Shown: piece after piece, positions 1 to 64,000 of the stretch
Layout of the letters: each line of letters starts with the position of its first letter
Position numbering within the stretch: the stretch's first letter is position 1
Assembly (NCBI RefSeq): GCF_036203305.1
Contig: NZ_CP108131.1
Span: 3,286,001-3,350,000, forward strand
Direction: 5' to 3'
Length of the DNA: 64,000 nt
From: Streptomyces sp. NBC_00190
Lineage (GTDB): Bacteria; Actinomycetota; Actinomycetes; Streptomycetales; Streptomycetaceae
Notes under the pieces: generated by a model
Told to the model about the DNA's origin: nothing
Database searches by the model: none
Seen by the model: only the letters and a program-made list of their open reading frames with translations
Translations under genes and position numbers: made by a program

Positions 1-765
1 GAAGTGGTCGTCCGAGAGCCAGCGCAGCAGCTCGCGGGCCTCTTCGAGCTCGTACTCGCGCAGGTCCGGGGCGGTCGGCTCGTCGGGCAGGCCTTCGGCG
101 ATGCGCAGCGCCGCGTCGCGCATCTTCTCCCAGTCCTCGACGGACTCACGCACGTCGGACAGGATGCGCAGCAGATCGCCGTTGATCTGCTTGAGGTCGG
201 CGCGGTCGGTCTCGCGGTCGATCTCGACGTGGATCCAGGACTCGACGAGGGAGTCGTGGGGGCGCGCGGTGCGGGGACCGTGCGCGTCGCAGTCGGGACC
301 GAGGATCTCGATCAGCTTGCCGGTGACGTCACGGCGGACGACGACCTGCGGGTGGATCACGACGTGGATGCCGCGGCCCTGCCGGGACAGCTCGTTGGTC
401 ACGGAGTCGACGAGGAAGGGCATGTCGTCCGTGACGACCTCGACGACGGAGTGGCTGGAGGTCCAGCCGTTCTCCTCGACGGTGGGCGTGTGCACGCGCA
501 CGCTCGCGGTGCCCTGCGGGCGGTTCTCCGCCAGCCGGTAGTGCGAGAGCGCCGCACCGAACACGTCGACCGGGTCCCGGTCCAACAGGTCCTCGGGGGC
601 GGTGTGCAGGTAGTAGCGCTGGAGGTAGGAGAGCACTGTGTCCCGGTCGGGATGCTCCCCCTGCTCGGACCCAGTCGGAAGTAGCCCCCCGGCCGGGCTG
701 TTCTCAGCTACCCGGGCCGCCCGCGCGAGCAGCTCGGCCTTTGCTTCGTCCAGCTTGGTCTGCAT
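1..765 (-). CDS. gdh: NAD-specific glutamate dehydrogenase, N-terminal part (runs off window)
   Basis: About 255 N-terminal residues are present; the rest lies beyond position 1. The start is MQTKLDEAKAEL, with an AGAGGA ribosome site just upstream on the minus strand. The segment contains the conserved N-terminal stretches DTVLSYLQRYYLHTAPEDLL, MPFLVDSVTNELSRQGRGIH and GWTSSHSVVEVV, known from the large (about 1600-residue) NAD-dependent glutamate dehydrogenases of Streptomyces. Those cytoplasmic enzymes deaminate glutamate to 2-oxoglutarate. The catalytic domain is not in view, so activity cannot be judged here. The promoter should lie in the 367-base gap upstream. Confidence 0.9.
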   Translation of the reverse strand, partial: MQTKLDEAKAELLARAARVAENSPAGGLLPTGSEQGEHPDRDTVLSYLQRYYLHTAPEDLLDRDPVDVFGAALSHYRLAENRPQGTASVRVHTPTVEENGWTSSHSVVEVVTDDMPFLVDSVTNELSRQGRGIHVVIHPQVVVRRDVTGKLIEILGPDCDAHGPRTARPHDSLVESWIHVEIDRETDRADLKQINGDLLRILSDVRESVEDWEKMRDAALRIAEGLPDEPTAPDLREYELEEARELLRWLSDDHF

Positions 766-1132
766 GTCCTCTGGCTCCTGTCGCGCGCCATTGCGTGACG
801 TAGGTGAAGGAAGGAATGGCGTAGCGCCGCGAGGCGGGATGTCCGTCCGGGATCGACGCTATGCCGTCGAGAAGGCCTGCCGGGAGGGAATCGGCCATGA
901 TCGGCGAGAGGTCCCGGCGGCGGAAATCAGCGAAGGCCCGGGCACGGTTGTGCGCCGGGCGCAGGCCGGAGGCTCCAGTGCCCCCGATGACTATCGCGCT
1001 GATCACGGGTACAAGGCTATCTCGCCCCACCCCCAGGTCGTCATGCACTGCTTCTGTACAAATCTTGGGGTAGAACTTTGACACTCTGGCCAGCGACGGG
1101 ACGAGCAGTCCGTGCACTGGCGTGTCCAGCCC
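766..1132. other. Intergenic gap between gdh start and HAD gene end
   Basis: This 367-base stretch between two minus-strand genes has no convincing coding sequence. Overlapping ORFs in several frames have poor codon bias and no recognisable protein. It presumably carries the gdh promoter. The AT-richer patch around 1050-1085 is the most likely place, but I could not identify a clean -10/-35 pair. Confidence 0.4.
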
Positions 1133-1789
1133 TTATTCGGACAGCTCGCGAGCTGTCCGAACGGCGTCTGCCAGGGTGTCGACGACGGGGACACCGGCCG
1201 ATTCGAGACTGGCGCGGCTGTGCGAGCCGCCCGTGTAGAGCACGGCCCGGGCGCCGACGTGGGCCGCGGCGAGCGCGTCGTCCACGGCGTCTCCGATGAG
1301 GACCGTACGTTCCGCGGTCACGCCCGTCCCGTCCAGGGCGGTCAGGTGGCGTACGAGATGCCCTGCCTTGCTGGTGTGGGAGGGACCGATCCGCCCGTCG
1401 ACGCGCAGGAAGTGCCCGTCGATGCCGTGGAACCGTACCAGCGGCACGAGCTTGTCGTGGGGCGCCAGCGAGAGCAGCGACTGGGTGAGCCCGTCCCGCT
1501 GCCAGTCCCGGAGCAGCTCCCGGGCCCCTTCGGTGAGCCCGGCGTCCTCGGCGGCGGCCCAGTAGTGCCGGTGGAACGTGTCGTCCATGACCAGCCACTC
1601 GTCCTCGGTGGGCAGCCGGCCCATGAGGCGCTCGTAGAACTTGGGCACCGGTACGACGTACAGCTCGCGGTAGGTCTCCAGGGTGATCGGCGCGAAGCCG
1701 AACTCGGCGAAGGAGGCATTGGTCGCGGCGATCACGGCGTCGATGTCGTGGAGGAGGGTGCCGTTCCAGTCCCAGACTATGTGTGTCAC
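1133..1789 (-). CDS. HAD-superfamily hydrolase
   Basis: A 218-residue cytoplasmic HAD hydrolase. Motif I is VWDWNGTLL at residues 5-13. The nucleophile Asp7 is kept, but the usual second Asp is Asn9. Motif III/IV is represented by TSKAGH and VLIGDAVDD. A helical cap lies between them (FYERLMGRLPTEDEW region). The GTG start overlaps the TGA of the upstream DUF6912 gene (GTGA), which indicates translational coupling; a longer upstream reading of this frame is the DUF6912 shadow. The substrate is unknown; phosphoglycolate-like or other small phosphoesters are possible. Confidence 0.85.
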   Translation of the reverse strand: MTHIVWDWNGTLLHDIDAVIAATNASFAEFGFAPITLETYRELYVVPVPKFYERLMGRLPTEDEWLVMDDTFHRHYWAAAEDAGLTEGARELLRDWQRDGLTQSLLSLAPHDKLVPLVRFHGIDGHFLRVDGRIGPSHTSKAGHLVRHLTALDGTGVTAERTVLIGDAVDDALAAAHVGARAVLYTGGSHSRASLESAGVPVVDTLADAVRTARELSE

Positions 1790-2286
1790 TTGAGCAGCCC
1801 CGGGATCTCCTGCACGCCGAACCACAGCAGCTCGTGGTCCTCGGCGCCGTCGACGGTGAACTGCGCGTCGTCGTCCCCGGCGTCGGCGGCGTCGACGGCC
1901 GCCGCGGCGGCGGCCACGGTCTCCTCGGCGTCGTCGGCGTCGACGTGCACGGCGGCGGCCACGGTGAGGCGTACGGCGTCGGCCAGGGCGACCTGGCCGA
2001 GGGCGGCCTCGTCGACCCCGGGCGTGGCGGTGGCGGCCTTGTCGGCGACGTCCAGGGCGACGACGACCCGCCTGCGCGGGGCCGCCGGGTCGGCGGCGAT
2101 CAGCCGCAGGGAGGCGGCCGCGGCGCGGCTGAGGGCCGCGTACTCCAGCTCCTCGATGTCGTCCGACACGTACCACTCGCGCAGCCCGGGCGTGACGGCG
2201 TACGCACGCAGCGGGGCGGGGCCCAGCTCACCCGCCTTGTGCGCCTCGGCGAGCCCGGGGAGGGTCAGGGGGACGTACACGCGCAT
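1786..2286 (-). CDS. Conserved actinobacterial protein (DUF6912-like)
   Basis: A 166-residue soluble protein beginning MRVYVPLTLPGLAEAH and matching the small actinobacterial family I know as DUF6912. The middle is rich in Ala, Asp and Val (VAAAAAAVDAADAGDDD). The C-terminus reads DHELLWFGVQEIPGLL. There is no signal peptide or membrane segment. It is co-transcribed with the HAD hydrolase, overlapping it by four bases. A possible -10 (TATCCT on the minus strand, 2320-2325) lies 34 bases upstream. The biochemical function is unknown. Confidence 0.8.
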   Translation of the reverse strand: MRVYVPLTLPGLAEAHKAGELGPAPLRAYAVTPGLREWYVSDDIEELEYAALSRAAAASLRLIAADPAAPRRRVVVALDVADKAATATPGVDEAALGQVALADAVRLTVAAAVHVDADDAEETVAAAAAAVDAADAGDDDAQFTVDGAEDHELLWFGVQEIPGLLK

Positions 2287-2615
2287 GGCCGGCTGCTTTC
2301 GGTAGTCGGAAACGTCCTCAGGATACGACCGCGCCCGCCGCCACCGGGAGACGGACGGCCGGGCCCCCTGTGGGTGACGGCCGTCGTCCCCCTTCGGGGT
2401 GCCCCGGCGGGACCCGCGGCCGTCCACCCCGGTCCCTTCGCGCCCGCCGCCGAGGCCCCGGCCGGGCAGGCCGGGCACTCGGATAGGTGAACCGTGCCCC
2501 GGGCGGGGCGGGGGTGCCCGGACGGTTGCGGAGCGTGTTCGCCGGCCGTAGAAGATCCCCATCAAGTTACCGCCCGGTACCGCTCCGGGCCCGGCCTGTT
2601 CGGGGGCAGATCGCG
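2287..2615. other. Divergent intergenic gap
   Basis: This 329-base gap separates the divergent DUF6912 gene and Rv3235-like gene and should hold both promoters. The only candidate I can point to is the minus-strand TATCCT at 2320-2325, without a good -35. Open frames through the gap are extensions of the flanking genes and lack ribosome sites. Confidence 0.35.
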
Positions 2616-3074
2616 ATGGACACCACGATGCGCGGCACGATCGGCGGCGAGGCGGCCCGCCGCGGGACCGGCGGCCAGTCGTCCCGGACCCGGCCGGCCG
2701 GGCGGCGCGACACCCGGCGCCCGGCGGCCCCGCCGCGGGCCCTGCGGCTCGGCCCGCACCACTGGTTCGCCGAACGCCTCCTGGCGGTCGTCAGCGGCCT
2801 CAGGCCGGTCCACTCGCTCCTCGGCCACACCGTCGGCCCGGCCTACCAGCAGCTGGTCACCCTCGCTCCTTCGGGCTGGGGAGGGACCGGGCTCGGCCGC
2901 CCGCGCCCGGTCGTGCGCCAGTGCGGCCGCTTCACCCCTGGCCCCGGTGTCATCGAGGCCTTCGCCCGCATCGCCACGGGCGACCGCATGACGGCGATGG
3001 CCTTCCGCCTGGAGCAGGGCCCGGACCTGCGCTGGCGCTGCGCGGCGATCGAGATCCAGGGCCCGCGCCCCTGA
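2616..3074 (+). CDS. Rv3235 family protein
   Basis: A 152-residue protein of the actinobacterial Rv3235 family, which is syntenic with secA. The N-terminal 60 residues are basic and Pro/Gly/Thr-rich, so probably disordered. The C-terminal domain carries HHWFAERLLAVVSGLRPVHS and GVIEAFARIATGDRMTAMAF, ending in a beta strand (RWRCAAIEIQG). I chose ATG 2616, preceded by a GGGGGCA ribosome site, over an upstream in-frame ATG at 2487 that lies in low-complexity sequence. The function is not established. The fold recalls small adaptor or chaperone-like domains, which is inference only. Confidence 0.8.
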   Translation: MDTTMRGTIGGEAARRGTGGQSSRTRPAGRRDTRRPAAPPRALRLGPHHWFAERLLAVVSGLRPVHSLLGHTVGPAYQQLVTLAPSGWGGTGLGRPRPVVRQCGRFTPGPGVIEAFARIATGDRMTAMAFRLEQGPDLRWRCAAIEIQGPRP

Positions 3075-3166
3075 TCCGCAAGAGGCGGCCCTCGACGGCC
3101 CCAGCGGCCCGCGCGGCCCACCCCGAACCGAGGCCGGGACACCGGGGCCGGGACACCGGCACAACG

Positions 3167-3208
3167 CGGCCGGGGCCGGACACCACGTACGGTGTCCGGC
3201 CCCGGCCG
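3167..3208. terminator. Bidirectional terminator between Rv3235-like gene and secA
   Basis: A perfect 18-base-pair inverted repeat (arms 3167-3184 and 3191-3208) with a six-base loop ACGTAC. It sits between two convergent genes 93 and 21 bases away and is fully symmetrical, so it can serve both strands. Long T tracts are absent, as is usual in Streptomyces. Confidence 0.85.
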
Positions 3209-3228
3209 GTGACTCGACCCCAGCGGGG

Positions 3229-6030
<2,802 letters not shown>

Positions 6031-6269
6031 CGAGGTTTGTCTCCTTGCCGGTCGGGCCTGGGCACTGTACGTACACGGGCACGGCAGGTGGGCCCCACCG
6101 TAACGGCCATCGTAAGCGAGGACGTGGTCGCGCCGGGAGGTCCGCCGTAGCCGCGAGGGCGCGGGTGCCCGTATTGAGAACGTACGGGTGACACGGAAGG
6201 TGCCGCTTCCTCCCCGAGATTCCCGAAAAGTGTTCGCCCGGGAACCGGCGGCGGCAGCAGAATCCGTTC

Positions 6270-6854
6270 ATGGAGCCCACCACACTGACCACCGACCGGC
6301 TCGTGCTGAGGCCGTTCGCCCCCTCCGACGAGGACGAGGTGTACGCGGCCGCCCAGGACCCGGACATCCAGCGCTGGACGATGGTCCCCTCCCCCTACGA
6401 GCGCGAACACGCCCGCAGCTTCGTCGGCGAGCTGGTGCCGGGCGGCTGGCGAGACGACACCGGCTACTCCTTCGCCGTCCGCCTCGGCCCCGGCGGCCCG
6501 CTGGTCGCCGCCGTCGGCGTCCACGTACACGAGGTCTTCGGGACGAACTCGTACGAGATCGGCTACTGGGCGACCAAGGAGTACCGCGGGCACGGCTACA
6601 TGACCGAGGCCGTCACCGCCGTCGCCCGCTGGGCCTTCACCGAGCTGGGCGCCGTACGCCTGGAGTGGCGCGCCGAGGCCGGCAACGCCGGCTCGCGGGC
6701 CGTCGCCGAGAAGGCGGGCTTCCGGGTGGAAGGGCTCCTGCGGGCCTCCCTGTACCGCGCGGGCTCCGTGCGCGATTCCTGGGTGGGCGCTCTGCTGCCC
6801 TCGGACCTCGGCCTGACCTCCGCGGTGCCCTACCTGCCGTCGGCCGCCGACTAG
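6270..6854 (+). CDS. GNAT family N-acetyltransferase (copy 1)
   Basis: A 194-residue RimJ/RimL-type GNAT protein. The N-terminal strand is TLTTDRLVLRPF. The acetyl-CoA pyrophosphate loop is YRGHGYMTEAV (about 109-119). The C-terminal motif AGNAGSRAVAEKAGFRVEG is typical of acetyltransferases acting on protein N-termini or small amines. It is a tandem paralogue of the next gene, and even the short sequence before the ATG is shared (GCAGAATCCG then TCATGGAGCC). The substrate is unknown. Confidence 0.9.
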   Translation: MEPTTLTTDRLVLRPFAPSDEDEVYAAAQDPDIQRWTMVPSPYEREHARSFVGELVPGGWRDDTGYSFAVRLGPGGPLVAAVGVHVHEVFGTNSYEIGYWATKEYRGHGYMTEAVTAVARWAFTELGAVRLEWRAEAGNAGSRAVAEKAGFRVEGLLRASLYRAGSVRDSWVGALLPSDLGLTSAVPYLPSAAD

Positions 6855-6874
6855 CCGATCGGCAGAATCCGGTC

Positions 6875-7456
6875 ATGGAGCCGATCACACTGACCACCGA
6901 GCGCCTCGTGCTGCGTCCCCACACGCCCGGGGACGCGGCCGAGGTGCACGCCGCCTGCCAGGACCCCGAGATCCAGCGCTGGATCTCGGTGCCCGTCCCG
7001 TACGAGCCCGCGCACGCGGAGAAGTACGTGACGCAGAGCGTCCCGGCCGGGTGGCGCGAGGACACCGCGTACAACTTCGCCGTGCGGCTCGGGGCCGAGG
7101 GCCCCCTCGTCGCCACGCTCGCCGTGCACCGGACGGGCGCGCACACCCACGAGATCGGGTACTGGACCGTCGCCGGTCACCGCGGCCGCGGCTACATGAC
7201 CGAAGCCCTGCGGGCCGCCGTCCGCTGGGCGTTCACCGAGGCGGGCGTCGTACGGCTGGTCTGGCGCGCCGGGGTCGGCAACGACGGCTCCCGCGCCGTC
7301 GCCGAGCGGGCGGGCTTCCTGATCGAGGGCGTCCAGCGCGCCGGCATGGAACACGGCGGCGCGCTGCTGGACTGCTGGGCGGGCGCGCTGCTCCCGTCCG
7401 ACCTGGGCCTGCCCTCCCGCCTCCCGTACGAGCCCGCCGTCAGTGGCGCCGCCTAG
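6875..7456 (+). CDS. GNAT family N-acetyltransferase (copy 2)
   Basis: A 193-residue paralogue of the preceding gene, starting 21 bases after its stop. It shares the framework TLTTERLVLRPH, PEIQRW, HEIGYW, RGRGYMTEALRAAVRWAFTE, GSRAVAERAGFLIEG and GALLPSDLGLPS. More than half the residues look identical by eye. The ATG at 6875 was chosen because it aligns with the start of copy 1. The gap between the copies repeats the leader of copy 1, so the duplication unit was leader plus gene. Divergence in the PVPYEPAHAEKYVTQSV region suggests altered substrate choice. Confidence 0.9.
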   Translation: MEPITLTTERLVLRPHTPGDAAEVHAACQDPEIQRWISVPVPYEPAHAEKYVTQSVPAGWREDTAYNFAVRLGAEGPLVATLAVHRTGAHTHEIGYWTVAGHRGRGYMTEALRAAVRWAFTEAGVVRLVWRAGVGNDGSRAVAERAGFLIEGVQRAGMEHGGALLDCWAGALLPSDLGLPSRLPYEPAVSGAA

Positions 7457-7466
7457 GCTTCGGCGC

Positions 7467-8648
7467 ATGACCAGCCTGCCGCCGCCGACCGTGTCCCTCT
7501 CCGCCGACGAGGCCCGCCGGATCGCCCTGCGCGCGCAGGGCCTCCTCGGGGCGCCCGACCGCCGCGGCGGGGTCCGCGGCGTCCTGCGCCACCTGGGCGC
7601 CGTACAGCTGGACACGATCTCGGTCCTGGCCCGCTCGCACGAACTGATCCCGTACGCCCGCCTGGGCGCCGTCGGCCGCGGCACGGTGGAGCGGGCCTAC
7701 TGGTCCGGCCATCACGCCTTCGAGTACTGGTCGCACGCGGCCTGCATCCTCCCCATCGAGGAATGGCCGCATTTCGCCTTCCGGCGCCGCGCCCGCCGGG
7801 CCCGCGGCCACCGCTGGCACGTCCTCCAGGACAAGGAACGCTCGACGAAGGCGGTCCTCGACCGGCTCCGGGCCGACGGCCCGCTGACCTCGACCGAGCT
7901 GGGCGGCGCCAAGAACGGCGGCGAGTGGTTCGAGTGGTCCGAGACCAAGATCGCGGTGGAGTGGCTGCTCGACACCGGTGAGGTGGTGTGCTGCGAGCGC
8001 CGCGGCTGGAAGCGGGTGTACGACCTGCCCGAGCGCGCCGTCCCCGACGCACTGCTCCACGACGACCTGGACGACCGCGAGTGCGTGCGCCGCCTGGTCG
8101 CCCTCGCCGGCCGGTCACTGGGCCTGGGCACCCGCGCCGACATCGCGGACTACCACCGGCTGGGGGGCGAGCAGGTCGACGCGGTGATCGCGGACTCCGG
8201 GCTGGTACCGGTCACGGTGGAGGGCTGGGCGAAGCAGGCGTGGGCGGACCCTGCGGCCCTCGCGACGGCCCCCAGGGGCCGCCACCGCACGACGCTGCTC
8301 TCCCCCTTCGACTCGCTGATCTGGGACCGCCCCCGCACGGAGCGGATCTTCGGCTTCACGCACCGCCTCGAGGCGTACGTCCCCAAGCCGAAGCGGATAC
8401 ACGGGTACTTCGCCATGCCGCTGCTCGCGGGCGGCCTGCTCCAGGGCCGCGTCGATCCGGGCCGCGAGGGCAAGACCCTGGTCGCCCGCCAGCTCTCCCT
8501 GACGTCGCCGAAGGCTGCCCGCCCGATGGCGCAGGCCCTGCGGGAGGCGGCGGAGTGGGTCGGCTGCGACGCGGTCCGCGTCGAGCGCGCCCAGAGCCCC
8601 CAGGAGGCCGCCGCCGTCGTGGCGGAGCTGGCCGTGCTGCCGGGGTAG
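7467..8648 (+). CDS. HTH_42 winged-helix DNA glycosylase (AlkX/YcaQ-like)
   Basis: A 393-residue protein of the winged-helix family that includes E. coli YcaQ (AlkX) and Streptomyces AlkZ, which unhook DNA interstrand crosslinks. The catalytic-loop signature GAVQLDTISVLARSHEL (residues 45-61) has Gln47-Leu48-Asp49, the Gln-hydrophobic-Asp form of AlkX rather than the Gln-x-Gln form of AlkZ. Other blocks are EYWSHAACILP, LRADGPLTSTELGG, TGEVVCCERRGWKRVYDL, LLSPFDSLIWDRPRTERIFGF and YFAMPLLAGGLLQGRVD. Start ATG 7467 follows copy 2 of the GNAT pair by 10 bases. Role in crosslink repair is inferred from the family. Confidence 0.88.
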   Translation: MTSLPPPTVSLSADEARRIALRAQGLLGAPDRRGGVRGVLRHLGAVQLDTISVLARSHELIPYARLGAVGRGTVERAYWSGHHAFEYWSHAACILPIEEWPHFAFRRRARRARGHRWHVLQDKERSTKAVLDRLRADGPLTSTELGGAKNGGEWFEWSETKIAVEWLLDTGEVVCCERRGWKRVYDLPERAVPDALLHDDLDDRECVRRLVALAGRSLGLGTRADIADYHRLGGEQVDAVIADSGLVPVTVEGWAKQAWADPAALATAPRGRHRTTLLSPFDSLIWDRPRTERIFGFTHRLEAYVPKPKRIHGYFAMPLLAGGLLQGRVDPGREGKTLVARQLSLTSPKAARPMAQALREAAEWVGCDAVRVERAQSPQEAAAVVAELAVLPG

Positions 8649-8719
8649 GCCGGGCTGGCGGGCCAGGCCGGGCCGGGCCGGCGGGCTGACCCGGTCCGGC
8701 CGACCTGCCACGGAGGCGG

Positions 8720-9472
8720 CTAGCGGATTTCGAGGATCTTCTCGCGCATCGCGTAGACCACGGCTTCCATCCGGGAGTGCAGCTGCAGCTTCTCCAGGAT
8801 GTTGCGGACGTGGTTCTTCACCGTGTTCTCGGAGATGAACAACTGCTTGGCGATGTCACGGTTGTTCATGCCGGTGGCCACCAGCTTCAGGACCTCCAGC
8901 TCCCGGTCCGTCAGCCTCGGCGCCGGCACCAGCCGCCGCTCGTCGGTCCGCTGGATCATCGACTTGAACTCGGTGAGCAGCTTCGACGCCATCGACGGGC
9001 TGATCTGCGACTGGCCGTCCGCCACCGCCCGGATCGCCGTGGCCACCTCGTCCGTCGAGATCTCCTTCAGGAGGTACCCGGTCGCACCCGCCTTGATCGC
9101 GTCGTAGAGGTCCGCCTCCTCGTCGCTGATCGTCAGCATGATGATCTTCGCGGAGGGGGCCACCTCCTTGATCGAGGTGCACGCCTCGATCCCGCCGCGC
9201 CGGGGCATCCGTACGTCCATCAGCACGATGTCCGGCAGCAGGTCGGCCGCCTTGTCCACGGCCTCCGCCCCGTCCCCCGCCTCACCGACGACCTGGATGT
9301 CCTCCTCCTGCGCGAGGACGATTTCCAGCCCTCGCCGGAACAGCGCGTGGTCGTCGACCACGAGTACCCGGATGGGCTCCCCGGCCGGCGAGCCGGCGAG
9401 CTCCGCCGCCGCGTCCGCCGCACGGCAGCCCGCACCGTCGTCACCGCGCACCGGCCCGAAGCTGTCCGCCAT
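8720..9472 (-). CDS. NarL/LuxR-family response regulator, orphan
   Basis: A 250-residue two-component regulator. A receiver domain (about 36-150) has the acidic pair [11 protein letters not shown], phospho-acceptor [14 protein letters not shown], switch Thr in MLTIS and Lys in GYLLKE. The LuxR-type HTH (about 185-250) is [20 protein letters not shown] followed by [13 protein letters not shown]. The N-terminal 34 residues are a Gly/Ala/Asp-rich extension. The ATG at 9472 has a GGGAGGA ribosome site; the frame stays open far upstream but that overlaps hpf. No histidine kinase gene is adjacent, so it is an orphan by position. It resembles the DegU/LiaR group. Targets are unknown. Confidence 0.92.
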
Positions 9473-9639
9473 CGTTCCTCCCCCTGCCCCTGCCCCTGCA
9501 TGTGCCGAACCGCTGGGCCAACCGGACGGGCTCCGCCGCCGGTTGACTGCCCGCCATGATTCCATGCCCGCGGCACGGCGCGGGGGCCGACGATGACTGC
9601 CCGGCGCATACTCGCCACACAGGAGGCCCGCACAAGAGG

Positions 9640-9671
9640 CCCCCGCGGGGCGCCGGAGCGTCCCGCGGGGG
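9640..9671 (-). terminator. Probable terminator of hpf
   Basis: A perfect 10-base-pair GC stem (9640-9649 with 9662-9671) and a 12-base loop, 17 bases beyond the hpf stop on the minus strand and upstream of the response-regulator gene. Confidence 0.6.
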
Positions 9672-9687
9672 GCGGTGAATGATGTGC

Positions 9688-10383
9688 TCAGCCGCCGAGC
9701 GCGCCCCCGGCACCGCCGCGGGGCTGCTCCGAGCTGGAAGCCCCGTCGGGGTTCACGTGGATCACGCCGTAGTCGTACGCGTGACGTCGGTAGACGACGC
9801 TGGGCAGCTTCGTCTCGGAGTCGACGAACAGATAGAAGTCGTGGCCGACCAGTTCCATTTCGTAGAGTGCCTGGTCGAGCGACATGGGTGCGGCCGAGTG
9901 GGTCTTCTCGCGGACGATGAGCGGGCCTTCGCCCTGGACTTCCAGCGATCCGATCCGGGTGGTCGGGATCGCGTCCGCCTTCTCCGCGGTGACCGGCTCG
10001 CCGTTCCCGTTCAGGGTGGCGGCGTCCGGTACCACGTCGGCGACCTCCGCCGCCGAGATCCGGCCGCTGCCGCGGCGGGTGTGGCGCTTGTCGTGCTGCT
10101 TGCGCAGCCGGGCCTCCAGCTTGTCCTGAGCCAGGTCCAACGCCGCGTACGCGTCTGCGGCGGCGGCCTCGGCACGGATCACCGGGCCCCGCGAACGCAA
10201 AGTGATCTCCACGCGGTCGGAACGGTCGGCCTGGCGCGGGTTGTGCTCCTTGGACACCTCGACGTCCAAGCTGATCACCTTGGCGTCGAGCTTCTGGATC
10301 CGCTCCGGATTCAGCTTCTCGGCCACGTGCTTGCGGAACCGGTCGGGCACCTCGGTCTTGCGGCCCTTGACGACGATGTCCAC
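9688..10383 (-). CDS. hpf: Long-form ribosome hibernation promoting factor
   Basis: A 231-residue two-domain HPF. The N-terminal S30AE domain begins [20 protein letters not shown] and has the basic helix [15 protein letters not shown] linker (about 115-170) leads to the C-terminal dimerisation domain with [20 protein letters not shown] and [10 protein letters not shown]. Long HPFs join two 70S ribosomes into inactive 100S dimers in stationary phase or stress. The GTG at 10383 has GGAG eight bases upstream and matches the usual family start; upstream in-frame starts (to 10506) would add 41 unconserved residues. The order comF-hpf-(secA) is conserved in Actinobacteria. Confidence 0.93.
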
Positions 10384-10694
10384 GCAGAACTCCGTTCCCG
10401 GATAGCTCCGCCCGACAGGGCGAAGCGTCTCCCTTTCGCACCAGACTCCGGTGAAGGCCGGAGCCTCGGACTTGGCGACTTTCACCTCCTCCTCCCCCAT
10501 CGGCAAGATCTACACCCCACCGACTTCGGAGTCGAGAGACAGCGATGCGTGGGGCCTTAAGGCTCGCCAGTCCTCACAACCGAACATATCCCTCTATGAC
10601 GGTTGTCGGCACCCGCTACCGGAACGTACTTCCGTTCAGGTGGCCGTTCCCTCTTACTACCTGCAACGATGGGCCTTCCCCGGCAGTTCCAAAT
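10384..10694. promoter_or_regulatory. hpf upstream region with possible ECF-type promoter and small hairpin
   Basis: This 311-base gap between comF and hpf is AT-richer than its surroundings, suggesting an independently regulated hpf transcript. On the minus strand GGAAC (10686-10690) is followed 18 bases later by GTT (10665-10667), the pattern of SigR-like ECF promoters. A small hairpin (10405-10426) and an unused GGAGGAGGTG Shine-Dalgarno-like run near 10488-10497 lie in the leader. The sigma assignment is inference. Confidence 0.35.
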
Positions 10695-11390
10695 CTATTC
10701 ACGGGATTTTTGGTCTGTCTGAGTTGCGGCCACCACCGCCGCCCGCAGGCCCGCCACGCCCTGCGGATCCGCGGCACGCACCGCCCTGGCCGCCTCCGCC
10801 AGCGTCGCCCCGGTGGTGATCAGGTCGTCCACGAGCACGACCGCCGCCCCGCCGGTCAGCCGCGCCCCGCCCCGGCACACCTCCAGGGCCCCGGAGAGGT
10901 TCTCCCGGCGCTGCCGGGCCCCCAGCCCCGCCTGGTCCGCCACCGCCCGCCGCAGCCGCAGTACGGGCGCCACGCGCGCGGGCACACCGGCCCGCCGCAG
11001 CCGGCCCGCCGCGGCGAAGGCGATCCTGCGCGCCGGGTCGTGCCCGCGCGCCCGGACCTGCCGCCGCGCCGACGGGACCGGCACCAGAGCCACCTCCCCC
11101 GCCCCACCCGCCCGCACCGCCGCCGCCAGGGCGGCGCCGAGCGCCCCGGCCAGGGGCAGCGCCCCGCGCTCCTTGTGCGCCAGCAGGACAGCCCGTACGG
11201 GCCCCTCGTACACGGCGGCCGCATGGACCACCGGCAGCCCCTCAGGCCGCGGAAACGGCCTCGCCCGCGCCGCGACGGCTCCGCTCAGCGCCTCCCGGCA
11301 GCCGACGCACAGCAGTACCCGGGACGCTCCGCAGCCCGCGCAGTCGACCGGCAGGACCAGCCCGGCCAGCTCCTGCCACAACCCCCGCAT
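10695..11390 (-). CDS. comF: ComF family phosphoribosyltransferase-like protein
   Basis: A 231-residue ComF homologue. An N-terminal zinc-ribbon-like part has the cysteine pairs CAGCG and CVGC (about residues 17-33). The C-terminal PRTase fold has VPVPSARRQVRARGHDPA and the PRPP-binding loop VVLVDDLITTGATL (about 191-204). In competent bacteria ComF takes part in DNA uptake; its role in Streptomyces is unproven. ATG 11390 was chosen; the longer reading frame overlaps lpqB and has an uncharacteristic sequence. It is downstream of lpqB by 65 bases and could be in the mtr operon. Confidence 0.88.
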   Translation of the reverse strand: MRGLWQELAGLVLPVDCAGCGASRVLLCVGCREALSGAVAARARPFPRPEGLPVVHAAAVYEGPVRAVLLAHKERGALPLAGALGAALAAAVRAGGAGEVALVPVPSARRQVRARGHDPARRIAFAAAGRLRRAGVPARVAPVLRLRRAVADQAGLGARQRRENLSGALEVCRGGARLTGGAAVVLVDDLITTGATLAEAARAVRAADPQGVAGLRAAVVAATQTDQKSRE

Positions 11391-11455
11391 GCGTCCACTC
11401 TGCCGACCGCCCACGGGCGCCCGCCACCCCTGTGGACAACGGGCGCGGAAGCAGG

Positions 11456-13354
11456 TCAGCCCGGATACACCGGAGCCCGGCCGCCCGCCATCACCGTGCG
11501 CCACTGCGCCCCCGGCGGCAGCCACACGATCCCGTCGTCCTCGGAGAAGGCCACCACCGGCTTCGGCTTCGACTCGTCCTCCGTGGCGGCCACCGCGACC
11601 TCGATCAGCCCCGTGGCCCCCGGCAGACCCGCCGCGACCAGCGAGCCGTCCGCGAGCATGTAGCGGGCCTGCACGATCCCACCGCTCTCCCGGCCCACGA
11701 CCAGCAGCCGGCCCCTCGGCGCCCAGCTCATCGCCGTCACGTCCGCCATCTGCGGAGCCGCCGGGCGCAGCTCGCGCACCGACACCGCCGAGACGTCACC
11801 CTTGCCGTCGGGCCGCTCGATCCGCCCGACGTACAGGTTCTTGCGGGCGCCGTCCCGCTGCACGAGCAGCGCGATCCGCACCCCGTCCGAGGACGCCTTC
11901 AGCGAGGTGATCCGTCCGCCGTCCAACCCGGCCACCTGGACCTTCTCCGGAACCCCGGTACCGCCGGGCACCCGCCACAGCCCCAGGTGCTGCGGATCCT
12001 GGTCGGCGAACCACAGGTCGCCCGCCGCGTCCCAGCTGGGCGCGGTCAGCGTGTTCGGCTTGTTCGGCTTGCCCGGGTACACCGGCTGCGGCATGGGACC
12101 GGACCCGGACATCGACACGACGTACAGCCCGTGCCCGTCCTGCGAGACCACGGCCGCGCGCCGCTCGTCGTACGACACGGCGGCCGAGAGGACCTTGAAC
12201 CCCGGCGGGGTGGCCAGCGGCCCCGGCACCGGCTCGGGCTTGTTCTGCTGGACCTCGCTCGAAATGTCGAGCTTCAGCCGGACCAGCCGGTCCGCGTCGT
12301 CGACGAAGTACTGGTACTCGGGGATCTTCGGCCGGTTGGCGATCGCCGCGGCGCTCACCTCGGTCACCGAACACAGCGAGGACGACTTGCCGTCGGAGCG
12401 CAGCAGTTCGACCTGTTCGAGCCGGGAACCCGTCAGATCCTTGACCGTGTAGAGGAGTTGGGTGGCCATCTTCCGGCACTGCGGCTGCGCGACGTTGTCG
12501 GCCTTGTCGTTGAGCGGCACGCGCAGCGTGTTCTGGCCGTCGTACGACAGGGACTTGGTGCCCGGCCGCAGTTCCGTGCCGCTCGGGAAACTGGACTCGA
12601 CGACCGGGCTGAGCCACCTGGACGGCCCGGCCAGCAGCGACTGCACCGTCTGCGTGGTGGGGTCCATCCGCGAGTCGGGGTCGCTGCGCTGGCGCACGTA
12701 CACGGGGTCGGCGACCAGGCTGTCGCCCGCGAAGTAGTACTTGTTGACCGGCATGTAGATCCGCTGGAAGTCGGACTCGCTCAGCACGAGGCTGCGCGGC
12801 GGAGTCGCGATCCGCCACTGCTTGTCCTCCTGGACCAGCTGGAGGAACTCCTCGAACGCCCCGCCGCCGGTCTCCGGCTGGTACGCGCTGCGCTCGTCCA
12901 CGGTCGCCAGCTTCTTGCCGGTCACCTTCCAACGCGGCCCGTCGGGGTCCTTCTCGCCGCGGACCGGGGACCGGTCGAGGCCGCCCCTGAGCACGGTGAC
13001 GGCGGAGCCGGGCTTCCAGCTCTTGGCCTGCTCCTGCGTGAGGTACTTGCGAGCCGTCTCCAGCTGCGGGTCGTCGCTGGTCATCGCCTCCAGGAAGCCG
13101 TCGACGATCTCGGCCGCACTGGCCTTGTCGGCGGGCGGTACGCCGAACACCCGGACCTGGGAGTCGACGCCCTGCGAGCCCTGCACCGAGCGGATCTCAC
13201 CGTGGTCGGGCATCGAGGCGCACCCCGCCAGCAGCAGCCCGGCGACACCGAGGGCGTACGCCCGCACGGTGCGCCACCGCCTGCCCCGTGTCCGGGCGCG
13301 TGCGGCCCTGGCCTCAGCGTCCACGGGCATCGCCATCGGCGTCGGCATCGGCAT
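11456..13354 (-). CDS. lpqB: MtrAB-associated lipoprotein LpqB
   Basis: A 632-residue lipoprotein that modulates the MtrB sensor at the outer face of the membrane. A basic N-region precedes the lipobox LLLAGC, with the lipidated Cys45. The mature part has a GerMN domain (about 200-330, including YYFAGDSLV and SRWLSPVVESSFPSGTEL) and a beta-propeller-like C-terminal half (DLWFADQDPQHLGLWRVPGG; ALLVQRDGARKNLYVGRIE). Start ATG 13354 has a near-perfect AGGAGG nine bases upstream (13364-13369) and lies 41 bases inside mtrB. Other in-frame ATG/GTG codons (13348, 13336, 13330, 13324) are possible. It is the third gene of mtrA-mtrB-lpqB. Confidence 0.95.
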   Translation of the reverse strand: MPMPTPMAMPVDAEARAARARTRGRRWRTVRAYALGVAGLLLAGCASMPDHGEIRSVQGSQGVDSQVRVFGVPPADKASAAEIVDGFLEAMTSDDPQLETARKYLTQEQAKSWKPGSAVTVLRGGLDRSPVRGEKDPDGPRWKVTGKKLATVDERSAYQPETGGGAFEEFLQLVQEDKQWRIATPPRSLVLSESDFQRIYMPVNKYYFAGDSLVADPVYVRQRSDPDSRMDPTTQTVQSLLAGPSRWLSPVVESSFPSGTELRPGTKSLSYDGQNTLRVPLNDKADNVAQPQCRKMATQLLYTVKDLTGSRLEQVELLRSDGKSSSLCSVTEVSAAAIANRPKIPEYQYFVDDADRLVRLKLDISSEVQQNKPEPVPGPLATPPGFKVLSAAVSYDERRAAVVSQDGHGLYVVSMSGSGPMPQPVYPGKPNKPNTLTAPSWDAAGDLWFADQDPQHLGLWRVPGGTGVPEKVQVAGLDGGRITSLKASSDGVRIALLVQRDGARKNLYVGRIERPDGKGDVSAVSVRELRPAAPQMADVTAMSWAPRGRLLVVGRESGGIVQARYMLADGSLVAAGLPGATGLIEVAVAATEDESKPKPVVAFSEDDGIVWLPPGAQWRTVMAGGRAPVYPG

Positions 13355-15281
13355 CGGTTCGATCCTCCTGTGGTGCCTGCTCGGCCGGCCGGGCCACGAC
13401 CCTGGCTCCGTTGCCCGGCAGGGCCGTCGGGTCGGCGGGTACGGGCAGCGCGCCGGCGACCGGCGACCGCGGCGGTATCGGCGACCGGTCGCCGCCGTCC
13501 GCCGGCTGCCGGTCCGCCGGACTGCCCGCGGCGTCGGCGGCGGCCCTGGCCCGGTTGGCCCGGGAGTCCTCGGGTTCCAGCGGGATGGGCGAGCCCCGCA
13601 GCGGCTCGTCGGCCGTGCGCGGCAGGGTCAGGCGGAACTGTGAGCCGCCGCCCGGCTCGCCCCACGCCTGGAGCCAGCCGCCGTGCAGCCGGGCGTCCTC
13701 GACGGCGATGGACAGACCGAGGCCGGTGCCGCCCGTCGTACGGGCCCGCGCCGGGTCGGCCCGCCAGAAGCGGTTGAAGACGCGGGTGGCCTCGCCGGGC
13801 TTGAGCCCGACGCCGTAGTCCCGAACGGCGACCGCGACGGCCCCGCCCGCGGACGCCAGCCGGACCACCACATCACGTCCCTCGCCGTGCTCCACGGCGT
13901 TGACGACCAGATTGCGCAGCACCCGCTCCACCCGCCGGGCATCCGCCTCGGCGATGACCGGCTGGGTGTCGCCGAGGACCCGGATCCGGGTCCCCTTGTG
14001 CTCGGCGAGCGGCTCGGCACCGTCGATGACCCGGCGTACGACGTCGCGCAGGTCGATCGGCTCGGCCTCCAGCGCCGCCGCGCCCGCGTCGAACCGGCTG
14101 ATCTCCAGCAGGTCGGCGAGGAGCGACTCGAACCGGTCGAGCTGCCCGGCGAGCAGTTCGGCGGAGCGCGCGGTGACCGGGTCGAAGTCGACCCGGGCGT
14201 CGTGGATGACGTCCGCGGCCATCCGTACGGTCGTCAGCGGGGTGCGCAGCTCGTGCGAGACGTCCGAGACGAACCGGCGCTGCATCCGCGACAGCTCCTC
14301 CAGCTGCTGGATCTTGAGCTGCAGGTTCTGCGCCATCTTGTTGAAGGCCTCACCCAGGCGGGCGATGTCGTCCTCGCCGGTGACCTTCATCCGCTCCTGG
14401 AGACGGCCCGCCGAAAGCCGCTCGGCGATCCCGGCGGCCATCCGTACGGGGGTCACGACCTGGCGCACGACGAGCCAGGCGATGCCGCAGAGCAGGACGA
14501 CGACGAACAGGCCCGCGGTCACGATGGTGACCTTGATCAGGTTGAGGGACTCCTCCTCCTGCGTGAGCGGGAAGAGGTAGTACAGGTCGTACGGGTCCCC
14601 GTTGATGTCGGTGAGCCGCTTGCCCACGACCAGCGCGGCCTCGGGCGTCTTCTCCCCGGCCCCGGCGGTGTACCGGATCTCGGAGAAGGTCTTGAAGGTA
14701 CCGGCGGAGTGGTTGACGGCCCGGCGCAGCGCGATCGGCACGCTGGCGGCCGGATCCACGTTGCCCGAGGCGCGGGCGCCCTTGACCCCCTGCGTGCCGG
14801 GCATGACCTGCTCGCCGGTGCCCGCGCCGAGCGCGACCACCTCGAAGGCGGACTGGCCGCCACTGGCGAGCTGCTTGACCAGCGAGTTCATCCACGTACT
14901 GGCATCGAGCCCGACCTTGTTGTCGGCGGCGTCGGGCCCGTCCACGCTCGCGGGGGCGTTGGCCTTCTCCTGTGCGACCGCGAACCCGCCCGCGGCCTGG
15001 CTCTGCGCCGCCTCCTCCTTGACGTCGAGGAGGCCCTTGCTGACCTGGGCTATGACGACGAAGCCCAGGGCGAGGACCACGGCGAGCGAGATCAGCAGCG
15101 TGGCGGCGACGACCCGGAGCTGGATGTTGCGACGCCACAGCCGGACAGCCGGAAGCAGCGGCCGGCGCAGAAGACGCACGAACAGCCGCAGCACAGGGCC
15201 GCCGGGCGCTCCGTCCTGGAGCAGCCGGCCGCCCCTCAGCGCTCCCCAGCGGGAACCGGCCCGGTCCCTGCCGGACTGCAC
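13314..15281 (-). CDS. mtrB: Sensor histidine kinase MtrB
   Basis: A 655-residue membrane kinase that phosphorylates MtrA. Two membrane helices (about 50-75 and 255-280) flank an extracytoplasmic sensor region of about 180 residues. A HAMP linker follows (VRMAAGIAERLSAGRLQERM). The HisKA box is RRFVSDVSHELRTPLTTVRM with the phospho-accepting His. The ATPase has NLVVNAVEHGEG (N box), DYGVGL (G1) and GGTGLGLSIAVEDARLHGG (G2). A Pro/Arg/Asp-rich tail of about 95 residues ends DADADGDARGR. GTG 15281 starts two bases after the mtrA stop. An in-frame GTG at 15311 inside mtrA is an alternative. Confidence 0.95.
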   Translation of the reverse strand: MQSGRDRAGSRWGALRGGRLLQDGAPGGPVLRLFVRLLRRPLLPAVRLWRRNIQLRVVAATLLISLAVVLALGFVVIAQVSKGLLDVKEEAAQSQAAGGFAVAQEKANAPASVDGPDAADNKVGLDASTWMNSLVKQLASGGQSAFEVVALGAGTGEQVMPGTQGVKGARASGNVDPAASVPIALRRAVNHSAGTFKTFSEIRYTAGAGEKTPEAALVVGKRLTDINGDPYDLYYLFPLTQEEESLNLIKVTIVTAGLFVVVLLCGIAWLVVRQVVTPVRMAAGIAERLSAGRLQERMKVTGEDDIARLGEAFNKMAQNLQLKIQQLEELSRMQRRFVSDVSHELRTPLTTVRMAADVIHDARVDFDPVTARSAELLAGQLDRFESLLADLLEISRFDAGAAALEAEPIDLRDVVRRVIDGAEPLAEHKGTRIRVLGDTQPVIAEADARRVERVLRNLVVNAVEHGEGRDVVVRLASAGGAVAVAVRDYGVGLKPGEATRVFNRFWRADPARARTTGGTGLGLSIAVEDARLHGGWLQAWGEPGGGSQFRLTLPRTADEPLRGSPIPLEPEDSRANRARAAADAAGSPADRQPADGGDRSPIPPRSPVAGALPVPADPTALPGNGARVVARPAEQAPQEDRTDADADADGDARGR

Positions 15282-15282
15282 G

Positions 15283-15972
15283 TCAGCTGGGTCCGGCCTT
15301 GTAGCCGACACCGCGCACCGTCACGACGATCTCGGGGCGCTCCGGGTCCTTCTCGACCTTGGAGCGCAGGCGCTGCACGTGCACGTTGACCAGCCGGGTG
15401 TCCGCCGCGTGCCGGTAGCCCCAGACCTGCTCCAGCAGCACCTCACGGGTGAAGACCTGCCAGGGCTTGCGCGCGAGCGCGACCAGCAGGTCGAACTCGA
15501 GCGGGGTCAGGGCGATGGAGGCGCCGTCCCGCTTGACCGAGTGCCCGGCCACGTCGATGACGAGGTCACCGATGGTCAGCTGCTCGGGAGCGGGCTCCTC
15601 CGACCGGCGCAGGCGGGCCCGGATGCGGGCCACCAGCTCCTTCGGCTTGAACGGCTTGACGATGTAGTCGTCGGCGCCGGACTCCAGGCCTACGACGACG
15701 TCGACCGTGTCGCTCTTCGCCGTGAGCATCACGATCGGCACGCCCGACTCGGCCCTGATCAGCCTGCACACCTCTATGCCGTCCCGTCCGGGCAGCATGA
15801 GGTCGAGCAGTACCAGATCGGGCTTCGCCTCCCGGAAGGCAGCCAGCGCCTTGTCACCGTCCGCTACGAACGACGGCTCAAAACCTTCTCCACGCAGCAC
15901 AATGCCGAGCATCTCGGCCAGCGCGGTGTCGTCGTCGACGACAAGGACTCGTCCCTTCATGCTTGACATCAT
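15283..15972 (-). CDS. mtrA: DNA-binding response regulator MtrA
   Basis: A 229-residue OmpR/PhoB-type regulator. The receiver has VLVVDDDTALAEML, the phospho-acceptor in DLVLLDLMLPGRDG, the Thr of LTAK and the Lys of IVKPFKPKEL. The winged helix has LTPLEFDLLVALARKPWQ, VWGYRHAADTRLVNVHVQRL and VRGVGYKAG. In Streptomyces MtrA controls development, cell-wall and antibiotic genes. Three clustered ATGs (15972, 15969, 15960) are possible starts. The gap upstream is shared with the divergent operon at 16207. A loose direct repeat of GTAAC/CTCAC type near 15985-16002 could be an autoregulatory site but is unproven. Confidence 0.96.
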   Translation of the reverse strand: MMSSMKGRVLVVDDDTALAEMLGIVLRGEGFEPSFVADGDKALAAFREAKPDLVLLDLMLPGRDGIEVCRLIRAESGVPIVMLTAKSDTVDVVVGLESGADDYIVKPFKPKELVARIRARLRRSEEPAPEQLTIGDLVIDVAGHSVKRDGASIALTPLEFDLLVALARKPWQVFTREVLLEQVWGYRHAADTRLVNVHVQRLRSKVEKDPERPEIVVTVRGVGYKAGPS

Positions 15973-16206
15973 CCCATTAGCTAATCGTTACCTGGCGGTG
16001 AGCTGTCCCACAGCCAAAAGGGCTGGAAATCGCCCCTCGGACCTGCGTGGAGATCAGGTCAACCAGTCTGCCCCGGATCCGGGTGACAATTGAAGGTACG
16101 GGCTGTCGAGGATCCGGGGGGACGGCTGGTCCGTTCGTGGAGCTCACGTGGCACGATGGCAGCGACCAGCGCCCCCGCCGCAGCAGGTGCACGTGAAGGA
16201 GCGACG

Positions 16207-17454
16207 ATGAACGACTCTCCGGGCTGGGCTTCGCCCGGATCCTCTCCGTCCGACGGCGAGCGACCAGGGGCACCCTCCGATCAGCAGGCTTCCGGCGACT
16301 CCAAGTGGTCCGCCGAGCAGCCGCCGCCGGGAGACTGGTCCAGCCCGGCCGCCGGCCCGACACCGCCTCCGCAGGCACCGCCGCAGCAGGGCCAGGGCTG
16401 GGGACCGTACGGCGGCCAGCAGCACGCAGGCCAGTACGGAAGCCCGTACGGCGGCCAGTACGGCGGCCAGTACGGCTACCCGGGCGGCCCCGGCCAGTGG
16501 GGCAAGCCCCCGGCCGCCAAGCCCGGCGTGATCCCGCTGCGCCCGCTGGACATGGGCGAGATCCTCGACGGCGCGGTCGCCACCATGCGTGCCCACTGGC
16601 GCTCGGTGCTGCCGATCACGCTGGTCGTGGCCACGGTGGTGCAGGTGATGAGCGTGCTCCTGCAGAAGTACGTGATGTCCGACCTGGCCCTCGCCGCGGA
16701 CCCCGCGGCGGACATCGAGCAGACGATCAACACCCTGGGCACCGCCTCGGCGGTCTCGTTCGGAGCCGTTTTCATCCAGGCCCTCGGGGGCATCGTGGCC
16801 ACCGCGATGCTCACGATGATCTTCAGCCGGGCGGTCCTCGGCAACACCTCCACGGTCTCCGCCGCCTGGCGCGAGGCCCGTCCGCAGCTGCTGCGCCTGT
16901 TCGGACTGACGCTGCTGATGGGATTCGGCTTCGCCCTCCTCGTCGTCGTGCTGATCGTGCCCGGCATCCTCGCCCGGAGTGTGGGACTGGCCGTCCTCGG
17001 CGGCTTCGCCGCGCTCCCGCTGGCCATCTGGCTGTGGACCAAGTACAGCCTGGCCTCGCCCGCCCTGATGCTGGAGAAGGGCACCGTCTTCAAGTCCCTC
17101 GGCCGCTCCTCCAAGCTCGTCAAGGGCGCGTGGTGGCGCATCTTCGGCATCACGCTCCTCACCAGCATCATCACCGGCATCATCGCGGCGATCATCGTCT
17201 GGCCGCTGACGTTCCTCGGCGTCGCCCTCTTCGGCGGCGGCATGGGCGGCCTGCAGGCCGGCACGGCCTCCACCGCCTGGGGAGCGCTCATCCTCTCCGG
17301 CATCGGCGCGATCATCGCGCAGACCATCGTGATGCCCATGCAGTCGGGCGTCACCGTCCTCCTCTACGTGGACCAGCGCATCCGCCGCGAGGGGCTCGAC
17401 CTGGAGCTCGCCCGGGCCGCAGGCGTCGAGAACTACGGCACGACCGGAGGCTGA
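16207..17454 (+). CDS. Multi-pass membrane protein with glycerophosphoryl diester phosphodiesterase-type membrane domain
   Basis: A 415-residue protein. Residues 1-105 are a Gly/Pro/Gln/Tyr-rich disordered tail with repeated YGGQYG units. Six or so membrane helices follow (VLPITLVVATVVQVMSVLL; AVFIQALGGIVATAMLTMIF; LLMGFGFALLVVVLIVPGIL; AALPLAIWLWTKY; LLTSIITGIIAAIIVW). The family is often annotated after the membrane domain of GlpQ-like enzymes, but no catalytic domain is present. ATG 16207 has GAAGGAG. It is the first gene of a coupled operon with DUF4129, DUF4350, MoxR and DUF58, and diverges from mtrA. A role in envelope biogenesis is inferred from context. Confidence 0.85.
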   Translation: MNDSPGWASPGSSPSDGERPGAPSDQQASGDSKWSAEQPPPGDWSSPAAGPTPPPQAPPQQGQGWGPYGGQQHAGQYGSPYGGQYGGQYGYPGGPGQWGKPPAAKPGVIPLRPLDMGEILDGAVATMRAHWRSVLPITLVVATVVQVMSVLLQKYVMSDLALAADPAADIEQTINTLGTASAVSFGAVFIQALGGIVATAMLTMIFSRAVLGNTSTVSAAWREARPQLLRLFGLTLLMGFGFALLVVVLIVPGILARSVGLAVLGGFAALPLAIWLWTKYSLASPALMLEKGTVFKSLGRSSKLVKGAWWRIFGITLLTSIITGIIAAIIVWPLTFLGVALFGGGMGGLQAGTASTAWGALILSGIGAIIAQTIVMPMQSGVTVLLYVDQRIRREGLDLELARAAGVENYGTTGG

Positions 17455-17461
17455 CACACCG

Positions 17462-18142
17462 ATGATGAGTACGGGGGGCCTCATCACCCGCGCCACGGCG
17501 CTCCTGCCGGGCACGGCGACACCACCGGTGACGACACCGCGCGAGCCCGCCCAGGAGGCGGCCGAGCGCGAACTGTCCAAGCCCATCTACCACCAGAACG
17601 ACCCGGGGCTGCTGGACCGCGCCCTGCGCAAGTTCTTCGCGTGGCTCGACGACCTGTTCGGCGCCGCCTCCGGGGCGACCCCCGGCGGCGGGCTCGGCGT
17701 CGTCGTGATCGTCCTCCTGGTCGTCCTGGCCGTCGGCGCCCTGTGGTGGCGGCTCGGCTCCCCCAGCCGGGCCGCCTCCGGCGCGGGCGTCCTCTTCGAC
17801 GAGGGCATCCGCAGCGCCGCCGACCACCGCACGGCCGCCGAGGCCCACGCCGCCGCGGGCCGCTGGACCGAAGCCGTCCAGGAGCGCATGCGCGCCGTCG
17901 TCCGCTCCCTGGAGGAGCGGACCCTGCTCGACCCCCGGCCGGGCCGCACCGCCGACGAGGCCGCGGCCGAAGCCGCCGTCTGCCTCCCGGACCACGCCGG
18001 GGACCTCCGCGCGGCCGCCCGTACCTTCGACGACGTCACCTACGGCGGCCGCACCGCCGACGCCGACGCGTACGCCCGCATGCGCGCCCTCGACCTCACC
18101 CTGGACCGCGCCAAGCCGCTCCTGACGGGACCCACCGCATGA
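17462..18142 (+). CDS. DUF4129 domain-containing membrane protein
   Basis: A 226-residue protein: a short N-terminal region (about 75 residues with the motif REPAQEAAERELSKPIYHQN), one membrane helix (LGVVVIVLLVVLAVGALWW), then a soluble helical DUF4129 domain (HAAAGRWTEAVQERMRAVVR; LPDHAGDLRAAARTFDDVTYG). Start is either of two adjacent ATGs at 17462 or 17465. The stop overlaps the next start (ATGA). Association with MoxR and DUF58 genes is typical, suggesting a membrane complex remodelled by the ATPase. Confidence 0.88.
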   Translation: MMSTGGLITRATALLPGTATPPVTTPREPAQEAAERELSKPIYHQNDPGLLDRALRKFFAWLDDLFGAASGATPGGGLGVVVIVLLVVLAVGALWWRLGSPSRAASGAGVLFDEGIRSAADHRTAAEAHAAAGRWTEAVQERMRAVVRSLEERTLLDPRPGRTADEAAAEAAVCLPDHAGDLRAAARTFDDVTYGGRTADADAYARMRALDLTLDRAKPLLTGPTA

Positions 18143-19395
18143 CCGGCCCCATCCCCGGCCCGACCACGCCCAGCACCGGTGCCGGCGGAAGCGTCGCCCC
18201 TGCCGCAACCGCGGCCCCCCGCGCCGGCCGGGCGCAGCGGATACGGCGGACGCGGCGCGTCCTGGCCTTCCTCGCCGTGCTCGCCGTCGGCGGACTCGCC
18301 CTCGCCGCCCTCGACTCCGGCACCCGCCACGGCACGCTCGACCCCCGCTCCGCCGACCCCTACGGCAGCCGGGCCGTCGCCGAGCTCCTGGGGGACCGCG
18401 GTGTCACCACCCGCGTCGTGACCACCGCCCGCGAGGCCGCCGACGCGGCCGGCCCCCGCACCACCCTCCTGGTCACCGACCCCGATCTCCTCGGCACCAC
18501 CCAGCGCGGCGTCCTGCGCTCGGCCATGGACCTCTCCGGGGGCCGAACCGTCCTCCTCTCCCCGGGCGGCCACAGCCTCACCGACCTCGCCCCCGGCGTG
18601 CACACGAAGGGCGACGCCGCGTCGGACACCCTCGCCCCGGCCTGCACCCTGCCCGCCGCCGCCTCCGCAGGCCGCGCGGGCACCGGCGGCGGCCTCCGCT
18701 ACACCACCACCCTCCCCCGGGCCACCGCCTGCTACCCCAGCGACGGCCACCCCACCCTCCTCGTCCTCCCCACCGGCACCCCCGGCGGCGACACCGTCCT
18801 CCTCGGCGCCGGGACGATCCTGCTCAACGAGAGCCTCGCCGAGGAGGGCAACGCCTCCCTCGCCCTCCAACTCCTCGGCTCCCGCCCGGACCTCGTCTGG
18901 TACATGCCGTCCCTCGCGGACTCCGACCCCGACGCCGCGACCCGCTCCGGCGAGGACAAGTCCCTCTTCGACCTCATCCCGGCCGGCTGGTCCTGGGCCC
19001 TGCTCCAGCTCTTCGTGGCCGCCGTCCTCGCCGCCCTCTGGCGCGCCCGCCGCCTCGGCCCCCTCGTCACCGAGAAGCTGCCGGTCGTCATCCGCGCCTC
19101 CGAGGCCACCGAGGGCCGCGCCCGCCTCTACCGAAAGGCCGGGGCCCGCGACCGCGCCGCCACCGTGCTGCGCGCCGCCACCCGCGAACGCCTGGCCGCA
19201 CTGCTCGGCGTACCGCACACCCAGGCCCACGACCCGTCCGCGCTGACGCCCGCCGTCTCCGCCCGACTCACCGGCGAGCCGCAGACCAGGGACGTTTCCG
19301 CCCTGCTCTTCGGCCCCACCCCCTCCGACGACGCGGCACTCGTCGCGCTCGCCGACCACCTCAACGCCCTCGAAAGAGAGGTCCGTACGTCATGA
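18139..19395 (+). CDS. DUF4350 domain-containing membrane protein
   Basis: A 418-residue protein. One membrane helix near residues 42-58 (VLAFLAVLAVGGLALAAL) is followed by an extracytoplasmic DUF4350 domain with DPRSADPYGSRAVAELLGDR and the GATase-like stretch TTLLVTDPDLLG. A second helix (WSWALLQLFVAAVLAALW, about 295-313) leads to a cytoplasmic helical tail (RARRLGPLVTEKLPVVIRAS; YRKAGARDRAATVLRAATRE). The ATGA overlaps at both ends mark tight translational coupling with DUF4129 upstream and moxR downstream. Confidence 0.88.
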   Translation: MTGPIPGPTTPSTGAGGSVAPAATAAPRAGRAQRIRRTRRVLAFLAVLAVGGLALAALDSGTRHGTLDPRSADPYGSRAVAELLGDRGVTTRVVTTAREAADAAGPRTTLLVTDPDLLGTTQRGVLRSAMDLSGGRTVLLSPGGHSLTDLAPGVHTKGDAASDTLAPACTLPAAASAGRAGTGGGLRYTTTLPRATACYPSDGHPTLLVLPTGTPGGDTVLLGAGTILLNESLAEEGNASLALQLLGSRPDLVWYMPSLADSDPDAATRSGEDKSLFDLIPAGWSWALLQLFVAAVLAALWRARRLGPLVTEKLPVVIRASEATEGRARLYRKAGARDRAATVLRAATRERLAALLGVPHTQAHDPSALTPAVSARLTGEPQTRDVSALLFGPTPSDDAALVALADHLNALEREVRTS

Positions 19396-20378
19396 CGTAC
19401 CCGGCCACCGAGTCCACGGCTGCGACCGCGGACAGCGCCCGCGCTTCCCTCGAAGCGCTCCGCACCGAGATCGGCAAGGCCGTGGTCGGTCAGGACTCCG
19501 CCGTCACCGGCCTCGTCGTCGCGCTCCTGTGCCGCGGCCACGTGCTCCTCGAAGGCGTCCCCGGCGTCGCCAAGACCCTCCTCGTACGGGCCCTCGCCGC
19601 GTCCCTCGAACTCGACACCAAGCGCGTCCAGTTCACCCCGGACCTGATGCCCAGTGATGTCACCGGCTCCCTCGTCTACGACGCGCGCACCGCCGAGTTC
19701 TCCTTCCAGAACGGCCCGGTCTTCACCAACCTCCTCCTCGCGGACGAGATCAACCGGACCCCGCCCAAGACCCAGTCCTCCCTCCTCGAAGCGATGGAGG
19801 AACGCCAGGTCACGGTCGACGGCACGGCGCGCCCGCTCCCGGAGCCCTTCCTCGTCGCCGCCACCATGAACCCCCTCGAGTACGAGGGCACGTACCCGCT
19901 CCCGGAAGCCCAGTTGGACCGCTTCCTCCTCAAGCTCACCGTGCCCCTCCCCTCCCGCGCGGACGAGATCGGCGTCCTGACCCGGCACGCCGCCGGCTTC
20001 AACCCCCGCGACCTGCACGCCGCGGGCATCCGCCCGGTGGCCGGACCCGCGCAGCTCGAAGCCGCCCGCGAGGCCGTCTCCAAGGTCTCGGTCTCCCCCG
20101 AGATCGCCGGCTACGTCGTCGACATCTGCCGCGCCACCCGCGAATCGCCGTCCCTCACCCTCGGCGTCTCCCCGCGCGGTGCGACCGCCCTGCTGGGCAC
20201 CGCCCGCGCCTGGGCCTGGCTCACCGGCCGCGACTACGTCACCCCGGACGACGTCAAGGCCCTCGCCCTGCCGACGCTCCGCCACCGCGTCCAGCTGCGC
20301 CCGGAAGCGGAGATGGAGGGAGTCACCGCCGACGCCGTCATCACGGCGATCCTCTCCCACGTCCCCGTCCCGCGCTGA
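19392..20378 (+). CDS. MoxR-family AAA+ ATPase
   Basis: A 328-residue AAA+ ATPase. Walker A is EGVPGVAKTLLVRALA (about 55-70). Walker B is LLLADEINRTPPKTQSSLLE. Sensor 1 is AATMNPLEYEG, followed by the arginine finger region LPEAQLDRFLLKL. A C-terminal lid ends in SPRGATALLGTARAWAWLTG. MoxR proteins act as chaperone-like partners of VWA or DUF58 proteins. Here the gene overlaps DUF4350 upstream and DUF58 downstream (TGATG), so the products are likely made in similar amounts. Confidence 0.95.
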   Translation: MTYPATESTAATADSARASLEALRTEIGKAVVGQDSAVTGLVVALLCRGHVLLEGVPGVAKTLLVRALAASLELDTKRVQFTPDLMPSDVTGSLVYDARTAEFSFQNGPVFTNLLLADEINRTPPKTQSSLLEAMEERQVTVDGTARPLPEPFLVAATMNPLEYEGTYPLPEAQLDRFLLKLTVPLPSRADEIGVLTRHAAGFNPRDLHAAGIRPVAGPAQLEAAREAVSKVSVSPEIAGYVVDICRATRESPSLTLGVSPRGATALLGTARAWAWLTGRDYVTPDDVKALALPTLRHRVQLRPEAEMEGVTADAVITAILSHVPVPR

Positions 20379-21688
20379 TGGCCCTCACCGGACGCGCCGC
20401 CCTGCTGGCGGCCCTCGGCAGCATCCCCGTCGGCATCCTCGAACCGAGCTGGACGGGGATGCTCGCGGTCAACGGCCCGCTCGCGCTGGCCTGCGCGGTC
20501 GACTACGCCCTGGCGGCGCCCGTCCGCTCCCTCGGCCTGACCCGCTCGGGCGACACCTCGGTCCGCCTCGGCGAACGGGCGGACGTCCACCTCACCGTCA
20601 CCAACCCGAGCCGCCGCACGCTGCGGGCCCACGTCCGCGACGCCTGGCCCCCCAGCAGCTGGGTCCCGGGCACGGAGACGGCCGCCTCCCGCCACGAGGT
20701 CGTGGTCCCCGCGGGCGAACGCCGCCGACTGACCACCCGCCTCCTGCCCACCCGGCGCGGCGACCGCCAGGCCGGCCGGGTCACGATCCGCTCGTACGGC
20801 CCACTGGGCCTGCTCTCCCGGCAGGGCGCCCACGTCGTCCCGTGGACGGTCCGTGTCCTGCCGCCCTTCACGAGCCGCAAGCACCTGCCGTCCCGGCTGG
20901 CCCGCCTGCGCGAACTGGACGGCCGTACGAGCGTCCTGACCCGGGGTGAGGGCACCGAGTTCGACAGCCTCCGCGACTACGTACCCGGCGACGACACCCG
21001 CTCCATCGACTGGCGCGCCACGGCCCGCCAGAACAAGGTGGCCGTCCGCACCTGGCGCCCCGAACGCGACCGGCACATCCTGATCTGCCTGGACACCGGC
21101 CGCACCTCGGCGGGCCGCGTCGGTGACGCCCCGCGCCTGGACTCGGCGATGGACGCGGCCCTGCTCCTCGCCGCCCTGGCCACCCGCGCCGGCGACCGCG
21201 TGGACCTGCTGGCCCATGACCGCCGTCCCCGCGCCCAGGTCCAGGGCCGTCCGGCGGCGGACGTCCTTCCGTCCTTCGTGAACGCGATGGCCCCGCTGGA
21301 ACCGGAGCTGGTCGAGACCGACTCCCGCACCCTGGTCTCCACCATCCTGCGCAGCGCCCCGCGCCGCTCCCTGGTGGTCCTCCTGACGAGCCTGGACGCG
21401 GCCCCGGTAGAAGAGGGCCTCCTGCCCCTCCTGCCGCGTCTCACCCAGCGCCACACGGTCCTCCTGGCCTCGGTGGCCGACCCCCACGTCGCGGAGATGA
21501 CGACATCCCGTGGCGGCGTGGAGGAGGTCTACGAGGCCGCGGCGGGCACCCAGTCCCAGTCCCAGCGCCGCCGCACCGCCGACCAGCTCACCCGCCACGG
21601 CGTCCACGTGGTCGACGCCACCCCGGACACCCTGGCCCCCGCCCTCGCGGACGCGTACCTGGCCCTGAAGTCCTCCGGCCGTCTCTAG
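20378..21688 (+). CDS. DUF58 domain-containing protein
   Basis: A 436-residue protein with two N-terminal hydrophobic segments (LTGRAALLAALGSIPVGIL; LAVNGPLALACAVDYALAAP). A beta-rich region follows. The DUF58 signature is EGTEFDSLRDYVPGDDTRSI DW and then RQNKVAVRTW (about 188-220). A VWA-like C-terminal domain has ILICLDTGRTS and LLLAALATRAGDRVDLLAHD. It is the terminal gene of the operon beginning at 16207. Partner of the MoxR ATPase by family knowledge. The function is unproven; envelope maintenance is inferred. Confidence 0.92.
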   Translation: MALTGRAALLAALGSIPVGILEPSWTGMLAVNGPLALACAVDYALAAPVRSLGLTRSGDTSVRLGERADVHLTVTNPSRRTLRAHVRDAWPPSSWVPGTETAASRHEVVVPAGERRRLTTRLLPTRRGDRQAGRVTIRSYGPLGLLSRQGAHVVPWTVRVLPPFTSRKHLPSRLARLRELDGRTSVLTRGEGTEFDSLRDYVPGDDTRSIDWRATARQNKVAVRTWRPERDRHILICLDTGRTSAGRVGDAPRLDSAMDAALLLAALATRAGDRVDLLAHDRRPRAQVQGRPAADVLPSFVNAMAPLEPELVETDSRTLVSTILRSAPRRSLVVLLTSLDAAPVEEGLLPLLPRLTQRHTVLLASVADPHVAEMTTSRGGVEEVYEAAAGTQSQSQRRRTADQLTRHGVHVVDATPDTLAPALADAYLALKSSGRL

Positions 21689-21740
21689 GCTTCACAGCGA
21701 CGGGGCTGGATACCCGGTCGGGCACCCCCTGGAGGACACC

Positions 21741-22149
21741 ATGGCCGACTTCACCCCCGAGCAGATGCGCCGCATGCACATCTCCCTCACGATGGTGAGC
21801 CCCACGGCTCCCCACAGGCTCAACGTGGTGCGGCTGCGCCGCCAGATCGAGTCCCAGACCCCATCAACTCCCGTGATGTCCTGATGGTGGTGGAGGTCGT
21901 CTCACGCACGAACTCGCTCACCGACATCCGCGACAAGCTGCACGATTACCCAAGGATGGGGGTCCCGCTGTACGTCGTCGTAGACCCCCGCAAGGACAAG
22001 AAAACCGTCACCGTGCACAGCGACCCCTCACGGGGCCCGACGGCATCCGCTTCCGCAAGGCGGTCCCCTACGCCTTCGGGGACACCGTCATTGCCGGCCG
22101 CTGGACGCTCGACACGAGCAGCCTCAAAAGCTATCCCGCCGACTGGTGA
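21741..22149 (+). pseudogene. Decayed Uma2-type endonuclease-like gene
   Basis: Three reading-frame pieces read as one Uma2/DUF820 protein. Piece one (from ATG 21741, GGAGGA ribosome site) gives MADFTPEQMRRMHISL and runs to a TGA at 21884. Piece two (from 21884) gives MVVEVVSRTNSLTDIRDKLH and VPLYVVVDPRKDKK. After a shift near 22035 piece three gives GPDGIRFRKAVPYAFGDTVI and ends SYPADW at 22149. The central part, including the expected PDI/catalytic segment, is missing. At least two frame breaks plus an internal deletion make a functional product unlikely. Uma2 genes are abundant and unstable in Streptomyces. Confidence 0.8.
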
Positions 22150-22193
22150 AGCGCAGGGTCGCGCCAAGCTGCGCGGCCGGTGAACGCAGAAAA

Positions 22194-22229
22194 GCCCCGC
22201 ACCGGACCCGTAAAGGTCTGGTGCGGGGC
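22194..22229 (-). terminator. rrn operon terminator
   Basis: A 15-base-pair stem (22194-22208 with 22215-22229, one mismatch) and six-base loop. On the minus strand it is followed by TTTT. It lies 16 bases beyond the 5S 3' end, as expected for an intrinsic terminator of the rRNA operon. Confidence 0.9.
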
Positions 22230-22244
22230 TTCCGCAATGATTGT

Positions 22245-22361
22245 TCGGCGGCGTCCTACTCTCCCACAGGGTCCCCCCTGCAGTACCATCGGCGCTGAAA
22301 GGCTTAGCTTCCGGGTTCGGAATGTAACCGGGCGTTTCCCTAACGCTATGACCACCGAAAC
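22245..22361 (-). rRNA. rrf: 5S ribosomal RNA
   Basis: About 117 bases. The 5' strand starts GTTTCGGTGGTCATAGCG and the 3' part contains GGGAGAGTAGGACGCCGCCG, which pairs with the 5' end. Conserved loop sequence CCGAACCCGGAAGCTAAG is present. It is the last gene of the rrn operon. Ends are by similarity and may be off by a few bases. Confidence 0.95.
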
Positions 22362-22436
22362 ACTATGAAATTTGAACGCTGGTGTTTTCACAGCCGTTCG
22401 TTATTTCAGAACTAACACAGTGGACGCGAGCAACTG
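22362..22436 (-). other. 23S-5S spacer with 3' arm of pre-23S processing stem
   Basis: A 75-base spacer without tRNA. The segment 22408-22432 is the reverse complement (one extra base) of 25564-25587 in the 16S-23S spacer. The two would bring the 23S ends together in the long stem cleaved by RNase III. Confidence 0.75.
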
Positions 22437-27366
<4,930 letters not shown>

Positions 27367-27548
27367 TGTTTACCCGTAATCGGGTGCACACATCACTTAG
27401 AGCGGGCACGTCATGTCGGAATATGACCGACGCGCCACAACGTCCTCGCTGTGTTGTTGCCTGCAAGTGCTCCACGAGGAAGCCTCACAGGTCTTTTTCA
27501 AAGGAACCTCATCCACCGAAGTGGACGGGGTATCAACTTCTGGCGTTG

Positions 27549-27580
27549 ATTTTTGGCACGCTGTTGAGTTCTCAAGGAAC
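27549..27580 (-). promoter_or_regulatory. boxA-like antitermination/processing element in rrn leader
   Basis: The minus strand carries CCTTGAGAACTCAACAG followed by CGTGCCAAAAATCAACG. The TTGAGAACT core recurs in the 16S-23S spacer at the equivalent place before 23S. Duplication at both sites suggests a boxA-type antitermination signal or an RNase III stem arm. Which of the two it is cannot be decided from sequence. Confidence 0.55.
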
Positions 27581-27649
27581 GGACGCTTCCTTTGTACTCA
27601 CCCTCTCGGGCTTTCCTCCGGGCTTTCGTTCTGTGTTCTTGCGTTTCCG

Positions 27650-27655
27650 ACTCTA
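27650..27655 (-). promoter_or_regulatory. rrn promoter -10 (proximal)
   Basis: The minus strand reads TCTGATAGAGTCGGAAACGC, with -10 TAGAGT, a common vegetative (HrdB) -10 in Streptomyces. The -35 is poor, as known for several Streptomyces rRNA promoters. The same 16-base block recurs 83 bases upstream. Confidence 0.6.
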
Positions 27656-27732
27656 TCAGACTCTTTCGTGTCCGACTTCCTCGGCGCTTTCCAGGTTCTG
27701 CGCTTTCGCGCTTTCCCTTTCCGGCGATTCCG

Positions 27733-27738
27733 ACTCTA
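27733..27738 (-). promoter_or_regulatory. rrn promoter -10 (middle)
   Basis: Second copy of TCTGATAGAGTCGGAA on the minus strand with -10 TAGAGT. The -35 region is again divergent. Together with the proximal and distal elements it forms a tandem array upstream of 16S. Confidence 0.6.
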
Positions 27739-27842
27739 TCAGAAGTTCTCCACCGGATTTACCGGCTTCGGATTCCTGGATGAGGAGTCGACTGCGTCCC
27801 ACCGGAATTCAATTCCTTGATTCCTCAGCAGGAGCGAGAGAG

Positions 27843-27872
27843 ATTATAAACCGTCGCTGCCGGACCTGTCCA
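27843..27872 (-). promoter_or_regulatory. rrn promoter (distal), near-consensus
   Basis: On the minus strand -35 TGGACA (27867-27872), an 18-base spacer and a perfect -10 TATAAT (27843-27848). This is the best vegetative promoter in the gap, about 475 bases upstream of 16S. Confidence 0.75.
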
Positions 27873-27970
27873 GCCCAGGCAACCGTTCAAATCTACCTCC
27901 CCGTCGCGGATGTGTCAACACCCGTTCTGGGACCTGTGGAGACTAGCAGCTCAGTGGGGTCCGGCGCACA

Positions 27971-28978
27971 TCAGGCCGCCGTCGGGAGCGTCGCCGTGCG
28001 GTCGGCGGCCTCCACGTCGCCCGTCTCGCCGGCGCGGGAGGCCCTGCCGCCCAGGATGTAGACGTAGAGCAGGAAGGCGGCCTCGGCCACGACGCCAATG
28101 GTGACGCGAGCCCAGGTGGGCAGGCCCGACGGGGTCACGAAGCCTTCGATCAGGCCCGAGACGAACAGGACCACGGCGAGGCCGATGGCCATGCCGAGGG
28201 CGGCGCGGCCCTGTTCGGCGAGGGCGGCGCGGCGGGTGCGGGGGCCCGGGTCGATGACCGTCCAGCCCAGGCGCAGGCCCGTGCCCGCGGCGACGAAGAC
28301 CGCCGTCAGTTCGAGCAGGCCGTGGGGGAGGATCAGGCCGAGGAAGACGTCGAGTCGGCCGGCGGAGGCCATCAGGCCGAGCCCGACGCCGAGGTTGGCC
28401 ATGTTCAGGAAGAGGATCCAGAGCACCGGGATCCCCAGGAACGCACCCAGCACCAGGCAGATCGCCGCCGCCTGGGCATTGTTCGTCCACACCTTCGCGG
28501 CGAAGGAGCTCGCCGGGTGGCTGGAGTAGTACGTCTCGTACTCGCCGCCCGGCTTCGTGAGGGCCTGGAGGTCTTCGGGGGCCGCGATGGCGCCCTGGAC
28601 CTCGGGGTGCGTGGCGATCCACCAGCCGATGAGCACGCCGAGCGCCGTGGAGATCAGCGCGGTCGGTATCCACCAGCGGCGGCTGCGGTAGACCGCTGCC
28701 GGGAAGCCCACGGTGAAGAAGAGGACCGCGTCGCGCCAGCCGGCGCGGCGGGTGCCCGTCACCGTGGCACGGGCCCGCGCGACCAGCTGGGTCAGCCGGC
28801 CGGTGAGCATCGGGTCCGGGGCGCTGGACTGGACGAGGGACAGGTGGGTGGAGGTGCGCTGGTAGAGGGCGACGAGTTCGTCGGCCTCGGCGCCGGTGAG
28901 CTTGCGGCCGCGGCCCAGGAGCTGCTCCAGGCGGTCCCATTCCGCGCGGTGTGCCGTCACGAAGACGTCGAGATCCAT
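27971..28978 (-). CDS. Stage II sporulation protein M-like membrane protein
   Basis: A 335-residue SpoIIM/DUF95-family protein. The first 80 residues are a cytoplasmic helical region (LTGAEADELVALYQRTSTHL). At least five membrane helices follow (WWIPTALISTALGVLIGWWI; AAAICLVLGAFLGIPVLWIL; FLGLILPHGLLELTAVFVAA; AALGMAIGLAVVLFVSGLIE; VTIGVVAEAAFLLYVYILGG). The family motif LPHGLLEL is present. In Bacillus SpoIIM acts in engulfment; in Actinobacteria the role is unknown. It is divergent from an RDD gene, with which SpoIIM-like genes are commonly paired. Confidence 0.88.
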   Translation of the reverse strand: MDLDVFVTAHRAEWDRLEQLLGRGRKLTGAEADELVALYQRTSTHLSLVQSSAPDPMLTGRLTQLVARARATVTGTRRAGWRDAVLFFTVGFPAAVYRSRRWWIPTALISTALGVLIGWWIATHPEVQGAIAAPEDLQALTKPGGEYETYYSSHPASSFAAKVWTNNAQAAAICLVLGAFLGIPVLWILFLNMANLGVGLGLMASAGRLDVFLGLILPHGLLELTAVFVAAGTGLRLGWTVIDPGPRTRRAALAEQGRAALGMAIGLAVVLFVSGLIEGFVTPSGLPTWARVTIGVVAEAAFLLYVYILGGRASRAGETGDVEAADRTATLPTAA

Positions 28979-29089
28979 CCGGTTGCCGCTCCCCTGCCCC
29001 AGTGCCCCTGCTTCTGCCTGTTCCTCGTGTGGTCAGCTTGGCAGACTGAATGACGATGGGGCGGGGCAGGTCACGTGAAAGGTGATGTG

Positions 29090-30013
29090 GTGAGCGATCT
29101 GGTGACGGGGGACGCGGTCGTCCTGGGGTTGAGGCCGGCGAGGGTGCCGAGCCGGGCGCTGGCGATCGTCCTCGACCTGGCCGTGTACATCGCCGGGTAC
29201 CTGATCCTCTCGGTCGGCCTGACCGTCGCGACCGCCTCGCTGGACGACGCCGCGCAGGCGGCCGTAGGCGTGGCCGGTTTCGTGCTGCTGCTGGTCGGCG
29301 TACCGATCGCGGTGGAGACGCTCAGCCACGGACGGTCCCTGGGCAAGCTCGCGTGCGGGCTGCGGGTGGTGCGGGACGACGGCGGGCCGATCCGGTTCCG
29401 TCACGCGCTGGTGCGCGGGGCCATGGGGGTCGTCGAGCTGATCATGACCTTCGGCGCGGTGGCGTGCATCGCTTCGCTGGTGTCGGCGCGCGGCCGGCGG
29501 CTCGGGGACGTCTTCGCGGGGACCCTGGTGATCCGGGAGCGGGTGCCGGGGACGCGGGTGATGCCGGTGCCTCCGCCGCCGCCCTGGCTGGCCGGGCGGT
29601 TCTCCGGACTGGATCTGTCGGCGGTGCCGGACGGGCTGTGGCTGGCGATCCGCCAGTACCTGACGCGGATGAACCAGCTGGATCCGCAGGTGGGTGCGGC
29701 GATGGCGGCGCGGCTCGCGGACGACCTGGTGTCCCGTACGGGGGCGCCGCCGCCGGCCGGGATCCCGGCGGCCGCGTTCCTGATGGCCGTGGTGCACGAG
29801 CGGCAGTCGCGGGACGCGGCGCGGGCTTTCGCCCCGGTGCCCCGGCACGTTTCCGGGCCTGTGCCTGCCGCGATGCCCGGCGCAGTTCCCGCCGCGGTGC
29901 CCGTCCCTGTGACGACCCCTGTGGCCACCCCCGCCCCCCTGACGGCTCCGCCCGTCGTACCCGCCGCGCCCTCGGCGCCGCCGCGCGCCGGCGGGTTCGC
30001 GCCGCCCGCCTGA
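29090..30013 (+). CDS. RDD family membrane protein
   Basis: About 307 residues. The RDD domain (about 5-150) begins LVTGDAVVLGLRPARVPSRA and has the characteristic Arg and Asp residues in LAIVLDLAVYIAGYLIL, SHGRSLGKLACGLRVVRDDG and RGRRLGDVFAGTLVIRERV. A soluble C-terminal half ends in a long Pro/Ala/Val-rich tail. GTG 29090 has a GGTG/AAAGG site; GTG 29075 is an alternative. It diverges from the SpoIIM-like gene and converges, only three bases apart, with the next gene. Confidence 0.85.
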   Translation: MSDLVTGDAVVLGLRPARVPSRALAIVLDLAVYIAGYLILSVGLTVATASLDDAAQAAVGVAGFVLLLVGVPIAVETLSHGRSLGKLACGLRVVRDDGGPIRFRHALVRGAMGVVELIMTFGAVACIASLVSARGRRLGDVFAGTLVIRERVPGTRVMPVPPPPPWLAGRFSGLDLSAVPDGLWLAIRQYLTRMNQLDPQVGAAMAARLADDLVSRTGAPPPAGIPAAAFLMAVVHERQSRDAARAFAPVPRHVSGPVPAAMPGAVPAAVPVPVTTPVATPAPLTAPPVVPAAPSAPPRAGGFAPPA

Positions 30014-30016
30014 GGG

Positions 30017-30634
30017 TTACTGCTCGAAGGTCGAGGGCGGGGTCTCCAGGTGCTCCAGCTCGATGCCCGGGGCGGACAGGACCACGTCGCCGGCGATGTG
30101 GACGGTATGGACCTCGCCGGTGTCCAGGGCGCTGACCTGGTACTCGTCCACCAGGAGCGGGCCGCTGTCGGTGGGGTGCTCCTCGCGGCGCAGCAGGGCC
30201 CAGGCCTGGTCGACCGTACGCGGGGCCAGGACCGGGTCGGTGAGGGCGAGGAGACGTACGCGGGTGGCCGGGGCGCCCGGGGTCAGGCGCAGCAGGCGGG
30301 CCGTCGCGATCAGGAAGGCCGGTGAGGTGCCCGTGAAGCCGGGGGCCTGGACGTTGCCCTCGGTGGCCTCTGCGCCGGTGGGGTCGGTACGGACCCAGGT
30401 GACGCCGTCGATGGCGGCTCCGCGGACCTGCCAGCTGGAGGCGTTCACTTCGAGGCGGATGGGCCGGCCCAGTTCGTCGACGGCCAGGTCGACGGAGCCC
30501 CGGTGGTCGCCGTTGGGGGCCGTCAGCTGGGAGACGTAGCGCCAGCCGGAGGGGCCGGGGGCGCAGTGGAAGTGCTCCTCGCCGAGAGGGGTGTGGTCGT
30601 GCGGGTCGTGGAGGGAGTAGCGGCCGCGCGGCAT
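30017..30634 (-). CDS. Conserved actinobacterial hypothetical protein
   Basis: A 205-residue soluble protein that I do not recognise as a named family. It begins MPRGRYSLHDPHDHTPLGEE, is rich in beta-strand-like segments (GWRYVSQLTAPNGDHRGSVD; IRLEVNASSWQVRGAAIDGV; GEVHTVHIAGDVVLSAPGIE) and has no signal peptide or membrane helix. ATG 30634 has AAGGA nine bases upstream; the frame continues open upstream through the terminator of ahcY and is not coding there. The strand profile suggests a beta-barrel or glycolipid-binding fold, which is a guess. Confidence 0.75.
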   Translation of the reverse strand: MPRGRYSLHDPHDHTPLGEEHFHCAPGPSGWRYVSQLTAPNGDHRGSVDLAVDELGRPIRLEVNASSWQVRGAAIDGVTWVRTDPTGAEATEGNVQAPGFTGTSPAFLIATARLLRLTPGAPATRVRLLALTDPVLAPRTVDQAWALLRREEHPTDSGPLLVDEYQVSALDTGEVHTVHIAGDVVLSAPGIELEHLETPPSTFEQ

Positions 30635-30652
30635 GACGATCCTTGGGTACGG

Positions 30653-30686
30653 GGCAGGCCCCCGGCGGAGGTGCCGGGGGCCTGCC
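30653..30686 (-). terminator. ahcY terminator
   Basis: A perfect 14-base-pair GC stem (30653-30666 with 30673-30686) and a six-base loop, 25 bases beyond the ahcY stop. The hypothetical gene that follows starts only 19 bases later, so it either has its own promoter or relies on read-through. Confidence 0.8.
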
Positions 30687-30711
30687 TGAGGTGCTGCGGA
30701 TCCGCGGGAGA

Positions 30712-32148
<1,437 letters not shown>

Positions 32149-32323
32149 GGGTGCTGCTCCTCATGGTTCGAGAGGGTGGGTACGGCTGAGCCGTGCGCCT
32201 GCCGTGCCTGAGCAGCGGGCGGCGCACCGAGCACAGTCCGTCGGGGGCCCTCTCTCCCCTCGGCCGGTCGCGAGACCGCCCGACCGCCATCAGCAGCGAC
32301 GCCTGACACTGATGACGAATCTA
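32149..32323 (-). promoter_or_regulatory. ahcY promoter candidate and structured leader
   Basis: On the minus strand a TAGATT -10 candidate (32318-32323) would give a leader of about 160 bases. The leader holds a perfect CGGTC/GACCG hairpin (32264-32277) and a CATCAG/CTGATG stem (32288-32314). I do not see the conserved core of the SAH or SAM-IV riboswitches. Regulation is possible but not assignable. Confidence 0.35.
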
Positions 32324-32368
32324 CACCGATCAACGCGGCGCGCCCCAGTCGGCCGAGGGGGAATGTAC

Positions 32369-32405
32369 GAAGGCCCCCGCGGGCTGCTGCTCGCGGGGGG
32401 CCTTC
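32369..32405 (-). terminator. Terminator of CDF transporter gene
   Basis: A GC-rich inverted repeat (arms 32369-32381 and 32392-32405, one bulged G), 14 bases past the stop of the minus-strand gene at 32419. Confidence 0.75.
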
Positions 32406-32418
32406 GGTTGTCCGTGGG

Positions 32419-33342
32419 TTACTTGGCGGCGTCCGGACGGTAGATGTCCGGCTCCAGGTAGATCACGCGGGCGATCGGGACGGCCTCCCGAATGCGCGCC
32501 TCGGCGGCGTCGATCGCGTGCGCCACCTGGGTCGCGGTCTCGTCGTGCTCGACCGCGATCTTGGCCGCGACCAGCAGCTCCTCCGGGCCCAGGTGCAGGG
32601 TGCGCATGTGGATCAGGCGGGTGACGGTGACCCCGTCGACGAGCGCGGTCTTGATCTTCTCGATCTCTTCGGTGCCCGCGGCCTCACCGAGCAGCAGGGA
32701 CTTGGTCTCGGCGGCCAGGATGATCGCGATGACGATCAGCAGGGTGCCGATGCACAGGGTGCCGATGCCGTCCCAGACGCCGTTCTCGGTGAGCAGGGCG
32801 AGGCCGACGCCGCCGAAGGCCAGGACCAGGCCGACCAGGGCCCCGAAGTCCTCCAGGAGGACGACGGGCAGCTCGGGGGCCTTGGCCCGCCGGATGAACT
32901 GGGTCCAGGTCTGGCGGCCGCGGAGCTCGTTCGACTCCTTGATCGCGGTGCGGAAGGAGAAGGACTCGGCGATGATCGCGAAGACGAGCACGCCGATCGG
33001 CCAGTACCAGTCCTCGATGGGGTGCGGGTGCTGGATCTTCTCGATGCCCTCGTAGATGGCGAACATGCCACCGACGGTGAAGAGCACGATGGAGACGAGG
33101 AAGGCGTAGATGTAGCGTTCGCGCCCGTACCCGAAGGGGTGCTGCGGCGTCGCCTCGCGCTGGGCCTTCTTTCCGCCCAGGAGCAGCAGCGCCTGGTTTC
33201 CGGAGTCGGCCAGCGAGTGGACGCTTTCCGCGAGCATCGACGAGGAGCCGCTGAAGACGAATGCCACGAATTTGGCCACAGCGATGGCGAGGTTGGCGGC
33301 GAGTGCCGCCACGATCGCCTTGGTACCGCCCGACGCGCTCAT
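32419..33342 (-). CDS. Cation diffusion facilitator family transporter
   Basis: A 307-residue CDF protein with about six membrane helices. The first (TM2) site reads MLAESVHSLADSGNQALLLL, with the His-x3-Asp pair intact. The corresponding TM5 site reads LPVVLLEDFGALVGLVLAF, with Glu-Asp where Zn transporters have His-x3-Asp, as in the SLC30A9-like branch. A cytoplasmic ferredoxin-like C-terminal domain (IHMRTLHLGPEELLVAAKIA; VIYLEPDIYRPD) follows. The metal is probably Mn, Co or Fe rather than Zn, by inference. It follows manA by 72 bases on the same strand. Confidence 0.9.
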   Translation of the reverse strand: MSASGGTKAIVAALAANLAIAVAKFVAFVFSGSSSMLAESVHSLADSGNQALLLLGGKKAQREATPQHPFGYGRERYIYAFLVSIVLFTVGGMFAIYEGIEKIQHPHPIEDWYWPIGVLVFAIIAESFSFRTAIKESNELRGRQTWTQFIRRAKAPELPVVLLEDFGALVGLVLAFGGVGLALLTENGVWDGIGTLCIGTLLIVIAIILAAETKSLLLGEAAGTEEIEKIKTALVDGVTVTRLIHMRTLHLGPEELLVAAKIAVEHDETATQVAHAIDAAEARIREAVPIARVIYLEPDIYRPDAAK

Positions 33343-33414
33343 GGGTGCAGGGTGTCCTTCCTAGCCGCTGACTACCGGCCGCACATTGTTGCAGCTGGCA
33401 CCGGGGACGCTACG

Positions 33415-34572
33415 TCAGACCAGCACGGTGGCCCGGAAGACGGTACCCGTTCCGGACAGTTCGGCCTTTTCGCCCACCGGTACGAAGACCGACTCGCCGG
33501 GGGCCAGGGCCAGTTCGCCGACCCGCGGTGAACCCGCCGTGCAGAGCAGGATCTGCGGGGTGTCCCCGGGGAGCACGCGGGAGGCCGCACCGGGCGCCAG
33601 GAGGAAGCGGGAGAGCCGGAATTCGTCGATGGGGGTCTCGTAGACCTCCTCGCCCTCGTCCTCCGGGCGCAGCAGGTGCGGGTCGCCCGATTCCAGCTTG
33701 ACGATCTTCATCAGCTCCGGCACGTCCACGTGTTTGGGGGTGAGTCCCGCGCGCAGCACGTTGTCGGAGTTGGCCAGCAACTCGACGCCGAGGCCCTGGA
33801 TGTAGGCGTGCGGGATGCCCGCGCCGAGGAACACCGCCTCGCCCGGCTGGAGTCGGAAGTAGTTGAGCAGCATGGCCGCGATGACGCCCGGGTCGCCGGG
33901 GAACTCGTGGGCCAGGGTGGCGTACGGGGCGTACGGGCCGCCCAGGCGCTCGGCGGCGGCCGCGACCTCGGTGACGGTGTGGGCCATCTCCTCGCGGTCC
34001 GCGGTCAGGACGGCGGTGAGCATCTCGCGCAGCGCGGCGTCCTCGGGGTGGGCCCGCAGCAGGTCGGCGTACGGCTTGAGCGAGTCGACCCCGAGGCCTT
34101 CGAGCAGATCGGCGGACTGCTGCGGCGGCCGGAAGCCGCACAGTCCGTCGAACGGGGTGAGCGCGCAGAGCATCTCGGGCTTGTGGTTGGGGTCCTTGTA
34201 GTTGCGGTGGCCCGCGTCCATCGGGATCCCGCGGCGCTCCTCGTCCTCGAAGCCGGCCCTGGCCTGGGCGAGGTCGGGGTGGACCTGGAGGGAGAGGGGG
34301 GCGCCCGCGGCGAGGATCTTGAGGAGGAAGGGCAGCCGGGGACCGAACTTGGCGACGACGGCGGCGCCCAGCTCGCCCTCGGGGTCGGCGGCGATGACCT
34401 CCGACAGAGCCGTCTCTCCGGCGCCGCGGTCGACGCGGGAGGGGGCGCCCGGGTGGGCTCCCATCCACATCTCGGCCTGGGGCTCACCGGTGGGTTCCAC
34501 GCCGAGGAGCGTGGGGATGGCGGTGGTCGACCCCCAGGCGTAGGGGCGGATCGTGTTCGTCAGGCGGTCCAT
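33415..34572 (-). CDS. manA: Mannose-6-phosphate isomerase, class I
   Basis: A 385-residue cupin-type zinc enzyme interconverting fructose-6-phosphate and mannose-6-phosphate. Key stretches are IRPYAWGSTTAIPTLLG, AEMWMGAHPGAPS, PLSLQVHPDLAQA (Gln and His ligands), YKDPNHKPEMLCALTPFDGL (Glu and further residues) and EAVFLGAGIPHAYIQGLGVE with the last His. ATG 34572 has AGGAAG upstream. It follows the SIS gene by 37 bases and belongs to the minus-strand mannose cluster with SIS, Trm112-like and manB. Confidence 0.95.
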   Translation of the reverse strand: MDRLTNTIRPYAWGSTTAIPTLLGVEPTGEPQAEMWMGAHPGAPSRVDRGAGETALSEVIAADPEGELGAAVVAKFGPRLPFLLKILAAGAPLSLQVHPDLAQARAGFEDEERRGIPMDAGHRNYKDPNHKPEMLCALTPFDGLCGFRPPQQSADLLEGLGVDSLKPYADLLRAHPEDAALREMLTAVLTADREEMAHTVTEVAAAAERLGGPYAPYATLAHEFPGDPGVIAAMLLNYFRLQPGEAVFLGAGIPHAYIQGLGVELLANSDNVLRAGLTPKHVDVPELMKIVKLESGDPHLLRPEDEGEEVYETPIDEFRLSRFLLAPGAASRVLPGDTPQILLCTAGSPRVGELALAPGESVFVPVGEKAELSGTGTVFRATVLV

Positions 34573-34609
34573 CGTCGTCTTCCTGGATAGAGCCGGGTAC
34601 GGACGTACC

Positions 34610-35743
34610 TCAGCTGTGACCCGCGGAAGCCAACGCCAGGTAGGCGGTGGCGAAATCCGTGACGGCGAGGAGTTCGGCGAGCTGTTCCAGCTCCACGCCC
34701 TCCTCCGGTTCGAGTTCGCTGACGGCCGTGTCGTGGCTGAGGGCGAGCTCGCGTGCGGCGGGGGCGGCGGTGAGGCCGCCGGCCGGCCGGTCACGCAGCA
34801 GGACGACGCGGGCGCGCAGGGCCTGGGGCTCTTCGACGCGGTCACGGAAGAAGTCTTCGGGGTCGGCGCCGGCGGCGAAGGAGCCGGCGAGCAGGACGCC
34901 GTGGGCGGGGAGCGCCTCGGGGAGCGCCGCGGACAGGGCGGGACGGCCCGCGAGCTCGGCGAGGGTGGCGGCGAAGCGCCGTCCCGCCGGTCCGGCTCCG
35001 GCGCCCTCGCTCCAGATGAGGGGGAGGGAGTCGGCCAGCTCGGCCGCGAGGGTCTTGGCCGGGTTGGAGTAGGTGGCGATGGCGGGCCCGCAGCGCTCGG
35101 CGGTGCGGTCGAGCCGGTCGGCGACGAGCTGGAGGGTGTCGGGGGCGGCGGAGATCAGGCCGACCTTGTCGAGGAGCACCAGCAGCGGCGTCAGCAGGGC
35201 CCACAGGGCGCCGGGTCCGGCCGCGGCGGACTCGTCGTACTCCTGGTACGGGGCCTTGGCCATCGGTACGAGGAGTCCGTGCGCGCCGTCCACCGCCTCG
35301 CTCAGCGGTGAGCGCTCGGGGGCGACGGCGACGACGCTGCAGCCGCGCCGGTACGCCTGCTCGGCGAGGACGCCGAGCCCGGGCTCGGTGCCGTCGGTGG
35401 TGGCGATGAGCAGCAGGTCGACGGGGCCGACCCAGCCGGGCAGGGCCCAGCGCAGGGCTCCGGCGGCGTGTGCGACGCCGGTGGGGTCCAGCCGGGTGAC
35501 GGGCGCGGAGGCTCCGGCGAGGGCGCCGAGCAGGTCGGCGACGCCGGTGGCGGCCGTGCCGGGCCCGGCGATCAGGACGGAGCGTGGGCGGCCGTCCGGG
35601 TGAAGGTCGCCCAGGCCCGCCTCGGCCGCGTGCCGGGCCGCGGTGCGGACCCTGGCCCCGGCTTCGGCGGCGCCACGGAGCAGGCCCCGTCGGTCGGCGC
35701 GGGCGAGATCGTCCGGTGCGTCGAGGAGCGACTCGTCGAGCAT
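34610..35743 (-). CDS. SIS domain protein (phosphoglucose/phosphomannose isomerase-like)
   Basis: A 377-residue double-SIS protein. The first SIS fold has SVLIAGPGTAATGVADLLGA and VDLLLIATTDGTEPGLGVLA. The second has VLLAGSFAAGADPEDFFRDR and the C-terminal isomerase-like part ALSHDTAVSELEPEEGVELE with FATAYLALASA. The family includes bifunctional PGI/PMI and sits next to manA and manB throughout Actinobacteria (Rv3256c position). Several catalytic residues of classical PGI/PMI cannot be confirmed by eye. It may be regulatory or a weak isomerase. Confidence 0.85.
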   Translation of the reverse strand: MLDESLLDAPDDLARADRRGLLRGAAEAGARVRTAARHAAEAGLGDLHPDGRPRSVLIAGPGTAATGVADLLGALAGASAPVTRLDPTGVAHAAGALRWALPGWVGPVDLLLIATTDGTEPGLGVLAEQAYRRGCSVVAVAPERSPLSEAVDGAHGLLVPMAKAPYQEYDESAAAGPGALWALLTPLLVLLDKVGLISAAPDTLQLVADRLDRTAERCGPAIATYSNPAKTLAAELADSLPLIWSEGAGAGPAGRRFAATLAELAGRPALSAALPEALPAHGVLLAGSFAAGADPEDFFRDRVEEPQALRARVVLLRDRPAGGLTAAPAARELALSHDTAVSELEPEEGVELEQLAELLAVTDFATAYLALASAGHS

Positions 35744-35812
35744 GGTGGCCTCCGGCTGTTGTGTGACGGAACCAGTCTGCGCGTCTCGTGGTGCGGAGGG
35801 GAGCGGCGCGGC

Positions 35813-35998
35813 CTAGGCGGGGCGGCGGGCCTCGTCCACGAGGAGCACGGGGATGCCGTCCCGGACCGGGTAGGCGAGGCCGCAGTCCTGGCCGGTGCAG
35901 ATCAGCTCGGGTGCCGTCTCGTCGGCCGACTTGTCCTCGAGGGGCGAGTGGCAGGCGGGGCAGGCGAGGATCTCCAGAAGACCGGCTTCGAGCGGCAT
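35813..35998 (-). CDS. Trm112 family zinc-binding protein
   Basis: A 61-residue protein, [20 protein letters not shown] and so on, with four zinc-ligand cysteines (Cys13, Cys16, Cys34, Cys39) and the family C-terminus [17 protein letters not shown]. In eukaryotes Trm112 is an activating subunit of methyltransferases; the bacterial role is unknown. It is encoded between the SIS gene and manB on the same strand. GGGAAACG upstream is a weak ribosome site. Confidence 0.9.
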
Positions 35999-36151
35999 GG
36001 GGCGCGTTTCCCTTCGAACATGCGGATTGGGCGTGGTCAGCGTACCGCCGAGTCACCTCCGGTGCGGTGTTGTGCCGTCCGGAGGTGCCGCGAGGGCGGG
36101 TGTGGCGCCGCGGCCCGGGCTCCGCGGGGCTCGATCCCGGCTCCCTGCCCC

Positions 36152-36177
36152 GGGGGGGGTGTCCCCGGGGGGGGGGG
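36152..36177. repeat. Poly-G tracts (8 and 11 Gs)
   Basis: Two runs of G, eight (36152-36159) and eleven (36167-36177), separated by TGTCCCC, in the gap between manB and the Trm112-like gene. A run of 11 is unusual even at this GC content and may vary in length or be an assembly uncertainty. Confidence 0.85.
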
Positions 36178-36210
36178 CCGGATGGCCTCGGCGCCGGGCA
36201 GGGCCGGATT

Positions 36211-36272
36211 CGCGCGGAGCGCGGTCCGGTCCCGCCCGGTCCGCGCGGAGCGCGGTCCGGTCCCGCCCGGTC
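36211..36272. repeat. Two perfect 31-base tandem copies just after manB stop
   Basis: 36211-36241 and 36242-36272 are identical, built around CGCGCGGAGCGCGG and TCCGGTCCCGCCCGGTC. They end three bases before the manB stop codon. They contain internal complementarity and could form a terminator-like structure for manB. Confidence 0.85.
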
Positions 36273-36275
36273 CCG

Positions 36276-37646
36276 TCAGGCCCGGATGAGGGACAGGACC
36301 TCGTCGCGGACCTTGGCGAGGGTGGCCGTGTCGCGGGCCTCGACGTTGAGGCGCAGGAGCGGCTCGGTGTTGGAGGCGCGGACGTTGAACCACCAGTCGG
36401 CGCCGGTGGCGGTCAGGCCGTCCAGCTCGTCGAGGGTGACCCCGTCGCGGCTGCCGTAGGCCTCCTTGACGGCGGCGAGGCGGGCGGCCTGGTCCGCGAC
36501 GGTCGAGTTGATCTCGCCCGAGCCGGCGTAGCGGTCGTAGGAGGAGACCAGCTCGGACAGCGGGCCGTCCTGGCCGCCGAGGGCCGCGAGGACGTGGAGC
36601 GCGGCGAGCATGCCGGTGTCCGCGTTCCAGAAGTCCTTGAAGTAGTAGTGCGCGGAGTGCTCGCCGCCGAAGATGGCGCCGGTCTTGGCCATCTCCTCCT
36701 TGATGAAGGAGTGGCCGACGCGGGTGCGGACGGGGGTGCCGCCGTTCTCCCGGACGACCTCGGGGACGGACCACGAGGTGATCAGGTTGTGGATCACAGT
36801 GCCGGTGCCGCCGTTGCGGGCGAGCTCGCGGGCCGCGACGAGGGCGGTGATCGCGGACGGGGAGACGCCCTCGCCGCGCTCGTCGACGATGAAGCAGCGG
36901 TCGGCGTCGCCGTCGAAGGCGATGCCGAGGTCGGCGCCCTCGGCGAGGACGCGGGCCTGCAGGTCGACGACGTTCTTCGGGTCGAGGGGGTTGGCCTCGT
37001 GGTTGGGGAAGGTCCCGTCCAGCTCGAAGTACATCGGTACGAGGTCCAGCGGGAGGCCCTCGAAGACGGTCGGGACGGTGTGGCCGCCCATGCCGTTGCC
37101 CGCGTCGACGACGACCTTGAGGGGGCGGACGGCGGTGAGGTCGACCAGGCCCTTGAGGTGTGCGGCGTAGCCGGTGAGGGTGTCCTGCTCGGTGATCGTG
37201 CCGGGGACGGTGCCGGCCGCGACGGCGGGCGCGCCCTCGTCGGACCACTTCTCGACCAGTTCGCGGATCTGGGAGAGGCCGGTGTCCTGGCCGACCGGGG
37301 CGGCGCCCGCGCGGCACAGCTTGATGCCGTTGTACTTGGCCGGGTTGTGCGAGGCCGTGAACATCGCGCCGGGCAGGTTCAGGGAACCGGAGGCGTAGTA
37401 GAGCTGGTCGGTGGAGCACAGCCCGATGAGGGTCACGTCGACACCGCGGGCGGCGGCGCCGCGGGCGAAGGTGGCGGACAGGCCCGGGGAGGAGGGGCGC
37501 ATGTCGTGGCCGATCACGATCGCCGTGGCGCCGGTGACCTCGACGAACGCGGCACCGAACAGCTCGGCCAGGGACTCGTCCCACTCGTCCGGTACGACGC
37601 CCCGTACGTCGTATGCCTTGACGATGTTCGAAAGATCTGCGGCCAC
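36276..37646 (-). CDS. manB: Phosphomannomutase/phosphoglucomutase
   Basis: A 456-residue alpha-D-phosphohexomutase converting mannose-6-phosphate to mannose-1-phosphate for GDP-mannose synthesis. All four family loops are present: the phosphoserine loop MFTASHNPAKYNGIK, the Mg loop IAFDGDADRCFIVD, the sugar loop FGGEHSAHYYF and the phosphate loop NVRASNTEPLLRLN. GTG 37646 has AGGAGGG nine bases upstream; the longer frame upstream lacks conservation. It heads the minus-strand run manB, Trm112-like, SIS, manA. Confidence 0.95.
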   Translation of the reverse strand: MAADLSNIVKAYDVRGVVPDEWDESLAELFGAAFVEVTGATAIVIGHDMRPSSPGLSATFARGAAARGVDVTLIGLCSTDQLYYASGSLNLPGAMFTASHNPAKYNGIKLCRAGAAPVGQDTGLSQIRELVEKWSDEGAPAVAAGTVPGTITEQDTLTGYAAHLKGLVDLTAVRPLKVVVDAGNGMGGHTVPTVFEGLPLDLVPMYFELDGTFPNHEANPLDPKNVVDLQARVLAEGADLGIAFDGDADRCFIVDERGEGVSPSAITALVAARELARNGGTGTVIHNLITSWSVPEVVRENGGTPVRTRVGHSFIKEEMAKTGAIFGGEHSAHYYFKDFWNADTGMLAALHVLAALGGQDGPLSELVSSYDRYAGSGEINSTVADQAARLAAVKEAYGSRDGVTLDELDGLTATGADWWFNVRASNTEPLLRLNVEARDTATLAKVRDEVLSLIRA

Positions 37647-37724
37647 TGCCTGCCCTCCTGAAGGTCCTGTGCGGTTTGGCAAACCTACCCTGCCCACTGC
37701 GCTGCTCTTCAGGCGATCGGAGTG

Positions 37725-38126
37725 TCAGGAATCGGGCGAACGAAGGACGCGCAGGTGTCCGCGGCGGGTCTCGCCCGTGGCCGGGCCCCTTTGGCCGGGA
37801 CCTCCCCCGGAGTCCTTCCGGGCGGTTCCCCAGGCCTCGGCGGCGCGCTCGGGCGGGCGAGCCGCCTCGCGTACGGCGTTGGCGAGGGCTTCGAGGTCGT
37901 CGCCGCTGGGGCGCGACGGCGCGGAGCCGTCGGACAGGCGGACGACTTCCCAGCCGCGCGGGGCGGTCAGGCGCTCGGAGTGCTCGGCGCACAGGTCGTA
38001 GCAGTGGGGTTCGGCGTAGGTGGCGAGCGGGCCGAGAACTGCGGTCGAATCGGCGTAGACGTACGTCAGTGTCGCGACGGCAGGGCGGCCGCACGCGGTG
38101 CGCGAACAACGACGTACAAGGCTCAC
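37725..38126 (-). CDS. DUF3499 family protein
   Basis: A 133-residue actinobacterial protein beginning (V)SLVRRCSRTACGRPAV. It contains a likely zinc site (RCSRTACGRPA with PHCYDLCAEHSERL: four Cys, two His). The C-terminal third is Gly/Pro/Arg-rich and probably disordered. GTG 38126 is the usual family start; no strong ribosome site is visible, and the gene could be leaderless or use a slightly upstream start. It diverges from the zincin-like gene at 38217. The function is unknown. Confidence 0.85.
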   Translation of the reverse strand: MSLVRRCSRTACGRPAVATLTYVYADSTAVLGPLATYAEPHCYDLCAEHSERLTAPRGWEVVRLSDGSAPSRPSGDDLEALANAVREAARPPERAAEAWGTARKDSGGGPGQRGPATGETRRGHLRVLRSPDS

Positions 38127-38216
38127 GACGTTGGACGGTACCGCACTCTTGACCGGGCCGCGACGACTCTCCCGCCGCTCACTCCCCCGTGTCGTACCGG
38201 GAGATACCCTGCGGGG

Positions 38217-38684
38217 GTGACCGACAGCCCTCTGACTTCCCGTCCCGCAGAGCCCCCCGCCGAGCCTCGGCCGCGCCGGCGGGACCGGCACGGGCGCGGG
38301 ATGCGCGGGCCGGTGGCGCCGCCGCAGGTGCCGCTGTCGGCGAGCCGGTCGGAGCTGTTCGGGGACCTCGTACGGGACTCCGTGGAGCGGCTGGAGCGGC
38401 GCTGGCCGCAGCTGGCCGAGGTGGAGTTCCTGGTCGGTGACGTGCCGGGGCCGTCGGGTGGCGCGGACGGCGGCTGGAATGACGAGGCGGTGCCGCTGGG
38501 CGCGGTCGCGGAGTCCCGCCAGGGCCGGCCGGCCCGGATCGTGGTCTTCCGCCGGCCGGTGGAGATCCGCACCAAGACGCGGGACGAGAAGGCGCTGCTG
38601 GTCCACGAGATCGTGGTGGAGCAGGTGGCGGAGCTGCTGGGACTCTCGCCGGAGACCGTGGACCCGCGCTACGGCCAGGACTGA
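38217..38684 (+). CDS. Zincin-like metallopeptidase family protein
   Basis: A 155-residue protein of the small actinobacterial metallopeptidase (zincin_1-like) family. A basic N-terminal 40 residues is followed by SRSELFGDLVRDSVERLERR and the would-be active helix LLVHEIVVEQVAELLGLSPE. His130-Glu131 are present, but the second His of HExxH is absent (Glu at that place), so proteolysis is doubtful. GTG 38217 lies in a GGGGGTG run; the larger frame upstream overlaps DUF3499 and is a shadow. Confidence 0.8.
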   Translation: MTDSPLTSRPAEPPAEPRPRRRDRHGRGMRGPVAPPQVPLSASRSELFGDLVRDSVERLERRWPQLAEVEFLVGDVPGPSGGADGGWNDEAVPLGAVAESRQGRPARIVVFRRPVEIRTKTRDEKALLVHEIVVEQVAELLGLSPETVDPRYGQD

Positions 38685-38721
38685 GCGGCCTCGGGGAAGT
38701 AGGGCACGTCCCCGAGGCCGC
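38685..38721. terminator. Terminator between zincin-like gene and DUF5719 gene
   Basis: A perfect 12-base-pair stem (38685-38696 with 38710-38721) and 13-base loop, beginning directly after the TGA of the plus-strand gene and lying between convergent genes. Confidence 0.8.
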
Positions 38722-38777
38722 TTGGGTCCTGCCGGGTCCTGTCGTAGCGCGGGGCCGGGCGGTCAGCGGGTCAGGGG

Positions 38778-40268
38778 TCAGCGGGTCAGGACCGACAGGT
38801 CCTGCGTCGCTCGGGGGACCGAGACCGTGGAGTGGTCGTCCGACAGGGTCTGGACGGTGAACATCGCGATGCCCTCGTGCGGGAGGGACAGGGTGCGGGC
38901 CGCGTGGACCGGGCCGCCGGAGAGGGTTTCGACGGTGAGGGCGTAGGAGCCTTTGGCGCCTGCCGGGGCCACGGCCACCGTCTGGGTGGTGCCCGCCTTG
39001 ACGGTCACCTCCTGGGAGGACGCCTCCCCGCCGCCGGTGCCCGGCGAGGCCGTCACCTTGACCTTCGCGTCCTTGTCGCCCACCGCCGTCAGCGACAGGA
39101 CGGTCGCGTTCTCCTCGGGCCGGTTGTCGGCCACGGTCGCCCGCGTGCCCACCGGCCCGGAGGCGGGGACGAAGCCCAGATCCTGCTTCGCGCCGGAGCC
39201 GCGCACCACCCGTACCGCCGCGACCAGCGGGGCGGCCTTCTTGGCGTCCACCGGCGTCAGCAGCAGTGAGCCCGGCTCGCCGCGGGTCACGTCCTTGAGG
39301 TCCACGCTCGCCGTCATACCGGCCTTGACGTGCAGTTGTTCGTTGCCCGCCGGGGTGATGGTGCCGCCGGGCCCGGCCAGCCGGATCTTCACGTCCGCGT
39401 CGTCCTCGCCGGGTACGAAGGCGACCAGCCTGACGGAGGCGGCGTCGGCCGGGATGCCCGGCAGGACGAGGGAGCCCGCCGGGTCGGTGGCGGCGGGCAG
39501 CCAGTCGGCGCCCACGCCTTCCTCGCCGACCTGCACGGAGGCGCCGACCCGGCCTGCCCGGGTCGTCACGTGGGCGGTGGCGTCCGCGAGCTGCGCCCCC
39601 GGGATCAGGGAGGAGAGCAGGACGGACTTGCTGGACTTGGGGTCGATGCGGATGTTCTCGCTGGTGCCCGCGTCGGGCTTGGCCACGCCGTCCGGGCCGA
39701 AGAGCTTGATGTCGACGACGGCGGCGGCGTCGTCGGGGTTGGTGAGGTGTACGTAGTCCTCGCGTCCCTTGGCGGTGCTCACCGCGGGGAACCAGAAGTC
39801 GGTGCCGGGAGCGGTGCAGCCGGCGCCGAGGACGCCCCGGGCCCGGCCGACGGAGACCTTGGTGGTCAGCTGCGCGGTCCAGCCGGGGGCGAGGATCCCA
39901 TCGGCGCTGCCGGTGAGCGCGGGGGCGTCGGCGCCGGAGGCGGTGGCCCCGAAGGGCTTGCCCGCCTCCTTGGGCTCCAGCACCGGCTTGGCGTCCTTGG
40001 TGGCGCCGAGCAGCCGGGCCGAGCCCTTGCCCTCGGCGGATCCGGCCGAGCCGGGGGTGAACGCCGTGTACGTGGTGTCCGCGATGTCCGAGGAGCTCGG
40101 CGCCGGGCAGACCAGCAGGGACCGCTCCACCGGCATCCGGGCGGCGGCCGCGGCCTTGCCGTCGGCCGCGGTGCCCTCGGCGGCGGGGGCCGTGAGGGCG
40201 GCGACGGCGGTGAGGGCGGCCAGCGCCGCGGTCACGGCCGCGAGCGTCAGGGGTGCGCGCTGCTTCAC
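38778..40268 (-). CDS. DUF5719 family exported protein
   Basis: A 496-residue protein with a cleavable or anchoring N-terminal signal (MKQRAPLTLAAVTAALAALT, then an Ala-rich h-region). The rest is beta-rich with repeated Ig-like or propeller-like strands (SADGILAPGWTAQLTTKVSV; GKGSYALTVETLSGGPVHAA). It was recognised as DUF5719 from its position after the giant glycosyltransferase, whose stop overlaps its start (ATGA). It may be an extracytoplasmic partner of that enzyme; this is inference from coupling. Confidence 0.85.
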   Translation of the reverse strand: MKQRAPLTLAAVTAALAALTAVAALTAPAAEGTAADGKAAAAARMPVERSLLVCPAPSSSDIADTTYTAFTPGSAGSAEGKGSARLLGATKDAKPVLEPKEAGKPFGATASGADAPALTGSADGILAPGWTAQLTTKVSVGRARGVLGAGCTAPGTDFWFPAVSTAKGREDYVHLTNPDDAAAVVDIKLFGPDGVAKPDAGTSENIRIDPKSSKSVLLSSLIPGAQLADATAHVTTRAGRVGASVQVGEEGVGADWLPAATDPAGSLVLPGIPADAASVRLVAFVPGEDDADVKIRLAGPGGTITPAGNEQLHVKAGMTASVDLKDVTRGEPGSLLLTPVDAKKAAPLVAAVRVVRGSGAKQDLGFVPASGPVGTRATVADNRPEENATVLSLTAVGDKDAKVKVTASPGTGGGEASSQEVTVKAGTTQTVAVAPAGAKGSYALTVETLSGGPVHAARTLSLPHEGIAMFTVQTLSDDHSTVSVPRATQDLSVLTR

Positions 40269-43200
40269 TGCTGGGGGCTCCCGTCCGGACGCGGGTCGTA
40301 CTGTCCGTAGGTGTCGTACGGGTAGGGGTACTGCTGCTGGTCCGGGTCCTGGACCGGCTGCTGTTGCTGCGGGAACGGGTACTGCTCGTACCCCGGCGCC
40401 TGACCGTACGGCTGCGCCTGCGGCTCGTAGGCGTAGCCGCCCTGGTCCGGGTGGGGCTGGTAGGCGTACGCGTCCTGCCCGTACGCCTCTTCGCCGTACA
40501 CCGGCTGCGCCGGGATGTCCGCGTACGGGTCGGCGGCCACGGCGGCCTCGACCGGTACGGGGGCGGGCGCGGCCTGTTCGCGCAGGCGGCGGGCGCGGCG
40601 GCCCTCGCCGGCCTCGCCCGGGCCGGGCTGGGCGGGGATCACGGCCTCTTCCTCGGGCAGGTCGTCGTCGAGCCGTTCGCGGCGGCCGGGCAGGGCCATG
40701 ACGAGCAGGACCAGGGCGAGGACGCCCTGCGCCCAGTGCCAGACGGTGCGCACGAGGGAGTGCTCGTGGACGAGGTCGAGGCGGCCGGCGTCGGCGGGCA
40801 GTTCGAAGCCCTGTGCCCAGCCGTCGAGGGTCTTCGGCTTGAGGGGCTTGCCGTCGAGGGTGGCCCGCCAGCCGGAGTCGGCGCGGTCGGCGATGCGCAG
40901 CACGCGGCCCGCCTCACCGGCCGGGATCTTGCCGTGGGCCTCGACGGGACCGGCGGCGACCGGGATCGGGGCCTCGCCCTGCTTGCCGGAGACGATGACG
41001 GCGCGCGGCAGCCAGGGCTCGACGCCCCAGAGCGCGGTGCCGTCCTGCTGGTGGCGCCGGCTGAGCCCCGGGGTGGCGTCGAGGACGCGGCGGATGTCCT
41101 CGGGTCCGCCGGGGCGGAACATGACGAAGCGGATGGCGTAGGCGCTGAGCTGGCTGGACTGGTCGGCGCCGGAGCCGGCGACGAGGTTGGAGACGACCTT
41201 GTCGAGGCGGGGGTCGCTGCCGGTGCGGGCGGCGGTCTCGGCGTCGCCGAGGCGGCCGCCGGAGCCGCGGACGAGGCTGTAGGAGACGGTGGCGGGCTGG
41301 TCCACGGCGAGGATCAGGGTGCGGGTCTGGTTGTCGTCACCGCCCGCCTCGGCGACGAAGGCGGGCACCTGCACCGGGTCGCGGCGCTGGAGCGGGCCGT
41401 CGGCTCCGGCGATGAGCCAGCCGGCCGCGGTGAGGAGCGGTCCGGCGGCGGCGGTGAGGGCGATGAGCGCGGCCAGCGGCTGGCGCCAGCCGAAGTTGCG
41501 GGCGGCGACCCGCTCCCTGGCGCCGTCCGCGCCGAGCGCGGCGGCCACCAGCAGGGCGAGCCCGTAGACGAGGGTGGCGGGTCCGGCCCAGGCGGTCCGG
41601 TTGAGGAGGACGGCGAGGAGCAGCCCTGCGAGGGCGGTGGCCCAGGCGGCGCGGACGGCGAACCGCCGGTCGGTCCGCAGCAGGGCGCCCAGGGCGGCGA
41701 GGACGATGCCGAGCAGCAGCACGCCGCCGGTGGTGCCGGGGCCGCCGGGGCTGGTGCCGAGCAGGTCCAGGGCGGAGGCGGAGCCGGCTCCGTAGGGCAG
41801 TCCGGCTTCGTGCAGGAGGCTGCCGGGGTGTGTGAACAGGCCCAGCGACCAGGGGGCGAGCACGAGGACGGGGACGGCGAGGCCGGCGATCAGCCGCGGT
41901 CCGTACGTCTTCCACTGCGCTCGGCGCATGACCAGCGCGGCGGCCCCGAGGGCGGCGGCGAGCGGCCACACGACGGGGGTGAAGGCGGTGGCCACGGTCA
42001 GCAGGAGGGTGTACGTCCACACCGCGCGCCAGCTCGTCCGCTCCCCGTCGGCTGCGCCGAGGGCGAAGGCGGCGACGGCGGAGCGGGCGATCAGCGGGAG
42101 CAGGACGGCGAGCACGGCGGTGCCGAGGCGGCCGCCGGCGAGGGCTCCGGTGACGGCGGGGAGGAAGGCGTAGGCGACGGCGGCCCAGGCGCGCAGCAGC
42201 CGGGAGGCGACGAGCGGCCGGGAGGCGAAGTACGCGGTGAGTCCGGCGAGCGGGACCGAGCCGACGAGCAGCAGGGTCAGGGCGGCCTGGGTGGAGCCGA
42301 AGAGCAGGGTGGCGAGGGCGCCGAGGACGGCGATGTATGGGGGTGCGGCGGCGGTGGAGCCGGTGGAGACGGGCTGCCAGCCGTCGGTGTAGGCACGCCA
42401 GAGCTCGAAGCCGCCGTCGGGGGCGGGGAGCAGGGCGCCGCCCATGAGGGAGCCGCCGCCGATGAGGGAGCGGCAGGCTGCGAGGGAGACGAGCAGGAGG
42501 AGGCCGAAGAGGACGGGCGCGGGGTTGCGGGCGATCCGCTTGAGGCGCGCGAACCGCTCGGTGTCCCGGAAGTCGTCCTCGCCGGGCGCGTTGAGGATGC
42601 TGCCGCCGCCGTGCCGGCCGGCGGGGGCGGCCTCGGAGTCGCGGCCGTCGGCGAAGTAGCCGGCGAGCTGTTCGGCGTTGGCCCGCAGGGAGGCGCCCGG
42701 CGGGGGGAAGAGCGGGCGCAGGTCCGCGGCGGGGACGACGGGTCGGCGGCGGCGCTTGCGGGCGGCGAGGATCCGGCCCGGGCGGAGCAGGGTTGCCAGG
42801 AGGCCGGTGAACTCGTCGACGGCCTGGCCGGGGGCCTTGCCGATGAGGTAGGCGAGGGTGCGCAGCACGGTGCCGAGCAGGACGCGCAGCAGGACGTAGG
42901 GCAGGGCGCGGCCGGAGCTGTTGGCGAGCATCGTGTAGACGGCGCCGGCCTTGTCGACGCGGTGCGGGCTCGCGCTCGTACGGCCCGCGCAGTCGACGGT
43001 GCGGCGTTCGCGGGCGGAGGCCTCGGCGTGGCGCATGACGGCGTCGGGGGCGACGAGGACGGTGTGGCCGGCGCTCTGGGCGCGCCAGCAGAGGTCGACG
43101 TCGTCGCGCATCAGGGGCAGGCGTCTGTCGAAGCCGCCGAGCTCGTCGTAGACGTCGCGGCGCACCAGCATGCCCGCCGTGGAGACGGACAGGACGGGGC

Positions 43201-43843
43201 GGACCTGGTCGTGCTGGCCCTGGTCCTGTTCGCGGCGGTCGAGTCCGGTCCAGCGGCGGCCGCTGCGGGCGATGGTGACGCCGGCTTCGAGGAGCTGCTT
43301 CTTGTCGTACCAGCCGCGCAGCTTGGGGCCGATGACGGCGGCGTCGGGGTTCTCCTCGGCGACGCGGAGCAGCTCGGTGAGGGCGTCGGGCTCGGGCGCG
43401 CTGTCGTCGTGCAGGAGCCAGAGCCACTGGACGGGTTCGCCGTGGGGGAGGTCGGGCAGGTCGTACGCGTCGTCGCGCCAGGTGCGGCTGACGGGGTCCC
43501 AGCCGCTGGGGCGCTTGAGGTACGGGAGGTCCTCGGGGGTCAGGGTGCCCGCGTTGCGGGCGGATTCGTCGACGGCGGTGCCGAATCCGGTGCGGCGGGC
43601 GAGGTGCAGGACGCGGTCGTCGCCGAACGCCTCGGTGAGCAGCCGCGCGGAGTCGTCGGCGCTGCCGGTGTCGGCGGCGACGTGGTTCTGCGCGGGGCGT
43701 TCCTGGCCGAGGAGGCCGGCGAGTGTCCGGGGCAGCCAGCGGGCGCCGTCGTGGGCGACGAGGACCGCGGTGACGACGTGCCGGGGGAACTCGGGTGTGG
43801 CGGGGGCCTGGTAAGAGGCCGTCGACTGGCTGTGCGGGGACAT
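40265..43843 (-). CDS. Large membrane glycosyltransferase, family 2
   Basis: A 1192-residue protein. A GT2 domain (about 15-290) has VTAVLVAHDGARWLPRTLAG, WLLHDDSAPEPDALTELLRV (DD metal site), AGMLVRRDVYDELGGFD and RDDVDLCWRAQSAGHTVLV. It is followed by a linker and about 12 membrane helices in a GT-C-like region (for example VLFGLLLLVSLAACRSLIGG and LLLVGSVPLAGLTAYFASRP). An extracytoplasmic part with GWRATLDGKPLKPKTLDGWA precedes a final helix. The last 90 residues are Tyr/Gln/Pro-rich low complexity. ATG 43843 has GGAGGG upstream. Role: envelope glycan assembly, donor and product unknown. Confidence 0.9.
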   Translation of the reverse strand: MSPHSQSTASYQAPATPEFPRHVVTAVLVAHDGARWLPRTLAGLLGQERPAQNHVAADTGSADDSARLLTEAFGDDRVLHLARRTGFGTAVDESARNAGTLTPEDLPYLKRPSGWDPVSRTWRDDAYDLPDLPHGEPVQWLWLLHDDSAPEPDALTELLRVAEENPDAAVIGPKLRGWYDKKQLLEAGVTIARSGRRWTGLDRREQDQGQHDQVRPVLSVSTAGMLVRRDVYDELGGFDRRLPLMRDDVDLCWRAQSAGHTVLVAPDAVMRHAEASARERRTVDCAGRTSASPHRVDKAGAVYTMLANSSGRALPYVLLRVLLGTVLRTLAYLIGKAPGQAVDEFTGLLATLLRPGRILAARKRRRRPVVPAADLRPLFPPPGASLRANAEQLAGYFADGRDSEAAPAGRHGGGSILNAPGEDDFRDTERFARLKRIARNPAPVLFGLLLLVSLAACRSLIGGGSLMGGALLPAPDGGFELWRAYTDGWQPVSTGSTAAAPPYIAVLGALATLLFGSTQAALTLLLVGSVPLAGLTAYFASRPLVASRLLRAWAAVAYAFLPAVTGALAGGRLGTAVLAVLLPLIARSAVAAFALGAADGERTSWRAVWTYTLLLTVATAFTPVVWPLAAALGAAALVMRRAQWKTYGPRLIAGLAVPVLVLAPWSLGLFTHPGSLLHEAGLPYGAGSASALDLLGTSPGGPGTTGGVLLLGIVLAALGALLRTDRRFAVRAAWATALAGLLLAVLLNRTAWAGPATLVYGLALLVAAALGADGARERVAARNFGWRQPLAALIALTAAAGPLLTAAGWLIAGADGPLQRRDPVQVPAFVAEAGGDDNQTRTLILAVDQPATVSYSLVRGSGGRLGDAETAARTGSDPRLDKVVSNLVAGSGADQSSQLSAYAIRFVMFRPGGPEDIRRVLDATPGLSRRHQQDGTALWGVEPWLPRAVIVSGKQGEAPIPVAAGPVEAHGKIPAGEAGRVLRIADRADSGWRATLDGKPLKPKTLDGWAQGFELPADAGRLDLVHEHSLVRTVWHWAQGVLALVLLVMALPGRRERLDDDLPEEEAVIPAQPGPGEAGEGRRARRLREQAAPAPVPVEAAVAADPYADIPAQPVYGEEAYGQDAYAYQPHPDQGGYAYEPQAQPYGQAPGYEQYPFPQQQQPVQDPDQQQYPYPYDTYGQYDPRPDGSPQQ

Positions 43844-43959
43844 CGCGCTACTGGCCCTCCGGCCTGGGGGTCCTCCCGGACGGAGTCCGGGGGGAGGGTC
43901 CGGGGGTGGTGTGCCCTCGGAGGCTGCTGGACAGCGCCACACTAACGGCTGGAAAAGCG

Positions 43960-44000
43960 ACGGTCCGCCTCCTGCGGGGAAGGTGCAGGAGGCGGACCGT
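43960..44000 (-). terminator. whiB terminator
   Basis: A perfect 16-base-pair stem (43960-43975 with 43985-44000) followed on the minus strand by GCTTTTCC. It lies about 97 bases past the whiB stop and upstream of the glycosyltransferase start. Confidence 0.85.
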
Positions 44001-44096
44001 TTGCTCTGCTCGGTACGTTGCGGGCCGGGCAGTTCGATATGTCGTGCGATGTGCGATAGGTGCGGAAGGTACCTGTTGGGAAGCGTCCCGGGCGTA

Positions 44097-44360
44097 TCAG
44101 ACCGCTGCCTTTTTCAGCCGGCGGCGCTCGCGCTCGGACAGACCGCCCCAGATGCCGAATCGCTCGTCGTTGGCGAGGGCGTACTCAAGGCATTCGGAGC
44201 GGACCTCGCAGGCGAGGCAGACCTTCTTGGCCTCGCGGGTGGAGCCGCCCTTCTCGGGAAAGAAGGACTCGGGGTCGGTCTGGGCGCACAGAGCGCGCTC
44301 CTGCCAGCCGAGCTCCTCGTCCGCCTCCTCGACCAGCAGTTCCTGAAACAGCTCGGTCAT
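44097..44360 (-). CDS. whiB: Sporulation transcription factor WhiB
   Basis: An 87-residue iron-sulfur protein required with WhiA to begin sporulation septation in Streptomyces. The four cluster ligands are Cys25, Cys48, Cys51 and Cys57 (ERALCAQ, VCLACEVRSEC). The GIWGGLSERERRRLKK turn and basic tail at the C-terminus are typical. The length equals the S. coelicolor protein. The start ATG 44360 lies behind a GGGG-type ribosome site. A vegetative-like promoter is visible about 70 bases upstream, and its neighbour on the other strand is cysteine dioxygenase. Confidence 0.96.
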   Translation of the reverse strand: MTELFQELLVEEADEELGWQERALCAQTDPESFFPEKGGSTREAKKVCLACEVRSECLEYALANDERFGIWGGLSERERRRLKKAAV

Positions 44361-44433
44361 GTGCGCCCCTCGCTCTGTCTATGCGTCCCCGTGGTGGCGT
44401 CGTCACTGATTGCTACGTAACGACACGAGTGAA

Positions 44434-44463
44434 ATTACAAGTGCGTGGCTCCGGAGCAGTCAA
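44434..44463 (-). promoter_or_regulatory. Candidate whiB promoter
   Basis: On the minus strand -35 TTGACT (44458-44463), an 18-base spacer and -10 TGTAAT (44434-44439). It would give a 5' untranslated leader of roughly 67 bases. GACAC, the core of the WhiA/WhiB recognition motif, occurs near 44422-44426 and 44542-44546. Confidence 0.6.
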
Positions 44464-44778
44464 GCCGAGATCTGCTATTGGGCCCCTTATTCACTCTGCG
44501 GAACCAAGCCTATGCAGAAAGTGTTCATATCGCCAAAAATCGTGACACATGCAACGGGCGTCACATGATGCCCGCCTTTACCCGTAATCCACGCGCCACC
44601 CCGGGGCAGGGTTGCGATCCAGCCAAAGAAGCGGCGCAGATCACATTCCGGTCACGAAGCTGCGGGTGTGGTTTGAACTCGGTTGCAGCGCCACATCCCC
44701 GGACGCCGACTGCACAAACCTTTCTCCGTGCACAGCAACCGGATGAGGTGAAACTTTTCCGCCAAACCGGACATTGGG
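44464..44778. other. AT-richer divergent intergenic region between whiB and the cysteine dioxygenase leader
   Basis: About 315 bases with lower GC than the surroundings and no supported gene. It contains an imperfect inverted repeat of GTGAC and GTCAC around 44540-44565 and several A/T runs (CCAAAAATC; GAAACTTTTCC). It is a likely regulatory region for whiB, but no specific operator could be named. Confidence 0.4.
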
Positions 44779-44784
44779 TTGACA
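44779..44784 (+). promoter_or_regulatory. -35 element TTGACA upstream of Cys-rich leader ORF
   Basis: A perfect TTGACA placed exactly 37 to 32 bases before the A of ATG 44816. This fits transcription starting at or near that A, which would make the small ORF leaderless. The -10 (around 44803-44809) is weak. Confidence 0.45.
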
Positions 44785-44815
44785 GTCCGACCCCCGACCC
44801 GCTCTCCTTGTTCTC

Positions 44816-44902
44816 ATGTCAGCGACCGCAGCCACCACCCGGACCCCCATTCGTGGGTTCCTGTGCGCTGCCCAGGTTCGCTGTTGCTGTTGCAGCTGTT
44901 GA
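44816..44902 (+). CDS. Cysteine-rich leader peptide of cysteine dioxygenase (putative attenuator)
   Basis: A 28-codon ORF starting MSATAATTRTPIRG and ending RCCCCSC-stop. Six of its 28 residues are Cys (17, 23-26 and 28), five of them in the last six codons. No Shine-Dalgarno precedes the ATG; TTGACA sits where a leaderless start needs it. The stop is 88 bases before the cysteine dioxygenase start. Poly-Cys leaderless ORFs that sense cysteine supply are known in mycobacteria. Here the downstream gene degrades cysteine. Immediately after the stop, CCTC (44905-44908) or CTCCGAC (44914-44920) could pair with the downstream GTCGAGG ribosome site. The mechanism is inference. Confidence 0.7.
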   Translation: MSATAATTRTPIRGFLCAAQVRCCCCSC

Positions 44903-44990
44903 TGCCTCCGGAGCTCCGACTCCGTACCGGCTCCAGCCCGCCCCCGCAGCAACCGCCAGCACCACTGACATCCGTCGAGGTATCCCCACG

Positions 44991-45506
44991 ATGAACAGCG
45001 CCAGCACCCCCACGTACGCCGAGAGCGACCTCCAGATCGCCGGCGACATCCTCGCCGTCCAGCACCTCCTCCAGCCCGCCCGCGAGCACCCGGCCACCGT
45101 CGCCGAGTTCGTCGGCCTCGCCCGCTCCATCGCCGAGGACCGCGCCTCCTGGGAGCACCTCGTCCAGTACGACGCCACCACCCGCTGGTACCACCGGCTG
45201 CGCACCGGCCCCGGCTACGAGGTGTGGCTGCTCAGCTGGGTCCCCGGCCAGGGCAGCGGCCCGCACGACCACGGCGCCTCCTCCGGCGTCCTGACCGTCC
45301 TCGAAGGCGAGCTCACCGAACACCACACCCGCGGACGGCTCGCCCTCGGCGCCGGCTCCCAGCGGGTCTTCGCCCCCGGCTACGCCCACGAGGTCGTCAA
45401 CGACACCCTCGAAGGCGCCGTCAGCCTGCACGTCTACTTCCCCGGCCTGACCGAGATGCCGATGCACAGCTGCTCCCCGGCGCGCCAGGAGTCGGTCCCC
45501 GCCTGA
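44991..45506 (+). CDS. Cysteine dioxygenase
   Basis: A 171-residue bacterial cysteine dioxygenase, a cupin Fe(II) enzyme oxidising cysteine to cysteine sulfinate. Metal ligands are in the motif GSGPHDHGASSGVLTVLEG (two His) and YAHEVVND (third His). The position of the mammalian crosslink Cys is Gly here, as in other bacterial forms. The preceding WYHRLRTGPGYEVWLLSWVP is conserved. ATG 44991 has GAGG 11 bases upstream; the longer open frame runs through the leader region and is not coding. It is followed by cofD after 32 bases. Confidence 0.93.
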   Translation: MNSASTPTYAESDLQIAGDILAVQHLLQPAREHPATVAEFVGLARSIAEDRASWEHLVQYDATTRWYHRLRTGPGYEVWLLSWVPGQGSGPHDHGASSGVLTVLEGELTEHHTRGRLALGAGSQRVFAPGYAHEVVNDTLEGAVSLHVYFPGLTEMPMHSCSPARQESVPA

Positions 45507-45538
45507 CCGCGGCCCTGCGGCCTGACAGACTTCGGCGC

Positions 45539-46498
45539 ATGCGCATTGTTGTTCTGGCCGGCGGTATAGGCGGCGCCCGGTTCCTCCGCGGCCTCAAGGT
45601 CGCAGTCCCCGACGCGGACATCACGGTCATCGGCAACACCGGTGACGACATTCACCTGTTCGGGCTCAAGGTGTGCCCCGATCTGGACACGGTGATGTAC
45701 ACCCTCGGCGGTGGCATCAACGAGGACCAGGGCTGGGGCCGTACCGACGAGTCCTTCACCGTCAAGGAGGAACTCGCGGCGTACGGGGTCGGGCCCACCT
45801 GGTTCGGCCTCGGCGACCGCGACTTCGCCACCCACATCGTCCGTACGCAGATGCTCGGCGCGGGCTACCCGCTGAGCGCCGTCACCGAGGCCCTGTGCGA
45901 CCGCTGGCAGCCCGGGGTACGGCTGCTGCCCATGTCCGACGACCGGGTCGAGACCCACGTCGCGATCACCGATCCCGCCACCGGCGAACGGCGGGTCGTC
46001 CACTTCCAGGAGTACTGGGTCCGGCTGCGCGCCGCCGTGGACGCGGAGGCCGTCGTCCCCGTCGGGGCCGAGCAGGCCAAGCCCGCGCCGGGCGTGCTGG
46101 AGGCCGTCGCGGCCGCCGACGTGATCATCTTCCCGCCGTCGAACCCGGTGGTCTCGGTGGGGACGATCCTCGCCGTGCCCGGCATCCGGGAGGCCGTGGC
46201 CGCCGCCGGGGCGCCCGTCGTGGGCCTCTCCCCCATCGTCGGGGGCGCGCCGGTGCGCGGAATGGCGGACAAGGTGCTGGCCGCGGTCGGCGTGGAGGCC
46301 ACGGCCGCCGCGGTCGCCCGCCACTACGGGACCGGGCTGCTCGACGGCTGGCTGGTGGACACGGCCGACGCGGACGCCGTCGCCGAGGTCGAGGCCGCCG
46401 GGATCTCCTGCCGCGCGGTGCCGCTGATGATGACCGACCTGGAGGCCACCGCGGAGATGGCCCGGGCGGCGCTGGAACTGGCGGAGGCCTCGCGGTGA
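45539..46498 (+). CDS. cofD: 2-phospho-L-lactate (phosphoenolpyruvate) transferase, F420 biosynthesis
   Basis: A 319-residue CofD/FbiA enzyme joining the lactyl or enolpyruvyl phosphate donor to the deazaflavin Fo. The N-terminus is [19 protein letters not shown]. Other signatures are [48 protein letters not shown] and [20 protein letters not shown] with [22 protein letters not shown] 45539 is correct by homology. The stop overlaps the cofE start (GTGA). Cytoplasmic. Confidence 0.96.
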
Positions 46499-47814
46499 CC
46501 GACGCGCACGCCTCCGCCGCGCCCGTTCCCTCCTACGAGGTACGGGCCGTCGAGGGCATACCCGAGGTCAGGCCGGGCGACGACCTGGCGAAACTGATCA
46601 CGGTGGCCGCGCCCGACCTGCGGGACGGGGACGTCCTGCTGGTCACCTCGAAGATCGTCTCCAAGGCCGAGGGCCGGATCGTGGCGGCGGACTCGCGCGA
46701 GGACGCCATAGACGCGGAGACCGTACGCGTGGTCGCGCGCCGGGGTCACCTGCGGATCGTCGAGAACCGGCAGGGCCTGGTGATGGCGGCCGCCGGGGTC
46801 GACGCCTCCAACACCGCCCCCGGCACGGTGCTGCTGCTGCCCGAGGACCCGGACGCCTCGGCCGCCGCGATCCGCGCGGGGGTGCGCGACGTCCTCTCCG
46901 TGGACGTGGGCGTGGTCGTCACCGACACCTTCGGGCGGCCCTGGCGCAACGGGCTCACGGACGTGGCGATCGGCTCGGCCGGAGTGCGGGTCCTGGACGA
47001 CCTGCGGGGAGGCACGGACGCGCACGGAAACGCCCTGAGCGCGACGGTCGTGGCGACCGCGGACGAGCTGGCCGCCGCCGGCGACCTGGTCAAGGGCAAG
47101 GCGGCCGGGCTGCCGGTGGCCGTCGTCCGCGGGCTGGCCCACGTACTCGGCGAGGGCTCCGCGGCGCGCGACCTGGTGCGCACCCCGGCCGACGACATGT
47201 TCCGGCTGGGCACCTCGGAGGCGGTACGGGAGGCCGTGACGCAGCGCCGTACCGTACGGGCCTTCACGGCCGAGCCGGTGGACCCGGGCGCCGTACGGCG
47301 GGCGGTGGCGGCGGCCGTGACGGCGCCCGCCCCGCACCACACGACGCCGTGGCGGTTCGTGCTGCTGGAGTCCGAGGCCTCGCGGGTGCGGCTCCTGGAC
47401 GCGATGCGGGACGCGTGGATCGCGGACCTGCGGTCGGACGGCAAGTCCGAGGAGTCCATCGCCAAGCGGGTGCGGCGGGGTGAGGTGCTGCGCGGCGCGC
47501 CGTACCTGGTGGTGCCGTGCATGGTGACGGACGGCTCGCACGACTACGGGCACGCCCGCCGGGACGCGGCGGAGCGCGAGATGTTCGTGGTCGCGATGGG
47601 CGCGGGCGTGCAGAACTTCCTGGTGGCGCTGGCCGGGGAGCGGCTGGGCTCGGCGTGGGTGTCCTCGACGATGTTCTGCCGGGACGTGGTCCGGGAGGTG
47701 CTGGGGCTGCCGGAGGACTGGGACCCGATGGGGGCGGTGGCCGTGGGTCACGCGGCCCAGCCGCCACGGGAGCGGCCCTCGCGGTCCGCCGCGGACTTCA
47801 TCGAGGTGCGGTAG
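46495..47814 (+). CDS. cofE: Bifunctional F420:glutamate ligase / nitroreductase-domain protein (FbiB-type)
   Basis: A 439-residue two-domain protein. The CofE ligase (about 1-250) has [38 protein letters not shown] and [20 protein letters not shown]. The C-terminal nitroreductase-like FMN domain (about 250-439) has [34 protein letters not shown] and [20 protein letters not shown]; in FbiB it reduces dehydro-F420. The GTG start with GGAGG upstream overlaps cofD, so both enzymes are co-produced. Confidence 0.95.
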
Positions 47815-47850
47815 CCGGATCGGTCAGCGCTGCCGGAGCTGACGGAGCTG

Positions 47851-48861
47851 TCAGAGCCTTCCGATGTCCGTCCGGGGCATGCGGGGCATGCGGCGGGGCG
47901 GCGTGTGACCGGCGAGGAGGATGAGGCGGGCGGCGCGGTGGCGCTGGCCCGCGTACGGGGCGAGGAGCTCCAGCATGGCGGCGTCGTCGGCGTCGCGGTC
48001 CCCGGCGAGGGCGTAGCCGATGATGCCGGGGAGGTGGAGGTCGCCGGTCGTGACGGCGTCGGGGTCGCCGTTGCTGCGCTGGAGGGTCTCGGCGGAGGTC
48101 CACGGGCCGATGCCGGGAACGGCCTCCAGCCGTCGCGCGGCCTCGGGCAGGGCCATGGCGGCCGCTTCCTCCAGGCGGTTCGCCACGCGGGCGGCCCGGA
48201 CGATCGCCGCGGCGCGCTTGGCGTCGACCCCGGCCTTGTGCCAGTCCCAGGACGGGATCATCGCCCAGGTGCGGGCGGTGGGCATGACGTGCAGGCCGAG
48301 GTCCTGCGGACCGGGGGCGGGCTCGCCGTACTGGCGTACGAGGCGGCGCCAGGCGCGGTAGGCCTCGTCGGCGGTGATCTTCTGCTCCAGCACGGTGGGG
48401 ATCAGGGACTCCAGGACCAGGCCGGTACGGGTGAGGCGCAGACCCGGGCGGCGGCGGTGGCTGGCGTGCACGAGGCGGTGGCGGGGGACGAAGACGGCGG
48501 GGTCGTCGCCGGCGCCGAGGAGCGCGGGCAGCTGTTCGAGGATCCAGTCGGCGCCGGGGCCCCAGGCCTCGGCATGCACTTCCTGGCCGGGCCGCCCGGC
48601 CAGGCGCAGGGTGGCGGGGCCGTCGGGGGTCCGGGTCGCCCTCCAGACCGAGCCGTCGGGGGTGGTGCGGAAGGTGGGGTCGGCGGGGCCCCGTCTGAGC
48701 GGGCCGAGGGTGAGCCCGAGGTCGACCGGCCCCTCGGGGGTCCACCGGCGTTCCTTGGCGCCCGCGCCGACCGGTCGCCCCTGCCCGGCGGGCACGGCGG
48801 TCCGGCCGCCGCGCACGGTGGTGCGGGTGAGGGGATCGACGGGGTCGAAGCGGCCGGCCAT
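47851..48861 (-). CDS. DNA-3-methyladenine glycosylase, HhH-GPD type
   Basis: A 336-residue base-excision enzyme related to AlkA. The HhH-GPD motif is AVPGIGPWTSAETLQRSNGD, followed by the catalytic Asp in VTTGDLHLPGI (about 270-285). The upstream helix region is LVLESLIPTVLEQKITADEA, and the N-terminal beta domain is ADPTFRTTPDGSVWRATRTP. ATG 48861 was chosen; the frame stays open upstream across the amidase gene but that is a shadow. It is convergent with cofE, 36 bases apart. Confidence 0.9.
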   Translation of the reverse strand: MAGRFDPVDPLTRTTVRGGRTAVPAGQGRPVGAGAKERRWTPEGPVDLGLTLGPLRRGPADPTFRTTPDGSVWRATRTPDGPATLRLAGRPGQEVHAEAWGPGADWILEQLPALLGAGDDPAVFVPRHRLVHASHRRRPGLRLTRTGLVLESLIPTVLEQKITADEAYRAWRRLVRQYGEPAPGPQDLGLHVMPTARTWAMIPSWDWHKAGVDAKRAAAIVRAARVANRLEEAAAMALPEAARRLEAVPGIGPWTSAETLQRSNGDPDAVTTGDLHLPGIIGYALAGDRDADDAAMLELLAPYAGQRHRAARLILLAGHTPPRRMPRMPRTDIGRL

Positions 48862-48941
48862 GCGTCGAGCGTAGCCCTGCGGGGCTCCGGCCCACCCCGC
48901 CCCCTTCTCCCCCGGCCACCGCCGGGTGCCCCCGGAAACAG

Positions 48942-48978
48942 GGACCCGGGCCCGGACCCGCGGCCCGGGCCCGAGTCC
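48942..48978 (-). terminator. Terminator of exported amidase gene
   Basis: A nine-base-pair core stem (48947-48955 with 48965-48973), extended by four more pairs after one mismatch, 18 bases past the stop of the gene at 48996 on the minus strand. Confidence 0.7.
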
Positions 48979-48995
48979 GGACGCAGCCCTGGTGG

Positions 48996-50372
48996 CTACG
49001 GGCGGCCCTGGAGCTTCGCCGATGAGGTGCGGGTCGTCGGGAGTTTGCCGTAGAGCTTCTTGCCCGGGCATTCGGTCGCGAAGCCGTCCCGGTGGCCCGA
49101 GATCACGTTCATCTTCACGTTCGTGCCCTTGGTGTAGAGGTTGCCGCCGCCCGACCTCAGGGTGGTCTTCGCGCGCGGGTCCCTGCCGAAGAGGCCGAGC
49201 TTCCAGGCCGTGAGGCGGGCGATCGCGTCGACCGCCGCCGCGGGGGGCGCCGTGGAGGTGTACGTGCCCAGCACCGCCACGCCCATGCTGTCGGTGTTGA
49301 AGCCCATGGTGTGCGCGCCGAGCACCGGCCTGGAGACTCCGCCCGCGCGGCCCTCGTACACCGTGCCGCACTTGTCGACGGCGAAGTTGTAGCCGAAGTC
49401 GCGCCAGCCGCTGCTGAGTACGTGGTAGCGGTACAGGCTGCGCAGCACCGCCGGGGCGTCCTTGCAGGCGTAGTTGTTGCCCGAGGCGCTGTGGTGGACG
49501 AAGGCCGCCTTCACGGTGTTCGTGTAGACGAAGCCGGGCTCTCGCAGGCTCTCGTCCGCGCCCCACCCCCTGCGCGTGACGATCCGCGGGCGCGGACCGA
49601 TGAACGGGGCGGCCGCCTCGCTCAGTTCACCGTCACTCGCGTAGATCGCGTCGGCGGTGGAGTCGGCCTTGTCGAGGGCGATGATCTCGTTCGCGCCCAG
49701 CTCGGCGTGCGGGAGGTTCGCCGCGGAGGACTCGGCCATCTCCATCGTCAGGCCGTCTCCCTTGTCGTCGCCCACGGGGCCGCCGTTCTTGCCGTCCGGC
49801 CCCGCGCCGGGCGCCTCCGCGCCCGGGTCGACCAGCTCGATCCGCATGCCCGTGGGCAGCCGGGACGGAGCGCGGGTGGACGGTGCCGCCGGTTCCGCCT
49901 GGACGCGGACCTCCACGCCGTCGGACTCGCCGACCCACAGCGGGGCGGTGGCGCCGCGGACCCGGCCGGAACCTCTCTCCACCGCGTCGGGGTCGGCCGC
50001 GTGCTCGCTGTTGTGGGTCTCGACGTCCTGCCAGCCGGACCAGGCCGAGGTCTTCGCCGAGCGGGTACGGACCTGGACCCGGCCGTGGAGCTCGGTGGCG
50101 ACGTCGTCCCAGACGACGCCGACCAGCGAGAACGTCTTGACCTCACGTGCGGCCAGGCCCTGTGCCTCGGGGAGGCGGGGCGAGGCGCTCATGCCGGGAA
50201 CGCCGGGGGTCCGGTCCGCCGAGGGTCCCAGCGGGACGAGCGGCAGCGACTGGGTGGTCCCGGCGGGGGTGACCGGGGAGGCCTCTGCCAGGGCCGGAGT
50301 AGGGAGCGCGACGGGGAGGGCCAGTGCGGCAGCCGTCACGACGCCGATCGAGGAAGCAAGGAATCCACGCAT
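48996..50372 (-). CDS. Exported peptidoglycan-recognition-type N-acetylmuramoyl-L-alanine amidase
   Basis: A 458-residue secreted protein. A signal peptide (MRGFLASSIGVVTAAALALP, cleavage after Ala29) precedes a beta-rich N-terminal region. The PGRP/amidase_2 domain starts at about 290 with RIVTRRGWGADESLREPGF. Zinc ligands are in AAFVHHSASGNNYAC (His) and VISGHRDGFATECPGKKLYG (His and Cys). GVAVLGTY and GYNFAVDKCGTVYEGRAGG are also typical. It cleaves the lactyl-peptide bond of peptidoglycan. ATG 50372 has no clear ribosome site; a start a few codons upstream is possible. Confidence 0.9.
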   Translation of the reverse strand: MRGFLASSIGVVTAAALALPVALPTPALAEASPVTPAGTTQSLPLVPLGPSADRTPGVPGMSASPRLPEAQGLAAREVKTFSLVGVVWDDVATELHGRVQVRTRSAKTSAWSGWQDVETHNSEHAADPDAVERGSGRVRGATAPLWVGESDGVEVRVQAEPAAPSTRAPSRLPTGMRIELVDPGAEAPGAGPDGKNGGPVGDDKGDGLTMEMAESSAANLPHAELGANEIIALDKADSTADAIYASDGELSEAAAPFIGPRPRIVTRRGWGADESLREPGFVYTNTVKAAFVHHSASGNNYACKDAPAVLRSLYRYHVLSSGWRDFGYNFAVDKCGTVYEGRAGGVSRPVLGAHTMGFNTDSMGVAVLGTYTSTAPPAAAVDAIARLTAWKLGLFGRDPRAKTTLRSGGGNLYTKGTNVKMNVISGHRDGFATECPGKKLYGKLPTTRTSSAKLQGRP

Positions 50373-50511
50373 GAAAAGGATGGTGAGTACGCTCAGCGCC
50401 CGGCGCCATCCGGGAACTGACGCTCCGTCTGGTGACACGCCGACACCCCTCCCCCGTACGGCGCAGTCACGGGCCACCGGACGGAGGACGCGCCCGCGTA
50501 ACCTGGGCCGG

Positions 50512-51261
50512 GTGAACTCCACTGACCGCACCCCTGCCGACCTGCTGCGATCCGCGCTCGCCGCCGATCCGGGCCGCCCGCTCGTCACCTTCTACGACGA
50601 CGCCACGGGCGAGCGCGTGGAATTGTCCGTCGCCACCTTCGCCAATTGGGTGGCCAAGACCGCGAATCTGCTCCAGGGCGACCTGGGCGCCGGGCCCGGT
50701 GACCGGCTCGCGCTGATGCTGCCGGCGCACTGGCAGAGTGCCGCCTGGCTGCTCGCCTGCGCCTCGGTCGGGGTCGTCGCCGAGGTGGGCGGCGACCCGG
50801 CCGGTGCCGACCTCGTCGTCAGCGGGCCGGACTCGCTGGAGGAGGCCCGGGCCTGCTCCGGGGAGCGCGTGGCGCTCGCGCTGCGGCCGCTGGGCGGGCG
50901 GTTCCCGCAGCCGCCGGCCGGGTTCGCGGACTACGCGGTGGAGGTGCCGGGGCAGGGCGACCGGTTCGCGCCGTTCGCGCCGGTGGACCCCGAGGGGCCC
51001 GGGCTGGTCGTCGGCGGCCAGGAGCTCTCGTACGCGGAGCTGACGGACCGCGCCCGCGAGGACGCGGCGAGGCTCGGCCTCGGGGAGGGCTCCCGGGTGC
51101 TGAGCGGGCTCGGCTACGACACGTGGGACGGCCTCTCGGCCGGGCTCTACGCCGCACTGGCGTCGGGCGGATCCGTGGTGCTGTGCCGGAACCTGGACCG
51201 GCTGTCGAAGGACGCGCTGGCGCAGCGGATCGAGAGCGAGCGCGTCACCCACACGGTCTGA
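50512..51261 (+). CDS. TIGR03089 family protein
   Basis: A 249-residue actinobacterial protein resembling only the N-terminal part of AMP-binding (acyl-CoA synthetase) enzymes: RPLVTFYDDATGERVELSVA, TFANWVAKTANLLQ, DRLALMLPAHWQSAAWLLAC and GLYAALASGGSVVLCRNLDR. The P-loop and the C-terminal adenylation domain are missing, so it is unlikely to be a ligase. GTG 50512 is preceded by CCGGG only. In M. tuberculosis the homologue (Rv3268) is beside an LCP gene, as here. Confidence 0.88.
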   Translation: MNSTDRTPADLLRSALAADPGRPLVTFYDDATGERVELSVATFANWVAKTANLLQGDLGAGPGDRLALMLPAHWQSAAWLLACASVGVVAEVGGDPAGADLVVSGPDSLEEARACSGERVALALRPLGGRFPQPPAGFADYAVEVPGQGDRFAPFAPVDPEGPGLVVGGQELSYAELTDRAREDAARLGLGEGSRVLSGLGYDTWDGLSAGLYAALASGGSVVLCRNLDRLSKDALAQRIESERVTHTV

Positions 51262-51374
51262 TCCCCGCCTGACCGCCGCCTGACCGCCTTCGGCCCGCCG
51301 TCGGCCCGCCCGTCACCCGGACTGGCCAACGGCGGAAACGGGCGATTTGTCACCCGCATGGCTCTAGACACGCC

Positions 51375-51410
51375 CCTGCCCCCGGGCCGCTGCCACAGCC
51401 CAGGGGCAGG
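51375..51410 (+). terminator. Hairpin between TIGR03089 gene and LCP1
   Basis: An imperfect 11-base-pair inverted repeat of CCTGCCCC and GGGGCAGG (51375-51385 with 51400-51410). It could terminate the TIGR03089 transcript or sit in the LCP1 leader. Confidence 0.4.
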
Positions 51411-51471
51411 ATCGGCAGTGGCCGCACTCACCCGTACGGCCCGCGGTCGCAGCGGCGAGAGGTAGACGCCA

Positions 51472-52689
51472 GTGACGGACAGCGCAGGCATACCAGGCGG
51501 AAAGCAGACGGCCGCGGGCTCCCCGAAGCCTCCGCGCAGCCGTCGGCGCCGGCTGTTGCGCTGGATCGGGGTCGGGGCGACCGCCGTGGTCCTGGCGGGC
51601 TCGGCCACCGGGTGGTGGCTCTACCGCAAGCTCGACGGGAACATCACCGAGGACGCTTCGGCGGAGGCCGAGCTGCGGCGCTACGAGCGCGACCGGCCGG
51701 CGCACCTCGCGAGCGGCGCCCAGAACATCCTGCTGATCGGCTCGGACTCGCGCTCGGGCAAGGACAACGCCCGGTACGGGCAGGACCAGAGCGGGCAGCG
51801 CTCGGACACCACCATCCTGCTGCACCTGCCGGCGGACCGGCTGAGCGCGACGGCCGTGTCGATACCGCGGGACCTGATGACGGACATCCCCGCCTGCCTG
51901 ATGGCGGACGGAAGGCGCACCCGCGAACAGTTCGCCCAGTTCAACTGGGCCTTCCAGTGGGGCGGGGCCGCCTGCACGATCCGTACGGCCGAGAAGCTCA
52001 CCGGGATCCGGATCGACCACCACATGGTGATCGACTTCGGTGGCTTCAAGCAGATGGTCGACGCCATAGACGGCGTGGAGGTCTGCCTCAAGCAGCCGGT
52101 CAACGACTCCGAGGCCAAACTGAGGCTGCCCGCCGGGCGGCAGACCCTCCAGGGCGAGCAGGCGCTCGGCTTCGTGCGCGCCCGCTACAGCCTGGGCAAC
52201 GGCAGCGACACGGAACGGATGGAGCGCCAGCAGCAGTTCCTCGGCTCGCTCGTCAAGAAGGTGCAGAGCAACGGGGTGCTGCTGAACCCGGCCCGGCTGT
52301 ATCCGCTGCTGGACGCGGCGACCTCCTCGGTGACCACGGATCCGGGGCTGGCCTCCCTGCGCGGCCTGTACGAACTCGTACGGGGCGCACGGGACATACC
52401 GACCGACCAGGTGAAGTTCCTGACCGTTCCCCGCAGACCGTACTCCGGGAATCCGAACCGCGACGAGCTGGTGGAGCCCGACGCGGCGCAATTGTTCGAG
52501 CAGTTGCGGACGGACAGGCCCGTGACGGTCGCCCCGCCGAAGCCCGAGAGCGGGATCGCGCCGGTGGAGTCCGCGCCGAGCGCGGCGCGGACGGGCGGAA
52601 CGAATGAGGGGCGCGAGGGAACCGCCACGCCCTCCGCACCCGTCCCCACCTTTACCGGAACGACGGCGGGAGTCGCCGACTGCCGGTAA
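51472..52689 (+). CDS. LCP family protein 1 (LytR-CpsA-Psr)
   Basis: A 405-residue membrane-anchored protein. A basic cytoplasmic N-terminus and one helix (about 30-50, WIGVGATAVVLAGSATGWWL) lead to an LCP domain with NILLIGSDSRSG, RSDTTILLHLPADRLSATAV, SIPRDLMTDIPAC, CTIRTAEKLTGIRIDHHMVI and GEQALGFVRARYSLG. LCP enzymes transfer lipid-linked glycopolymers to peptidoglycan at the outer membrane face. The typical KxNxAY stretch is FNWAFQWGG here. No LytR_C domain. Four extracytoplasmic Cys, including one two residues from the end (ADCR). GTG start with GAGAGG. Confidence 0.92.
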   Translation: MTDSAGIPGGKQTAAGSPKPPRSRRRRLLRWIGVGATAVVLAGSATGWWLYRKLDGNITEDASAEAELRRYERDRPAHLASGAQNILLIGSDSRSGKDNARYGQDQSGQRSDTTILLHLPADRLSATAVSIPRDLMTDIPACLMADGRRTREQFAQFNWAFQWGGAACTIRTAEKLTGIRIDHHMVIDFGGFKQMVDAIDGVEVCLKQPVNDSEAKLRLPAGRQTLQGEQALGFVRARYSLGNGSDTERMERQQQFLGSLVKKVQSNGVLLNPARLYPLLDAATSSVTTDPGLASLRGLYELVRGARDIPTDQVKFLTVPRRPYSGNPNRDELVEPDAAQLFEQLRTDRPVTVAPPKPESGIAPVESAPSAARTGGTNEGREGTATPSAPVPTFTGTTAGVADCR

Positions 52690-52912
52690 AGCAATCCCAA
52701 AAGCCGGTGACCGAACCGAGTGGGATGGGTGGTTCGCCCCGTTATAAGGGGAGTGGAATTTGTCACCAGCATGGTTTGCATCCGAACCTGACGGATAGGG
52801 TGAGCGATCCGGTGCCCCGGCCGAACCAGAGGCCTGGCACCAGTAGCCGGACGTTGACCGTGCGCCTTGGGGGAGGCGCGTCGCGAGGCACCGACGGAGG
52901 ATTCGAGCAACC

Positions 52913-54652
52913 GTGGATGCGCAAAGCCGTGGCCGGGCCGAGGAAATCGACCCCGCAGACCAGTGGGTGCTCAACCCCCGCACCGGTCACTACGAACTGC
53001 GACTGGCCGACTCCGCAGCGCAGCAGCGGCCCAAAGTCTCAGCCCCCCGCAGAGCGGCGGCGCCCTCGGCGCCCACCGCCCCCTCCCCTTCCCCCTCCCC
53101 CTCCGTGCCGAAGCCGCGGCGCGGCGACCCGCCTCCCGGCGGCAGGCGCGGCGGACGCTCCCGCAAGATCGGCGGCGGAGGCCGCAAGAAGGCGCTGATC
53201 ATCACCGGTGGGACCCTGGCGTTCCTGTTGGTCGCCGGCTCGGTGGGCGCGTACCTCTACTACGAACACCTGAACGGCAACCTCAGCGTCACCGACGTGG
53301 CGGGAGCGGGCACCGGCGGTTTCAAGAAGGACCAGCCCATCAACATCCTGGTCATCGGAACCGACAAGCGCACCGGTGCGGGCAACGAGAGCTACGGGGA
53401 CAAGGACAGCGTCGGCCACGCCGACACCACGATCCTGTTCCACGTCTCGAAGGACCGGACGAACGCGACCGCGCTGTCCATCCCCCGCGACCTGATCAGC
53501 AACATCCCGGCCTGCCCGACGAAGCAGCCGGACGGATCGACGAAGACGATCCCACCCACCAAGGGCACCCGCTTCAACACCAGCCTGGGCCAGGAAGGCC
53601 GCGACGCGGGCTGCACCATGCGAACGGTCAAGGAACTCACCGGCATCGAGGTCGACCACTTCATGATGGCCGACTTCAACGCCGTCAAGACGCTGAGCAC
53701 GGCGGTCGGCGGAGTACCGGTGTGCCTGGCCAAGCCCGTCAACGACGAGGAAGGCTCCCACCTCAAGCTGGACGCCGGCGAACACCGGCTGGAGGGCGAA
53801 CAGGCCCTCGCCTTCGTCCGCACCCGGCACGGCTTCGGCAACAACAGCGACCTCGACCGGATCAAGATCCAGCAGCAGTTCCTGGGTTCGATGATGCGTG
53901 AGATGAAGTCGAAGGAGACGCTGACCAGCCCCAAGAAGTTCCTCTCCCTCGCGGAGGCCGCCACCAAGTCGCTGGGTGTGGACTCGGGGATCGGGTCCAT
54001 CGGCAAACTCACCGATCTGGCGGGTGAGTTGAAGGGCATCGACACGAAGAACATCACCTTCACCACCCTTCCGGTGCTCGACAACCCGGCCGAACCGGAG
54101 GGCAAGAAGGCCACCGTCGTCCTCGACAAGGCCCTGGCCGAACCGCTGCTGCAGATGATCCGGGGGGACGTCTCGCTCACGGAGGTCGAGAAGAAGGAAC
54201 AGGCCGCCAAGGAGGCGGCCGACGCGGACGCGAAGGCCAAGCAGGACGCGCTGCTCCAGGGCAACAAGGCGCCCGCCGCGGACGTACGGGTGAACGTGTA
54301 CAACGGCGGCGGCCCCTCGGGCTCCGCCTCCACCACCTTGAAGTGGCTGCAGATCACCAAGGGCGTGTCCAAGGCCAGCAACCTCGGCAACGCGCCCGCG
54401 AAGGTCGGGGCCACGCAGCTGGAGTACGCGCCCAACCAGGCCGACCAGGCCCGGGCGCTGGCGGAGATGATGGGGCTGTCGGCCTCGGCGATGAAGATCG
54501 GGACGGCCGACGCCGCGGCGAAGACGCCGATGAAGCTGACGCTGGGCCCGGACTTCCAGCAGCCGGGCAGCCCTCTGGCGGCGCCCGCTCCGCAGGAGTT
54601 GCCCAAGGACGTCCAGCAGGCCCAGGCCGACAAGGCCGTCTGCGCCAAATAA
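52913..54652 (+). CDS. LCP family protein 2 with LytR_C domain
   Basis: A 579-residue protein. A long Pro/Ser/Arg-rich cytoplasmic N-terminus (about 95 residues) and a membrane helix (ALIITGGTLAFLLVAGSVGA) precede the LCP domain: NILVIGTDKRTGAG, HADTTILFHVSKDRTNATAL, SIPRDLISNIPAC, CTMRTVKELTGIEVDHFMMA and GEQALAFVRTRHGFG. A coiled linker rich in Lys/Ala leads to a LytR_C domain (DVRVNVYNGGGPSGSASTTL to about 550). The penultimate region is KAVCAK. GTG 52913 has GGAGG 12 bases upstream; the 223-base gap before it has a TAGGGT -10 candidate near 52796. Confidence 0.92.
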   Translation: MDAQSRGRAEEIDPADQWVLNPRTGHYELRLADSAAQQRPKVSAPRRAAAPSAPTAPSPSPSPSVPKPRRGDPPPGGRRGGRSRKIGGGGRKKALIITGGTLAFLLVAGSVGAYLYYEHLNGNLSVTDVAGAGTGGFKKDQPINILVIGTDKRTGAGNESYGDKDSVGHADTTILFHVSKDRTNATALSIPRDLISNIPACPTKQPDGSTKTIPPTKGTRFNTSLGQEGRDAGCTMRTVKELTGIEVDHFMMADFNAVKTLSTAVGGVPVCLAKPVNDEEGSHLKLDAGEHRLEGEQALAFVRTRHGFGNNSDLDRIKIQQQFLGSMMREMKSKETLTSPKKFLSLAEAATKSLGVDSGIGSIGKLTDLAGELKGIDTKNITFTTLPVLDNPAEPEGKKATVVLDKALAEPLLQMIRGDVSLTEVEKKEQAAKEAADADAKAKQDALLQGNKAPAADVRVNVYNGGGPSGSASTTLKWLQITKGVSKASNLGNAPAKVGATQLEYAPNQADQARALAEMMGLSASAMKIGTADAAAKTPMKLTLGPDFQQPGSPLAAPAPQELPKDVQQAQADKAVCAK

Positions 54653-54714
54653 GCGCCCGTAGCGGGCAGTACCGGCACCATGCCGAGTCATCAGGACCTT
54701 GAGGGGGAGTACGC

Positions 54715-56418
54715 GTGAGGCAGAGCAGTGTGCGGGGGGAGGGGGCGACAGCCCGCGCCGCCGACGACACGTCCGGGGACATATCCGGGGGTGGTACGGG
54801 CGCGACCGGCTCGCCGCCCCCGCCGCGGGGCGGATCCCGCGCCGCCCGTCGGGCGGCCGGCGGCCGCCCGAGCAGGCGGGGTCGCCGGCGCGTGCTGCGC
54901 TGGGTGGCCTCCGTACTGGCCCTGCTCATACTCGGAACGGCGGCGGCCGGTTACCTGTACTACCGCCATCTCAACGGCAGCATCAAGACGGACCCGCTGA
55001 ACCTGGGCGAGACCAAACTGGGCGGTTCCAAGCCCAACGCCTTCGGGCAGACCCCGCTGAACATCCTTCTCATCGGCTCCGACGCGCGCGACGACGCGGC
55101 GAACCAGGCCCTCGGCGGGGCGACCAACACCTTCGGCGGACCGCCGCTGGCGGACGTGCAGATGCTCCTGCACCTGTCCGCGGACCGCAGCAACATGTCC
55201 GTGGTGTCGATGCCCCGCGACACGATCCTGATGATGCCCAAGTGCACCGAGCCGGGCGGCAAGGTGCACCCCGCCAGCAAGGGGCTCGTCCAGACGAACG
55301 AGTCGCTCCAGCGCGGCGGACCGGGCTGCACGGTCGCCACCTGGACCGAGCTGACGAAGATTCCCATCGACCACTTCATGATGATCGACTTCAAGGGCGT
55401 GGTCTCGATGGCGGACGCCATCGGAGGCGTCCCCGTCTGCGTCCAGGAGAACGTCTACTCCCGCAACCGCGAGGGCAAGGGCTCCGGCCTGAAGCTGGCG
55501 AAGGGCACGACCGTCATCCAGGGCGAGCAGGCCCTGCAGTGGCTGCGCACCCGCTACGGCTTCGAGGACGGCACCGACATCGGCCGGACCCACGCCCAGC
55601 ACCAGTACATGAACTCGATGGCCCGCGAGTTCCGCAAGAACGCCAAGCTCACCAACCCGGTCAAGCTCAACAGCCTGGCGCAGGCGGCCATCCAGGCCAT
55701 GGTCGTGGACCCCGGCCTGAACAAGATCGACAAGCTGTACGACCTCAGCATGGAGCTCAAGAAGGTCCCGCCGGGGCGGATCACCATGACCACCATGCCG
55801 TGGGTCTACAGCACGAAGCCCGGCATGGACGGACGGGTCGAGCCCATGGCGGGCGAGGCCGAGGACGTGTTCCGGATGGTCCGCGAGGACATCGCGCTCG
55901 ACGGCAAGGGATCGGGAACGCCGGGCGCCGCCGCCTCCCCTGGGGCGGCCGCCTCCACGGCCCCGACTCCCTCGGCCGCCCCGACCACGGCTCCCGCATC
56001 CGCTCCGGCCAAGATCGCGGTCTCCGTGCGCAACTCCACCGGCGGCAAGGACGGCGCCCAGGCCAAGGCCAAGGGCCGGGCGAGCGAGGTCGCCACGCTG
56101 CTGACCGGCAAGGGCTTCACCAAGGCCACCGCCGACAGCCAGACCGGGGCCGAGGACACCACCGTGATCCGCTTCGCCTCCGACGGGCAGGCGGCCGACG
56201 CCGCCGCCCTGGCCACCGCGCTCGGCCTGCCGGCCTCCTCCGTGCAGAAGTCCGACGAGGTACCGGGCATCACGCTGTTCGTCGGCAAGGACTGGCGGAC
56301 CGGCGACGCACCGACCGCGCCGCCGCCCGCCCCCACCAAGGCCCCGGACTCCGCCCACGCCCTCAACGGCGACAACGACCAGGCCTGCATGGAGGTGCAG
56401 CAGGGCTTCACCTGGTAG
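54715..56418 (+). CDS. LCP family protein 3 with LytR_C domain
   Basis: A 567-residue paralogue, 62 bases after LCP2. It has one membrane helix (WVASVLALLILGTAAAGYLY) and an LCP domain with NILLIGSDARDDAANQALGG, LADVQMLLHLSADRSNMSVV, SMPRDTILMMPKC, CTVATWTELTKIPIDHFMMI and GEQALQWLRTRYGFEDG. An Ala/Pro/Thr linker then leads to a LytR_C domain (KIAVSVRNSTGGKDGAQAKA onward). Four extracytoplasmic Cys, the last near the C-terminus (DQACMEV). GTG start with GGGGGAG. A strong bidirectional terminator follows. Confidence 0.92.
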   Translation: MRQSSVRGEGATARAADDTSGDISGGGTGATGSPPPPRGGSRAARRAAGGRPSRRGRRRVLRWVASVLALLILGTAAAGYLYYRHLNGSIKTDPLNLGETKLGGSKPNAFGQTPLNILLIGSDARDDAANQALGGATNTFGGPPLADVQMLLHLSADRSNMSVVSMPRDTILMMPKCTEPGGKVHPASKGLVQTNESLQRGGPGCTVATWTELTKIPIDHFMMIDFKGVVSMADAIGGVPVCVQENVYSRNREGKGSGLKLAKGTTVIQGEQALQWLRTRYGFEDGTDIGRTHAQHQYMNSMAREFRKNAKLTNPVKLNSLAQAAIQAMVVDPGLNKIDKLYDLSMELKKVPPGRITMTTMPWVYSTKPGMDGRVEPMAGEAEDVFRMVREDIALDGKGSGTPGAAASPGAAASTAPTPSAAPTTAPASAPAKIAVSVRNSTGGKDGAQAKAKGRASEVATLLTGKGFTKATADSQTGAEDTTVIRFASDGQAADAAALATALGLPASSVQKSDEVPGITLFVGKDWRTGDAPTAPPPAPTKAPDSAHALNGDNDQACMEVQQGFTW

Positions 56419-56430
56419 GCGCGTACGCGA

Positions 56431-56483
56431 AAGGGGCCCGGCGCTGCGGCTGTGATCAACTCAGCCGCCGCGCCGGGCCCCTT
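56431..56483. terminator. Bidirectional terminator after LCP3
   Basis: A 22-base-pair inverted repeat with one mismatch (56431-56452 with 56462-56483) around a nine-base loop, between convergent LCP3 and glycosyltransferase genes (gaps of 12 and 8 bases). Confidence 0.85.
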
Positions 56484-56491
56484 CGTACGTC

Positions 56492-57517
56492 TCAGACCTG
56501 CGAGGCGTTGCGGTGCACGGCCGGGCGGCGGCTCGCGATCAGCTTGTTCGCGAGCGAGCGCGGGCTCGTCAGGAAGCCGTAGCCCCAGCACAGGTGCATG
56601 GTGGCCAGGGCGACCGGGATCTGCGCCCGGGCCTTGAGGGACAGGCCCTTGCCCGCCGGGACGGAGCCCGCGGCGATCGCCGCGAGGTAGCCGGCCGGAA
56701 CGGCGAAGCCCAGCGGGCTCACGGTCACGCCCACGGCCACGCCGGCCGCGATCGCGCAGACCAGGGTCGGCGGGGCCAGGTAGCGCAGGTTGATGGAGCC
56801 CTCGTGGTAACGGGCCACCACGTGCCGCCACCGGCCGTAGTCCTTGTACTGCTTGGCCAGGGCCCGTACGGAACGCCGCGGGCGGTACTGGACCTTCAGC
56901 TCCGGGGAGAACCAGATCAGGCCGCCGGCCTCACGGATGCGGAAGTTCAGCTCCCAGTCCTGGGCGCGGATGAACTCCTCGTTGTAGCCGCCCTGCTGCT
57001 CCAGCGCCTCGCGGCGGAAGACACCGAGGTAGACGGTCTCGGCCGGTCCCGCCTGGCCGCCGGTGTGGAAGGGAGCGTTACCGACGCCGATCTTGGACGT
57101 CATCGCGGCGGCGACGGCGTCTTCCCAGGCGTTCTGGCCCTCGGCGTGCATGATGCCGCCGACGTTCTGCGCACCGGTCTCCTCCAGGAGGCGGACGGCG
57201 GTGGCGATGTAGTTCGGCGAGAGCATGCCGTGGCCGTCGACGCGTACCACGATCGGGTGACGCGAAGCCTTGATGGCGGCGTTGAGGGCCGCCGGGGTCC
57301 GGCCGGTGGGATTCGGGACGGTGTGGACTCGGGGATCCTCGGCGACGAGCTCGGCGGCGATCTCGTCGGTGCGGTCCGTGGACGGCCCGAGCGCGATCAC
57401 CACCTCCATCTCGCCCGCGTACTCCTGTTCCAGGATGTGGCGGACGGAGTCGCGGAGGTAGTGCTCCTCGTCGAGCACCGGCATGATCACCGAGACTGCG
57501 GGCTGCTGGGCGGGCAT
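56492..57517 (-). CDS. Glycosyltransferase family 2 (ExoA-like)
   Basis: A 341-residue membrane-associated GT-A enzyme. N-terminal SVIMPVLDEEHYLRDSVRHI and VVIALGPSTDRTDEIAAEL. The metal-binding DxD place reads VRVDGHGMLSP (Asp-Gly-His). The acceptor motif is RAQDWELNFRIREAGGLIWF. It is followed by QYKDYGRWR and two or three C-terminal hydrophobic helices (LVCAIAAGVAVGVTVSPLGF; VPAGYLAAIAAGS). ATG 57517 with AAGGA was preferred to an in-frame TTG at 57529. It lies between LCP3 and LCP4, so a role in wall polymer synthesis is likely. Confidence 0.9.
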   Translation of the reverse strand: MPAQQPAVSVIMPVLDEEHYLRDSVRHILEQEYAGEMEVVIALGPSTDRTDEIAAELVAEDPRVHTVPNPTGRTPAALNAAIKASRHPIVVRVDGHGMLSPNYIATAVRLLEETGAQNVGGIMHAEGQNAWEDAVAAAMTSKIGVGNAPFHTGGQAGPAETVYLGVFRREALEQQGGYNEEFIRAQDWELNFRIREAGGLIWFSPELKVQYRPRRSVRALAKQYKDYGRWRHVVARYHEGSINLRYLAPPTLVCAIAAGVAVGVTVSPLGFAVPAGYLAAIAAGSVPAGKGLSLKARAQIPVALATMHLCWGYGFLTSPRSLANKLIASRRPAVHRNASQV

Positions 57518-57694
57518 GTGGTCCTTCAAGGTCGGGTATCGGTGTCACGTTACCGCTTACGGGGGAACCGGGTGCGCGCCGAGCGAGCGGTACGGACAGA
57601 TGCTGATCGTATGGGCCTACTGTTCTGGCGAATCAGACCGATCTGGCCCGTCCGTCGACCGGGGTTCCTGCCGATCCCCGCGGAGGTGTCCACC

Positions 57695-59200
57695 GTGCCC
57701 CAGCCGCACCGTCCCGCCCGTCCCGCCAGGCCGCCCCAGCCGCAGCCGCAGCGCGCACGGCGCGGCGGTGGGGGCGGCGGTCCGGCCCGGCACCGGGGGG
57801 ACAGACCCCGGTGGGGGGTGCGGATCGCGGCCGGGCTGTCGGTGGTGGTGCTGGGCTCCGGGGCCGTCGGGCACGCCGTGATGACCGGGCTGGACACCGG
57901 GATCGAGCGGGTGGACCCGTTCAAGGACATGAAGAACCGCCCGCAGGCCGGGCACGGCCTGAACTTCCTGCTCGTGGGCACCGACGGCCGGGAGAAGGTC
58001 AGCCCCGAGGAGAAGCGCGACTACCGCCTCGGCGGAGCGCCCTGCCACTGCACCGACACGATCATGCTGGTGCACCTGTCGGCGGACCGGAAACGGGCGA
58101 GCGTGATCAGCCTGCCCCGCGACAGCTACGCCGAGATCCCCGAGCACCAGGACCTGAACAGCGGCAAGCCGCACAAGGGGCACCCCGTGAAGCTGAACGC
58201 CGCGTACGCGGAGGGCGGGCCCAACCTGACCGTGCGGACCGTCGAGAACATGACCCGGGTGAAGATCGACCATTACCTGGAGGTCGACTTCACCAGCTTC
58301 ATGAAGACGGTCGACGCCGTCGGCGGCGTGGAGATCTGCACCGCCAAGACCATGCGCGACGCGAACACCGGCCTCGACCTGCTGCCCGGCACCCACCGGC
58401 TGACCGGCGGGCAGGCCCTGCAGTACGTACGCTCACGCCACGTCGACGGGGCCTCCGACCTCGGCCGGATGCAGCGCCAGCAGCGGTTCGTCGCCGCCCT
58501 GATCCAGCAGGCGACCGGCGGCGGGGTACTGCTCAACCCGGTGAAGTTCAAGCAGGTCAGCTCCACGCTGCTCGGCTCGGTCCGGGCGGACACGGGCTTC
58601 GGCTCGGAGCAGATGCTCGCGCTCGGGCAGGCCATGCGGGACTTCACCCCGTCGTCCTCGGAGTTCGCCTCCGTGCCCGTCGGCGACCCCTCGTACCCGG
58701 TCAAGGGCATCGGCTCCACGGTGAAGTGGGACGAGCCGAAGGCCGCGAAGCTGTTCGAGGCGTTGCGGCAGGACCGGCCGCTCGCCCCGGCCCGGCCCGG
58801 GAAACCCGGCGGCCAGCCGGCGGCGGTACCGGTGGACGTGCCCCCTCAGCAGATCCGGGTCCAGGTGGAGAACGGGACCCGGATCGACGGACTGGGCGGC
58901 CGGGTCGACGCGGCGCTGCGCGCCACCGGCTTCGACACCACCCGGGCGCCGGGCAACGGCGCCAGCCGCGACGTCAAGCGCACGGTGGTCTCCTACGACC
59001 CGCGCTGGGACCGCTCCGCCCGCTCGTTGGCGACCGCGCTGCCGGGCAGCGAGCTGCGGGCGGTGGCCGGCCAGGGGCGGACGGTGCTGGTGGTCGCGGG
59101 CTCGGACTACCGCAAGGTGGTGCCGGTGCGCGCGGAGGACCCGTACCAGGGCGGCGAGACCGGGGTGATCACGGGCGACGACGTGGTCTGCGGGAGCTAG
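57695..59200 (+). CDS. LCP family protein 4 with LytR_C domain
   Basis: About 501 residues. The basic/Gly-rich N-terminus and the helix VRIAAGLSVVVLGSGAVGHA precede an LCP domain with NFLLVGTDGREKVSPEE, the Cys-His-Cys pair GGAPCHCTDTIM, SLPRDSYAEIPE, the canonical VKLNAAYAEGGPNLTVRTVE, MTRVKIDHYLEVDF and GGQALQYVRSRHVDG. A LytR_C domain (QQIRVQVENGTRIDGLGGRV) follows. Ends DDVVCGS. I chose GTG 57695 because GGAGG lies eight bases upstream (57682-57686); ATG 57611 would add 28 residues. Confidence 0.9.
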   Translation: MPQPHRPARPARPPQPQPQRARRGGGGGGPARHRGDRPRWGVRIAAGLSVVVLGSGAVGHAVMTGLDTGIERVDPFKDMKNRPQAGHGLNFLLVGTDGREKVSPEEKRDYRLGGAPCHCTDTIMLVHLSADRKRASVISLPRDSYAEIPEHQDLNSGKPHKGHPVKLNAAYAEGGPNLTVRTVENMTRVKIDHYLEVDFTSFMKTVDAVGGVEICTAKTMRDANTGLDLLPGTHRLTGGQALQYVRSRHVDGASDLGRMQRQQRFVAALIQQATGGGVLLNPVKFKQVSSTLLGSVRADTGFGSEQMLALGQAMRDFTPSSSEFASVPVGDPSYPVKGIGSTVKWDEPKAAKLFEALRQDRPLAPARPGKPGGQPAAVPVDVPPQQIRVQVENGTRIDGLGGRVDAALRATGFDTTRAPGNGASRDVKRTVVSYDPRWDRSARSLATALPGSELRAVAGQGRTVLVVAGSDYRKVVPVRAEDPYQGGETGVITGDDVVCGS

Positions 59201-59244
59201 GGCCTCTCGTCAATTCCCGTCTGCCCCGCGGAGCCCGGCGGCGC

Positions 59245-59781
59245 TCATTCGTCGAAGCCCCGCGCCGCCCGCTCCTCGCGCAGGGCCATGATCGCCTTGC
59301 GGCGGGCGAGCCGGTGCGTGCGGCGGATCTGGGCCTCCTGGTAGCGCCGCTCGTCCTGTTCCGTCTCCGGGAGGACGGGCGGGACCTTGCGGGGCTTGCC
59401 CTCGGCGTCCACGGCCGCGAAGACGAGGTAGGCGCTGCCGACCTGGGTGGCGGGCGTGGACTCGTTCCACCGCTCCGCGAGGACGCGTACGCCGATCTCC
59501 ATGGAGGACCGGCCGGTCCAGTTGCACTGGGCCTTCACGTGCACGAGGTCACCGACGCGTACGGGGGCGAGGAAGACCATCTCGTCCATGGACGCAGTGA
59601 CCGCCGGGCCTCCGCAGTGGCGGCCGGCCACGGCGCCCGCCGCGTCGTCCACCAGCTTCATGATCACGCCGCCGTGCACCGTGCCCAGGAGGTTGGTGTC
59701 GTTGGCGGTCATGATGTGGCTGAGGGTCGTACGGGAGGCCGCGGTCGGCTTCCCGGGCAGCTCGCCCGGTATCTGTGTCAT
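59245..59781 (-). CDS. Acyl-CoA thioesterase, hotdog fold
   Basis: A 178-residue enzyme of the YciA/cytosolic acyl-CoA hydrolase type that releases free fatty acids from acyl-CoA. Features: TTLSHIMTANDTNLLGTVHG (Asn/Asp active-site region), GGVIMKLVDDAAGAVAGRHC (catalytic Asp), TASMDEMVFLAPVRVGDLVH and a basic C-terminal helix. Convergent with LCP4 (44-base gap) and divergent from LCP5. Its position inside the LCP cluster is probably incidental. Confidence 0.93.
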   Translation of the reverse strand: MTQIPGELPGKPTAASRTTLSHIMTANDTNLLGTVHGGVIMKLVDDAAGAVAGRHCGGPAVTASMDEMVFLAPVRVGDLVHVKAQCNWTGRSSMEIGVRVLAERWNESTPATQVGSAYLVFAAVDAEGKPRKVPPVLPETEQDERRYQEAQIRRTHRLARRKAIMALREERAARGFDE

Positions 59782-59887
59782 ACGGACACCTTAGATGCGT
59801 ATCGGAGGCATCAGCTCTGCAACAGCCCCGGCACGGATCGCACCCCGGGCTGTCGGACGACGCGCCCGGGCAGGCATCCTTGGGCGC

Positions 59888-61222
59888 ATGAATGACTGGC
59901 CAGAGGGGTGGAGCGGCGACCGCGACGAGCGTGGCCGCCGTGACGACGGGTACGGACGCGGCAGCGGGCAGGCGCAGCCCGAGGGCGCGCAGCGGATGCG
60001 GCACGTCCAGCGGCAGCAGCCTGCGCGCCCGGCGGTCCCGGCGCCCGCCCGACGGCCCGGAATGCCGCCGTCCGCACCGGGTGTGCCCCCGCAGCAGACC
60101 CAGAGCCCCGACACGTACGGCGGCTACGACAGCGGTTACAACACGGGCCAGGTCTACGGCTCGCCCGCGGGGCCCGGCGGCCCCGCGCAGCCGCCGTCCG
60201 GGCCCGGCGGCCCCGGCGGCCCGGGGCGGGCGCCCGGCCCGGCGCCGGACTGGCGCAAGCGGATCAAGATCGGCTCGATCGTGCTGGTCTCCGCGCTGCT
60301 GGTGACCACCGTCTCCACCTACTTCTGGGCCGACTCCAAGGTGCGCCGCGAGGTGGACCTCTCCAAGGTCATCGAGCGCCCGAAGGAGGGCGACTGCACG
60401 ACGTACCTGATCGTGGGCTCCGACAGCCGCGAGGGGATGTCCGACGAGGAGAAGAAGAAGCTCCACACGGGCTCGGCCGAGGGCAAGCGGACCGACTCGA
60501 TGATGATCCTGGCGAAGTGCTCCAGCGGGAACACGATGATCTCGCTGCCGCGCGACTCGGACGTGGAGATCCCGTCCTTCGTGGGCTCCCAGTCCGGCAA
60601 GAAGTACCCGGGCACGGGCAAGCGCACCAAGCTGAACGCGGCGTACGCCGAGGACGGCCCCGAGCTGCTGGTGCGGACGGTGGAGTTCAACACCGGCCTG
60701 CGCATCGACCACTACGCGGAGATCGGCTTCGCCGGCTTCGCGAACATCGTGGACTCGCTGGGCGGGGTGGAGCTGGACATCGAGGAGGGCTTCAAGGACG
60801 AGAAGTCGGGCGCCGACTTCAAGGCGGGCAAGCAGACGCTGAACGGCGAGCAGTCCCTGGCCTTCGTCCGGACCCGGTACGCCTTCGCGGAGTCGGACCT
60901 CCAGCGGACGAAGAACCAGCAGAAGTTCCTGTCGGCGCTCGCCAACCAGGCGGCGACCCCGTCCACGATCCTCAACCCGTTCAAGCTCTACCCGCTGATG
61001 GGCGCGGGCCTGGACACGCTGATCGTGGACAAGGACATGGGCCTGTACGACATGGGCCAGATGTTCTTCGCGATGAAGGGCGTCAACGGCGGTGACGGCG
61101 TCTCGATGAACATGCCGATCTCCGGCCAGCGCGGCGGCAACCTCGTGTGGGACAAGGCGAAGGTGCAGCAGCTGGTGAAGCAGATCCAGAACGACGAGAA
61201 GGTCACCGTCCGCGGCAACTGA
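59888..61222 (+). CDS. LCP family protein 5
   Basis: A 444-residue LCP protein. The first 120 residues are a Gly/Pro/Gln/Arg-rich tail; one helix (IGSIVLVSALLVTTVSTYFW) is followed by the LCP domain: CTTYLIVGSDSREGMSDEEK, RTDSMMILAKC, SLPRDSDVEIPS, TKLNAAYAEDGPELLVRTVE, TGLRIDHYAEIGFAGFANIV and GEQSLAFVRTRYAFAESDLQ. No LytR_C domain and no C-terminal Cys; only two extracytoplasmic Cys. ATG 59888 was chosen by composition and position. A hairpin lies 10 bases after the stop. Confidence 0.92.
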   Translation: MNDWPEGWSGDRDERGRRDDGYGRGSGQAQPEGAQRMRHVQRQQPARPAVPAPARRPGMPPSAPGVPPQQTQSPDTYGGYDSGYNTGQVYGSPAGPGGPAQPPSGPGGPGGPGRAPGPAPDWRKRIKIGSIVLVSALLVTTVSTYFWADSKVRREVDLSKVIERPKEGDCTTYLIVGSDSREGMSDEEKKKLHTGSAEGKRTDSMMILAKCSSGNTMISLPRDSDVEIPSFVGSQSGKKYPGTGKRTKLNAAYAEDGPELLVRTVEFNTGLRIDHYAEIGFAGFANIVDSLGGVELDIEEGFKDEKSGADFKAGKQTLNGEQSLAFVRTRYAFAESDLQRTKNQQKFLSALANQAATPSTILNPFKLYPLMGAGLDTLIVDKDMGLYDMGQMFFAMKGVNGGDGVSMNMPISGQRGGNLVWDKAKVQQLVKQIQNDEKVTVRGN

Positions 61223-61232
61223 CCGGGCCGGT

Positions 61233-61259
61233 CCGGGCGCCTGGTCTCCAGGCGCCCGG
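61233..61259. terminator. Hairpin terminator after LCP5
   Basis: A perfect 12-base-pair stem (61233-61244 with 61248-61259) and three-base loop TCT directly after the LCP5 stop, between convergent LCP5 and manC. Confidence 0.75.
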
Positions 61260-61260
61260 G

Positions 61261-61324
61261 ATCAGGCAGCCCGGGGATCAGGCAGCCCGGGGATCAGGCA
61301 GCCCGGGGATCAGGCAGCCCGGGG
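61261..61324. repeat. Four perfect 16-base tandem repeats
   Basis: Unit ATCAGGCAGCCCGGGG repeated exactly four times (61261-61276, 61277-61292, 61293-61308, 61309-61324). It is followed by two degenerate copies that merge into the 3' end of manC (ATCAGGCGTCCGGGG covers its stop codon). The array seems to have grown from the manC terminus. Confidence 0.95.
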
Positions 61325-61338
61325 TCAGGCGTCTGTGA

Positions 61339-62421
61339 TCAGGCGTCCGGGGAGAAGCGGATGGCGGCGGCGGGCAGCTGCGCCCCGCACCACACCCGGG
61401 CGCCCGCGCGGAGTTCGTTGTCGGCCCCCACGACGGCGTCGTCACCGATGACGGCGCCGTCCAGCACGGTCCGCGCGCCCACCGAGGCGCGGGCACCGAT
61501 CAGGCCGGCGGTCACCTGCGCGTCGGGGCCGATGAACGCGCCCTCCAGCACGATGGAGCCCTGGACGACCGCCCCCGCTTCGATCCGGGCGCCGGCGCCC
61601 ACGACGGTGCCCCCCGACAGCTTGGCCCCGGCGTCCACCTGGGCGCCGGGCAGCACGAGGGACTCGCCGCGCCGTCCGGGGACGGCCGGGGAGGACACCA
61701 CGCCGCGGACCAGGTCGGCGGAGGCCTGGACGATGGCCTCCGGCCTGCCGAGGTCCATCCAGTACGTGTTCTCGGTGACGCCGTGCAGCGTGGCCCCGGA
61801 GGCGAGCAGACCGGGGAAGGTCTCGCGCTCGACGGAGACCGGGCGGCCGGCCGGGATGGAGTCGATCACGCTGCGCCGGAAGACGTAGCAGCCGGCGTTG
61901 ATCTGGTCGGTGATGATCTCCTCGGGGGTCTGCGGCTTCTCGGTGAAGGCCAGCACCCGCCCCTCGGAGTCGGTGGGGACCAGACCGAAGGCGCGCGGGT
62001 CGTCGACCTGCACCAGGTGCAGCGAGACGTCGGCGTCGGCCGTTTCGTGGGCCTCCACGAGGCCGGCGATGTCCAGGCCGGTGAGGATGTCGCCGTTGAA
62101 GACGAGGACGGAGGAGTCGGGGCCGCCCGTGAGCAGCTGCGCGGCGTTGCGGATGGCACCGCCGGTGCCGAGCGGCTCGTCCTCGACGACGTACTCCAGG
62201 TGGACGCCGAACTCGGATCCGTCGCCGAAGTAGGGCTCGAAGACCTCGGCGAGGTAGCAGGTGGCCATGACGATGTGCGTGACACCGGCGGCGGCGGCCC
62301 TGGCTATCTGGTGGGCGAGGAACGGGACGCCGGCCGTGGGGACCATGGGCTTGGGCGTGTTCACCGTCACGGGACGCAGCCGCGTCCCCTGTCCGCCGAC
62401 CAGCAGGATCGCTTCCGTCAT
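61339..62421 (-). CDS. manC: Mannose-1-phosphate guanylyltransferase (GDP-mannose pyrophosphorylase)
   Basis: A 360-residue sugar-nucleotide transferase. The N-terminal Rossmann domain has AILLVGGQGTRLRPVTVNTP, PKPMVPTAGVPFLAHQIARA, EDEPLGTGGAIRNAA, VLVFNGDILTGLD and FTEKPQTPEEIITDQINAGC. The C-terminal third is a left-handed beta-helix (repeats such as AQVDAGAKLSGGTVVGAGAR). The length and helix fit the eukaryote-like GDP-mannose pyrophosphorylase of Streptomyces; glucose or other NDP-sugar specificity cannot be excluded. ATG 62421 has GGGGAGA. With manA and manB it completes the route to GDP-mannose. Confidence 0.88.
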   Translation of the reverse strand: MTEAILLVGGQGTRLRPVTVNTPKPMVPTAGVPFLAHQIARAAAAGVTHIVMATCYLAEVFEPYFGDGSEFGVHLEYVVEDEPLGTGGAIRNAAQLLTGGPDSSVLVFNGDILTGLDIAGLVEAHETADADVSLHLVQVDDPRAFGLVPTDSEGRVLAFTEKPQTPEEIITDQINAGCYVFRRSVIDSIPAGRPVSVERETFPGLLASGATLHGVTENTYWMDLGRPEAIVQASADLVRGVVSSPAVPGRRGESLVLPGAQVDAGAKLSGGTVVGAGARIEAGAVVQGSIVLEGAFIGPDAQVTAGLIGARASVGARTVLDGAVIGDDAVVGADNELRAGARVWCGAQLPAAAIRFSPDA

Positions 62422-62573
62422 TGCGTTCTCCCCAACCGATTCCGGCGTACGAAGGTCCAAATTTAGCCCATCCGGGAGCGCCCGGAGGCCGGTGCCGGAT
62501 GTGTCGACCGGCGCGCGCACGCATACGGACGCCGCGCTCGGTATGTCATGGAATGAGTGTGTTGTTCGCCCGG

Positions 62574-63221
62574 TCAGGGGGCGAACGGATTGGCGTGGCC
62601 GGGCAGTTGCTGCCCGGGCCGCAGGAAGCTCTGCCTGCCGCGCTCGTCCCGTACCTGGATGAACCCGGCGTCCGTCAGCCGCCGGGCGATCCGCTGTCGG
62701 CGGATGTCGCCCAGTTTGAACGCGCCGGCCAGGAACGCGGCGAGCGCGCCTCCGCCGGCCAGCGCGACGAACGGCTTCCCGGACACGAGCAGGACGAGGG
62801 CCAGGACCACGCACATCGCGTAGCCGACCATCTTCCGGCCGCCGTCCGCGGCGTGGGAGGACAGGGCGTCGAACATGATCCGGTCCTTGACCCGGGCGAC
62901 GGCGTCGGCCGCCCCGGGGAGGGGCCGGTAGGACCCCTGGAGCATCCCGGGCACCGCGCCGCCGTTGCCCGCCTGCGGGTACGCGGCGATGGTGGCCGCC
63001 CCGCGGGCGCGGGCCCCGGGGCTGGGGTCCCGGTACATCTCGACCAGGGCGAGCTGCTTCTTGTGCCCGGTCCGGTGCGTGCGCCCGTACTCGAAGCCGT
63101 AGTGCTCCGCCACGTGGGCCAGGGCCGCCATCCGCCCCAGGGCGGCCGAGGGGCCGATCTCGATGACGTCCTTGTGGGCGATCTGCCGTAGCAGCCCCGC
63201 CATCTCGCGTTCCACGGACAT
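62574..63221 (-). CDS. Conserved actinobacterial membrane protein of unknown function
   Basis: A 215-residue protein that I do not recognise as a named family. A helical soluble region (SVEREMAGLLRQIAHKDVIE; EHYGFEYGRTHRTGHKKQLA) is followed by two adjacent membrane helices (MVGYAMCVVLALVLLVSGKP; VALAGGGALAAFLAGAF). A basic C-terminal part (RRQRIARRLTDAGFIQVRDE) then looks like a small winged-helix or nucleic-acid-binding tail. ATG 63221 was chosen; upstream residues are Arg-rich and unconserved. It lies between manC and the acyl-CoA dehydrogenase on the same strand. Confidence 0.75.
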   Translation of the reverse strand: MSVEREMAGLLRQIAHKDVIEIGPSAALGRMAALAHVAEHYGFEYGRTHRTGHKKQLALVEMYRDPSPGARARGAATIAAYPQAGNGGAVPGMLQGSYRPLPGAADAVARVKDRIMFDALSSHAADGGRKMVGYAMCVVLALVLLVSGKPFVALAGGGALAAFLAGAFKLGDIRRQRIARRLTDAGFIQVRDERGRQSFLRPGQQLPGHANPFAP

Positions 63222-63294
63222 GTCTTTCCGCCCCACCCCACGCACCACGCACCGACGACTGGACCGGCGCACAGCCTAGCCCGCCGCCCCGTGC

Positions 63295-63329
63295 GCGAAC
63301 GTCCCCGGCGGGCTGCCGGGGGCGTTCGC
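63295..63329 (-). terminator. Acyl-CoA dehydrogenase terminator
   Basis: A 15-base-pair stem with one wobble pair (63295-63309 with 63315-63329) 22 bases past the stop of the minus-strand acyl-CoA dehydrogenase. Confidence 0.8.
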
Positions 63330-63351
63330 GTCGGTGCAGGTCAGACCCGGG

Positions 63352-64000
63352 TTACGGCAGGTTGCGGGCCATGACGATCCGCTGGACCTGGTTGGTGCCC
63401 TCGTAGATCTGCGTGATCTTGGCATCGCGCATCATGCGCTCGACCGGGTAGTCACGCGTGTAGCCGTAGCCGCCGAGGAGCTGGACGGCGTCCGTGGTGA
63501 CCTCCATGGCGATGTCGGAGGCGAAGCACTTGGCCGCGGCGCCGAGGTACGTCAGGTCGGCGTCGCCGCGCTCGGAGGCGGCGGCGGCCTGGTAGGTCAG
63601 GGCGCGGGCGGCCGAGACCTTCATGGCCATGTCCGCGAGCATGAACTGAACGCCCTGGAAGTCGCCGATCGGCTTGCCGAACTGCTTGCGCTCCTGGACG
63701 TAGCCCTTGGCGTAGTCCAGGGCGCCCTGGGCGATGCCGAGCGCCTGGGCGGCGATCGTGATGCGGGTGTGGTCGAGGGTCTTCATCGCGGTGGCGAAGC
63801 CGGTGCCCTCGGCGCCGATCATGCGGTCGGCGGGGATCCGGACGTTGTCGAGGTAGACCTCGCGGGTCGGGGAGCCCTTGATGCCGAGCTTCTTCTCCGG
63901 GGCGCCGAAGGAGACGCCCTCGTCGCCCTTCTCGACGACGAAGGCGGAAATGCCCTTGGAGCGCTTCTCGGGGTCGGTGACGGCCATGACCGTGTAGTAC
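63352..64000 (-). CDS. Acyl-CoA dehydrogenase, C-terminal part (runs off window)
   Basis: The last 215 or so residues of a FadE-type flavoenzyme of fatty-acid beta-oxidation. The beta-domain end is [20 protein letters not shown] and [20 protein letters not shown]. The C-terminal helical domain has [60 protein letters not shown] and [19 protein letters not shown]. The IYEGTNQ FAD/CoA motif includes the catalytic-type Glu. The order next to manC matches Mycobacterium (fadE25 region). Confidence 0.95.

Follow-up and report, generated by a model that had tools for sequence, protein, structure and literature searches.

The window, the 64,000-nt stretch of Streptomyces sp. NBC_00190 DNA analysed here, carries on its forward strand a cysteine dioxygenase gene (44991-45506, ATG at 44991) encoding a cupin protein of 171 residues. 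The product matches Pfam PF05995 with 67.2 bits and is similar to solved cysteine dioxygenases, with which its HxH motif and a later histidine align. The gene is preceded by GTCGAGG (44974-44980, forward strand), a stretch that includes its ribosome site, GAGG. A divergent whiB-type gene (PF02467, 44097-44360) lies on one side of the dioxygenase, and the neighbour on the other side presumably encodes the 2-phospho-lactate transferase of F420 synthesis. A search of a plasmid collection returned four matches, all of them distant, and none was a close copy of the dioxygenase gene.

Upstream of the dioxygenase, the presumed regulated gene, lies a 28-codon open reading frame on the same strand (44816-44902), the uORF, which begins with ATG at 44816 and encodes MSATAATTRTPIRGFLCAAQVRCCCCSC followed by a TGA stop. 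We propose that it is a leaderless polycysteine ORF. Its C-terminal end reads RCCCCSC directly before the TGA, and the corresponding tract TGT TGC TGT TGC AGC TGT (44882-44899, forward strand) holds the proposed sensor codons, the Cys codons TGT 44882, TGC 44885, TGT 44888, TGC 44891 and TGT 44897. One further Cys codon, TGC 44864, occurs earlier in the uORF. The original prediction for this locus had named a TTGACA, the ATG at 44816 with its 28-codon ORF, and the motifs CCTC, CTCCGAC and GTCGAGG, all of which we found where it had placed them; we also agree with it that no purine-rich ribosome site precedes ATG 44816 in the window sequence. The window peptide matched no NCBIfam or Pfam family, and Rfam gave no meaningful match to the region (one at 11.5 bits against a cut-off of 35).

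We collected 152 Streptomyces loci, mostly picked for similarity and not at random: the best 80 of 165 in one collection (two of them with no fuller title than 'Actinobacteria bacterium'), the 30 best loci from a genus search covering 295 genomes, 28 further loci from a class search and 14 more distant loci of the genus. Conservation of the Cys run and its frame among relatives had been offered as the check on the prediction. Under a looser rule (an ATG ORF of 12-60 codons with at least two Cys within the last 12), a uORF with a Cys-rich end was kept upstream of the dioxygenase in 151 of the 152 loci. The sole exception, L214, has no uORF, yet TTGAC still stands close before its dioxygenase gene, and it is perhaps a natural deletion of the leader. 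De-duplication left 140 distinct loci, retained because the uORF was present, and all 140 satisfied a stricter rule for chance occurrence (an ATG ORF of 15-60 codons with at least three Cys within the last 10). Nothing passed this rule among the 140 reverse strands, 140 shuffles and 2000 segments of 480 nt taken at random from the window, segments touching the locus being blanked. The peptides fall into clade A (MSA or MSV, including the window; 47), clade B (MPAT and the like; 27) and clade C (MLAN and the like; 63), with 3 others. The uORF stop is TGA in 140/140 loci and the last sense codon TGT in 134/140, and 138 of the 140 peptides contain 4-7 Cys residues.

The uORF also has a fixed distance to a promoter-like element. 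TTGACA (44779-44784, forward strand), the -35 of the proposed leaderless promoter, precedes the A of ATG 44816 by 37 nt. Each of the 140 distinct uORF-bearing Streptomyces loci has TTGAC upstream at a distance of 35-37 nt from the uORF start (36 nt in 81, 37 nt in 58 and 35 nt in 1). The proposed -10, TCTCCT (44803-44808, forward strand), follows an 18-nt spacer and leaves 7 nt to the ATG, a spacing that agrees with that of S. lividans (PMC8079986). It is atypical in that the usual A at position 2 is missing; across the distinct Streptomyces loci it has T at position 1 in 128/140 and T at position 6 in 139/140. From this promoter geometry we infer that the 5' end of the message lies at or beside the A of ATG 44816, and the uORF is probably leaderless. 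A box conserved in clades A, B and C, CCGGATGAGGTGAAAC (44739-44754), lies 24 nt before the -35 and could be a regulator site.

We further examined 40 loci from 16 other genera of the Streptomyces family, one without upstream DNA, leaving 39 usable. A strict architecture, consisting of TTGAC, a start codon 35-37 nt on and a Cys-rich end, was present in 38 of these 39 loci, and in none of their 39 reverse strands and none of 780 shuffles. The only locus lacking it, L287, comes from a genome with two copies, and the other copy, L288, has the architecture. The peptides drift between genera (for example MSEHRATTRSLHGALRRGSSALCCRCCS versus MPAVIHAPSRTRLAEFRCAVEAHCRCSSCCR) and vary in length. Compared as one peptide per genus, they had a median identity outside Cys columns and gaps of 0.40 (range 0.21-0.73; 17 genera, 136 pairs), and the stop codons of the 38 leaders were TGA in 25 and TAG in 13. 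Because peptide, length and stop vary between genera, the kept features are the start, the reading frame and the run of Cys codons. The occurrence of the uORF is real, family-wide and not due to chance, and the comparison supports a conserved Cys-run uORF that is kept in frame over 17 genera before orthologous cysteine dioxygenases.

The choice of Cys codons in the uORF is unusual. TGT accounts for 520 of the 745 Cys codons over the 140 uORFs. Our reference for its rarity is a set of 24 gene-like ORFs from the window, where it makes up 2 of 64, and in the dioxygenase genes of 110 loci it makes up 0 of 106. Clade A uORFs have 145 TGT and 121 TGC, and the bias is maintained in the other genera (128 TGT, 56 TGC). 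The uORF ends with GCTGTTGA in 133/140 loci. The count of TGYTGYTGYTGY in the window's own genome was uninformative, with 70 sites versus 75 in a reversed-pattern control. In clade A (33 sequences, all equally long) and clade C (28 sequences) it was the third codon position that varied least, a pattern not seen in clade B (8 sequences); likewise, the share of synonymous changes was lowest in the uORF frame in clades A and C. Because third positions vary least and TGT is preferred, the leader RNA is constrained too; slow decoding is one possible reason for keeping TGT, and pairing of its U in the RNA is another. With no synonymous excess in clades A and C, we do not take the conserved start, stop and -35 as proof of translation. 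In its original form, the expectation that the Cys run is kept while its codons drift found no support at short distance: within clades the Cys codons do not drift. Between genera it is the peptides that drift.

We analyzed possible RNA structures around the uORF end. A stop-codon hairpin, H1, has a 5' arm (44894-44905) that contains the last Cys codon and the TGA, and a 3' arm (44913-44921), all on the forward strand. The 3' arm shares bases with another hairpin, P1 (44910-44915 with 44918-44923), as well as with the stretch that best complements the ribosome site. In the window H1 has one mismatch, 44896 with 44919. In 62 clade C sequences (alignment A1), 96.9% of the cells of H1 were paired and 12 cells showed double changes; 0 of 500 shuffles equalled either measure, and controls slid along the alignment reached at most 48.8% pairing. 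The double changes fall at two pairs, 11 of the 12 at one of them. RNAalifold, unprompted, recovered nearly the same hairpin in clade C. A further hairpin after H1 in this clade, T1, was 78.6% paired with 34 double-change cells (0/500 shuffles for each), and its tail is rich in T in some species. Counted as covarying pairs and not as cells, these results are less remarkable, shuffles equalling H1 in 32 of 500 and T1 in 426 of 500 cases. H1 in clade A (42 sequences, alignment A2) and clade B, and P1 in clade A, are conserved without covariation.

A longer-range helix, X, would pair GTTGCTGT within Cys codons 1-3 (44883-44890) with GCAGCAAC (44946-44953, both forward strand), the latter about 25 nt before the ribosome site. 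Among the 42 clade A sequences 97.0% of its cells were paired and five showed double changes, all five at a single column (0/500 shuffles). A free search for pairing between the Cys tract and the downstream leader beat block-shuffled controls weakly in clade A and did not beat them in clades B and C. As the shuffles ignore relatedness, we take all of these structure counts as support, not proof. Hairpins of -10 kcal or lower followed by T were found in 24 of 62 clade C leaders versus 8 of 124 shuffles; in clade A, that of the window, they occurred in 0 of 47 leaders versus 6 of 94 shuffles. A candidate for the antiterminator that a classical attenuator would require was 81.5% paired in clade C, and its covariation was no better than that of shuffles.

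Local folding energy, averaged and compared with dinucleotide shuffles, was lowest in clade A from +6 relative to the stop (-1.47), in clade C from +24 (-1.06) and from -12 (-0.91), in the other genera from -12 (-1.03) and in clade B from -12 (-0.64). Dips of similar size lie near -66 and +66 in clade A and at -66 in clade B, so that a single clear dip is seen only in the other genera. The covarying H1 of clade C supports a leader RNA that is structured around the end of the uORF. We gave no weight to the complementarity, over at least 7 nt, of the uORF start (ATGTCAG) to leader sequence downstream of the uORF, which occurred in 44/47 clade A, 0/27 clade B and 1/63 clade C sequences.

The original prediction had also proposed that sequences behind the uORF stop pair with the dioxygenase ribosome site. 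In the window, CCTC at 44905 and CTCCGAC at 44914 are complementary to the ribosome-site stretch. Within 60 nt on either side of the uORF stop, the best complement sits 12-15 nt past it in 28 of the 47 loci of clade A; in clade C other places equalled or beat the position behind the stop. Within clade A, GTCGAGG is present in 40 of 47 loci, and at the CTCCGAC place 6 or 7 of 7 positions can pair, G-U allowed, in 36 of these 40 sequences, whereas CCTC itself occurs in 15 of 47. A conserved complement to the dioxygenase ribosome site thus exists in clade A, where the proposal is supported in part.

We then simulated the masking of the leader by a ribosome at three positions, using 46, 25 and 36 sequences of clades A, B and C, respectively. 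Access to the ribosome site showed no consistent change with the simulated ribosome position over the clades; in clade B the site was more open with the ribosome at the stop in 7 of 25 sequences and less open in 1. For the window, the predicted unpaired fraction of the ribosome site was 0.15 in the free leader, 0.02 with a ribosome at the first Cys codon and 0.26 with a ribosome at the stop, and that of the dioxygenase start codon in the same states was 0.37, 0.44 and 0.03. The modelled access of the window ribosome site would therefore favour an inverted regulatory sign, while the start codon goes the opposite way.

We compared the leader with known systems. It has the in-frame terminal Cys cluster upstream of a cysteine-metabolism gene that marks the polycysteine type, and it resembles the leaderless polycysteine ORFs of mycobacteria in its probably leaderless type, its terminal Cys cluster and its place before such a gene. 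Unlike these, it precedes a cysteine-degrading enzyme, and it shows a strong TGT bias and, in one clade, a covarying stop-codon hairpin. Mycobacterial Cys leaders were reportedly tested by Canestrari et al. in 2020. The window peptide did not match NCBIfam NF042933, the Ms5788A leader (cut-off 45 bits). In the trp-type attenuator of E. coli, the sensor codons of a leader peptide lie beside the stop codon inside the first hairpin. The present leader likewise has proposed sensor codons and stop in its first hairpin, and in clade C a hairpin resembling a terminator comes next; it differs in that no antiterminator is supported and that the window's clade has no terminator hairpin with a T run (0/47).

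Polycysteine short ORFs of mycobacteria were seen in 2015 (Shell et al., 2015, PMC4633059), and second-hand accounts describe this type as cysteine-responsive translational attenuation (PMC9031893, PMC13236596). Cys leaders of mycobacteria had been predicted in 2005 by Seliverstov et al. (PMC1262725), who described them for cys operons of Mycobacterium and Propionibacterium acnes and for cbs of Bifidobacterium. Those leaders are, like the one here, short ORFs with Cys runs near the stop and no obvious terminator, but their targets are biosynthetic. Two Streptomyces genomes belong to the set of that study, which is not known to report a Cys leader for either. We found no description of the present leader in an open-licence library, which is without most subscription journals.

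Together these results make it most likely that the uORF is a leaderless attenuator that senses cysteine, akin to the polycysteine attenuators of mycobacteria, and that it stands before a catabolic gene. We give the complete explanation, in which this attenuator has the ordinary sign, a probability of roughly 0.55. The conserved Cys-ending frame, the fixed promoter spacing, the rare-codon bias and the covarying hairpin of one clade are its directly observed elements. With the message starting at or beside the A of ATG 44816, the 28-codon leader would be translated without a ribosome site, and its C-terminal Cys run, rich in the rare UGU, would tie the progress of the ribosome to charged tRNA-Cys. 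H1 takes in both the stop codon and the last part of the run, and adjacent stretches of the RNA can form pairs with the Cys codons and the ribosome site of the dioxygenase. By covering some of these elements, a ribosome halted within the run would alter transcription or translation of the dioxygenase gene, and a shortage of charged tRNA-Cys would raise the dioxygenase alongside the cysteine-synthesis genes.

Published expression data bear on this sign. In S. coelicolor treated for 2 h with H2O2, SCO3035 rose 6.5-fold and SCO5772 8-fold, and cysIHCDN, cysM, cysA, ssuABC and metNIQ were co-induced (PMC4991794). SCO5772 is named as a putative cysteine dioxygenase (PMC3087709). SCO3034 is whiB (PMC4255298), and SCO3035, tied to the window gene by this neighbour numbering and not by sequence, is therefore very probably its orthologue. 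Deletion of hbpS-senS-senR abolishes the induction by H2O2 (PMC4991794), so a transcription factor may explain the rise. In S. shaoguanensis two dioxygenase genes were up 21.7- and 6.4-fold at 96 h, whilst cysD, cysNC, cysC and cysH were down at 24-48 h with variable rises at 96 h, and cysM was unchanged (PMC12763843). On feather, a cysteine-rich diet, strain SCUT-3 raised cdo1 50.2-fold and cdo2 8.3-fold, and metNIQ rose too (PMC7181669). On the whole, the dioxygenase genes respond as though they belonged to the cysteine-synthesis group. This joint movement of RNA levels is the reason for favouring the ordinary sign, which it suggests as co-expression and not as proof that the uORF is the cause. 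The inverted sign raised in the original prediction thus found no direct support, the published expression leaning the other way.

That a cysteine-destroying enzyme should be switched on at cysteine shortage is nevertheless physiologically odd and counts against the ordinary sign. A second reading, which we regard as a possible but distinctly less probable one, keeps the same sensor and reverses its sign. With plentiful cysteine the ribosome would reach the stop, where it would open the stop-codon hairpin or mask the anti-ribosome-site stretch behind it, and the dioxygenase would be on; at low cysteine the ribosome would wait upstream and the structures would remain closed. This sign fits a target enzyme that destroys cysteine and the induction of dioxygenase genes on feather (PMC7181669). 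It is also consistent with the 12-15 nt that separate the stop from the best complement of the ribosome site in 28 of the 47 loci of clade A, a distance that corresponds to the edge of a ribosome at the stop codon, and with the window ribosome site being predicted as most open in the stop state. Against it, dioxygenase RNA moves with the cysteine-synthesis genes in two published sets (PMC4991794, PMC12763843), and the masking simulations gave no consistent opening at the stop over the clades. The specific version in which fast transit through the Cys codons to a stop inside the hairpin turns on the cysteine-destroying enzyme we consider doubtful. If it were true, the tRNA-Cys charging signal that closes cysteine synthesis would also open cysteine disposal in the same cell, and a codon-run attenuator would be inducing catabolism.

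If instead the favoured ordinary sign is correct, a cysteine-degrading enzyme would belong to a family-wide response to cysteine shortage, a physiological puzzle for which a supply of sulfite, disposal of cysteine during peroxide stress or a different thiol as substrate could be considered. With either sign, cysteine-sensing leaders, described mainly in mycobacteria and for biosynthetic genes, would be extended to 17 genera of one family and would gain new features in the strong rare-codon (TGT) signature and the stop-codon hairpin.

A quite unlikely alternative is that the locus carries a conserved promoter and an RNA hairpin element, the ORF being untranslated or its translation irrelevant. 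The least variable third positions in clades A and C could indeed be kept for RNA reasons alone, and the near-invariant GCTGTTGA end and the covariation of H1 in clade C would suit such an element; in the 16 other genera, however, sequence, length and stop vary while start spacing, frame and Cys run persist. Least credible of all is a function of the uORF product as a small Cys-rich protein, such as a trans-acting binder of metals or thiols. The 4-7 Cys residues of nearly all peptides (138/140) would speak for this reading, but it is at odds with a median of 40% identity outside the Cys run between genera, falling to 21%, and with a place directly before the dioxygenase and a fixed promoter spacing that suggest action in cis.

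Outside the family we examined 46 loci, two of which are paralogs within the family. A general test gave candidates in 5 of 46 loci on the right strand versus 3 on the reverse strand, counts that by themselves show nothing outside the family. In one further family, f4, 15 of 16 dioxygenase loci carry upstream a short ORF that has CC among its final 7 residues. Under this rule, fixed after the sequences were seen, 1 of 16 reverse strands and 9 of 320 shuffles also qualified, and a looser rule was passed by 3 of 16 reverse strands and 69 of 320 shuffles. We count the f4 result in favour of the attenuator reading. These loci (L205-L207, L230 and L296-L307) belong to another actinobacterial family and have ORFs such as MEHVGFQGCCRRS or MTTGYQECCRA.

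Other Cys leaders occur in the window's own genome. The NCBIfam family NF042934 (cis_reg_atten, 'putative leader peptide') has a curated cut-off of 27 bits, and neither the window peptide nor 9 of 10 relatives gave any match to it; the best score among the relatives was 14.5 bits, for the leader of another genus. Seven NF042934 leaders of this genome exceed the cut-off, several before sulfur genes, which we also count in favour of the attenuator reading. By our reading of the downstream translations, they precede cysM, a sulfite reductase, a thiosulfate sulfurtransferase, two sulfatase-like genes (L231 and L235), a transporter binding protein and a second cysteine dioxygenase, and the sulfite reductase and sulfurtransferase leader loci adjoin matches to PF01507 and PF07210. 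The leader of the second dioxygenase, MTGNDVRLWRRVHMDLLRYAGCVCRPSC (L234, G000:C1:5789423-5789479, minus strand), has TTGAC 36 nt before its ATG. Since the window leader falls outside NF042934, one genome carries two cysteine dioxygenases with two different Cys leaders. A match below the cut-off (L241, 16.3 bits) ends SAACCC and stands before a dicarboxylate-symporter-like gene.

In S. lividans, attenuators are mostly leaderless leader peptides, as is proposed here for another Streptomyces, and none of the 8 listed in that study precedes a cysteine dioxygenase (PMC8079986). One of its leaders, metL, lies before metNIQ, ends RCMCRRMCAF with three Cys residues and was interpreted as methionine-dependent (PMC8079986). 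As metNIQ rises with the cysteine genes (PMC4991794), metL may be a cysteine leader.
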